Origin: Nitrospinota bacterium
GTDB taxonomy: Bacteria; Nitrospinota_A; UBA7883
NCBI GenBank assembly: GCA_016207925.1
Contig: JACQZB010000014.1
Span: 2,345-34,693 of the forward strand
Direction: 5' to 3'
DNA length: 32,349 nt
Part shown: piece by piece, positions 1-32,349 of the stretch
Position numbering within the stretch: position 1 is the first letter of the stretch
Layout: every line of letters begins with the position of its first letter
Made by a program: the position numbers and the translations under genes
The notes under the pieces: model-generated
Seen by the model: only the letters and a program-made list of their open reading frames with translations
Told to the model about the DNA's origin: nothing
Databases searched by the model: none

Positions 1-561
1 CACCCCCCCCAGGACCAGCGGGAACCGCCGCTCCATGCGGATCAGCTCCAGCGCGTTGACGGTTCCGCGCCAGTCCGGCGGCGCCGCCTGCAGCGATGGC
101 AGATGGATCACCACCTTTGTCCGGCCCGGGTCCAGCGACGCGAAGGCGCGCGCCCATCGCGCAAGGAAGGTTTTTTCGTCCGCCGCCGCGACGGCTTCCA
201 GCCGGGGGTCGTCGAACACCGCCGGATCGGGACACGCTTCGAGCGCCGCCGCGACCGGCGCCGCGGTGGCCTCCGCGGCGGCCACGCGCCCCTCCGGCCC
301 CACGGCGTCCAGTAGCGGGCGCAGGTGATGGCCCAGCCCCAACCCGTACAACGCCACATGGGCGCCCGGAGGTATGCCCTGCGCCTCCACGAACAGGCGC
401 GCCTCGCGCGCCGGATCGTGTTCGCTGGCCAGCCGCACGCCGCGCCAACTCCCGGTGAGCGCGCCCGTCCGGGAAGGCGCCAACGCCACGCGCTCCTTGG
501 CCGTCAGGGCCAGCGCGGCGAGGAGCGCGCGCGGCGAATCGTAAAGCGGGCCGCCGGTCAT
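1..561 (-). CDS. MptE/Maf-like glycosyltransferase family protein, N-terminal part (3' end outside window)
   Basis: The reading frame is open from an ATG at 561 to the window edge (187 codons, no stop), so only the N-terminal part is present. The strongest clue is the segment VALYGLGLGHHLRPLL (about residues 80-95), a Gly-rich turn typical of the DUF115/MptE-like domain in motility-associated (Maf) glycosyltransferases. It is followed by an acidic strand resembling a nucleotide-binding Rossmann beta-alpha-beta. Known members transfer nonulosonic-type sugars to flagellin or act as pterin diphosphokinases; which applies here cannot be decided. It is the last visible gene of a minus-strand row after the kinase, tatA and a CxxC protein, about 40 bases downstream of the latter. 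Family assignment is by pattern only and the catalytic part is not visible. Confidence 0.55.
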   Translation of the reverse strand, partial: MTGGPLYDSPRALLAALALTAKERVALAPSRTGALTGSWRGVRLASEHDPAREARLFVEAQGIPPGAHVALYGLGLGHHLRPLLDAVGPEGRVAAAEATAAPVAAALEACPDPAVFDDPRLEAVAAADEKTFLARWARAFASLDPGRTKVVIHLPSLQAAPPDWRGTVNALELIRMERRFPLVLGGV

Positions 562-601
562 GGGCGTATTATAGCGGGGTGGCGGCGGGCGGGGGGCGGG
601 A

Positions 602-901
602 TCAATCCGCGTCGAAAATATTGCGCGGCTTGGCGGTTGTGTCCTTCTTGGCGTCATCCAGCGACGCCTTGAACAGCTCCTCGGCGAGTTTTTTCTTTTT
701 CTCGTGGGTTTCCTTGAACGTGTCGAACACGGCGCGGCGCTTTTCCTTGTCCTGCTTTTGCTTGACGAAGGCGTCGGTCAGCCGGTCGCCGGAGGAGTCC
801 TCCACCAGCGGCTTGCGGGTTTCGGTGACCTCGCCGCTGATGCGGTCTATGAACAGCACGCTGGCGCAGCAGGGGCAGGTGACCTTAAGCTCTCGTTCCA
901 T
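602..901 (-). CDS. Small CPCC zinc-ribbon-like hypothetical protein
   Basis: A 99-residue protein that I cannot place in a named family. Its N-terminus carries a VTCPCCASVLFID segment, half of a typical zinc ribbon (CPxCG..L.VD). The second Cys pair of a full ribbon is absent, so metal binding would need dimerisation or may not occur. Residues 40-99 are highly charged, rich in Lys/Glu and likely helical (KETHEKKKKLAEELFKASLD), with a possible coiled coil. There is no signal peptide or membrane segment, so it is probably cytoplasmic. It starts 13 bases after the tatA stop on the same strand, which suggests co-transcription. The coding call rests on the tight spacing and on a protein-like composition with a conserved-looking Cys motif. 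Confidence 0.65.
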   Translation of the reverse strand: MERELKVTCPCCASVLFIDRISGEVTETRKPLVEDSSGDRLTDAFVKQKQDKEKRRAVFDTFKETHEKKKKLAEELFKASLDDAKKDTTAKPRNIFDAD

Positions 902-914
902 ACGCTACGCGCGG

Positions 915-1109
915 TCAAGAATCCTTCTTGACGCTTTCCGCTGGTTTGGCGGCTTCGTTGACCTCTTTTTCCGCGTCCGACAGCGATTTCTTGAAATTGC
1001 GGATGCCCTTGCCCATCCCCGAACCGATCTCAGGCAGGCGGCTGGCCCCGAACACCACAAGCAGGATCACAAGAATAACAATCAGCTCCGGCATGCCGAC
1101 TCCAAACAT
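915..1109 (-). CDS. tatA: Sec-independent protein translocase subunit TatA/E
   Basis: A 64-residue protein with the complete TatA/TatE layout. There is a short N-terminal segment with Glu8 ([10 protein letters not shown]), one membrane helix (about residues 8-21), the hinge [17 protein letters not shown], then an amphipathic helix (RNFKKSLSD) and an acidic/basic tail. TatA forms the pore-like assembly that moves folded twin-arginine proteins across the inner membrane with TatBC. The length is at the short end of the family, as in many TatA/E proteins. No tatB or tatC lies nearby in the window. It sits between a Ser/Thr kinase gene (53 bases upstream) and a small CxxC protein on the same strand. 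TatA, TatE and TatB are hard to tell apart from sequence; the short tail favours TatA/E. Confidence 0.92.
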
Positions 1110-1162
1110 GGCGATCTCCTGTATCTATGACGTTTCATTGTACCGCGCCGCGCGCGCCAAGC

Positions 1163-2518
1163 TCAAGGCTCCATCAGCCGCGCGCTGCGTTCCATGACTT
1201 CCTGGATGCGCCGGTCGGTCCGGCGCACCTTCTCGGCCAGAATGGAGGCCAGGCTCTTGAACAGCTTGACGCACAACTCCGGACGGGTGACGCGCAGGGC
1301 CACTTCGTTGATGGCCACCAGCCGCACGCGCCCGATGGCCCGCGCCGTGGCGGAGCGGGGCGAGTTGTCTATCACCGCCATTTCGCCGAACAGTTCGCCC
1401 TCCCGCAGGACGCTGATCTCGTGTTCCCCGCCGCCCGCGCCTTTCTGGACGATTTTCACCTGTCCGTCAATGATGACGTACATCTTGTTGCCCGGAGCGC
1501 CCTCGCTGAAAATCACCTCGCCGTCGGGGTGATCCTCCCGCGACGCCAGTTTGAAAAGCTCCACAATCTCCTCATCCTCGAACGTTGAAAAGAAGGTGTA
1601 GTTTTTCCGCAGCGCGCGCACTACCCGCAGTTTTTCATCCCCCAGGATGGCGAAGGCGGGCGATTCGGCCATCTCGAGGCGGCTTAGGTACAGGTCAAGG
1701 GCGTCGGCGAACTGGGAGGCCGAAGGGTACCGCTGTTCGCGGCGCTTGGCCAACGCGTGGGTCAACACCCGGTCCAGTTCGGCGGGCAGCGTCGGATTCA
1801 CCGAAGGCAGCGGCGGCGGCGGATCGCGCAGGATCGCCGCGAACAGCTCGCGCAGCGACGCGCCCTCGAATGGGCGGCGCCCCGTGAGCAGCTCGAACGC
1901 GGTGACGCCAAGGCTGTAGATGTCCGTCTTGTGGTCCACCGGTTCGCCGCGGATCTGCTCCGGCGACATGTAGTGGGGTGTGCCAAGGATGCGCCCGGTT
2001 TCCATCTGGTCCAGCAGGGGGCCGGTGTCGAGCTTGGCCACTCCAAAATCCATGATTTTCGGTTCGCGCCCCTCGACGATCATGATGTTGCCGGGCTTGA
2101 TGTCGCGGTGGATCACCCCGCGCTGGTGGGCGAAGGCCAGCGTCCGTCCCGCGGAGGCCAGCACCCGCAGCCGTTCCAGAAGCGGCAGGGGGTGGCGTGC
2201 CTTGATGATCTCCTCGAGCGTGACGCCTTTGACGTATTCCATGACGAAAAACGGCGCCCCCTGGTCATGCCCGATGTCGTAAATGGCGGTGATGTTGGGG
2301 TGGGCCAGGCGCCCGGCGATTTTGGCCTCGCGCACGAAAATCTCGATGGCGTCGCGCTCGCCCAGGGCGTCAAAGCTTTCGCCCGCGCTGATGGTTTTGA
2401 CCGCGACGACCCGGTCCAGCGCCGTGTCCAGCGCCTTGTACACCACCCCCATCGAGCCGCGGCCCAGCGAGTCCAACAGGCGGTAACGGCCCAGATGCAG
2501 GGCTTTACCGGCGCTCAT
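1163..2518 (-). CDS. Ser/Thr protein kinase with C-terminal cyclic-nucleotide-binding domain
   Basis: A 451-residue Hanks-type kinase fused to a CRP-like sensor domain. Kinase motifs are intact: glycine loop GRGSMG (19-24), VAVK lysine (Lys41), HRDIKPGN (137-144, catalytic Asp139), DFG (157-159) and the SPE version of APE (185-187). A linker leads to a cNMP-binding domain (about 308-425) whose phosphate cassette, FGEMAVIDNSPRSATARA (377-394), matches the CRP/PKA pattern including the RSA core. There is no membrane helix, so the kinase is probably soluble and could be gated by cAMP or c-di-GMP-like ligands (inference). The ATG at 2518 was chosen because the kinase domain starts about 11 residues later and a GGAAG lies upstream; the frame is open further upstream but that part looks non-coding. 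It is divergent from the Mgl module, with which it shares a 210-base intergenic region. Confidence 0.93.
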   Translation of the reverse strand: MSAGKALHLGRYRLLDSLGRGSMGVVYKALDTALDRVVAVKTISAGESFDALGERDAIEIFVREAKIAGRLAHPNITAIYDIGHDQGAPFFVMEYVKGVTLEEIIKARHPLPLLERLRVLASAGRTLAFAHQRGVIHRDIKPGNIMIVEGREPKIMDFGVAKLDTGPLLDQMETGRILGTPHYMSPEQIRGEPVDHKTDIYSLGVTAFELLTGRRPFEGASLRELFAAILRDPPPPLPSVNPTLPAELDRVLTHALAKRREQRYPSASQFADALDLYLSRLEMAESPAFAILGDEKLRVVRALRKNYTFFSTFEDEEIVELFKLASREDHPDGEVIFSEGAPGNKMYVIIDGQVKIVQKGAGGGEHEISVLREGELFGEMAVIDNSPRSATARAIGRVRLVAINEVALRVTRPELCVKLFKSLASILAEKVRRTDRRIQEVMERSARLMEP

Positions 2519-2570
2519 CAAAACAGCTTCCGTAAAGCCATTGCCAACTCTCCCGGCGCCTGAAAACTGT

Positions 2571-2600
2571 TTGACACAACAGGCGTTTCTTACATACAAT
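2571..2600 (+). promoter_or_regulatory. Predicted sigma-70 promoter of the roadblock/Mgl operon
   Basis: A perfect -35 TTGACA (2571-2576) and a TACAAT -10 (2595-2600) are separated by 18 bases. Transcription would start near 2607, leaving a leader of about 120 bases before the TPR-roadblock gene at 2729. This is the only good promoter I see ahead of the tightly packed row to 8757. Confidence 0.65.
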
Positions 2601-2605
2601 GAGTC

Positions 2606-2639
2606 CACTGTAAGTCCAGTGAACATATACTTTTCACTG
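2606..2639. promoter_or_regulatory. Repeated CACTG/CAGTG half-sites, possible operator
   Basis: Three half-sites alternate in orientation just downstream of the -10 box: CACTG at 2606-2610, CAGTGAA at 2617-2623 and TTCACTG at 2633-2639. They form two overlapping dyads that share the middle half-site (5-6-5 and 7-9-7). A related direct repeat, GTCCACTG / GTCCAGTG, recurs with an 11-base period (2603 and 2614), one helical turn. Placement at the expected transcription start, in the divergent region between the kinase and the Mgl operon, fits a regulator-binding site. The regulator is unknown. Confidence 0.4.
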
Positions 2640-2728
2640 TACCATAAGGGTGGGAAAAGGCTCATAAGATTCCTGATCGCGTCACCGTAGCGCGCGGTCA
2701 TATCGAGCCGCGATAGGTCTGTTTACAG

Positions 2729-3706
2729 ATGGCGAATAGTCAACAGGCGAACGGCTCGGCTCCCGGTCCTACGGAAGATTACATCCGGATGGCCAAGGAG
2801 CTTAAGAACCTCAACGAATACACCTTGGCCGTTGAGGTACTCGACAAGGCGCTCAAAAAACATCCCGACAACAGCAACATCTTTGTTCTCAAGGCGCAAG
2901 TGCTGGTCTCCAAGTTCAAGAAGGAGGCCAAGCCGGAGCTGCTCAAGGAAGCCCTTCGGGTGTTGGAGCAAGCCCTCAAACTTGATCCGGAAAGTTACAC
3001 GGCCAAACTGCTGGCCGCGCAGATACTGCTCAAGGGCAGGGCCTACAAACAGGCCGGCGCGCTTTTACGCAATATCCTCAAACGCTTCCCCGACGATGAA
3101 AAAGCCGCCGCGATGATCGCCATGCTCCGCAAGGAGACGGGCGGCGAACCGGAACCGCCCGCGGAAGCGGCGGCCCCGGCGGCTGAACCGAAAGCGGCGG
3201 AGCCAGCCGCGCAAGCGCCCCAGCCCGCGCCCGCGGAGGAGGAAGCCGTCGCGGAAGCGGCGGCGCCCGCCAAGTTCGATGACACCGCCCCCACCGATCA
3301 GTGGGTGCTTGATGACCAACTAGTGATAGACGCCAGCGATGACGCGGAGAACCTGGGGCACCTGAACCTGATGGGCGACAAGCTGACGATGTTCGGGCGC
3401 ATTGAGGGCCTCAACGCCATGTTCATCATTGACGGCAACGGGCAGATGTTCAAATCCATCAACCGCGGCGGAGTGAACGAAAACGTCATCCCTTCGATGG
3501 TATCCAACCTCTACCGCGCCTCGGTGACCGGCATGAAACGCACCGCCAACGGCAGCTTTCAGCGCGGAACGCTGGTGACCCCGGTGGGTACCTTTGTCAT
3601 CGTCAACGCTTTTTACGCCACGCTGGCGCTGGCCCTGTCCAACGACGCCAATATGACCGTGGTGGAGGCCCGCATCCAGCGCTACCTCGAAGAGATTTCC
3701 GAATGA
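2729..3706 (+). CDS. TPR protein with C-terminal roadblock/LC7-like domain
   Basis: A 325-residue protein in three parts. Residues 15-135 are TPR-like helices (for example YTLAVEVLDKALKKHPDNSN and ALRVLEQALKLDPES). Residues 138-190 are a Pro/Ala/Glu-rich linker. Residues 195-325 look like a roadblock/LC7 fold, with the strand-turn-strand GRIEGLNAMFIIDGNGQMFKS at its start and a helix-strand finish. Roadblock proteins dimerise and act as regulators of MglA-type small GTPases, and TPRs supply protein-protein contacts. There is no signal peptide. Its stop overlaps the next start (ATGA at 3703-3706), so it is translationally coupled to a second roadblock protein and then an MglA-type GTPase. The roadblock call is pattern-based; the TPR call is firmer. 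Confidence 0.8.
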   Translation: MANSQQANGSAPGPTEDYIRMAKELKNLNEYTLAVEVLDKALKKHPDNSNIFVLKAQVLVSKFKKEAKPELLKEALRVLEQALKLDPESYTAKLLAAQILLKGRAYKQAGALLRNILKRFPDDEKAAAMIAMLRKETGGEPEPPAEAAAPAAEPKAAEPAAQAPQPAPAEEEAVAEAAAPAKFDDTAPTDQWVLDDQLVIDASDDAENLGHLNLMGDKLTMFGRIEGLNAMFIIDGNGQMFKSINRGGVNENVIPSMVSNLYRASVTGMKRTANGSFQRGTLVTPVGTFVIVNAFYATLALALSNDANMTVVEARIQRYLEEISE

Positions 3707-4068
3707 CCACGTCCCTCAAATCCGCGTTGACCGTGCTGTGCGGCGCCAAGAACGTGCGCGGCGGGTTGATCATCACCAAGGACGGCATGATCATCGAATC
3801 GAACATCGAGGATAAAAAACAGGCCGAAACGCTGGGCGCCTTCATGTCCCACATCGCGCTGAACATAAAGATTTCCCTTAAGGAACTGGGCGCCACCGAT
3901 TTCACCCGCTATGTGCTACAATCCAACAAAAGCCGCGTTTTTCTTGTGGATTTGGGCAAATCGGTGCTGGTGACGCTCACCGACCCCGATGTGGACACGG
4001 CCGCCATCAATGTGGCGATCTATCAAGCCGCCAACCAGATAAAGAAAAGCGGCAGGCTGGACGTATGA
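3703..4068 (+). CDS. Roadblock/LC7 domain protein (MglB-like)
   Basis: A 121-residue single-domain protein. The core GGLIITKDGMIIESN (about 20-34), a central helix (AETLGAFMSHIALNIKISLKEL) and the paired strands ending in VFLVDLGKSVLVTLTDPDVD match the roadblock/LC7 fold used by MglB, the GTPase-activating partner of MglA. It is shorter than the second MglB-like protein at 5342. It overlaps the upstream TPR-roadblock gene by four bases and ends 26 bases before the MglA-fusion gene, so the GTPase is flanked by roadblock proteins on both sides. Which of the two is the true GAP cannot be told from sequence. Confidence 0.82.
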   Translation: MTTSLKSALTVLCGAKNVRGGLIITKDGMIIESNIEDKKQAETLGAFMSHIALNIKISLKELGATDFTRYVLQSNKSRVFLVDLGKSVLVTLTDPDVDTAAINVAIYQAANQIKKSGRLDV

Positions 4069-4094
4069 CCACCCCTCGCGCGCATTGAAGGGCC

Positions 4095-5315
4095 ATGCAG
4101 ATCAATTACGCAAAAAAGGAAATTTCCTGCAAGCTGGTCTATTACGGCCCCGGCATGAGCGGCAAAACCACCAACCTGGAAGTCATCCACCAAAAAGTCC
4201 CCGATGAAAACAAGGGCGAGATGACCTCCATCGCTACCGAGGGCGACCGGACGCTGTTCTTCGACTTTTTACCGCTGGATCTGGGGCGGGTGCGCGGCAT
4301 GACCACCAAGTTCCAACTGTACACCGTGCCCGGCCAGATCTACTATGCCTCCACCCGCAAGCTGGTGCTCCAGGGGGCCGACGCGGTGATTTTCGTGGCG
4401 GACTCGCAAGCCGAGAAAATGCCCGAAAATATTGAATCGCTCAAGGACCTGCAGGACAACCTGGCGGAATACGGGATCAAGATTGATGAAATCCCCCTGG
4501 TGCTCCAGTGGAACAAGCGCGACCTGCCCTCCGCGTTGCCCGTGGAGGAGTTGGACGCCAAGATCAACTGGATGAAAGCCTCCACCGTGGAGGCGATCGC
4601 CGCCACCGGCGAGGGGGTGTTGCCCACGCTCAAGACCGCGGCATCGCTGGTGCTTGACCGGCTCAACGCCAAAACCCCCGGCGCCCCGCCCCCCGCCGCG
4701 GCCGCGGCGGCCCCCGCCGAGGAGAAGAAGCAGGAAGTGTATGTGTCGCGGGTCAACCATGACCAGATATCGCGTTCGTACTTTAACCAGTACTGCCAAC
4801 TCCAGTACCGCATCAACGCGAAAAGCGTCCCCGTGGAGGACTTCAAGAAGTTCACGCTGGAGGAGAAAAAGAAACTCCTTGAGTCACTGATAAATTACGT
4901 CCTAATATTACAGGACGCGAAGAAGCGCAACATCAAGGCCTCCAAGGAGGAGGTGGACAAACAGGTGGCCGCCTTCGTAAAGCGGTTCAATTCACAGGAG
5001 AAGCTTGACGAGTTTCTCCAGTCGCGCAAGATCAGCCTGGACAACCTTCGCAACGAAGGCACCAAGAACATCATCATCGGCAAGCTGATCGCGCAGGTCA
5101 TCCCCGATCTGGGCGAACGCACCAAGATCACCGAACATGACCTGCGCGCGTTCCACGAATCCAACGCCGCGCTGTTCGGCGGAAAAAGTTTTGATCAGAC
5201 CAAGAATGAGGCGCTGGCCGCCTACAAAAATCACATGAAGCGCGCGCTGCTCGAGGAGTTTTACGGCAAGCTCCGGGAGCAGGCCCGCATCGAGATTTTC
5301 CAGGATAAGCTCTAA
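4095..5315 (+). CDS. mglA: MglA-type small GTPase fused to a SurA-N-like chaperone domain
   Basis: A 406-residue protein, about twice the usual MglA length (about 195). Residues 1-195 are a full MglA GTPase: P-loop GPGMSGKT (18-25), switch I region with GDRTLFFDF (Arg52), switch II TVPGQ (77-81, Gln81) and base-specifying NKRD (140-143). These match the positions of the catalytic Arg and Gln known in MglA. An Ala/Pro linker (196-211) leads to residues 215-406, which follow the SurA N-terminal/trigger-factor-like chaperone pattern: a VNHDQISRSYF opening, LLESLINYVLILQDAKKRNIK, EEVDKQVAAFVKRFNS, LDNLRNEGTKNIIIGKLIAQVI, then ITEHDLRAFHESN. No PPIase domain and no signal peptide are present, so the chaperone-like part should be cytoplasmic. 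A GAAGG precedes the ATG. The C-terminal assignment is by pattern and needs a profile or structure test. Confidence 0.88.
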   Translation: MQINYAKKEISCKLVYYGPGMSGKTTNLEVIHQKVPDENKGEMTSIATEGDRTLFFDFLPLDLGRVRGMTTKFQLYTVPGQIYYASTRKLVLQGADAVIFVADSQAEKMPENIESLKDLQDNLAEYGIKIDEIPLVLQWNKRDLPSALPVEELDAKINWMKASTVEAIAATGEGVLPTLKTAASLVLDRLNAKTPGAPPPAAAAAAPAEEKKQEVYVSRVNHDQISRSYFNQYCQLQYRINAKSVPVEDFKKFTLEEKKKLLESLINYVLILQDAKKRNIKASKEEVDKQVAAFVKRFNSQEKLDEFLQSRKISLDNLRNEGTKNIIIGKLIAQVIPDLGERTKITEHDLRAFHESNAALFGGKSFDQTKNEALAAYKNHMKRALLEEFYGKLREQARIEIFQDKL

Positions 5316-5341
5316 CCAACGGGCCGCGGAGGACATTTTAG

Positions 5342-5842
5342 ATGAAAGACGATCAACTCCGGAAAAAGCGGCTGGTGTACTACAAGGAAGACCTTGACCA
5401 GATAGACAAGCTGCTCGAGGAGTTCCTCAAGCTCTCCAACGCCAAGTGCATCTTCCTGATAGACAAGGAAGGGCATCTGGTCACCAGCAAGGGGGCCGCG
5501 CGCAACTTGAACCCCGAAACGCTCTCCGCGCTGGTGGCGGGTTCCTTTGCGGCTACCAAGGAAATGGCCAAGATGCTCGGTGAAACGGAATTTTCGGTGA
5601 TGTTCCACCAGGGGGCGCGGGACCATATCCATATTTCGCTGGTAAGCGAACGGGCCATCAGCGCAACCATATTCGACGAGAAAACCACGGTGGGCATGGT
5701 CAACCTGTATTCCAAGGAACTTTCCTCCAAGCTCGAAAAAATATTCGACATCGCCATGCGCCGCGTGGCCCAGGATGTGCCGGTGGAACAGGACTACTCC
5801 GACTCGGTCAAGGACCGGCTCGACGACCTGTTCAAGGAATAA
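5342..5842 (+). CDS. mglB: MglB-like roadblock/LC7 protein
   Basis: A 166-residue protein with the MglB layout. A helical N-terminus (YYKEDLDQIDKLLEEFLKLS, 14-32) precedes a roadblock core with CIFLIDKEGHLVTSKG (36-51), a long helix over ALVAGSFAATKEMAKMLG (63-80), strands FSVMFHQGARDHIHISLV (84-101) and a closing helix. MglB is the GTPase-activating protein and polarity partner of MglA in known gliding bacteria. A GGAGG lies about nine bases ahead of the ATG. It follows the MglA fusion gene by 26 bases, which supports the partner assignment. The tail (148-166) is acidic and probably flexible. Confidence 0.85.
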   Translation: MKDDQLRKKRLVYYKEDLDQIDKLLEEFLKLSNAKCIFLIDKEGHLVTSKGAARNLNPETLSALVAGSFAATKEMAKMLGETEFSVMFHQGARDHIHISLVSERAISATIFDEKTTVGMVNLYSKELSSKLEKIFDIAMRRVAQDVPVEQDYSDSVKDRLDDLFKE

Positions 5843-5851
5843 TCCCCGCCC

Positions 5852-7556
5852 ATGCGAGAAGCGTTCCGCCTTTCACCGGCGCGCCGGGGCCTTCTGATGC
5901 CCGCCCTGACCATGGCGGCGGCCCTGTGCATGGTCGATGCGCCGGCCAGCGCGCAGCGGGTGGAGGAACGCCGGTACCTGGACGCGCGGGAATTCGCCCG
6001 CTATTCCTTCACGGCGAACCCCGAGACCCCACGCCCATTTCTTTATGGCGCGCGACGCGGTTTCCGGCGAGCGCAAGGACGTCAACACCGCCCTGACCGA
6101 ATCGCTGGCGGGCGCGCGCGCGGCTTTGTCCGACCGCTTTTCGCGCAGCGCGCTGCTGGCGCGGGCGGCGCCCTGGGCCATGGCGGGCCTGCTGGCCGCG
6201 TTCACCACCACGTTCGTCATCGTGTTCTTGGTGGAGTTCCGGGCGGCGGCGGCGGACCTTACCTCGCGGCTGCCCGTGGCGTTGGAAAGCCCCTGGCGGG
6301 CGGCGGCGGCGGCGCTGGGCGCGCTTATCCCGCTGGCCGCGGGGGGGTGGGTGTTCATGGCGCTGGCGGCGCCGCTTTTGGTGTGGCCCTATCTTAGGCG
6401 GGGCGGGCAGGTGGTGGTGATCCTGTTCACCCTGTTCGCCCTGGGCGCGCCGCCGGTGTTGACATGGATGGGCGCCGGCGCGGCCTTGCGTTCGGCGGAG
6501 GCCTACCGCGCCGTGTACCTGCTGTCCAGCGAGACGTGGGATTTTGAAACCAGGGCCGCGCTGGAAAAAGAGCATGTCCGCCAGCCCGGCGATGAATTGA
6601 CCACCTTCGCCCTGGGCCTGCTCAACAAGCTTGCGCGCGACAAGGACGCGGCGCTGGCCGCCTACGACGCGCTGCTGTTAAGGGATTCCGCCAACGTGCG
6701 CGCGCTGGTCAACAAGGGCAACGTGTATTTCGCCTTCAAGGATTGGCCCGCGGCGGCGGACATGTACCGCCAGGCCATCGCCGCCAACACCCAAACGGCG
6801 GAGGCGCACTACAACCTCTCCAAGGCGTACACGGAGATGTTTCTCAACAAGGAATCCGACGCGGCCTATCAGCAGGCCCGCGCCATTGACCCCAAGAAAA
6901 CCGACGGATTCCGCGACATGTCGCTCCTGGATCCGGAGCGCAAGGTGGTGGACTTCCCCATCACCGCCGAGGACTTGCGCGCGGCCGGGCGCCGGCTGGA
7001 CAGCGCCAGCCAAGCCGCGGGGGATGCGATGTGGAAACGGTATTTCGGGAATCTGTCGCAACAAACCTACAAGATCGTCACCGGCGCCTACCTGTTGCTG
7101 CTGCTGATCGTGTTTGCCTTTTGGAGCCGCTCCATCTCCAGCGTGGTGTGCCATTCTTGCGGCGCGGTCTTTCAGCCCCCCATCCGCCTGGAGGCGGCCA
7201 CGCCCACCTGCACGCAATGCGTGGCGGCGCAAAGCACGCGCGGCGCCGTGTCGTCCGCCAAAAAGGACAAAAAACGCAAGGAAATGCGCGACTACAAGGA
7301 TTTACGCGGCAAAGTGGCCGGCGCGCTGGACCGGGCTTTGCCGGGCGCGGGGCGCGTCTATTTCCGCGAACCGCTCTCCGGCCTCCCCTTCATGCTGGTC
7401 ACCAGCCTGATCCTGATTTACGCCGGGGTGGTGGTGTGGGACGCCCTGGGCGGCGCGCCGCGGGCCAACCCGCTGGCGGATCACGCCGTGTTCTTGACGG
7501 CGGCGGCCCTGTACTGGGCCGTAATGAACACCGTGTTCATGAAGGATTACTACTGA
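5852..7556 (+). CDS. TPR membrane protein with zinc ribbon, interrupted by a one-base frameshift
   Basis: Two overlapping frames together give one 567-residue protein. The first, from the ATG at 5852, has a hydrophobic signal-like segment ending ASAQR and the stretch YLDAREFARYSFTANPE. The second continues HAHFFMARDAVSGERKDVNTALTES, which completes a TPR-like repeat. The switch best fits one extra C in the CCCC at 6027-6030, where third-codon GC also changes frame. Downstream come two or three hydrophobic helices (about 6170-6470), TPRs (about 6590-6900), another helix near 7090, a ribbon-type CxxC pair (CHSC and CTQC, 7150-7222) and C-terminal helices. It starts nine bases after mglB and ends one base before the DUF4388 gene, so it belongs to the operon. 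It may be a membrane anchor for the Mgl proteins (inference). The extra base may be a sequencing error. Confidence 0.75.
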
Positions 7557-7557
7557 C

Positions 7558-8757
7558 ATGGCGCTCAAGGGCAGCCTGGAGGATTTCTCCATCGTCAACA
7601 TTCTCCAGATGATCAAGCTGGAGTCCAAAACCGGGCGCCTTGCGCTCTCCGACGACGCCGATACGCTTAAAATCACCTTCGACGAAGGCTCCATCATCTA
7701 CGCCGAGGGGACGGCGGCCAAGGACGAATACCGCATCCAGGCCACGCTTTTGGCCAACACGCTCATCGGCGCCCAGGAGTGGAACGCCATCCGCCAGGAG
7801 CATGAGGAGCGCCTCAAGCCCTATTGGGAGTTGCTGTCCAAGGCGCTCAGTCCGCAGACGCTTATCGAACTCATCCAGCGGCAGACCATTGACACCGTGT
7901 ACCACGCCCTGCGCTGGAAAAAAGGCTCGTATGAATTCGAGCCGATGAACAAGATCAAGTACAACCCCAAGGTCATGCCCAAGATGGATGTGGACGGCCT
8001 GTTGATGGAAGGCTGCCGCATCGCCGACGAGTGGACCCGCGTCACCAAGGCCCTGCCGCCGCTGGACACCTTCGTGGTCAAGAACATTATGGGCGAAAAT
8101 GACGAGGAAGACGCCATCACCACGCGCGCGCAGGGGAGCGGCGGCGGCGGCGACTACCGCTCCTCGCTGGAATACGAGATACTCACCGCGCGCGGGATAC
8201 AGGTGAACAACGCCCAGGTCGCCGTGCTGTCGGCCATGGGCCAGGGCTTGACCATCCGCGAGTTGATGGATCATGCGCGGCAGGGGCATTTCGCCACGCT
8301 CGAAGCGGTCCAGGCGCTCCTGCAGATTGGCGTGCTCAAGATAGCCGAACGCAAGGACAAGAAGCGCATCGCCGCGGACCACACGGGAACCTCGGCGCAG
8401 TTGGTGGTGGTGTTGGCGCTGGCCCTGATCCTGGCGGCGGGCGCGTATTGGCAGTACCTCTCCTGGCCCGCTGACGCCGCGGCGCGCGCGGGGGGCGTGA
8501 CCGCGCTCAAAAAAATCCAGGCCGGGGAAGGACTGTCAAAAATCGCTTACGCCATCCGGATACACCTTGCCCTCGCCGGCGCCATGCCCAAGCGGCTGGA
8601 CAACCTGGTGGAATCCGGCGCGCTGGAACCGCGGGACCTTACCGATCCCTGGGGCGCGCCCTACCAGGCGGTGTTCGAGGAAGGGCGTTTCGCCCTCTTT
8701 TCCACCGGCCCCGACGTGGTGCTTAACACCGACAACATCTACTACACCGCCGAGTGA
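7558..8757 (+). CDS. DUF4388 protein with membrane helix and GspG-like C-terminus
   Basis: A 399-residue fusion. Residues 1-130 are a DUF4388 (PATAN-like) domain, recognisable from LEDFSIVNILQMIKLESKTGRLALS and the later FDEGSIIYAEG. This domain is common in Deltaproteobacteria-type signalling and gliding proteins. Residues 200-265 are helical and winged-helix-like (VAVLSAMGQGLTIRELM). One membrane helix spans about 281-301. The part beyond it (315-399) ends in DPWGAPYQAVFEEGRFALFSTGPD, the C-terminal signature of type II secretion pseudopilin GspG. Its usual N-terminal prepilin helix is absent and the fold is hung on the internal membrane helix instead. A cytoplasmic signalling domain is thus linked to a probable periplasmic pseudopilin-like domain. 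It follows the TPR membrane gene by one base. Confidence 0.85.
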   Translation: MALKGSLEDFSIVNILQMIKLESKTGRLALSDDADTLKITFDEGSIIYAEGTAAKDEYRIQATLLANTLIGAQEWNAIRQEHEERLKPYWELLSKALSPQTLIELIQRQTIDTVYHALRWKKGSYEFEPMNKIKYNPKVMPKMDVDGLLMEGCRIADEWTRVTKALPPLDTFVVKNIMGENDEEDAITTRAQGSGGGGDYRSSLEYEILTARGIQVNNAQVAVLSAMGQGLTIRELMDHARQGHFATLEAVQALLQIGVLKIAERKDKKRIAADHTGTSAQLVVVLALALILAAGAYWQYLSWPADAAARAGGVTALKKIQAGEGLSKIAYAIRIHLALAGAMPKRLDNLVESGALEPRDLTDPWGAPYQAVFEEGRFALFSTGPDVVLNTDNIYYTAE

Positions 8758-8771
8758 CGGCGCCGGTCCGC

Positions 8772-9326
8772 ATGTCCGAACATCACCATCACCATCACCA
8801 TGGGGAAGCGCTTGGCGTCGCCCTGATCGTGGTCAGCGACCGCGCCGCCGACGGCCGGCGCCCCGACAAATGTGAGCCTGCGCTGCGCGCCTTTCTGGAG
8901 ACGCGGGGGCAAGCGCTGGCCCGCGTCATGGTGGTCCCCGACGAAATCCCCGATATCCAGCGGGCCATCCGGGAACTGGCGGATAAAGAGCGTTTCGACC
9001 TGATCCTCTCCGCCGGCGGCACCGGCGTGGCCCCGCGCGACGTTACGCCGGAAGCCACGCGCCCGTTGATCGAACGCGAAACGCCCGGCCTGCCGGAGGC
9101 CATGCGCGCCGCGTCCATGGCGGTGACGCCCTACGCGATGCTGTCGCGCGGCCTGGCGGGGTTCCGCGGCGCCAGCCTGATCATCAACCTGCCCGGCAGC
9201 CCCAAGGCCGCCGTGGAAAATCTGGCCGCCGTGTTCGACGCGGTGGCTCACGGCGTCGGCAAGGCCAAGGGCGACCCCACCGACTGCGCCCCCATCCCCG
9301 CCCGCAAAAAAGAAGAGCCTCGCTGA
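8772..9326 (+). CDS. mogA: Molybdopterin adenylyltransferase MogA-like, with natural poly-His N-terminus
   Basis: A 184-residue MogA/MoaB-fold protein that would activate molybdopterin by adenylation before metal insertion. The family core is intact: VALIVVSDRAADGRR near the start, then LSAGGTGVAPRDVTPEAT, the MPT-binding GGTG and the catalytic-loop RDVTPEAT, and a late ASLIINLPGSPKA. The unusual part is a run of seven histidines right after MSE. Start choice is uncertain: a GTG at 8754 overlaps the upstream stop (GTGA) and would add six residues, while the ATG at 8772 begins just ahead of the His run; neither has a clear ribosome site. A zinc peptidase gene follows four bases on. No other molybdenum cofactor genes are visible here. 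Confidence 0.87.
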   Translation: MSEHHHHHHHGEALGVALIVVSDRAADGRRPDKCEPALRAFLETRGQALARVMVVPDEIPDIQRAIRELADKERFDLILSAGGTGVAPRDVTPEATRPLIERETPGLPEAMRAASMAVTPYAMLSRGLAGFRGASLIINLPGSPKAAVENLAAVFDAVAHGVGKAKGDPTDCAPIPARKKEEPR

Positions 9327-9329
9327 CCC

Positions 9330-10013
9330 GTGATCGTGTGGCTGGCGGCCTTGGCGCTGCTCCTCCTGCTGGTACTGCCCCCGCTGATGGCGCGCGGCGA
9401 AATCGAGCGCCATCGCGCCCCCGACCCCGCCCTGCCGGGCACCGGCGGCGAATTGGCTTGGAGTCTGCTCAACCGCGCCGGAGTCAAGAACGTCCGCGTG
9501 GAACTGACCACCGGCGGCGACCATTACGACCCCCAAACCAAAACGGTGCGCCTGACCGAGCCGCATTACCATGGCGCCTCGCTGGCGGCCGTGGCGGTGG
9601 CGGCGCATGAGGTGGCCCATGCCCTGCAAGATCACGAGGGCTACGGCCCTCTGAAAACCCGCACGGCCTTGGTAAACGCGGCGGGCCAGATAGAAAAAAT
9701 CGGCGCCGCGCTGATGCTGGTTACTCCCGTGCTGGCCCTTGCCACACGCTCGCCCAAGGTGGGGCTGTTATCCGCCGCGGCGGGGCTGTTGACCATGGGG
9801 GTGATGACGCTCACGCATCTGGTCACTCTGCCGGTGGAGTGGGACGCCAGTTTCCGGCGCGCCCTGCCGATGCTGCGGGAAGGCGGATACCTGCCGCCGG
9901 AAAAACTGCGCCAGGCCCGCGGGATTTTACGCGCCTGCGCGCTGACCTACCTGTCCGGCTCGGTCATGAGCCTGCTTAACGTGGGGCGCTGGATCACGAT
10001 CCTGCGCCGCTGA
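9330..10013 (+). CDS. YugP-like membrane zinc metallopeptidase
   Basis: A 227-residue protein of the neutral zinc metallopeptidase type 2 family (B. subtilis YugP-like). It has an N-terminal membrane helix (2-20), the family segment GGDHYDPQTKTVRL (62-75), and the gluzincin motif HEVAH (93-97) followed by ALQDHE. Further membrane helices lie near residues 125-180, and a late Glu (LPVEWDASF) is suited as third zinc ligand. The substrate is unknown for the family. It uses a GTG start at 9330, three bases after the mogA stop. The gene ends six bases before the end of a small convergent gene. Confidence 0.87.
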   Translation: MIVWLAALALLLLLVLPPLMARGEIERHRAPDPALPGTGGELAWSLLNRAGVKNVRVELTTGGDHYDPQTKTVRLTEPHYHGASLAAVAVAAHEVAHALQDHEGYGPLKTRTALVNAAGQIEKIGAALMLVTPVLALATRSPKVGLLSAAAGLLTMGVMTLTHLVTLPVEWDASFRRALPMLREGGYLPPEKLRQARGILRACALTYLSGSVMSLLNVGRWITILRR

Positions 10014-10019
10014 CGGCGG

Positions 10020-10217
10020 TTACTTTTTGTTTTTCGCTTTGCCCGGCCTGGCCTTTTCCCCGGCGCGCCACTCCCCAATGCGCGCCTCGGCCTCCTGGCG
10101 CGTTTTCAACCCGCACTCCAGCACTGTGTAGCCGTCGCGCCGCCCGGCGGGGAACTTGGCGTCCACGTCGAATTCATACTCGCCGGTCGAATTGATGCGG
10201 TAGATGCAGTAGGACAT
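10020..10217 (-). CDS. Small hypothetical protein
   Basis: A 65-residue basic protein, family not recognised. It has an N-terminal strand-rich part (MSYCIYRINSTGEYEFD), a middle with GYTVLECGLKTRQEAEARI and a Lys-rich tail. The small alpha/beta look is reminiscent of very small DUF domains, but I can name no function. The ATG at 10217 is chosen over an upstream in-frame start because GGGAAGG lies seven bases ahead of it and the upstream residues look non-coding. A good promoter (TTGACA at the -35) is found 40-70 bases upstream. It converges with the zinc peptidase gene. Confidence 0.6.
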   Translation of the reverse strand: MSYCIYRINSTGEYEFDVDAKFPAGRRDGYTVLECGLKTRQEAEARIGEWRAGEKARPGKAKNKK

Positions 10218-10256
10218 ACGCCGCCTTCCCATCCAATCGGTTATGTCTAACTTCCG

Positions 10257-10286
10257 AGGATAAATCCGCGCCGCGGCCGCTGTCAA
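10257..10286 (-). promoter_or_regulatory. Predicted promoter of the 65-residue protein gene
   Basis: On the minus strand a perfect TTGACA (complement of 10281-10286) is 18 bases from TATCCT (complement of 10257-10262), about 40 bases before the ATG at 10217. The -35 box falls inside the loop of an 11-bp GC hairpin (see next entry). Confidence 0.5.
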
Positions 10287-10299
10287 TGGGCCGCGGCGC
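10268..10299. repeat. Perfect 11-bp inverted repeat around a -35 box
   Basis: GCGCCGCGGCC (10268-10278) is repeated as its exact complement GGCCGCGGCGC (10289-10299) with a 10-base spacer. The spacer contains the -35 TTGACA of the minus-strand promoter. It lies between two divergent starts with no T-run on either side, so a terminator role is unlikely. A binding site for a dimeric repressor is possible. Confidence 0.55.
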
Positions 10300-10378
10300 C
10301 GGACGGAAATAATGAAGGCAAATGTCCGCTTCCTCCCGCCGCCGTTGGGGTATAGTGGATGCGAGGGAGACGCCGCCG

Positions 10379-12489
10379 ATGTTACGTGGCAGAATCAAAA
10401 TATTCTCCTGGGGTCTGGCGATTGGGTGGACGCTGATCCTGGGAGCGATACTTTTCTACCAGATCAGGACCACAAGCCAGTTCTATGTGGATTTGGCGCG
10501 CAGCGAGGCGCGCGTCCACTTCGATTGGGTAGTGACGTTCCGTTCCTGGGTCGCCAGCCATGGCGGCGTGTACGCGCCGGTGACCCCGGCCACCCCGCCG
10601 AACCCGTACCTTGAGCACAAGGTGGAGGAGCGCGACCTTACTACCCCCAGGGGCAAATCGCTTACCCTTATCAATCCCGCCTACATGACGCGCCAGATTC
10701 TTGAACAGTTCGCTCCCGCTATCGGCGTGCATGGACATATCACCAGCCTTAAGCCGATCCGGCCCGAAAACAAGGCTGACCAATGGGAAGCCGCCGCGCT
10801 GGCCGCGTTTGAAAAGGGCGAAACCGAACGGCTGGAATTCACCGCCATCGGCAATATGCCCTTTTTGCGCCTCATGCGCCCCCTGATTACGGAGAAGCCG
10901 TGCATGCAGTGCCACGAGTCGCAAGGCTACAAGATCGGCGATATCCGGGGCGGGTTAAGCGTCTCGGTGCCTCTCAACGGGTACCTGACGCAAAAAAGGC
11001 TGAAGATCAGGGAACACGCGGCCATACAGGCGCTGCTGTGGGTGATGGGCCTGGGAATGATCGGGCTGGGTTCGCGCCGTCTGCTGCGCCAGGCCCAGCA
11101 GCGCGAGAAAGCGGAACAAAAACTGCGGGAAAGCGAGGAGCGGCTGCGGGTGGTCACCGCCTCCGCCAACGACGCTATTGTCATGATTGACGGACAGGGC
11201 GCGGTGACCTTCTGGAACCCCGCCGCCGAGAAGATGTTCGGCTACGCGGCGGAGGAGATGGCGGGGGTCAAACTTCACGAGCGCGTCATGCCCCAAAAGT
11301 ACGTCATGCGCCACCTGGACGCTCTGTCGGCCTTCAGGGAGCGGGGCCGGGGCGCGGCGGCGGGCCATATCAGGGAGATCGAAGGATTGCGAAAGAACGG
11401 GGAGACGTTTCCCGTGGAGATTTCCATCGCCGCGCTGTGGCGCAAGGACGGCTGGAGCGCCGTGGGGGTCGTGCGGGAGATCAGCGAGCGCAAGAAAGCC
11501 GAAGAGGCGCTGCTGGCGGCCAAGGAGAAAGCAGAACGCGCCACCAAGGAAAAGGACAAGTACGTCTCGCTGATCGCCCACGACCTCAAGGCGCCCTTCA
11601 CCACCATAATGGGTTTCCTGCAACTGATGCTGCGCGATGAGAACTCGCCCGCCGGCGGCAAGTACCGCCAGCCGATGGAGGCCACGCTGGATCAGTGCCG
11701 CCGCACCGTGGGGATGATCGAGGAGGTGCTGCACGCAAGCAGGTTTTCCACGGGGCGCGTGGAATTGCGCAAAAAATATTTGGACGCGCGCATGGAGGCG
11801 TTGGCGGCCATCGCCAACTTCGCCCACCTGGCCACGCAGAAACAGATCACGCTGGTCAACGAGATCCCGCCCGCCACCCGCATCTACGCCGATCCCGCGC
11901 TGTTCGGCGAGGTGCTGGGCAACCTGGTCTCCAACGCCATCAAGTTTACCCGGACCGGAGGGCAGGTGACGCTGTTCGTCGCGCCCGGCCTTGGCGCCTC
12001 CACCATCGCCGTGCGCGACACGGGCGTGGGCGTGGATCCCGCGAGATCATCGAGGCGCACGGTGGAACCCTGACGTTCGAAAGCCGCCCGGGCGAGGGCG
12101 CCGTTTTTTACATTTCGGTCCCCTATGTGCGCCCGCGCGCGCTGATCGTGGATGAAAACGAGGTGGACCGCTACACCATGGCCAAGTTGCTGGAACCGTT
12201 GGATATAGCGGTGATCGAATCGGGCGGCGCGGACGCCGCGCTGGCGGCCATCGCGGAGGTGGGGCCTAGCGTGATTCTGCTGGACGCGGGGGTGGAAGGC
12301 TCCGGACTTGCGCCGCTGGCCAAACTTAAAGGCGATGGTAAAACCAGGAGCATCCCGGTGATCCTGCTGGTCTCCGATCCGCAAACGGAAACACGGGAAC
12401 AGGCGTTGCGCCTGGGCGCAGACGACTTCGTGGAAAAACCGGTCACCCGCGAAAACCTGATCCCCCGCATCCGCCGCTTCGTGGTCTAG
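10379..12489 (+). pseudogene. DUF3365-PAS hybrid histidine kinase with receiver, broken by a deletion in the ATPase domain
   Basis: Two frames form one sensor kinase. From the ATG at 10379 (GGGAG upstream): membrane helix (8-28), a DUF3365/Tll0287-like sensor with haem-c-type CMQCH (175-179) and the family phrase GDIRGGLSVSVPL, a second helix (217-231), PAS (258-371), HisKA with phospho-acceptor His401 (LIAHDLKAPF), and ATPase N-box NLVSNAIKFT and G1 box DTGVGV. The frame then runs into a stop at 12073. The next frame resumes in the conserved tail REIIEAHGGTLTFES, followed by a receiver (DEN, LLDAGVEG, FVEKPV) ending at 12489. The F and G2 boxes (usual GTGLGL) are missing. The loss near 12040 must be 1 mod 3 bases, probably about 90-100. 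Without these boxes ATP binding should fail. Real deletion or assembly collapse are both possible. Confidence 0.8.
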
Positions 12490-12513
12490 GCCAATAAGCG
12501 TCAAGCCCCTTTC

Positions 12514-12542
12514 CCGCGCCGCTTTGAAACCGGCGGGCGCGG
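12514..12542. terminator. Possible GC hairpin between convergent genes
   Basis: CCGCGCC (12514-12520) pairs with GGCGCGG-type sequence (12536-12542), giving a seven-base-pair GC stem with a loop that can extend by a bulged pairing. It sits between the convergent ends of the sensor kinase (12489) and merA (12547). There is no T-run on either side, so it is at best a weak or Rho-assisted terminator. Confidence 0.25.
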
Positions 12543-12546
12543 TTCC

Positions 12547-14235
12547 TTACGCGGAGCAACAGGAAAGCTTGCCCGTATCTCTTGTGAATCCTTGGGCGCA
12601 CAGCTTGATGCCCTCGCCCTGCGTCAAGTATGGATGAAACATCGCGGCGATCTCCGCGGCCCCGATTCCGTAACGGATCGCCAGCGCCGCCTCCATGATC
12701 TGTTCGCCGCCTTCCGGCGCCAGCGCCCGCGCCCCAAGAATCCGGTCGCTTCCGCGCTCCTTGATCAACTTGATGAATCCGCGCGTATCCCGCGCGGCGA
12801 GCGCCCTGGGAACCTTGAAAAGATCGAGTTTGGACACGGCCACCGCAACCCCCAACCGCGCCGCCTCCTTTTCGTTGATCCCTACGCCCGCGACCTGGGG
12901 ATCGGTGAAAATCACCCACGGCAACACTGTGTAGTCACGTTTCAAGCGGTTCTCCCCAAGCGCGTTATCCGCGGCCAGGCGGCCTTCATAGGCCGCCGTG
13001 TAAACAAACGCGGGTTCGCCGTTCACATCGCCCGCCGCGTAAACGCCGGAACCCGAAGTCCGCAGATGATCGTCCACCATGATGCGCCCATCGGCGGCCA
13101 GGGTGACACCGGCGTTTTCCAAACCCATGTCCTCCGTTACGGGACGTCTGCCGGTGGCGCAGAGTATGCGCTCCGCGCTGAAAATCTTTTCCTCCCCGCC
13201 AATCCGGGCATGAACGGCGATCCCTCCTTGTTCGCGCGACACGCGCTCGACGGAGACCGAAGTCTCAACCACAAGGCCGTCGTCTCGCAGGTACGCGGCC
13301 AGCGCTTCGGTCAGGTCCTCATCTTCATCCGGCAGAAGGTGGCCGCCGCGCTGGAGAACGGTCACCCGGGCGCCGAGCCGGGCGAGCATCTGCGCGCATT
13401 CCAATGCGATGTAGCGCCCGCCCAGGACGATGACGGATCCGGGCAGGCGGTCAAGTTCAAACGCCGTGGTACTGGTAAGCGGATCGGCTTCGCGCAAACC
13501 GGGAATCGGCGGTATCCAGGGGCGTGAGCCTGTCGCCACGATGATGCGCGGGGCGCGCAGAACGCGGCCATCCACCGCAAGCGTATCCGGCGCGGTAAAG
13601 CGCGCGCGGCCTTCGATCAGCCGGATATTCCCGTATGCGGCCAGGACATCCGCATATTTCGTCTGACGCAACGAGGCGACCAATTCGTCCTTCTCCCGGA
13701 TAATTGCGGCGAAGTCCGAAACGCGGGAAAAACTCTCTATGCCCGCGAATCGGCTGGACGACGCCCGATGATGGGCCTCCGCGGCGCGAATAAGGGTTTT
13801 GGATGGGACGCACCCGGCATTGACGCAGGTTCCGCCAAGCGTCCCCGTGTTGATCATAATGACTTTCGCGCCCAGTTCATCCCCGCGGATGGCCGCGGCA
13901 AACCCGGCCGAACCGCCCCCGATGATGATCAGATCGGCATCCACGCCATTTTGTTTGTCGGCGGGGATGGAAGGAGAATCACGGACCGTTCCTTGTTCCG
14001 GACGGAAGTTTTCGTCTCCTTTGAGTTCAGCTAGGTAGCCGGCGCCCTGTATCGCGGAAACAACCTGCCGCGGATCCATCCCCCTCTCACCCTTGATGAC
14101 GGCGTGGCCGGATTCAAAATCTATCTCCGCCCTCAAGACACCCGGCACGTTTTCGGCCGCTTTTTTAACCGTGGCCGCGCAATGGCCGCACGTCATGCCC
14201 TTAACCACCATCCGGTATTCCCGTTGCTCTGTCAT
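12547..14235 (-). CDS. merA: Mercuric reductase with N-terminal metal-binding domain
   Basis: A 562-residue FAD/NAD(P)H-dependent enzyme that reduces Hg(II) to volatile Hg(0) in the cytoplasm. Residues 5-72 form an HMA domain with GMTCGHC (13-19). The flavin site begins IIIGGGSAG (103-111). The redox pair is in GGTCVNAGCVPSK (134-146, Cys137 and Cys142). The NADPH-binding strand-turn is VIVLGGRYIALE. The C-terminal vicinal cysteines that hand over mercury are present (LSCCSA, Cys559/560). Length and all key cysteines match Tn501-type MerA, so it should be active. AGGAGG precedes the ATG at 14235. It lies ten bases after merT, last in a merR-merT-merA operon. Confidence 0.97.
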   Translation of the reverse strand: MTEQREYRMVVKGMTCGHCAATVKKAAENVPGVLRAEIDFESGHAVIKGERGMDPRQVVSAIQGAGYLAELKGDENFRPEQGTVRDSPSIPADKQNGVDADLIIIGGGSAGFAAAIRGDELGAKVIMINTGTLGGTCVNAGCVPSKTLIRAAEAHHRASSSRFAGIESFSRVSDFAAIIREKDELVASLRQTKYADVLAAYGNIRLIEGRARFTAPDTLAVDGRVLRAPRIIVATGSRPWIPPIPGLREADPLTSTTAFELDRLPGSVIVLGGRYIALECAQMLARLGARVTVLQRGGHLLPDEDEDLTEALAAYLRDDGLVVETSVSVERVSREQGGIAVHARIGGEEKIFSAERILCATGRRPVTEDMGLENAGVTLAADGRIMVDDHLRTSGSGVYAAGDVNGEPAFVYTAAYEGRLAADNALGENRLKRDYTVLPWVIFTDPQVAGVGINEKEAARLGVAVAVSKLDLFKVPRALAARDTRGFIKLIKERGSDRILGARALAPEGGEQIMEAALAIRYGIGAAEIAAMFHPYLTQGEGIKLCAQGFTRDTGKLSCCSA

Positions 14236-14245
14236 AGGACGCCTC

Positions 14246-14698
14246 CTAACCTAACCCGTTGATGAAAATTCCCGCGTAATAGGGGAACAAGGTGAACGCA
14301 AGCACGAGGGCGGCAATCACCCAAAGCATGATCTTGTTGAATCTTCCGACCGTCAAACCACTCCCGCCCACTTCCGGACAACAGGGCGCTTTATCCTGTC
14401 CGCCCGGCACGGCGCAACACGCATCACCATCTCCGGACGTTTCCATGGCTCCCGCCCTTGGCCTTCGATAGGTGTAGTAAAACGCCAACCCCAACAGGCC
14501 AAAAGCCGCCGGAAGCAGGACCGGGCGGTACGCCTCGAACTGGGCCGCCACCGCGCCGCCCGACACTCCAAGCGCGATGAATAAAAGCGGCAGCCAGCAG
14601 CAAGCCGACGCGAGGATGGCTGTTATCAACGCGCCCGCTTGGGCGATGGTCCCCGCCTTACTTTTTCTTTTGTTTGGGCTTGATCCGTTTGTTTCCAT
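14246..14698 (-). CDS. merT: Mercuric ion transporter MerT
   Basis: A 150-residue inner-membrane protein that carries Hg(II) into the cytoplasm for MerA. Helix 1 holds the conserved vicinal cysteines (ILASACCWLPLL, Cys33/34), followed by the family segment ALGVSGGAVAAQFEAYRP, helix 2 (about 60-78) and a C-terminal helix (122-140). The loop before helix 3 carries two extra Cys pairs (Cys94/95 in DACCAVPGG and Cys106/107 in APCCPEVGG), more than the single pair usual in Tn21/Tn501 MerT. It may thus substitute for the absent periplasmic MerP (inference). The start at 14698 is inside the merR gene (41-base overlap), indicating translational coupling. The next gene is merA. Confidence 0.92.
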   Translation of the reverse strand: METNGSSPNKRKSKAGTIAQAGALITAILASACCWLPLLFIALGVSGGAVAAQFEAYRPVLLPAAFGLLGLAFYYTYRRPRAGAMETSGDGDACCAVPGGQDKAPCCPEVGGSGLTVGRFNKIMLWVIAALVLAFTLFPYYAGIFINGLG

Positions 14699-15110
14699 CG
14701 GATCCCTCCTTGATGAGCGTTTCGAGTATTGGGCATTCGCTGGATGCGGAACGCTTTTTACAGCAGTCCACCAGCCGCGCAAGAACCGTCTCCATCCGCC
14801 GAAGCGTACTGATCTTCCCACGCACATCGGCGATTTTTTCTTCGGCCAGTTTTCGAGCCGCGTCGCACGTGGCAGCCGCCGATGCATCAACCCGCAGCCC
14901 CAGCATCTCCCTGATTTCCTTGAGGGTGAAACCAATATCCTTGGCCCGCCGGATGAAGCGAATCCTCTGTACCGTTTCTGCGGGATATTGCCGGTATCCC
15001 GATTGCCTCCGGGGTGGTTCCGGCACCAACCCCTCGCGCTCATAGAAACGGACTGTTTCCACGCCAACCCCAGCGAGTTTGGCGGCCTTCCCGATTGTCA
15101 GCGGCGGCAT
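14658..15110 (-). CDS. merR: Mercury-responsive MerR-type regulator
   Basis: A 150-residue dimeric activator/repressor. The helix-turn-helix lies at 3-25 (PLTIGKAAKLAGVGVETVRFYEREGL), followed by the MerR wing (RQSGYRQYP) and a long coiled-coil dimer helix. The three mercury ligands are at the same numbers as in Tn501 MerR: Cys82 (TCDAARKLAE), Cys117 (VDCCKK) and Cys126 (SECPIL), which separates it from lead, zinc or copper sensors. AAAGGAG precedes the ATG at 15110. It is the first gene of the mer operon and reads in the same direction as merT and merA, unlike the divergent arrangement in Tn501/Tn21, so the operon is autoregulated from one promoter. Confidence 0.95.
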   Translation of the reverse strand: MPPLTIGKAAKLAGVGVETVRFYEREGLVPEPPRRQSGYRQYPAETVQRIRFIRRAKDIGFTLKEIREMLGLRVDASAAATCDAARKLAEEKIADVRGKISTLRRMETVLARLVDCCKKRSASSECPILETLIKEGSDGNKRIKPKQKKK

Positions 15111-15136
15111 AATGGTCTCCTTTCGCTCCAACAATA

Positions 15137-15167
15137 ATATAAAGCCTGTACCTTACTACAGAGTCAA
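15137..15167 (-). promoter_or_regulatory. mer promoter-operator with 19-bp spacer
   Basis: On the minus strand TTGACT (-35, complement of 15162-15167) and TTATAT (-10, complement of 15137-15142) are separated by 19 bases. This overlong spacer is characteristic of MerR-activated promoters. Within it lies the dyad CTGTA-6-TACAG (15146-15161), the MerR-family operator pattern. Transcription would begin about 20 bases ahead of merR. Confidence 0.85.
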
Positions 15168-15269
15168 GTGTTAAGGCAGGGGATTACGAAATGTTTTGCG
15201 GCAACAGGATATTGGGGGCGCCGCTACGGGGCCAAGATCCGCGTGGCGCAAAAAAGCCATTTCCACAAG

Positions 15270-15290
15270 CGCAAAAATTTTGCGTATAAT
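15270..15290 (+). promoter_or_regulatory. -10 box with adjoining perfect dyad ahead of the small coiled-coil gene
   Basis: A consensus TATAAT (15285-15290) sits 16 bases before the ATG at 15307, implying a very short leader that begins near the ribosome site. Directly upstream is a perfect 7-1-7 dyad, CGCAAAA-A-TTTTGCG (15270-15284), over the -10/-35 spacer. The -35 region is poor, so an activator or repressor at the dyad is plausible. Confidence 0.5.
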
Positions 15291-15306
15291 TGGGCAGGAG
15301 AATATC

Positions 15307-15532
15307 ATGAGCATCGTATTTGACACCCTATGAGTACGCGAATGAGCTAAAGGCGGCGGGGTTTACCGGCCTGCAAGCCGAGGCTCAGGCGAAAGCCTTG
15401 GCGCGTATCGTTCAGGAGACATTGGCGGCCAAACAGGATTTGCGCGATCTCGAATACCGTTTAACCATCAAACTTGGCGGCATGATGGCCGCTTCCATCG
15501 CGCTTGTGGCCGCGATTGTCAAACTTTTTTGA
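15307..15532 (+). CDS. Small coiled-coil membrane protein (DUF1640-like), one-base frameshift
   Basis: Strong AGGAG eight bases before the ATG at 15307 begins MSIVFDT, the usual opening of small DUF1640/CCDC90-like proteins, but this frame stops after eight codons. One base on, the other frame continues YEYANELKAAGFTGLQAEAQ, then AARIVQETLAAKQDLRDLE-type coiled coil and a C-terminal membrane helix (LGGMMAASIALVAAIVKLF). Removing one C from CCC at 15326-15328 restores a 74-residue protein. Function is unknown; such proteins are short membrane-anchored coiled coils often found near mobile or toxin-like genes. The extra C may be a sequencing error. If real, the gene is dead unless the TTG at 15320 is used. 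Confidence 0.7.
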
Positions 15533-15558
15533 TAGTTCTCCGCTAGCGGAAATCCATT

Positions 15559-16407
15559 CTACCGCTCGAACACCACGGCATTGTAGGCCCGCATGTCCAG
15601 CCCCAACTCGGCGCGCAGGGCATTGAGCAACACGCCGCGGATGTTCTTCTTGAGCGTCAGCGAGTCCTCCGGCGTGACCTCGAAACGCGCCACCGCGTCC
15701 TGCAGCGGCTCCTCGTAGGAATTGTAGAACCGCACCGCCGCCGTAACGCGGCCCGGCTTCCAGATGAACTCCCGCTCTATCTCCGCGGCGATCTGGCGCA
15801 CCACGTGGTCGTTGACAAACATCTCCTCGTAGCGGGAAAAGCTTTCGTCGTCCAGCGCGTACTCGCCCAATTCCGCGTCGAGGCGGTCCACCATGCGCCG
15901 CGCGGCGTCGTCGAGCCGGTCCATGATTTCCACCAGGCGCCCTTCGCGTTCCGTCTCCGCCAGCGGCGCGCGGAACTTGCCGCGCTGTTCCGGCTCTATC
16001 CACAGGGGGCTGGCAAGCGTGTGCAGGTCGCCCATGCGCTCCCCGGCGGGTTCCCCTTCCGGGCCAGTGGGGTCGAAAGGGACAAACTCGTATATCTCCC
16101 CGCCCACGGTGACGTCCGCCGCGGTGAAGTCCACGTCAAGCCGCTGCGGCCCGTTGACGAACTCGCCGTTGACGTACATCACCGGGCCGATTTCGTCAAA
16201 CTCCAGCGCGATCACCTTGATGGTGAACACCCCCGCGCCCTCCACCACCAGCCGTTCGGCGGGGCCGGCAAGCCGGCCGCCCCAAGGCTCGCGCATGAAA
16301 CGGCGCGCCGGTTCATCCACCTGCCGCAGCCGCGAGGTCAGCGCGACCGCCAGCGCCAACCCGGCCAGCACAAGTATCCAGTTATCCACCGTCCGCCGCC
16401 TCCACAC
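15559..16407 (-). CDS. Hypothetical membrane-anchored protein
   Basis: A 282-residue protein with one N-terminal membrane helix (about 8-24, NWILVLAGLALAVALTS) and a hydrophilic remainder, probably outside the cytoplasm. The first half is strand-rich (VIALEFDEIGPVMYVNGEFVNGPQ). The second half has a charged helical part (EIMDRLDDAARRMVDRLDAELGEY) and ends with NIRGVLLNALRAELGLDMRAYNAVVFER. I do not recognise a family. The GTG at 16407 overlaps the upstream activator gene by 26 bases and has AAGGAG ahead of it. A second GTG at 16389, with GGAGG upstream, is an alternative. The overlap suggests co-transcription with the sigma-54 activator. Confidence 0.7.
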   Translation of the reverse strand: MWRRRTVDNWILVLAGLALAVALTSRLRQVDEPARRFMREPWGGRLAGPAERLVVEGAGVFTIKVIALEFDEIGPVMYVNGEFVNGPQRLDVDFTAADVTVGGEIYEFVPFDPTGPEGEPAGERMGDLHTLASPLWIEPEQRGKFRAPLAETEREGRLVEIMDRLDDAARRMVDRLDAELGEYALDDESFSRYEEMFVNDHVVRQIAAEIEREFIWKPGRVTAAVRFYNSYEEPLQDAVARFEVTPEDSLTLKKNIRGVLLNALRAELGLDMRAYNAVVFER

Positions 16408-17875
16408 CCAACTCCTTGATGAGGCGGCTCAGGTAGGTGCGCTGCACGCCCAGCGCCTGCGCGGCGCGCGTCCGGCTGCCGCCGTGCAGGGCCAGCGCGG
16501 CGCGCACATGCTCGCGCTTGAAGTTGTCCACGGCGGCCTTGAGTTCCGTTCCCGCGGGCGAAGCGGCGCGGCGTGGCTGCGTGATCTCCGGGGGAAGGTC
16601 GCTTACCCCGATCTGGGGCCGGTCGCCCAGGATCACGGCGCGCTCGATGGCGTTCTCCAACTGGCGCACGTTGCCGGGCCACGGGTAGGCCATAAGCGCG
16701 GCCATGGCCTCCGGGGTGAAGCCGCGCGGCTCGCGCCCCAACTCGCGCGAGAACCGGGCGGCGAATTCCTCCGCCAGGACCTGGATATCCCCGCCCCGCT
16801 CGCGCAGCGGCGGCACGCGCACGTTGACCACATTGAGCCGGTAGAACAGGTCCTCGCGGAACGTCCCCTCCGCCACCATCGCGGCAAGGCCGCGGTTGGT
16901 GGCGGCGATCACCCGCACGTCCACCGTCAAGGGCGCCTGTCCGCCGATGCGGGTAAACGTCCCTTCCTGCAGCACGCGCAACAGCTTCACCTGCATCGCC
17001 GGCGACATCTCCCCGATTTCATCCAGGAAAATCGAGCCGGTGTGGGCCGCTTCGAAAAGGCCGGGCTTTTTCGCGTCCGCGCCGGTAAACGCGCCGCGCT
17101 CGTGGCCGAACAACTCGCGCTCCAAAAGTGTCTCCGGCAAAGCCCCGCAGTTGACCACCACCAGCGGGCGGCGCGCGCGCGGCGAGCCTTCATGAATCAG
17201 CCGCGCGAACAGCTCGTTGCCCACCCCCGACTCCCCCAGGATAAGCGCCGTGGCGTGGGACGCGGCGATCTTGCGGCAGTCCTCCACCGCCTTGAGGATG
17301 GCCGGCGAGCGGCCCGCGATGGCGCGCGGCCCGCCCAACTCGCGTTTGAGGATGCGGTTTTCGCTGGCGACTTCCTGGTTCACCCGCGCCTGCAGGATCA
17401 GCGACGCGGCCAGGTCCGAAAGCGCCTCCAGCCGTTCCAGGTCCTCTTCCGTCAACGGCGCGCCGTCCTCGCGGTCAATCACCTCCAGCACCCCGATTAC
17501 CTGATCGCCCACCAAAAGCGGCGCGGCGGCCAGCGACGTGGTTTCAAAGCCCACCGCCCGCGCCACCTTGGGCGACCACAACGGCTCCTGCCGCACGTCG
17601 GGAACCAGACGCGCCTTGCCCGTCTGGGCCACCCATCCGGCGATCCCCTCGCCCTGCTCCACCTCGAACCGTTTTACCTGTTCGCTTTTTTCGCCCGCGC
17701 AGATGTGGAACCGCAGGCGGGTGGAGCGCTCGTCGCGCAGCAGCAGGGACGACGCGCGCGCCTTCATCACCCGCATGGCCGCCAGCACGATGACGGACAA
17801 CATCGTGTCGGGATCGGCTACATCCCCTATGGTGTCGCCCACGTCCTGGAACAGTTCCGCCGTTTTATCGCGCAT
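16382..17875 (-). CDS. GAF-type sigma-54-dependent activator with altered Walker A
   Basis: A 497-residue NtrC/NifA-like regulator. GAF domain at about 20-165, AAA+ domain at 185-430 with GAFTGA (261-266, sigma-54 contact), Walker B GSIFLDEIGEM (280-290), and the FREDLFYRLNVV and PWPGNVRQLENA signatures. A Fis-type helix-turn-helix closes it (about 450-490, SRTRAAQALGVQRTYLSRLIKEL). The Walker A reads GESGVGNE instead of GESG(T/V)GKE: Asn220 (codon at 17216-17218) replaces the phosphate-binding Lys. In known members this Lys is essential for ATP use. A one-base change (AAG to AAC) would explain it, so a sequencing error is possible. No receiver domain is present; the GAF should sense a small ligand. 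There is no clear ribosome site at the ATG. Confidence 0.9.
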   Translation of the reverse strand: MRDKTAELFQDVGDTIGDVADPDTMLSVIVLAAMRVMKARASSLLLRDERSTRLRFHICAGEKSEQVKRFEVEQGEGIAGWVAQTGKARLVPDVRQEPLWSPKVARAVGFETTSLAAAPLLVGDQVIGVLEVIDREDGAPLTEEDLERLEALSDLAASLILQARVNQEVASENRILKRELGGPRAIAGRSPAILKAVEDCRKIAASHATALILGESGVGNELFARLIHEGSPRARRPLVVVNCGALPETLLERELFGHERGAFTGADAKKPGLFEAAHTGSIFLDEIGEMSPAMQVKLLRVLQEGTFTRIGGQAPLTVDVRVIAATNRGLAAMVAEGTFREDLFYRLNVVNVRVPPLRERGGDIQVLAEEFAARFSRELGREPRGFTPEAMAALMAYPWPGNVRQLENAIERAVILGDRPQIGVSDLPPEITQPRRAASPAGTELKAAVDNFKREHVRAALALHGGSRTRAAQALGVQRTYLSRLIKELGVEAADGG

Positions 17876-17917
17876 GTAACCGGAATACCGCCGTGAAGTT
17901 GGGAATGTTACACGGTT

Positions 17918-17947
17918 ACTCTAGGCTTCAACGTCCGCCGCTGTCAA
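17918..17947 (-). promoter_or_regulatory. Predicted promoter of the sigma-54 activator gene
   Basis: On the minus strand TTGACA (complement of 17942-17947) is 18 bases from TAGAGT (complement of 17918-17923), about 42 bases ahead of the ATG at 17875. The preceding dnaJ-like gene ends at 17955, so the activator can be expressed independently. Confidence 0.5.
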
Positions 17948-17954
17948 CGCGCCC

Positions 17955-18896
17955 TCACAGGCCCGCTTGGGCCAGCTTTTCCGCAAGCGTCTTTTGCTCG
18001 CCGGTGACGTGGCGGGGCGTTTGCACCTTCAGGTTCACATACAAGTCGCCGCGGCCCGCGCCGCCCAGCCGGGGCGCCCCCGCGCCCTTGATGCGGATGC
18101 GCTTGGCGGGATCGGCTCCCGGCGCTATATTGATGGCGCGCGGGCCTTCCAGGGTGGCCACGCTGATTTCGCCCCCCAATATCAACGTAGAAAACTTCAC
18201 CGGCGCGTCCACGATCAAGTCCGCCCCCTCGCGGGTGAACGTGGGGTCGGGCGCCACGGTGATCTCGATATACAGGTCGCCCGCCGGGCCTCCCGGCGCG
18301 CCGGGCGCTCCCGCGCCCTTGACCCGCAGCTTCTTGCCGGTCTCGATGCCGGGCGGAATTTTTACGTTCACCGTTTTTGGCCTGCCGCTGACCCGCATTG
18401 TCAATTGCCGCTCGCCGCCATGGATGGCCTCGTGGAAGGAAATGGTCATCTCCGTGGAGACATCCTGGCCTTTCGCCGGCCCGCCCTGGCCGAATATGTC
18501 GCCAAACCCGAAACCGCCCATGCCGCCGGGGCCGGACTCGAACCGCGCCCGCCCGCCGCGCCCGCCCGCGCCAAAACCGAATATCTGGCTAAAGGCGTCA
18601 TCGCCGAATCCGAACTCGCGGAACACGTCGCGCAGGTCGGCGCCGCCGAAAATGTCCTCCTGGCTGAACCGCTGGCGGAAGGCGTCATGGCCGAACTGGT
18701 CGTACTGGGCGCGCTTTTCCTTGTTGGAAAGCACGGCGTAGGCCTCGCTGACCTTTTTGAACATCTCCTCGGCGTTCTTGTCCCCCTTGGCCTTGTCGGG
18801 GTGGTATTGCTTGGCAAGGCGGCGGTAGGCTTTTTTGATCTCCGCCGCGCTGGCGCCGCGTTTGACGCCCAGAATGTCGTAATAATCCTTGCTCAT
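17955..18896 (-). CDS. DnaJ-family co-chaperone without zinc-finger domain (CbpA-type)
   Basis: A 313-residue J-domain protein. The J domain (1-70) contains the Hsp70-stimulating HPD (32-34) and [15 protein letters not shown] Gly/Phe-rich linker spans about 75-140. Two beta-barrel C-terminal substrate-binding domains follow (for example [21 protein letters not shown] and [21 protein letters not shown]). The four CxxCxGxG repeats of DnaJ are missing, which makes it a class B/CbpA-like co-chaperone of DnaK; the length matches CbpA (about 306). AAGGAAAACA precedes the ATG. A good promoter is found upstream. No dnaK is in the window. Confidence 0.95.
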
Positions 18897-18949
18897 TGTT
18901 TTCCTTCGATGTCTCCAAGGCGCGCCCAGCGCGCAACTAACCCTTTGTA

Positions 18950-18978
18950 GTTATCAGATTGTTTGAACGCGAAGTCAA
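18950..18978 (-). promoter_or_regulatory. Predicted sigma-70 promoter of the dnaJ-like gene
   Basis: On the minus strand TTGACT (complement of 18973-18978) is 17 bases from GATAAC (complement of 18950-18955). The leader to the ATG at 18896 would be about 47 bases. No CIRCE-type or sigma-32-type sequence is apparent. Confidence 0.6.
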
Positions 18979-19005
18979 GCTTTGGCGCTCGGACGCGGGG
19001 GCGCG

Positions 19006-19332
19006 TCAGGCGAAAACCTCGTCCAGCCAATCCAGGGAAACAGCCGCCGAATACGCCAGATTCCCCGACAGGCAATGGCCGTCCGCCCCTTCATCACTGG
19101 TGAACGCATGGGACGCCACGGGGCCGGACACCAAGCGAAGGAAATGTTCAAGCTGCCGCAAAGGCTCTTTCCCTTCGCCAGCGCCGGTCAAGGCCAATGC
19201 GGGGCATTTTATGCGCTTCAGGCCCCCGTCCGTGACCGCGAAATCGCGCAGGCGGATATAGGTCTTCTTGAAGCTTCCCTGTCCGAAGCGCAATATCAGG
19301 TTGCGCGCCATCTCGCGCTTATGGGCGTTCAT
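19006..19332 (-). pseudogene. Alpha/beta-hydrolase C-terminal remnant
   Basis: A 108-residue frame from an ATG at 19332 with strong GGAGG upstream. The tail matches the C-terminal third of serine alpha/beta-hydrolases: IKCPALALTGAGEGKE (strand before the catalytic acid region) and SDEGADGHCLSGN with the conserved His, ending SLDWLDEVFA. The N-terminal two thirds, including the GxSxG nucleophile elbow, are absent. The open frame runs only 25 codons further upstream before a stop at 19405-19407. It lies just behind trpE on the same strand. This looks like a truncated remnant without hydrolase activity, or a short stand-alone product. A second, 29-codon frame starting at 19408, ten bases after the trpE stop, overlaps its start. 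Confidence 0.55.
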
Positions 19333-19417
19333 GATCTCCTCCGGGATATGAATCGTCCTGGTCCGGCATCTGGGCCGGATCGAAACCGACAAATGATGAC
19401 GGACTCATAATCGCCCC

Positions 19418-20902
19418 TCATACCCCTTCCAGCCCGTTCTCGGCGATTTTCACCGCCTTCATCAGCGCCTTGCCCTTGTTGATAGTCTCCTGATACTCGC
19501 TGGCGGGCACGGAGTCGGCCACGATGCCCGCGCCCACCCCCAAGTGCGCCGTTGCGCCCATGATCTGCAAGGTGCGGATGCCGATGGCCACGTCCATGTT
19601 GCCGGAGAATGAGAAATAGCCCACCGCGCCGCCATACACACCGCGCCGCGTCCCTTCCATCTCCTCGATGATCTCCATGGCGCGGATTTTGGGCGCGCCG
19701 GACAGCGTACCGGCGGGAAAGGCCGCCCGCAGGGCATCGTAGGCGTCCAGCCCCTGCCGCAACGCGCCCCGCACGTTGGAGACGATGTGGATCACATGGC
19801 TGTATTTTTCCACCGTCATCAGTTCGTTGACCTCCACGCTGCCGCCTTCGGCCACGCGGCCCACGTCGTTGCGCCCAAGGTCCACGAGCATGATGTGTTC
19901 GGCGCGTTCCTTTTCGTCGGCCAGCAACTCGGCGGAAAGCGCCGCGTCCTCCTCCGGCGACTTGCCGCGCGGACGGGTTCCGGCGATGGGGCGCACCTCC
20001 ACTGTCCCCTGCTCCACGCGCACCAGCGACTCCGGCGACGCGCCGACCACCGTGGCCTCGGGGAAATTGAGGAAGAACATGTAGGGCGAGGGATTCACCG
20101 TCCGCAAGGCGCGATAGACCTGGAACGGCGGCACGCGCAACGTGGTGGAAAGCCGCTGGGCCAGCACCACCTGGAAAATGTCGCCCGCGCGGATGTAGTC
20201 CTTGCACCGCTCCACGTTTTTCATGAACGTGGCGCGGTCCGTGGCGCCGGTGAACTCCGCCGCCGCCGGGTCGCCGCGCGACACTTCGAAGTACGGCAGC
20301 GGCCCTTTAAGCTTGTTGATGAGCTTGTCTATCTTGCCCAGGGCGCGGGTATAGGCGGCGTCGGGGCCGTCGTCCCCCACATGGGCGTTGGACACGACTT
20401 TCAGCGTATGAGCCACGTTGTCGAAAATCACAATGGTGTCCGTGACCACAAACACCGCGTCCGGGGTGTTTAAATCATCCTTGACCACGCCGGGCAGGCG
20501 TTCGAAGTAGCGCACGGCGTCGTAGGCCAAAAAGCCCACCGCGCCGCCGGAAAACCGGGGCAGGCCCGGCATGGCGACGGGTTGATACCCCGCCATCAGC
20601 TTTTTAAGCTCATCCAGCGGGTCGCCTGCCGCCTGATATTCGCTCCGTCCGGCGGGGCCAGTGAGCGTTACCTTGCCGTCCCGATAGACGAATACGTTGG
20701 CCGGCTCGATGCCCAGGAAGGTGTAGCGGCCCCATTTTTCGCCCCCCTCGACGGATTCCAGCAGCCAGGAATGCGGCCCGCCGCCCAGCTTGATGTAGGC
20801 GGTCACGGGGGTTTCTAGGTCGGAGAAAATCTCGCGGTACACAGGGATCAGGTTGCCCTTTTGGGACAGGGCGCGGAACTCGTCGCGGGTCAATGAATAC
20901 AT
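19418..20902 (-). CDS. trpE: Anthranilate synthase component I
   Basis: A 494-residue chorismate-using enzyme that forms anthranilate with glutamine-derived ammonia (TrpG partner), the first committed step of tryptophan synthesis. The N-terminal lobe holds the Trp-binding region (LLESVEGGEKWGRYTFLG). The catalytic lobe carries the family signatures GDIFQVVLAQR, PIAGTRPRG, LVDLGRNDVGR, FPAGTLSGAPK and GIRTLQIMG. The usual length and all motifs are intact. The ATG at 20902 is chosen because the family opens MYSL; an upstream TTG would add three residues. No trpG, trpD or trpC follows; the next frame is a hydrolase remnant, so the trp genes are at least partly dispersed or the operon was cut here. 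Confidence 0.96.
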   Translation of the reverse strand: MYSLTRDEFRALSQKGNLIPVYREIFSDLETPVTAYIKLGGGPHSWLLESVEGGEKWGRYTFLGIEPANVFVYRDGKVTLTGPAGRSEYQAAGDPLDELKKLMAGYQPVAMPGLPRFSGGAVGFLAYDAVRYFERLPGVVKDDLNTPDAVFVVTDTIVIFDNVAHTLKVVSNAHVGDDGPDAAYTRALGKIDKLINKLKGPLPYFEVSRGDPAAAEFTGATDRATFMKNVERCKDYIRAGDIFQVVLAQRLSTTLRVPPFQVYRALRTVNPSPYMFFLNFPEATVVGASPESLVRVEQGTVEVRPIAGTRPRGKSPEEDAALSAELLADEKERAEHIMLVDLGRNDVGRVAEGGSVEVNELMTVEKYSHVIHIVSNVRGALRQGLDAYDALRAAFPAGTLSGAPKIRAMEIIEEMEGTRRGVYGGAVGYFSFSGNMDVAIGIRTLQIMGATAHLGVGAGIVADSVPASEYQETINKGKALMKAVKIAENGLEGV

Positions 20903-20973
20903 GGCCTTCAATTCGTTAACAGCGGTATGGGCTATACCTTACCACGGGCCGGGGCCGGGTGTTAAGGATGTAT

Positions 20974-21002
20974 TTGATTAAAAACTTTGAGTTTGGTAAA
21001 AT
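20974..21002 (+). promoter_or_regulatory. Predicted sigma-70 promoter of dksA-rpoZ-DUF1844
   Basis: TTGATT (20974-20979) and TAAAAT (20997-21002) are 17 bases apart in an AT-rich pocket between the divergent trpE and dksA genes. The leader to the ATG at 21117 would be about 108 bases. Confidence 0.6.
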
Positions 21003-21116
21003 TCAATGTTCGGTAGTTTTCCGCGCAGGTTCGCGGGAGATTGTGGCAGTGGCAGTACGGGATAACCGCGCGGGAATTCAATTGGTTATTGAACCCGCGC
21101 ATCAAGGAAGCGACGT

Positions 21117-21491
21117 ATGAAGTCCCAAAGTTTCGACGACATCAAAAAGCTTCTGCTCAAGCGCCGGGCGGCATTGCTCAAGGCGGATCGCGGATTCGAC
21201 CGTGAAATCCGCAACGAGATTGAAAGCCGCCATGGCGACGACGTGGACGTGGCCGAGTCCGCCTATGAGCAGGAGATGGCCTATATGTTCAAGAACCGCG
21301 GCCAGGAAGAAGTGCGCCTGATTGACGAGGCGTTGCTGCGCATCGAAAAGGGCGAGTACGGCATCTGCGCCGAGTGTGGCGAGAAAATTTCCAAAAAGCG
21401 TCTGCAGGTGCGGCCCTATTCCATTCTGTGCGTGGATTGCCAGCAGGAACTGGAAAAAGAAGAAGCCGAAAGGTTTGTCGAGCCTAAATAA
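21117..21491 (+). CDS. dksA: DksA/TraR-family zinc-finger transcription factor
   Basis: A 124-residue protein that would bind the RNA polymerase secondary channel and work with (p)ppGpp. The N-terminal coiled coil (7-75) carries at its tip the family DxxDxA (DDVDVAES, Asp41, Asp44, Ala46). The C4 zinc finger is complete: CAEC (84-87) and CVDC (105-108), with KRLQVRPYSILCVDCQ typical of DksA. Length is slightly below E. coli DksA (151), at the N-terminus. It is the first gene of a plausible operon with the RNA polymerase omega subunit. A Rel/SpoT gene 9 kb away would supply the ligand, though there is no direct linkage. Confidence 0.9.
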   Translation: MKSQSFDDIKKLLLKRRAALLKADRGFDREIRNEIESRHGDDVDVAESAYEQEMAYMFKNRGQEEVRLIDEALLRIEKGEYGICAECGEKISKKRLQVRPYSILCVDCQQELEKEEAERFVEPK

Positions 21492-21526
21492 CACGCCGCG
21501 CGCGGCGTAACGAAAGGATGTGACCG

Positions 21527-21784
21527 ATGTTCAGCCTGGAACTTTTCACCGCGGCCTCCAAGAAAGTGCCTCAGCGCTACCTGTTGGCCAATCTGGTGAC
21601 CATGCGCGTCCGCCAACTCACCCGCGGCGCCGATCCGCTGGTTGACCCGGAGGATATGCAGGTGGTGGACGTGGCCCTTAAGGAAATCGCCACCGGCATG
21701 GTGGAGCCGCGCAAGGAAGTGGTACCCACCAGCGAGGACCTGTTCAAGACCACCACGGACGACGGCGAGGAAACCCAGGAATGA
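21527..21784 (+). CDS. rpoZ: RNA polymerase omega subunit
   Basis: An 85-residue protein. The omega core is seen in YLLANLVTMRVRQLTRGADPLV (about 18-39), matching the (R)ARQL.(R/K)G helix of the family, followed by DVALKEIATGMV. Omega stabilises beta-prime and contributes to the ppGpp site. Length and order of elements are as expected; the acidic tail is extended (TTTDDGEETQE). AAGGATG lies ahead of the ATG. It follows dksA by 35 bases and overlaps the next gene by four (ATGA). Confidence 0.85.
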   Translation: MFSLELFTAASKKVPQRYLLANLVTMRVRQLTRGADPLVDPEDMQVVDVALKEIATGMVEPRKEVVPTSEDLFKTTTDDGEETQE

Positions 21785-22233
21785 CGGCGGAAAAGGAGTC
21801 CAGCGAAGGCTTCGCCTTCCGCGACCGGCGCAACCGCGGCGGGGACGAAGAATCCGCTCCGGCCCCCGCGGCTCCCGCGGAACGGTCCGCCGCGCCGTCC
21901 TCCATTCCGCCCGGCCCTTCCACCAAGGAACAGGACGCGGCCCAGCAGGCCGCCGACGCCGCAGGCCCCACGGCGCCCCCCATTGATTTTTCCACGTTTA
22001 TCCTTTCCATGGCCCAAAGCGCCGTGTACCACATGGGCGGGTTCCAGGACCCGGTTTCCGGCCATACGTCCACGAACCTTGACCTCGCCAAACAGACCAT
22101 AGACATCATTTCGCTGCTGGACGGCAAAACGCGCGGGAACCTTACCGAGGACGAAAAGCGTTTGCTCTCCCACGTGCTGTACGATCTGCGGATGCGCTTT
22201 GTGGAAGCCGTCCGCAACCCCGGCGCGGCATAG
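21781..22233 (+). CDS. DUF1844 protein
   Basis: A 150-residue protein. Residues 1-75 are a low-complexity Pro/Ala/Glu region. Residues 78-145 contain the DUF1844 domain: IDFSTFILSMAQSAVYHMGG, then LDLAKQTIDIISLLDGKTRGNLTEDEKRLL and LYDLRMRFVE. The function of the family is unknown; it is small, helical and cytoplasmic. It shares a four-base overlap with rpoZ and is probably translated from the same transcript. Confidence 0.85.
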   Translation: MTAEKESSEGFAFRDRRNRGGDEESAPAPAAPAERSAAPSSIPPGPSTKEQDAAQQAADAAGPTAPPIDFSTFILSMAQSAVYHMGGFQDPVSGHTSTNLDLAKQTIDIISLLDGKTRGNLTEDEKRLLSHVLYDLRMRFVEAVRNPGAA

Positions 22234-22315
22234 AAAATCAATCACAAGGGGGCATGGCGCGCCGCGCTTATGCAAAGCCCTTATTTGCAGGGGGACGCAC
22301 CCCTTCACGCGGCGC

Positions 22316-23473
22316 TCACCAAGTGTACTTGCCCAACACGGCGCCCGCGTGCTCATACCATCCCATCGCGAACGGCGCCGTCACGGGCGCGGACGCGGCG
22401 CGGGCCTGCTCCATGTTCGCCGCCAGCGCGGCGATGAAGGGGTCATCGGCCCTGCCGTGGACGAACAGCGCCGCCTCGCGGGTGGTGACCATGCTGCGCG
22501 GGGTGAGGTTGGCCGAACCCACCACGGCGTAGCGGCGGTCGGCCAGCATCACCTTGGCGTGCGTCATGCCGGGGTACAGCCATACGGCAAGGTTTGCGGG
22601 AGCGGCGGCCAGCAGCCGGTTCACCGTGGCCATGTTGGCGTAGTGATGGGTATCGGGCCGGGCGGGAAGGATCAGGGTGACCCGGACACCCCGCTTGGCC
22701 GCGCGGATGATGGCGTCGAGCATGGGGCCAAAGGAGACGTAGGCGTGTTCGATCACCAACTCCTCGCGGGCGGCGTCCATCAGTTCGATGAGCGCCGGGG
22801 CGATGCGCGTGGCGGAACGGTCATTGACCGCAAGGAACACCGGGCCGTCGAAGGGCCATGGCGCGCCGCGCAGCGTGGCGGCTTCGAAGGCGGCAGCCCA
22901 CTCCGGGCGGGCGATCAGCGCCATGTAGTCGCGCCATCGGGTGTGGTATTCGTCGCCGATGTTCATGCCCCCAAAGATGACGGCGGCGTGATCAAAGATG
23001 AAGTATTTGCTGTGATCGTTGACGGCGAAAGGATCCACGGTGACATGAAGGTTGCCTTTTCCCCGCAGTCCCGCGCGGGTGAACGCCGGGCTGGGCCGCC
23101 CGGCAAGTATGTCTCCCAACTCAAAAAACGTGCCGAGGGCGTCCTTGCGGGCGGTCACCGTCACGCCCCGCTCACTGGCGGCCGTCAGCGCCGCCGCCAC
23201 CTGCCGGCCAATGGCGTCGTCGCGCCAGATGAAGGTTTGAACGTGGATGGATTCGCGCGCGCCTTCGATGCGCCGCGCTATTTCCGCGAAAGCGTCGCGG
23301 CCGCCGGGCAGCAGCGCGAGCGCGGATAAGTCTTCGGCGGGCGCGGCGAAAAACCGGGACGGCAACGCCCGCTTGGGATGCGGGCCAAGGCCGAAAGGGT
23401 TGAACACAAACTGGATCAGCCCCGCGGCCAGCGCCGCGAGGACAGCCACCGCCAGCCACGCCATGCGTTTCAT
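22316..23473 (-). CDS. Phospholipase D-family enzyme (cardiolipin synthase-like)
   Basis: A 385-residue protein with an N-terminal membrane helix (about 3-22). Two PLD catalytic repeats follow: the first HxK motif is VNDHSKYFIFD with FGGMNIGDEY, the second MTHAKVMLADRRYAVVGSANLTPRS. Both His/Lys pairs and the Asp/Asn positions are present, so it should be active as a phosphatidyl transferase or phospholipase; cardiolipin synthases share this architecture. It starts six bases after the glycosyltransferase gene stop, so it is likely co-transcribed with the glycan genes. A second ATG at 23464 is better spaced to GGAG and is a possible start. Confidence 0.9.
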   Translation of the reverse strand: MKRMAWLAVAVLAALAAGLIQFVFNPFGLGPHPKRALPSRFFAAPAEDLSALALLPGGRDAFAEIARRIEGARESIHVQTFIWRDDAIGRQVAAALTAASERGVTVTARKDALGTFFELGDILAGRPSPAFTRAGLRGKGNLHVTVDPFAVNDHSKYFIFDHAAVIFGGMNIGDEYHTRWRDYMALIARPEWAAAFEAATLRGAPWPFDGPVFLAVNDRSATRIAPALIELMDAAREELVIEHAYVSFGPMLDAIIRAAKRGVRVTLILPARPDTHHYANMATVNRLLAAAPANLAVWLYPGMTHAKVMLADRRYAVVGSANLTPRSMVTTREAALFVHGRADDPFIAALAANMEQARAASAPVTAPFAMGWYEHAGAVLGKYTW

Positions 23474-23479
23474 GCTCCG

Positions 23480-24607
23480 CTACAAAACGGACCGGTACAC
23501 CTCCAGGGTTTGGCGCGCCGTGTCCGTCCAGGAAAAGCTTTCGGCGCGGCGCAATCCCTTGTTCCGAAGCTCGCGCGCCAGCGCCGCGTCCCCCACCAGC
23601 CGCGCGATGGCCGCGGCGATGTCCTCCACGTCCAGCGGATTGACCAAGAGCGCCGCGCCGCCGGCGATTTCCGGCAGCGAGGAAATGTTCGAGGTGATCA
23701 CCGGCACGCCGCACCGCATCGCTTCGAGCACCGGCAGGCCGAACCCTTCGTACAGGGTGGGAAACAAGAACAGGTCGGAGCCCTGGTAAAGCTGGCGCAG
23801 CTCGTCCTCGGCGACGTAGTTGGTAAGCACGATGTCGCCGTCCCCTTTCAGGCGCTCGAATGTTTCGATAATGTCGCGGTACAGCCACCCTTTCTTTCCG
23901 CAGATAACCAGTTGGTACTGCCCCCCCAGCTTCTTGCGCGCCAGATCGAACGCGCGCATCACCCGCGCCAGGTTCTTGCGCGGCTCCAGGTTGCCCGTGA
24001 AGAGGATGTAACGGTCGCGGATGCCGAACTTGGCCTTGATCGCCTCGAACGAGGTCCCCGGCGACGGGGGGACAAAGAAAGGGCTTACCGCCTCGTAGAT
24101 CACGGTGATCCTCCCTTCGGCCACGCCCAGCCGCTCAATCAGATCGTTCTTAGTGCTTTGCGACGGGGTGATGATCCGATGCGCGCGTTGGGCCACCATG
24201 CGGATCAACAGCCGCATGTACATGGCGTATTTCAGCGGCACTGTTTTGGGCCGCTGGTAGGCCACGATGTCATGAATGGTCACCACCAGGCGGGTGGATG
24301 CCTGGCGCAAGGGAATCATGAACGCCGGACCGTGGAAGACGTTCACATGTTTGCGTTTAAGGAAATTCGGCAGGTAAAAGCTTTCCCACAAGTCGCCGAT
24401 GATGTGGTTCTCATTGGAAACATGCGTGGCGCAATGCTCAAAATTCGGCAAATCACGGAATTCCTGTTCGTAGGCGCCGTTGTTAGAAATGAGAAGGTAT
24501 TGATTATCCTGATCTATTTCCTGGAACTTGCGGATAAGGTTGGTGACGTAGTACCCCACGCCCGATTTGGGCTTGTTGATCGTGCGAATATCTATTCCAA
24601 TTTTCAT
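23480..24607 (-). CDS. Glycosyltransferase family 4
   Basis: A 375-residue GT-B enzyme. The N-terminal domain opens MKIGIDIRTI and contains KPKSGVGYYVTN. The nucleotide-sugar domain has YILFTGNLEPRKNLARVMRAF and the E(x)7E region LYEGFGLPVLEAM, with PVITSNISSLPEIAGGAALLV. It transfers a sugar from a nucleotide donor to a growing glycan; the acceptor is not predictable. The ATG at 24607 has AAGG five bases ahead and is preferred over a GTG two codons upstream. It lies between a methyltransferase (96 bases upstream) and the PLD gene in a surface-glycan cluster. Confidence 0.93.
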   Translation of the reverse strand: MKIGIDIRTINKPKSGVGYYVTNLIRKFQEIDQDNQYLLISNNGAYEQEFRDLPNFEHCATHVSNENHIIGDLWESFYLPNFLKRKHVNVFHGPAFMIPLRQASTRLVVTIHDIVAYQRPKTVPLKYAMYMRLLIRMVAQRAHRIITPSQSTKNDLIERLGVAEGRITVIYEAVSPFFVPPSPGTSFEAIKAKFGIRDRYILFTGNLEPRKNLARVMRAFDLARKKLGGQYQLVICGKKGWLYRDIIETFERLKGDGDIVLTNYVAEDELRQLYQGSDLFLFPTLYEGFGLPVLEAMRCGVPVITSNISSLPEIAGGAALLVNPLDVEDIAAAIARLVGDAALARELRNKGLRRAESFSWTDTARQTLEVYRSVL

Positions 24608-24703
24608 TGACACCTTGCGCGCCAGCGCGCCCCCTGCGCAGGCCTATCCGCGAAATACGGATATAACAGACGAGAAATGCCCTCTTCTTTATTAATACAC
24701 ATT

Positions 24704-25234
24704 TCACCGTTTGGTCAAACGAAATTCAATGCTCATCGAAGGAAAAATGAAGGCGAACAGCTTTTCATAGGTGACTGGATAAGCGTTGGCCAATAGTTCC
24801 ACCCCCAGAATCCTCCAAAGCCGCCACATGCGGATACGAAGACTGACGAGCGCAAGCCCCGGCACGGTGAGGTGCGGGCTTGGCTCCGGCGCCGCCCCCG
24901 CGAGGCGCCGGATACCCTCGGCGCTGAAAAAATGGCGATGGGTTACGTCGCTGTACGCGTGCAGCGACGTGAAATGGGGTACGCGCGCGGTGATGCGCCC
25001 GCCGTCAGCCAAAATCCGGACGCATTCCGCCAGGGCGCGGCGCGGATCGGCCACATGTTCCAGGGCGTCGGTCATCACAATTTCGTCAAAGCTTCCCTCC
25101 GCAAAGGGAAAAAAGGGCGCGTCCAGGTCCGCCACCACGTCCACGCCGGAAAGCGGCAGACGGTCCATCCCCACCGCGCCGGGGGTCTTGGCGCCGCCGC
25201 ATCCAAGATCGAGCGTCCTTGGCGTATGGCTCAT
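24704..25234 (-). CDS. SAM-dependent methyltransferase, class I
   Basis: A 176-residue methyltransferase. Motif I is LDLGCGGAKTPGA (8-20), followed by GVDVVADLDAPFFPFAEGSFDEIVMTDALEHV (30-61, motifs II/III) and ALAECVRILADGGRITARVPHF. These are the standard class I features. It is short for the class and its substrate is unknown; the location suggests modification of a sugar or lipid-linked glycan. Its ATG overlaps the flippase stop by four bases (ATGA), a strong sign of co-translation. Confidence 0.9.
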   Translation of the reverse strand: MSHTPRTLDLGCGGAKTPGAVGMDRLPLSGVDVVADLDAPFFPFAEGSFDEIVMTDALEHVADPRRALAECVRILADGGRITARVPHFTSLHAYSDVTHRHFFSAEGIRRLAGAAPEPSPHLTVPGLALVSLRIRMWRLWRILGVELLANAYPVTYEKLFAFIFPSMSIEFRLTKR

Positions 25235-26463
25235 GGCCGCCCCCGTACCCACATGGCCAGCGCCGCCAGCGACAGCGCAACGTCGGTATAGAGTTTTGCC
25301 TGCGCCATGCCGGTGACGCCCATGGGGGGTATCAAGGCCGTGTTGAGCGCCAGGTTCAGCGCCCCGGCCAGGCCCGTGAACAGCGCGGCGCTCCCCTGCC
25401 GCCCGTCCAGCAGCAGGACGGAGATCAGGGCGTGGCGGGCGAACATGACCGCCGCCGCCGCCGCCAGCCAGCGCAAGGATTCCGCCGCCGGGGCGAAGGC
25501 GGGGCCGTAAAGCAATGTCACCAGCGGATCGCTCAACGCCCAGATTACCGCGCCCGCCGCCACGCCCGCCGCCGCCACGCCCGCCACGGCCCGGTTGGCC
25601 GCCGCGCGGAATGCGCCACGGCCCGCGCCGGCCATGGCGGACAGGGTAGGAAACGCCGCGGCCATCATAAGCGTGGGCGCCGCCAGCGCCACGTCCAGAA
25701 TTTTTACTCCCGCCGAATAATGCCCCAATGGGCCAAACCCCACGCCCAGCAGCGGCGCCACGATCACGTCCAGCCGGTAGAACGCGATGGTGAAAAACGT
25801 CACCACCCCCAGCGGCGCCGCCGCGCGCAGCAGCCGCGCCGCCTGTGCCCCGTTCCACCGCGGCAAAAGCGGAACGCCCCGGCGCGCCGCCCACCACAGC
25901 GCCCCCGCCGCGGCCAAAATCTGCGCGGCGGTCATCACCAGCAGCGTGGCGGCCAACCCCCCGCCCAACATAAGCGTAAGCACGGCGGCGCCCGTCACGG
26001 CGATTTTGCCCGCGCCCAGCGCCAGCGTTTCGTGTTCCATGCTCTGGCGCGCCTGGAACAGGGCGCCGGCGTACTCCGCCAGCGCGAACGCCGCCATCTG
26101 CGCCCCCATCAGGGCGAACAGCGCCACCATCGCCGGCGGGTATCCCGCGGCCAAGCCATGGCCCGCCGCCGCCGCCACGCACGCGGCGCACAGCGCCAGC
26201 TTCGCCGCCAGCGCCACGCCCGCCGTCCGCGCCAGGTAGCCTTCATCGCGCGGAGCTTCCCGGATAAGCAGCAGGTTCAAACCCGGATCCACCAGGAACA
26301 CCGCCACCGCGCCCACCGAATACAGCAGCGAGAACGCGCCGAGAGCCTCTTCGCCCAGCCAGCGCGCCAGCGCCACATAGAAAATAAAAGAGAGCGCCCG
26401 GCCGACAAGTTCGGTGAGCGTCTTGAAGACGGCGTTGCGTCCGATGCGTCGAAGGGCGGCCAT
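25231..26463 (-). CDS. Polysaccharide/lipid-linked-glycan flippase (Wzx-like)
   Basis: A 410-residue multi-pass membrane protein of the MVF/Wzx type. The opening GRNAVFKTLTELVGRALSFIFYVALARWLGEEALGAFSL is the classic first-helix signature of the O-antigen flippase/MATE-like family, and helices continue through to about residue 400. The family moves lipid-linked sugar units across the inner membrane. Length is typical (400-500). The ATG at 26463 is used; a GTG three bases upstream is possible. It lies 13 bases after the glycosyltransferase 2 gene and overlaps the methyltransferase. Confidence 0.9.
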   Translation of the reverse strand: MAALRRIGRNAVFKTLTELVGRALSFIFYVALARWLGEEALGAFSLLYSVGAVAVFLVDPGLNLLLIREAPRDEGYLARTAGVALAAKLALCAACVAAAAGHGLAAGYPPAMVALFALMGAQMAAFALAEYAGALFQARQSMEHETLALGAGKIAVTGAAVLTLMLGGGLAATLLVMTAAQILAAAGALWWAARRGVPLLPRWNGAQAARLLRAAAPLGVVTFFTIAFYRLDVIVAPLLGVGFGPLGHYSAGVKILDVALAAPTLMMAAAFPTLSAMAGAGRGAFRAAANRAVAGVAAAGVAAGAVIWALSDPLVTLLYGPAFAPAAESLRWLAAAAAVMFARHALISVLLLDGRQGSAALFTGLAGALNLALNTALIPPMGVTGMAQAKLYTDVALSLAALAMWVRGRP

Positions 26464-26476
26464 CACCGCGGCATGG

Positions 26477-27154
26477 TCAGTCGAGCGTGTCCCGAATCAC
26501 GTAAATCGGCTTGCCCTGCGACTCGTGATACGTCCGGGCCAGCATTTCGGCGATCAGGCCGATGGAGATGAACTGCACGCCCACCAGCACCAGCAGGGCG
26601 GAAAGCAGCAGCGCGGGGCGGTTGCCCAGGGGCATTTCAAACACGAACTTCTGGATGGTCAGCCACACGCCCAGCAAAAATCCCAGTCCGCCGCTTATCA
26701 ACCCCAGCAGGCCGAAAATCTGTATCGGGCTGGTGGAATAACTCAACAAAAACTTGACCGTGATAAGGTCCAGGATGACGCGGACGGTGCGGTCTATGCC
26801 GTACTTGCTGGAGCCGGCCACGCGCGGGCGGTGGTTGACCTTAAGCTCGGTCACCTTCACCCCCATCCACGAGGCCACCGCGGGGATGAACCGGTGCATC
26901 TCGCCGTACAGGCGGATGTTCTTGGCCCCGTCGGACCGGATAGCCTTGAGCGAGCAGCCGTAGTCGTGCAGCACGACGCCCGTAGTGTCCGAGATCATGC
27001 GGTTGGCCTCCGTGGAACCGTCGTCAATGGCGATGATTTCAAAATGCGGGTCAAGCCGGTCAAGAATAGGGGTGAGTTCCGCGATAAACCCTCCGATGTT
27101 CTCCTCTTCATTAAATATCGGAGCGACAACGGATATTCTTGGCGCGTGCGACAT
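26477..27154 (-). CDS. Glycosyltransferase family 2, DPM1/GtrB-like, with catalytic core apparently deleted
   Basis: A 225-residue protein that opens as a normal GT2 (RISVVAPIFNEEENIGGFI, then EIIAIDDGSTEA, to residue 50). It then jumps to NRMISDTTGVVLHDYGCSLKAI, which in the family lies about 85 residues further on. The missing part holds the nucleotide-binding strands and the metal-binding DxD-type motif. The C-terminal two helices (170-215) are intact (PIQIFGLLGLISGGLGFLLGVWL and the later PALLLSALLVLVG). The deletion keeps frame, near 27003-27010. Family members are about 310 residues. Without the core it should not transfer sugars; either a real in-frame deletion or an assembly artefact. 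It heads the glycan operon. Confidence 0.85.
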   Translation of the reverse strand: MSHAPRISVVAPIFNEEENIGGFIAELTPILDRLDPHFEIIAIDDGSTEANRMISDTTGVVLHDYGCSLKAIRSDGAKNIRLYGEMHRFIPAVASWMGVKVTELKVNHRPRVAGSSKYGIDRTVRVILDLITVKFLLSYSTSPIQIFGLLGLISGGLGFLLGVWLTIQKFVFEMPLGNRPALLLSALLVLVGVQFISIGLIAEMLARTYHESQGKPIYVIRDTLD

Positions 27155-27241
27155 GGAACCGTTCCTGGGTGGTAACCGCCGCGATTGTACTGTATCAATG
27201 CCTTCCCGGCAAGCGGCGCGTGCGGCGTAACTACTTTCGCT

Positions 27242-28207
27242 TCAATACAACCAGCAGGCGGCAAATGTCCCGCCGTTGACCGGTTTTAACTCCGGCTCCT
27301 GGGTGCGGCAGATGTCCATCACCTTTGGGCATCGGGGATTGAACAGGCACCCTTTGGGAAGGTTCAGCAAACTGGGCACCGTCCCCTTGATCTCCCGTAG
27401 CGGCTGCTTGTGCCGCGCGCCGGAACGCGACGGCAGCGAGTCGAGCAGCCCCCATGTATAAGGATGTTTGGGATCGGCGAACAGGGTTTTTACCGAGGCG
27501 CGCTCAGCCACCTTGCCGGCGTACATGACCACCACTTCGCCGCACGTCTGCGCCACCACGCCCAGATCGTGCGTGATAAGGATAAGCGAGGACGCGGTTT
27601 GCTCGCGCATCCGCAGCATCAGGTCCAGGATTTGCGCCTGAATGGTGACATCCAGCGCCGTGGTGGGTTCGTCGGCGATCAGCAGGCTGGGGCCGCACGC
27701 CACCGCCATGGCGATCATCGCCCGCTGGCGCAGGCCGCCGGAAAGCTGATGCGGATAATCGCGCGCGCGCGACTCCGGCACGGGGACGCCCACCTTGCCC
27801 AGGGTTTCCACCGCCTGCGCCCACGCCTCTTTCTTGCTCATGCCGCGATGCAGCCGCAACGTTTCGGCTACTTGGTCGCCGATGGTGAACACCGGGTTAA
27901 GCGCGGTCATCGGTTCCTGGAAGATCATGCCGATCTGGTCGCCGCGCAGTTGGCGCATTTCCTCTTCGGTCAGCGTCAGCAGGTCGCGCCCCTTGAAGAT
28001 GATCCGTCCGCCCGCGATTACGCCCGGACGGGGAACCAGCCGCAGGATGGCCAGGGCGCTGACGGTCTTGCCGCAGCCGCTCTCGCCCACCACCCCCACC
28101 GCGGCCCCCGGCGCCACTTCGTAGGAGACCCCATCCACGGCAGGGGCCGGCCCCCTTCCGGTGGGGAAATGGACTTTAAGCTCTTCTATCGCAAGCAACG
28201 CGGACAT
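27242..28207 (-). CDS. Oligopeptide/dipeptide ABC transporter ATP-binding protein (OppD/DppD-like)
   Basis: A 321-residue ATPase. Walker A GESGCGKT (41-48), Q-loop [10 protein letters not shown], signature [11 protein letters not shown], Walker [14 protein letters not shown]-loop ITHDLG. The C-terminal oligopeptide extension [14 protein letters not shown] is present, which marks the OppD/OppF type. All motifs are intact. The start at 28207 is preferred over an upstream in-frame start because the domain begins there. The partners usually encoded with it (binding protein, two permeases, OppF) are not in the window: the neighbours are a GT2 gene downstream and a divergent diguanylate cyclase upstream. 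Confidence 0.93.
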
Positions 28208-28267
28208 GGCGTTAATGGTAGCGCGCCCGCGCCCGCGCGGCAACTGGGCCTTTATTCGCCACGCCAA

Positions 28268-28295
28268 TTGGAGTAAAGTTAAAGGCTATTATTAT
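28268..28295 (+). promoter_or_regulatory. Possible promoter of the 7TMR-DISM diguanylate cyclase gene
   Basis: TTGGAG (28268-28273) and TATTAT (28290-28295) are 16 bases apart. The -10 lies in a short (TTA)n run. Confidence 0.35.
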
Positions 28296-28339
28296 TATAA
28301 GGCATACTCCGAACCGTCATCATCAGGGAAAGGCTGGCA

Positions 28340-30289
28340 TTGTTTTTTTACCGGACTTGTAGCGCCGCGACGGGAAAAACCGCGACGAGCGGTTTCATTG
28401 TCCTGGCGGCCCTTTTTCTCGCCGTCATGCAGGGCGGGCCCGCCCGCGCCGGTGAAGCGCCCGCCGCGGCGGAACTTTCCGGCACAAATGCCGAAGTTGA
28501 GCTTGGCCCCTTCTATCACTACTTTGAAGACCCTACCGGCGCGTTGGGTCTGCGTGACGTGATGGATGGCGCCATGGCGGCGCGCTTTAAACCCCTGCGC
28601 GAGCAAAAACCCAACTTCGGGTACACCAAGTCCGCCATGTGGGTTATGGCCGGGCTTGACAACAAACTTGCGTCGCCGTCCGAGTGGCTTCTGGAAATCC
28701 CCTTCCCCACGCTTGATTCCGTCGAAGTCTATCTGGCCGGCGCGGACGGGCGCGAGTTGGCCCGCTACACGGCGGGCGACCTGCTGCCCTTCGGCGCACG
28801 TCCGTCGCCGCACCGTCACTTTGTCTTTCCCGTGTCACCCCCGCCGGGGGAGCGCTCCGTGTTGTTCATGCGGTTCAAGTCACAAGGGAGCATGACGGTG
28901 GCCTCCACGCTATGGCCCCCGGCGCTGTTCAACTAACACAGCCGCGACGCGTACATCGGCATGAGCCTGTACTTTGGAATATTGGCCGCGCTGTTCGCCT
29001 ACAATCTCCTCCTGTTCCTTTCACTGCGCGACCGCAGTTACCTGTACTACGTCCTCTTCGTGGCCAGCATGGCGGTGGGGCAGGCGGCGTGGAACGGGCT
29101 TGCCTACGAGTTCTTGTGGCCCAACTGGCCCGCATGGGGCAACATTGCGGCGGTGGCGGGCTTTAACGCCACGGGGCTGTTTGGCGCGCTGTTCTCGCGC
29201 GCGTTCCTGGACACCCGGCGCGCCGCGCCCTTGCTGGACAAGGTTATCATGGGTTTAGCGGCGGCGTTCGCGGCGTGGATGGCGCTGGCGCCGGTGATCC
29301 CGTATCAGGCCAACGCCATGCTCACCTCGTTTACGGGCCTGACCTTTTCCATCGTCGCCACGGCGACCGGCGCGTTGTGCCTGGCGCGTGGTTTCAGCGC
29401 CGCGCGGTTTTTCCTGCTGGCGTGGACCATGCTGCTGATTGGCACGGCGGCCCTCGGCGCGCGCAACCTGGACCTGATACCCACCAACTTTTTCACCCTG
29501 TACGCCATGCAGATCGGCAGCGCGCTGGAAATGCTGTTGCTCTCCTTCGCCCTGGCCGAACGCATCAACGTCCTTCGGCGCGGGAAGGAAAAAGCCGAAG
29601 CCGAAACGCTCACCATCCGCCGCGAAATGGTCGCCGCGCTCCAGCGCCAGGAACATGAGTTGGAATTGAAGGTCGCCGCGCGCACGGGTGAGCTGCGCGC
29701 CGTAAATGACCGGCTGGTGGAAAGCGAAAAGATGCTGCGCAATCTGGCCCATCACGACCCGCTTACCGGCCTTATCAACCGCACACTGCTGGACGAACTG
29801 CTGGACCACGCCATCGAACGCGCGCGCCGCCATGGAACCATGCTCGCCGCGTTGTTCATTGATCTCGACGGCTTCAAGGCGATCAATGACACCCACGGCC
29901 ACGCCGCCGGGGACGACCTGCTGCGCGCCGTGGGCGACCGCCTGATCATTGGCGTGCGCGCCTCCGACACGGTGGCCCGCCTGGGCGGCGACGAATTCGT
30001 GGCGCTGCTCGAAGAAGTGAGCCATCCCGAAGACGCCGTGCATGTGGCCGAAAAGCTGGTGGCCTCCCTCGCCGAACCCTTCGCGGCGGGTACACGCTCC
30101 ATCCGGATCAGCGCCAGCGTGGGGGTGGCCCTCTATCCCGGCGACGGGCTGGAAGCGCCCACGCTTATAAAATGGGCCGACCGCGCCATGTACGACGCCA
30201 AGCTGGCCGGGAAAAACTGCGTTCGTCTCTCGGCGGGGTTGAAAAAAGCGCTCATGGCGCGGACGGGGAACGAATCGCCGCGGGACTGA
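28340..30289 (+). CDS. 7TMR-DISM diguanylate cyclase interrupted by an in-frame TAA
   Basis: One frame of 650 codons with a single stop at codon 199 (28934-28936). Before it: signal-like N-terminus (about 15-38) and a 7TMR-DISM extracellular-2-type sensor domain (40-198), with WVMAGLDNK and FPTLDSVEVYL. After it: HSRDAYIGMSLYFGILAALFAYNLLLFLSLRDRSYLYY, the usual first helix of the seven-helix region, then a coiled coil (LAERINVLRRGKEKAEAE). The GGDEF domain runs from HHDPLTGLINR to the end, with the active RLGGDEFVALLEE. No EAL domain. The TAA sits exactly where sensor meets membrane; GAA or CAA there would fit. Without readthrough, restart at 28961 (ATG, no clear ribosome site) would give a cyclase lacking its sensor. 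The start is TTG at 28340 with AAAGG seven bases ahead. Confidence 0.85.
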
Positions 30290-30294
30290 TTTGG

Positions 30295-30365
30295 CTGGCC
30301 CCCGAGGAGTCGAACCTCGACGTATAGATCCAGAGTCTACTGTCCTACCATTAGACGAGGGGCCA
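30295..30365 (-). tRNA. tRNA-Gln (anticodon CTG)
   Basis: A full cloverleaf on the minus strand. Acceptor TGGCCCC pairs with GGGGCCA, with discriminator G at 30295 (no encoded CCA). D arm GTCT/GGAC. Anticodon stem GTAGA/TCTAT with loop CTCTGGA, anticodon CTG at 30333-30331. T arm CGAGG-TTCGACT-CCTCG. U1-A72 and G73 are the known identity features of bacterial tRNA-Gln, supporting the assignment. A good promoter lies just upstream. It abuts the end of the cyclase gene. Confidence 0.93.
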
Positions 30366-30380
30366 GTGAACAAGTGAGGT

Positions 30381-30409
30381 ATTGTACCCAACCGCCGCGC
30401 CAGGTTCAA
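30381..30409 (-). promoter_or_regulatory. Predicted promoter of tRNA-Gln
   Basis: On the minus strand TTGAAC (complement of 30404-30409) is 17 bases from TACAAT (complement of 30381-30386). Transcription would start about nine bases before the tRNA 5' end at 30365. Confidence 0.65.
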
Positions 30410-30434
30410 CAGCGCGCCAGTATTTCCTCCATTT

Positions 30435-30462
30435 TTGAATCGTTCCAACGTGATGTTATAAT
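30435..30462 (+). promoter_or_regulatory. Predicted promoter of the rel/spoT gene
   Basis: TTGAAT (30435-30440), 16 bases, then TATAAT (30457-30462) preceded by an extended TG. The leader to the ATG at 30493 would be about 24 bases. It faces the tRNA promoter, back to back. Confidence 0.65.
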
Positions 30463-30492
30463 CAATAAGGTTAAGCGCGGCAGGTGGTTTGA

Positions 30493-32349
30493 ATGATTCG
30501 CCCCGAATTCATCGTCGAGCGGTTGCGCCGGTACATGCCGGACGCGGATATGGAAATGGTGTGGCGGGCCTATGCCTTCGCCGCCCGCTGCCACCGCGGG
30601 CAAAAGCGCGTTTCCGGCGAACCGTACTTGAGCCACCCCCTCGAAGTCGCCAACATCCTCACCGAAATGAAGCTGGGCCATGTCTCCGTGGCGACCGGCC
30701 TTCTGCACGACACGGTGGAGGATGGCGACACCACCATGAACGAGATCGTCTCCCTGTTCGGCGCGGAGGTGGCGTCGCTGGTGGATGGGGTGACCAAAAT
30801 CTCCCTGCTCCAATTCTCCACCCGCGAGGAGCAGCAGGCGGAGAACATGCGCAAGATGATCCTGGCCATGAGCAAGGACATCCGCGTGATCCTCATCAAG
30901 CTGGCCGACCGTGTGCACAACATGCGCACGCTGGGCTTTCTCAAGCCCGAAAAGCAGCGCCGCGTGGCGCGGGAAACCATGGATCTGTACGCGCCGCTGG
31001 CCAACCGCCTGGGCATCGGCTGGATCAAGACAGAACTGGAAAACAGCGCGTTTTTGTACCTGCACCCCCATGAATACGCCGACATCAAAACACGGGTGGA
31101 ACGCGCCGCGGGGGAGCGGGAGGAGTACATCGGCAAGATCATGGCCGAGGTCCGCGCCCGGCTGGAGACCGAGGGCCTCAAGGGCGTGGAGGTCATGGGC
31201 CGGCCCAAGCACTACTACTCCATTTTCGCCAAGATGCGCCGGCAAAAGATCAGCTTTGACGAGGTGTTCGACCTGATGGGGGTGCGGGTCATCACCAACA
31301 CCAAGCCGGAATGCTACGCCGTGCTGGGGATGCTGCACAGCATGTACAAGCCCATCCCCGGCAAACTGGACGACTACATCGCGCTGCCCAAGGAGAACAT
31401 GTACCAAAGCCTGCACACCACCATCGTGGGGCAGCAGGGCAAGCCGGTGGAGTTCCAGATCCGCACCCACACCATGCACCTGATCAACGAGGAGGGCATC
31501 GCCGCCCACTGGCGGTACAAGGAAGGCGCCGCCAAGGAGGGCAAGCATGACGAGCAGATATTGTGGCTGCGCCGCCTGCTGGAATGGCAGAAGGACGTCA
31601 AGGATCCGCGCGAATTCCTCGAATACGTCAAGATAGACCTGTTCCCGGACGAGGTGTACGTCTTCACCCCCAACCAGGACGTCAAGGCGCTGCCCCAGGG
31701 CGGCACGCCCATTGACTTCGCTTACGCTATCCACACCGACGTGGGCAATCACTGCGTGGGCGCCAAGGTCAACGGCAAGCTGGCCTCCCTGCGCCACGAA
31801 TTGAAAAACGGCGACATCGTGGAGATCCTCACCAGCGCGCAGCAAAAGCCGCATCGTGACTGGCTCAAGTTCGTCAAAACCTCCAAGGCGCGCACCAAAA
31901 TCGCCTCCTTCATCCGCATGGAGGAAAAAAGCCGGGCCATGGAATTGGGCCGCGAGCTATTGGAAAAGGAACTGCTCAAGCTGGGCCTGAATCCGCAAGT
32001 GTACCTGGACGAAAAAAAGGCGCTGCCCACCGCGCAGGCCTCCGGCTACATGTCCACGGAGGGGCTGTACATCGCGCTTGGCGTGGGCAAGGCCAAGGCG
32101 GCGCACGCGGTGGCGCGGCTGGCCCCCAAGGAGGCCGCCGCCGCGCGCGACAAGGCCAGTTCGCTGGCCACCGCGCTCAAGAAACTTATCCTGCGCGCGC
32201 CCGCCGCCGTTCCGGGTACGGCGGTGCGGGTGCAAGGCGTGGACGACGTGCTCATCCGCATGGCCGGCTGCTGCAACCCCGTGCCCGGCGACGCCATCCT
32301 GGGCTTCATCTCGAGCGGGCGCGGGCTGATTATCCACACAGCCGACTGC
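30493..32349 (+). CDS. rel: Bifunctional (p)ppGpp synthetase/hydrolase Rel/SpoT, C-terminus cut by window edge
   Basis: 619 codons, no stop; the frame ends exactly at the last base. The hydrolase domain is complete with HDTVED (72-77) and upstream SHPLEVA. Synthetase domain: RPKHYYSIFAKM and FDLMGVRVIT, HTTIVGQQGKPVEFQIRT. TGS domain: DLFPDEVYVFTPNQDVKALPQG to HELKNGDIVEILTS. Helical region follows, then the zinc-finger/RIS domain with MAGCCNPVPGD and GRGLIIHTADC. The C-terminal ACT domain is beyond the window. Both active sites are intact, so it should make and break (p)ppGpp and be the main stringent-response enzyme. An extended -10 promoter lies 30 bases upstream. Confidence 0.95.
   Translation, partial: MIRPEFIVERLRRYMPDADMEMVWRAYAFAARCHRGQKRVSGEPYLSHPLEVANILTEMKLGHVSVATGLLHDTVEDGDTTMNEIVSLFGAEVASLVDGVTKISLLQFSTREEQQAENMRKMILAMSKDIRVILIKLADRVHNMRTLGFLKPEKQRRVARETMDLYAPLANRLGIGWIKTELENSAFLYLHPHEYADIKTRVERAAGEREEYIGKIMAEVRARLETEGLKGVEVMGRPKHYYSIFAKMRRQKISFDEVFDLMGVRVITNTKPECYAVLGMLHSMYKPIPGKLDDYIALPKENMYQSLHTTIVGQQGKPVEFQIRTHTMHLINEEGIAAHWRYKEGAAKEGKHDEQILWLRRLLEWQKDVKDPREFLEYVKIDLFPDEVYVFTPNQDVKALPQGGTPIDFAYAIHTDVGNHCVGAKVNGKLASLRHELKNGDIVEILTSAQQKPHRDWLKFVKTSKARTKIASFIRMEEKSRAMELGRELLEKELLKLGLNPQVYLDEKKALPTAQASGYMSTEGLYIALGVGKAKAAHAVARLAPKEAAAARDKASSLATALKKLILRAPAAVPGTAVRVQGVDDVLIRMAGCCNPVPGDAILGFISSGRGLIIHTADC

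Follow-up and report, generated by a model that had tools for sequence, protein, structure and literature searches.

MglA, the bacterial Ras-like switch protein, is a polarity GTPase that normally stands alone, and SurA is a chaperone normally found outside the cytoplasm. The window analyzed here, a stretch of 32,349 nucleotides from a Nitrospinota bacterium (contig JACQZB010000014.1), holds an open reading frame in which a first-pass annotation, made from the letters alone, had seen both joined in a single polypeptide. What is this extension of an MglA, how widely is it found, and what might a chaperone fold do on a polarity GTPase? The reading frame was divided as follows:

4095-5315, plus strand: fusion open reading frame of 406 amino acids with an ATG start and no internal stops
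4095..4670, plus strand: MglA G domain, residues 1-192 (phmmer against solved MglA, E 1e-68)
4671..4721, plus strand: linker rich in Ala, Pro, Glu and Lys, residues 193-209, variable in length and sequence
4722..5159, plus strand: SurA-like N part of the chaperone core, residues 210-355 (matched by SurA_N_3; the orthologue profile matches parvulin N parts)
5160..5315 including the stop codon, plus strand: SurA-like C part of the core, residues 356-406 (second profile match)

That a complete MglA forms the N-terminus was confirmed by phmmer, since the solved MglAs of Thermus and Myxococcus matched residues 3-191 of the fusion (E 1e-68), and the G domain is homologous to MglA over its whole length. 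The P-loop (GPGMSGKTT), the Arg finger region (EGDRT), the G3 motif (TVPGQ) and NKRD are all intact and, in an alignment, invariant across 17 orthologues, as are the catalytic Gln (Q81) and the intrinsic Arg finger (R52), both aligned with T. thermophilus MglA. The fused protein therefore has the same G domain, switch, Arg finger and TVPGQ motif as the MglAs of Myxococcus xanthus and Thermus thermophilus, and likewise an adjacent MglB gene; however, those proteins have about 195-200 amino acids and no extension, whereas here a 195-residue SurA core is attached. With its 406 residues the fusion is beyond the 150-240 amino acids used as the single-domain size in a published survey (PMC4316618), and because longer members were left out there by definition, this limits the label "small GTPase" in its strict sense and leaves the homology with MglA unaffected. 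The earlier statement that MglA is a single-domain protein is partly an effect of the survey of Wuichet and Sogaard-Andersen, in which MglA-clade proteins longer than 240 amino acids were left out (PMC4316618), and many MglAs of other phyla have long, though unrelated, extensions.

The extension has indeed about 190 residues, as had been noted, and its similarity to a SurA-type chaperone domain was borne out. Pfam SurA_N_3 (PF13624) matches residues 213-331 with 45.3 bits against a curated cut-off of 27.2 (E 1.1e-11 for the whole protein and E 4e-12 for the domain alone), and the same model is matched by 17 of the 17 orthologous extensions at E <= 0.01 and, above the cut-off, by a copy from another phylum (genome G249); two further SurA-type Pfam models match the extension below cut-off. 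The proposed likeness to trigger factor fared less well than that to SurA, for the Trigger_C match is weak (E 0.004, below cut-off) and inferior to that of SurA_N_3, and a trigger-factor origin was set aside on this ground. A profile of the 17 orthologous extensions was also run against SurA/PrsA-like parvulins of the same genomes, most of which it matched in two colinear pieces flanking the PPIase domain, with model positions up to about 155 falling before this domain and positions of about 150-197 after it. In one parvulin (L086) the matches lie at 77-220 (i-E 8e-17) and 324-366 (i-E 5.8e-5), with the Rotamase domain between them, and in another (L094) at 38-182 (i-E 7e-16) and 278-319 (i-E 1e-3). 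Many of the second-piece matches, corresponding to the C part, are weak when taken singly, the best being that of L086. Since the two pieces flank the PPIase domain, the extension is, as judged from these profiles, the N and C parts of a SurA/PrsA-type parvulin with the isomerase omitted, i.e. the "core module". The earlier assignment to the SurA N-terminal domain was hence right for the N part and incomplete for the remainder, as the last 50 or so residues represent the SurA C part.

As the first-pass annotation had claimed, the fusion has neither an isomerase nor an export signal: Pfam gave no Rotamase match in it, while the domain is present in the parvulin relative, and the fusion, which begins directly with MglA, showed neither a signal peptide nor a membrane segment (top 19-residue mean hydropathy of 0.99). 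The SurA-like extension is thus predicted to be cytoplasmic. It shares the N and C core parts, in the same order, with parvulins of the SurA/PrsA/PpiD type, but differs from them in having no signal peptide or PPIase domain, in its predicted location, in being tied to a GTPase and in having invariant residues of its own. Its domain content equals that of the "core module" constructs of E. coli SurA, in which the N and C core, with the PPIase domains removed, retains most of the chaperone function in vivo (PMC2556385); those constructs are laboratory deletions acting in the periplasm, whereas the fusion described here is natural. Structure prediction told little about the extension, as its input was small: seven sequences for the full protein and three for the extension rather than the 17-member alignment. 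The AlphaFold model of the extension had a mean pLDDT of 60, with values of about 40-60 over much of the SurA part, which was also of low confidence in the full-protein model. In Foldseek, the top match of the low-confidence extension model was SurA (1m5y) with a non-significant E of 0.5, and the full model was matched in its GTPase part and nowhere beyond.

A colinear, full-length fusion is present in 17 of the 23 examined genomes of the class to which the window belongs, while the other six have no MglA match whatever, and as many of these genomes are incomplete, single absences carry little weight. Two of these relatives with the fusion are also in NCBI under accessions of their own, as the metagenome-assembled genomes Nitrospirae bacterium HyVt-426 and Dive96_bin4.192. 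Outside the class, MglA was detected at E 1e-40 in 128 of 362 genomes, and among these 362 the SurA core is attached to MglA in G249 only (449 amino acids, E 1.8e-44). In a tree of 62 sequences, the 18 fused MglAs occupy one side of a branch, with that of G249 as sister to the class (support 93/83) and planctomycete MglAs next. As the fused MglA parts form one clade in this tree, a single fusion event is the simplest reading.

Other MglAs are extended too. A second MglA of the class (G000:C137 = L058; L059-L065) carries an extension of another, unrelated kind, about 105-140 residues long and helical-looking at its end, which gave no Pfam match above cut-off and matched neither the SurA-core profile nor SurA_N. 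Many MglAs of other phyla (L022-L026, L038-L039, L099-L117) have long C-terminal extensions of several kinds, among them acidic linkers ending in a short beta-rich segment and basic tails ending in KKKGFFSRLFG-like sequences; those of L038 and L039 have a C-terminal hydrophobic segment.

The fusion gene is the third of a six-gene module that, as far as two contigs that end early show it, has the same order in all 17 loci of the class (TPR-roadblock, roadblock, MglA-SurA, MglB, TPR/zinc-ribbon membrane protein, PATAN). Its neighbors in the window are the following:

1163..2701, minus strand: Ser/Thr kinase with a cyclic-nucleotide-binding domain, divergent (Pkinase E 5e-48, cNMP_binding E 1e-21)
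2729..3706, plus strand: TPR repeats with a roadblock-like C-terminal half (TPR models), kept in 18 of 18 loci
3703..4068, plus strand: second roadblock protein, unlike MglB, 121 amino acids (Robl_LC7 E 2e-9)
5342..5842, plus strand: MglB, the roadblock GTPase-activating protein (phmmer against solved MglB E 1e-30; Robl_LC7)
5937..7556, plus strand: TPR/zinc-ribbon membrane protein with six hydrophobic segments, kept in 18 of 18 loci
7558..8757, plus strand: PATAN (DUF4388) protein with one hydrophobic segment (Pfam DUF4388 E 5e-26)

The roadblock half of the first plus-strand protein was read from its sequence, there being no Robl_LC7 match among the Pfam rows listed for it, and its gene overlaps the following roadblock gene by 4 bp. 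The latter lies 26 bp upstream of the fusion, is kept in 18 of 18 loci, and its product has weak PDB matches to other roadblock proteins. MglB, likewise kept in 18 of 18 loci, starts 26 bp downstream of the fusion, and the PATAN gene is present in 16 of 18, the contig ending before its place in the remaining two (L043 and L057). Compared with M. xanthus and T. thermophilus MglA, the operon described here thus adds two roadblock genes, the TPR membrane protein and the PATAN protein. G249 has all six genes in a permuted order, the last two coming first, and they form an AT-rich island of 37% GC in surroundings of 59% GC; this difference in composition, an indirect kind of evidence, suggests transfer as a unit, and the module apparently moved as such into G249. 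The kinase is accessory, as it adjoins the module in only some loci of the class; its position is reminiscent of Myxococcus, where the masABK operon (MasK kinase) lies divergently next to mglBA (PMC3546991). Two further observations concern the window itself. Homologues of the TPR membrane protein are longer by about 110 residues at the N-terminus, where they show an apparent signal peptide, and their start seems to correspond to position 5852, in another frame (5852-6030, about 75 codons missing), so that the gene in the window seems to carry a deletion and frameshift, or an assembly error. Downstream, a 7TMR-DISM extracellular domain (28340-28936) and a 7TM/GGDEF part (28961-30289) lie in two adjacent open reading frames (28340-30289), which together resemble a single, interrupted diguanylate cyclase gene.

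The TPR membrane protein follows the fusion closely within the class, being present in 17 of 17 fusion genomes and in none of the other six at E 1e-8 (Fisher p 1e-5, a value that overstates independence because the genomes are related). By profile, strong homologues of it (E up to about 2e-23) were found outside the class in 34 genomes; MglA is present in 33 of these versus 29% of the rest (Fisher p 1.5e-15, uncorrected for relatedness). In each of the 20 outside-class loci that were fetched (L133-L152), a PATAN (DUF4388) gene adjoins that of the TPR membrane protein; these pairs occur nearly always in MglA-bearing genomes, and in 2 of the 20 loci MglA is also nearby. The TPR-membrane/PATAN pair looks like a general partner pair of MglA. 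Neighborhoods of MglA and PATAN genes were reportedly described by Makarova in 2006. The location of PATAN genes near MglA or MglB, as here, was noted earlier (Wuichet 2014; PMC4316618), but in the present loci PATAN is paired with the TPR/zinc-ribbon membrane gene and MglA is fused with SurA. In Myxococcus, SgmX, an effector of MglA, co-occurs with a TPR protein and with PATAN proteins (PMC11580455), and the MglA-GTP/TPR-protein pair MglA-SgmX of M. xanthus is a plausible parallel. A search of the open-access literature yielded no paper on an MglA-SurA fusion or on an MglA-DUF4388 link by name. The presence of PilT, examined as a possible sign of a connection with pili, does not discriminate: it scores above the cut-off in 22 of the 23 class genomes, including five of the six without the module.

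How, then, could the SurA core act? The reading that we favor, and to which we would give about an even chance, is that this polarity GTPase of the MglA type carries its own effector arm, a cytoplasmic SurA core, which docks on a protein of its own module. An intact G domain with MglB encoded next to it points to a normal GTPase cycle, in which MglB would determine which nucleotide the G domain holds, as is established for MglA and MglB. The partner of the SurA core would be a fixed segment, most probably an exposed part of a module protein, with the TPR/zinc-ribbon membrane protein and the PATAN protein as the likeliest candidates; by this contact MglA-GTP would be tied to a complex in the envelope, whose target may be a pilus or a secretion machine. 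In this role the chaperone fold would serve for docking and no longer for the folding of exported proteins; the peptide- or effector-binding arm under GTP control that had been suggested for this protein would fit the context. Residues C234, Q235, Q237, Y238, F250, R311, N320 and A322 are found in at least 16 of 17 fusions and in at most one of 14 parvulins, and Q237, R311 and N320 are, by eye, also kept in the sequence of G249. Near-invariance in the fusions together with near-absence from parvulins favors a fixed, specific interface over generic client binding.

The same fusion-specific conservation could also reflect a dimer interface or a contact with the G domain. The SurA core might accordingly be a self-association or intramolecular module that dimerizes the GTPase or folds onto its G domain, altering the GTPase cycle or the access of MglB and binding no outside partner. 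The invariant residues could form such an interface, and the geometry of MglA could matter, as an MglB dimer is reported to contact MglA asymmetrically (PMC11016934). However, the linker of about 20 residues varies in both length and sequence (mean pairwise identity 32% among orthologues) and is about 40 residues longer in G249, which disfavors a tight, fixed contact with the G domain, and we consider this explanation rather improbable. Also unlikely, in our opinion, is a GTP-controlled cytoplasmic chaperone for export clients, e.g. pilins or outer-membrane proteins, which it would keep unfolded and pass on to the module's complex in the envelope. The activity of the SurA N+C core without PPIase domains (PMC2556385) and the prediction that two module partners are membrane proteins are in line with it, but the fixed polar residues, conserved in the fusions and absent from parvulins, suggest a specific partner, ordinary parvulin chaperones are already encoded in these genomes, and nothing in the module resembles a secretion client or channel. 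Given how diverse the long C-terminal extensions of MglAs in other phyla are, one could also regard the present one as a passive tail without a specific role; this is very unlikely, since the extension has a match in a known domain family, recurs in a second phylum (E 1.8e-44) and shows about 40-50% mean pairwise identity with 21 positions invariant across the class, which suggests strong purifying selection. Finally, although the genome is a draft, an assembly or frame error joining mglA with a parvulin gene, which had been named as a possible refutation, has a negligible probability and was ruled out, because the fusion is read colinearly in 18 independent assemblies.

With the docking arm as the preferred reading, the locus would represent a mobile six-gene GTPase system in which a Ras-like switch bearing a cytoplasmic, isomerase-free SurA arm is combined with TPR/zinc-ribbon and PATAN proteins. 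Tentatively, and with somewhat less than an even chance for the whole of this reading, the system would form a previously undescribed envelope-linked complex and, jointly with this, the TPR-membrane/PATAN pair would be a general, unrecognized partner of MglA across phyla. The signal output of bacterial Ras-like GTPases is known in detail in few systems, mainly in Myxococcus. A candidate effector arm that is covalently attached and conserved means that its partner can be sought directly, and the co-occurrence of MglA with the TPR-membrane/PATAN pair provides testable candidate partners of MglA in many phyla. If the proposed reading is true, a GTPase would here control a SurA chaperone fold that is put to use in the cytoplasm.

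Follow-up and report, generated by a model that had tools for sequence, protein, structure and literature searches.

The 32,349-nucleotide stretch of Nitrospinota DNA analysed here (the window) encodes a protein in which a DUF4388 domain, a probable winged-helix-like domain, a single membrane helix and a C-terminal domain resembling the type II secretion system (T2SS) pseudopilin G (GspG) are fused, and this architecture is that of a conserved family represented in Nitrospinota, in the majority of the genomes from a myxobacterial phylum and in scattered other lineages. The domains are known singly; their combination, and the conserved pairing of the fusion with a TPR-containing membrane protein, appear to be undescribed in the available text of the open-licence PMC literature. 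The anatomy of the fusion, that is, which domains lie inside and which outside the membrane, is well supported; its function, including every interaction discussed below, we infer. The preliminary description of this DNA had recognized the DUF4388 domain, the membrane helix and the GspG-like end; it overlooked the winged-helix-like domain, how widely the family occurs, and, among the neighbouring genes, the conserved TPR-membrane partner and the MglA/Roadblock operon.

Domain architecture and topology of the fusion protein

The open reading frame starts with ATG and encodes 399 residues followed by a stop codon. The following features were assigned:

7558..8757, + strand: whole gene of the DUF4388 - winged helix - TM - GspG-like fusion, 399 aa
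7567..8034, + strand: DUF4388/PATAN domain, residues 4-159 (Pfam), with a helical insertion at about 53-118
8158..8361, + strand: probable winged-helix-like domain, residues about 201-268, weakly supported (model and HTH Pfam matches in relatives)
8398..8466, + strand: membrane helix, residues 281-303 (hydrophobicity, model)
8491..8754, + strand: GspG-like, predicted periplasmic domain, residues 312-399 (profile, predicted fold, alignment)

The N-terminal domain, DUF4388, which we take to be the PATAN domain, is readily identified (PF14332, residues 4-159, E 4.9e-26, 91.6 bits against a cut-off of 25); control genomes with a PF14332 match include Synechococcus elongatus. In the host genome (2.67 Mb, 91% complete), the fusion is present in a single copy and is the only DUF4388 protein. 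Comparison of DUF4388 with solved structures by sequence found no relative, and fold searches with the full-length model, which was built from 5 sequences and reaches a pLDDT of 51 overall with confidence in the DUF4388 half only, returned nothing useful for this domain. In 7 of the 28 family proteins scanned (one in a set of 18 and six in a set of 10: L047, L104, L115, L117, L121, L122 and L129), the NCBIfam MshE-related c-di-GMP motif scores above the cut-off at residues ~59-113, inside the PATAN domain. The MshEN c-di-GMP receptor, in contrast, carries two 24-residue RLG..Q motifs: the relaxed form of the motif given in the available text of PMC5013675 occurs once in 13 of the 81 family sequences (a set in which four proteins are counted twice), and none of the 81 retains both copies. 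The window protein has no match to the MshE motif, and its helical insertion is degenerate. Judging by these motifs, some fusion lineages may bind c-di-GMP, with the helical insertion of PATAN suggested as an MshE-like site, and the window fusion probably does not. No statement that this insertion is an MshE-type c-di-GMP motif was found in the open-licence PMC literature, as far as its text is available.

The middle of the protein probably contains a winged-helix-like domain. Residues 198-278 of the full-length model, with pLDDT below 60 in this region, resemble winged helices (best Z 7.5), and there are weak HTH Pfam matches in single relatives. A similar segment was read by eye after DUF4388 in a relative that has no membrane helix (L018).

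The GspG-like character of the C-terminus, claimed in the preliminary description, was borne out by both a family profile and fold superposition. Taken alone, the window protein gives an only suggestive match to Pfam T2SSG at residues 352-391 (E 0.037), its 14.5 bits falling below the cut-off of 21. We rely on a profile of relatives and a second structural aligner rather than on the single sequence or on Foldseek. The profile was derived from the C-termini of 18 aligned full-length relatives, the window protein included, with 19-54% identity to the latter; these were picked by whole-protein similarity, independently of the C-terminus. Of 19 distinct PDB sequences that this profile matched at E <=10, the best eight are all T2SS pseudopilin G, with E-values from 7.9e-7 to 2.1e-3 (2kep, 7.9e-7; 1t92, 1.5e-5; 5wda, 6.2e-5; the rest, 2.3e-4 to 2.1e-3). 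Among the relatives themselves, 16 of 18 match T2SSG at E <=1 (best E 1.3e-8), and 8 of 18 match the GspG family TIGR01710 at E <=0.1. A model of residues 276-399, built from 4 sequences (pLDDT 74.7, pTM 0.57), consists of helices 278-302 and 305-340, a hairpin at 370-382 and a last strand at 394-398. With VIA-align 2, five GspG crystal structures rank first against this model (Z 9.4-10.5), followed by other pilins: PulG 1t92 superimposes with Z 10.5 at 1.8 Å over 83 residues (24% identity), and 3gn9, 3g20, 3fu1 and 4lw9 score 10.0, 9.9, 9.7 and 9.4, respectively. The structure comparison proposed in the preliminary description thus ended, at the level of a predicted fold, with that of GspG; Foldseek alone also placed pilins and pseudopilins at the top, yet none with E <0.1.

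The domain comprises an alpha1-C helix, the DPWGxPY motif, a beta-hairpin and the GPD loop. Alignment with the canonical GspG of the host and a GspG from another genome revealed a pattern of P, DxW, Y and S-x-G-x-D common to all. In the region of the GspG calcium loop, the window protein keeps GPD and TDN, and the loop pattern is found in 17 of the 81 family sequences. On the strength of the profile and the predicted fold, the C-terminus of the fusion is taken as a GspG-like fold.

The host genome encodes another putative carrier of this domain, a 252-residue putative lipoprotein on contig C100 (L143:1216-1974, - strand), which suggests that the pseudopilin fold is reused outside filaments; the adjoining gene was labelled OmpA/MotB-like from reading its sequence.

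The membrane helix after the DUF4388 half, also proposed earlier, was located at residues 281-303, after KDKKR. A single hydrophobic segment per protein, with a TM score of at least 1.6, is present in 80 of the 81 family sequences. The net positive charge is higher on the N side of the helix in 56 of the 81 and not in the other 25, a moderate positive-inside signal for the family. Because the fusion protein has no signal peptide and DUF4388 comes first, followed by one hydrophobic segment, the C-terminus is predicted to lie outside and not on the cytoplasmic side, the placement that the preliminary description had named as contrary to its reading. The suggested coupling of an inner signalling domain to an outer pilin-like one stands with respect to the anatomy; the actual passage of a signal is conjectural.

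The earlier observation that the prepilin leader is missing also holds, as there is no class III leader with Glu5. No prepilin motif precedes the helix of the window protein, and G/A-x4-E near the helix was found in only one of the 81 family sequences, where it lies in a hydrophilic stretch and is not leader-like. In its predicted topology, the fusion corresponds to a prepilin before processing, with 280 cytoplasmic residues standing as the leader. The absence of a prepilin leader implies that the fusion is not a pseudopilin and does not undergo the usual processing into a filament. There is no gsp cluster around the fusion gene; the host's gsp cluster, with its own canonical GspG, is on contig C61.

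Distribution and genomic context of the family

The search for the same architecture in other genomes, also proposed earlier, yielded a conserved family in several phyla. Three of the four named relative loci come from Nitrospinota metagenome-assembled genomes, and the fourth from a genome titled Nitrospirae. In the phylum of G051, the family profile matches 100 of 117 genomes at E 1e-30, and about 80 among the matches listed extend into the C-terminal part. The MglA of G051, which bears the fusion, is nearly identical to solved MglA structures of Myxococcus xanthus, which indicates that this phylum is myxobacterial. Of 193 relatives of G043, 37 match the family; the phylum of G037 comprises one genome only. 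Examination of 69 matching DUF4388 proteins revealed the GspG-like C-terminus in 63 and other architectures in 6. The proteins of G010 and G006 run into contig ends, which leaves their C-termini unseen or partial.

In Nitrospinota, the fusion gene is the last of an operon-like series of six genes, the preceding five of which are:

2729..3706, + strand: TPR protein with a C-terminal Roadblock-like region (sequence reading; orthologues in 12/12 regions)
3703..4068, + strand: Roadblock protein (domain scan)
4095..5315, + strand: MglA-type GTPase with a C-terminal SurA_N-like helical domain (domain scan)
5342..5842, + strand: Roadblock/MglB-like protein (domain scan)
5852..7556, + strand: partner, TPR multi-helix membrane protein with a zinc ribbon (open frame 5937-7556)

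This gene order is kept in all 12 Nitrospinota-type regions; MoaB follows the fusion in 7 of them. The MglA matches solved MglA structures with E about 1e-68, and with an MglA GTPase and Roadblock proteins the operon classifies as an MglA polarity module, which the fusion gene accompanies without helping to define it. The MglA protein itself combines a periplasmic-chaperone type domain with a cytoplasmic GTPase; of the 24 phylum genomes searched, 17 encode this combination at full length. On the opposite strand, 1163-2701 (-) encodes a divergent Ser/Thr kinase that ends in a cNMP-binding-like domain (sequence reading), and in 6 of the 12 regions a divergent kinase gene lies ahead of the operon.

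Only one base separates the TGA stop of the partner from the ATG of the fusion, which suggests coupled translation. Near its N-terminus, the partner has several membrane helices, followed by TPRs and a helix; then comes a CxxC..CxxC ribbon with a Lys/Arg-rich stretch behind it, and two helices close the protein. Its charge and cysteines point to TPRs in the periplasm and a ribbon in the cytoplasm. The partner gene appears to be frame-shifted in the assembly, with the signal peptide in the frame of ORF 5852-6397 and the remainder in 5937-7556, and the window partner has no counterpart of the N-terminal stretch present in the homologues L036 and L037.

Outside Nitrospinota, 62 of 63 fusion loci have a homologue of the TPR-membrane protein as the immediate upstream gene on the same strand, and phoH lies downstream in 48 of the 63; these loci represent 63 genomes, and the counts are weighted to myxobacteria, 30 loci (L084-L113) being the 30 top matches from a single phylum. 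The partner-fusion pair stands upstream of phoH in L047, L048 and L049, and a 7TM-HD (pgpH-type) gene follows phoH in two regions scanned (L048 and L049). Of the genes seen to adjoin the fusion, none is a pil or gsp/T2SS gene.

Among 24 genomes of the window's phylum, MglA is present in all 16 that have the fusion and in one of the eight that do not; in that one (G003), the contig ends inside the partner gene. In a set of 193 genomes, MglA accompanies the fusion in 30 of 30 cases and occurs in 51 of 163 fusion-negative genomes (Fisher p 1e-13, a value that ignores kinship; with the 9 positives that belong to one family collapsed to one, p is 1.4e-10). Of the 30 positives, 28 were checked individually, G007 was taken from the alignment and G178 was found as two contig fragments. 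A smaller set, which overlaps the 193-genome set and is not independent of it, has MglA in 30/30 positives and 7/17 negatives. MglA is present also with all seven DUF4388 proteins that have no GspG-like part, so the link is between DUF4388 and MglA and is not specific to the fusion; this agrees with the adjacency of some MglA genes and MglB homologues to PATAN genes described in the available text of PMC4316618. The co-occurrence test aimed specifically at pili was uninformative because T2SSE ATPases are nearly universal, being found in 24/24 phylum genomes (16/16 of the fusion-positive ones) and, in the smaller overlapping set, in 30/30 fusion-positive and 15/17 fusion-negative genomes; finding them is no proof of a link, and neither pili nor T2SS evidently require the fusion.

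Possible functions

The role that we consider the likeliest, if only tentatively, is that of a bitopic inner-membrane adaptor that would give the polarity pathway of MglA and PATAN a connection to the machinery of pili or pseudopili. According to the available text of the respective papers, PATAN proteins bind the pilus motor PilB/PilC in Synechocystis, where PixE and PixG are reported to bind PilB1 and PixG also PilC (PMC10519157, PMC12288463), and in Myxococcus xanthus the recruitment of PilB is under the direction of MglA (PMC11580455); taken together, a membrane adaptor touching the pilus machinery would be the best fit. In such an arrangement, the fusion and its TPR/zinc-ribbon partner would form a membrane complex in which the GspG-like domain meets the partner's TPRs in the periplasm, and the PATAN/winged-helix part meets the partner's zinc ribbon in the cytoplasm. 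Like an unprocessed pilin subunit, the GspG-like domain could dock on the pilus/pseudopilus assembly platform or read its state, and PATAN could recruit or gate the extension ATPase under the control of MglA-GTP; the c-di-GMP-like site in PATAN, degenerate in the window organism, might provide a second input in some relatives. This role is favoured by the GspG homology, the fixed architecture, the fixed partner, the MglA/Roadblock operon and the co-occurrence with MglA; against it speak the absence of pil/T2SS neighbours, the usual proximity of phoH, the uninformative T2SSE distribution, an MglA link that is not fusion-specific and the reuse of the fold elsewhere. A bolder version, which we consider unlikely, is a two-protein transmembrane switch, in which the membrane-tethered pilin fold would stand in the pilus/pseudopilus base as a dummy or lookout, sense from the periplasmic side how the filament is assembled or loaded, and signal through PATAN, with its c-di-GMP-type insertion in some lineages, to MglA and the extension ATPase.

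A possible, if doubtful, alternative is that the GspG-like domain is a generic periplasmic dock for the partner and that the pair regulates a process unrelated to pili, such as envelope or RNA metabolism near phoH and pgpH. The near-constant partner, the downstream phoH and pgpH-type genes, the lack of adjacent pil or gsp genes and the GspG-like domain of the putative lipoprotein in the same genome all agree with such a dock; however, PATAN relatives of known function act on pilus motors, MglA co-occurs with the fusion, and in Nitrospinota the pair lies within the MglA/Roadblock operon. That the protein is a membrane-bound transcription factor of the ToxR/CadC type, with a DNA-binding winged helix and a sensory periplasmic domain, seems improbable: the resemblance of residues 198-278 to winged helices and the weak HTH matches in single relatives are what such a factor would lead one to expect, but the model has low pLDDT there, the best Z lies in the range of middling matches, and the similar segment in the helix-less L018 could equally be a protein-interaction winged helix.

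Non-canonical cleavage followed by incorporation into a T2SS pseudopilus or type IV pilus is still harder to credit and highly unlikely in our judgement. Despite the prepilin-like topology and fold, there is neither a class III leader nor Glu5, the only motif match among the 81 sequences being spurious, and the host has a canonical GspG in its gsp cluster. A resemblance of the C-terminus to GspG by chance or through an annotation artefact, for which the single sequence scoring under the T2SSG cut-off might be cited, is effectively refuted by the family profile, the fold and the conservation across phyla.

Relation to known systems

Response regulators of the PixE/PixG/LsiR type are soluble proteins with a receiver domain. 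These Synechocystis regulators use PATAN as a cytoplasmic effector module, as the fusion appears to do, whereas the fusion has a winged-helix-like domain, a membrane helix and a GspG-like periplasmic domain on the output side. With GspG (PulG, EpsG, XcpT), the fusion shares the predicted fold, the N-in/C-out topology and the DPWGxPY motif, and some relatives also have the S-G-x-D-G..GT-DDI loop; it differs in that 280 cytoplasmic residues replace the prepilin leader, in having no Glu5, and in its location outside a gsp operon. The MglA and MglB-like Roadblock genes of the operon recall the MglA/MglB module of Myxococcus xanthus and Thermus; here, in contrast, MglA has the SurA_N-like extension and the operon ends in a membrane pair, an ending for which no description was found in the available text of the open-licence PMC literature. 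The MglA-dependent control of PilB by the SgmX/SopA/FrzS network of M. xanthus resembles what is proposed for the fusion. Two M. xanthus PATAN proteins, MXAN_3211 and MXAN_4965, co-occur with SgmX, and in the available text, unlike the fusion, they have no reported membrane or pilin-like domain. For the fusion architecture itself, the available open-licence PMC literature yielded no description, DUF4388 appearing there only as a table entry.

How pilus activity in the envelope is reported to cytoplasmic polarity and c-di-GMP circuits is an open question, for which the fusion, with a pilin fold predicted outside and a domain of pilus-motor-binding type inside, is a direct, testable candidate, the more so as it is present in myxobacteria, a genetically tractable group. 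If the adaptor role is correct, it would suggest a direct line between the fibres on the cell surface and the steering machinery of the cell.

Elsewhere in the window, the gene at 12547-14235 (- strand) combines, as read from its sequence, an HMA domain with a mercuric-reductase-like oxidoreductase.
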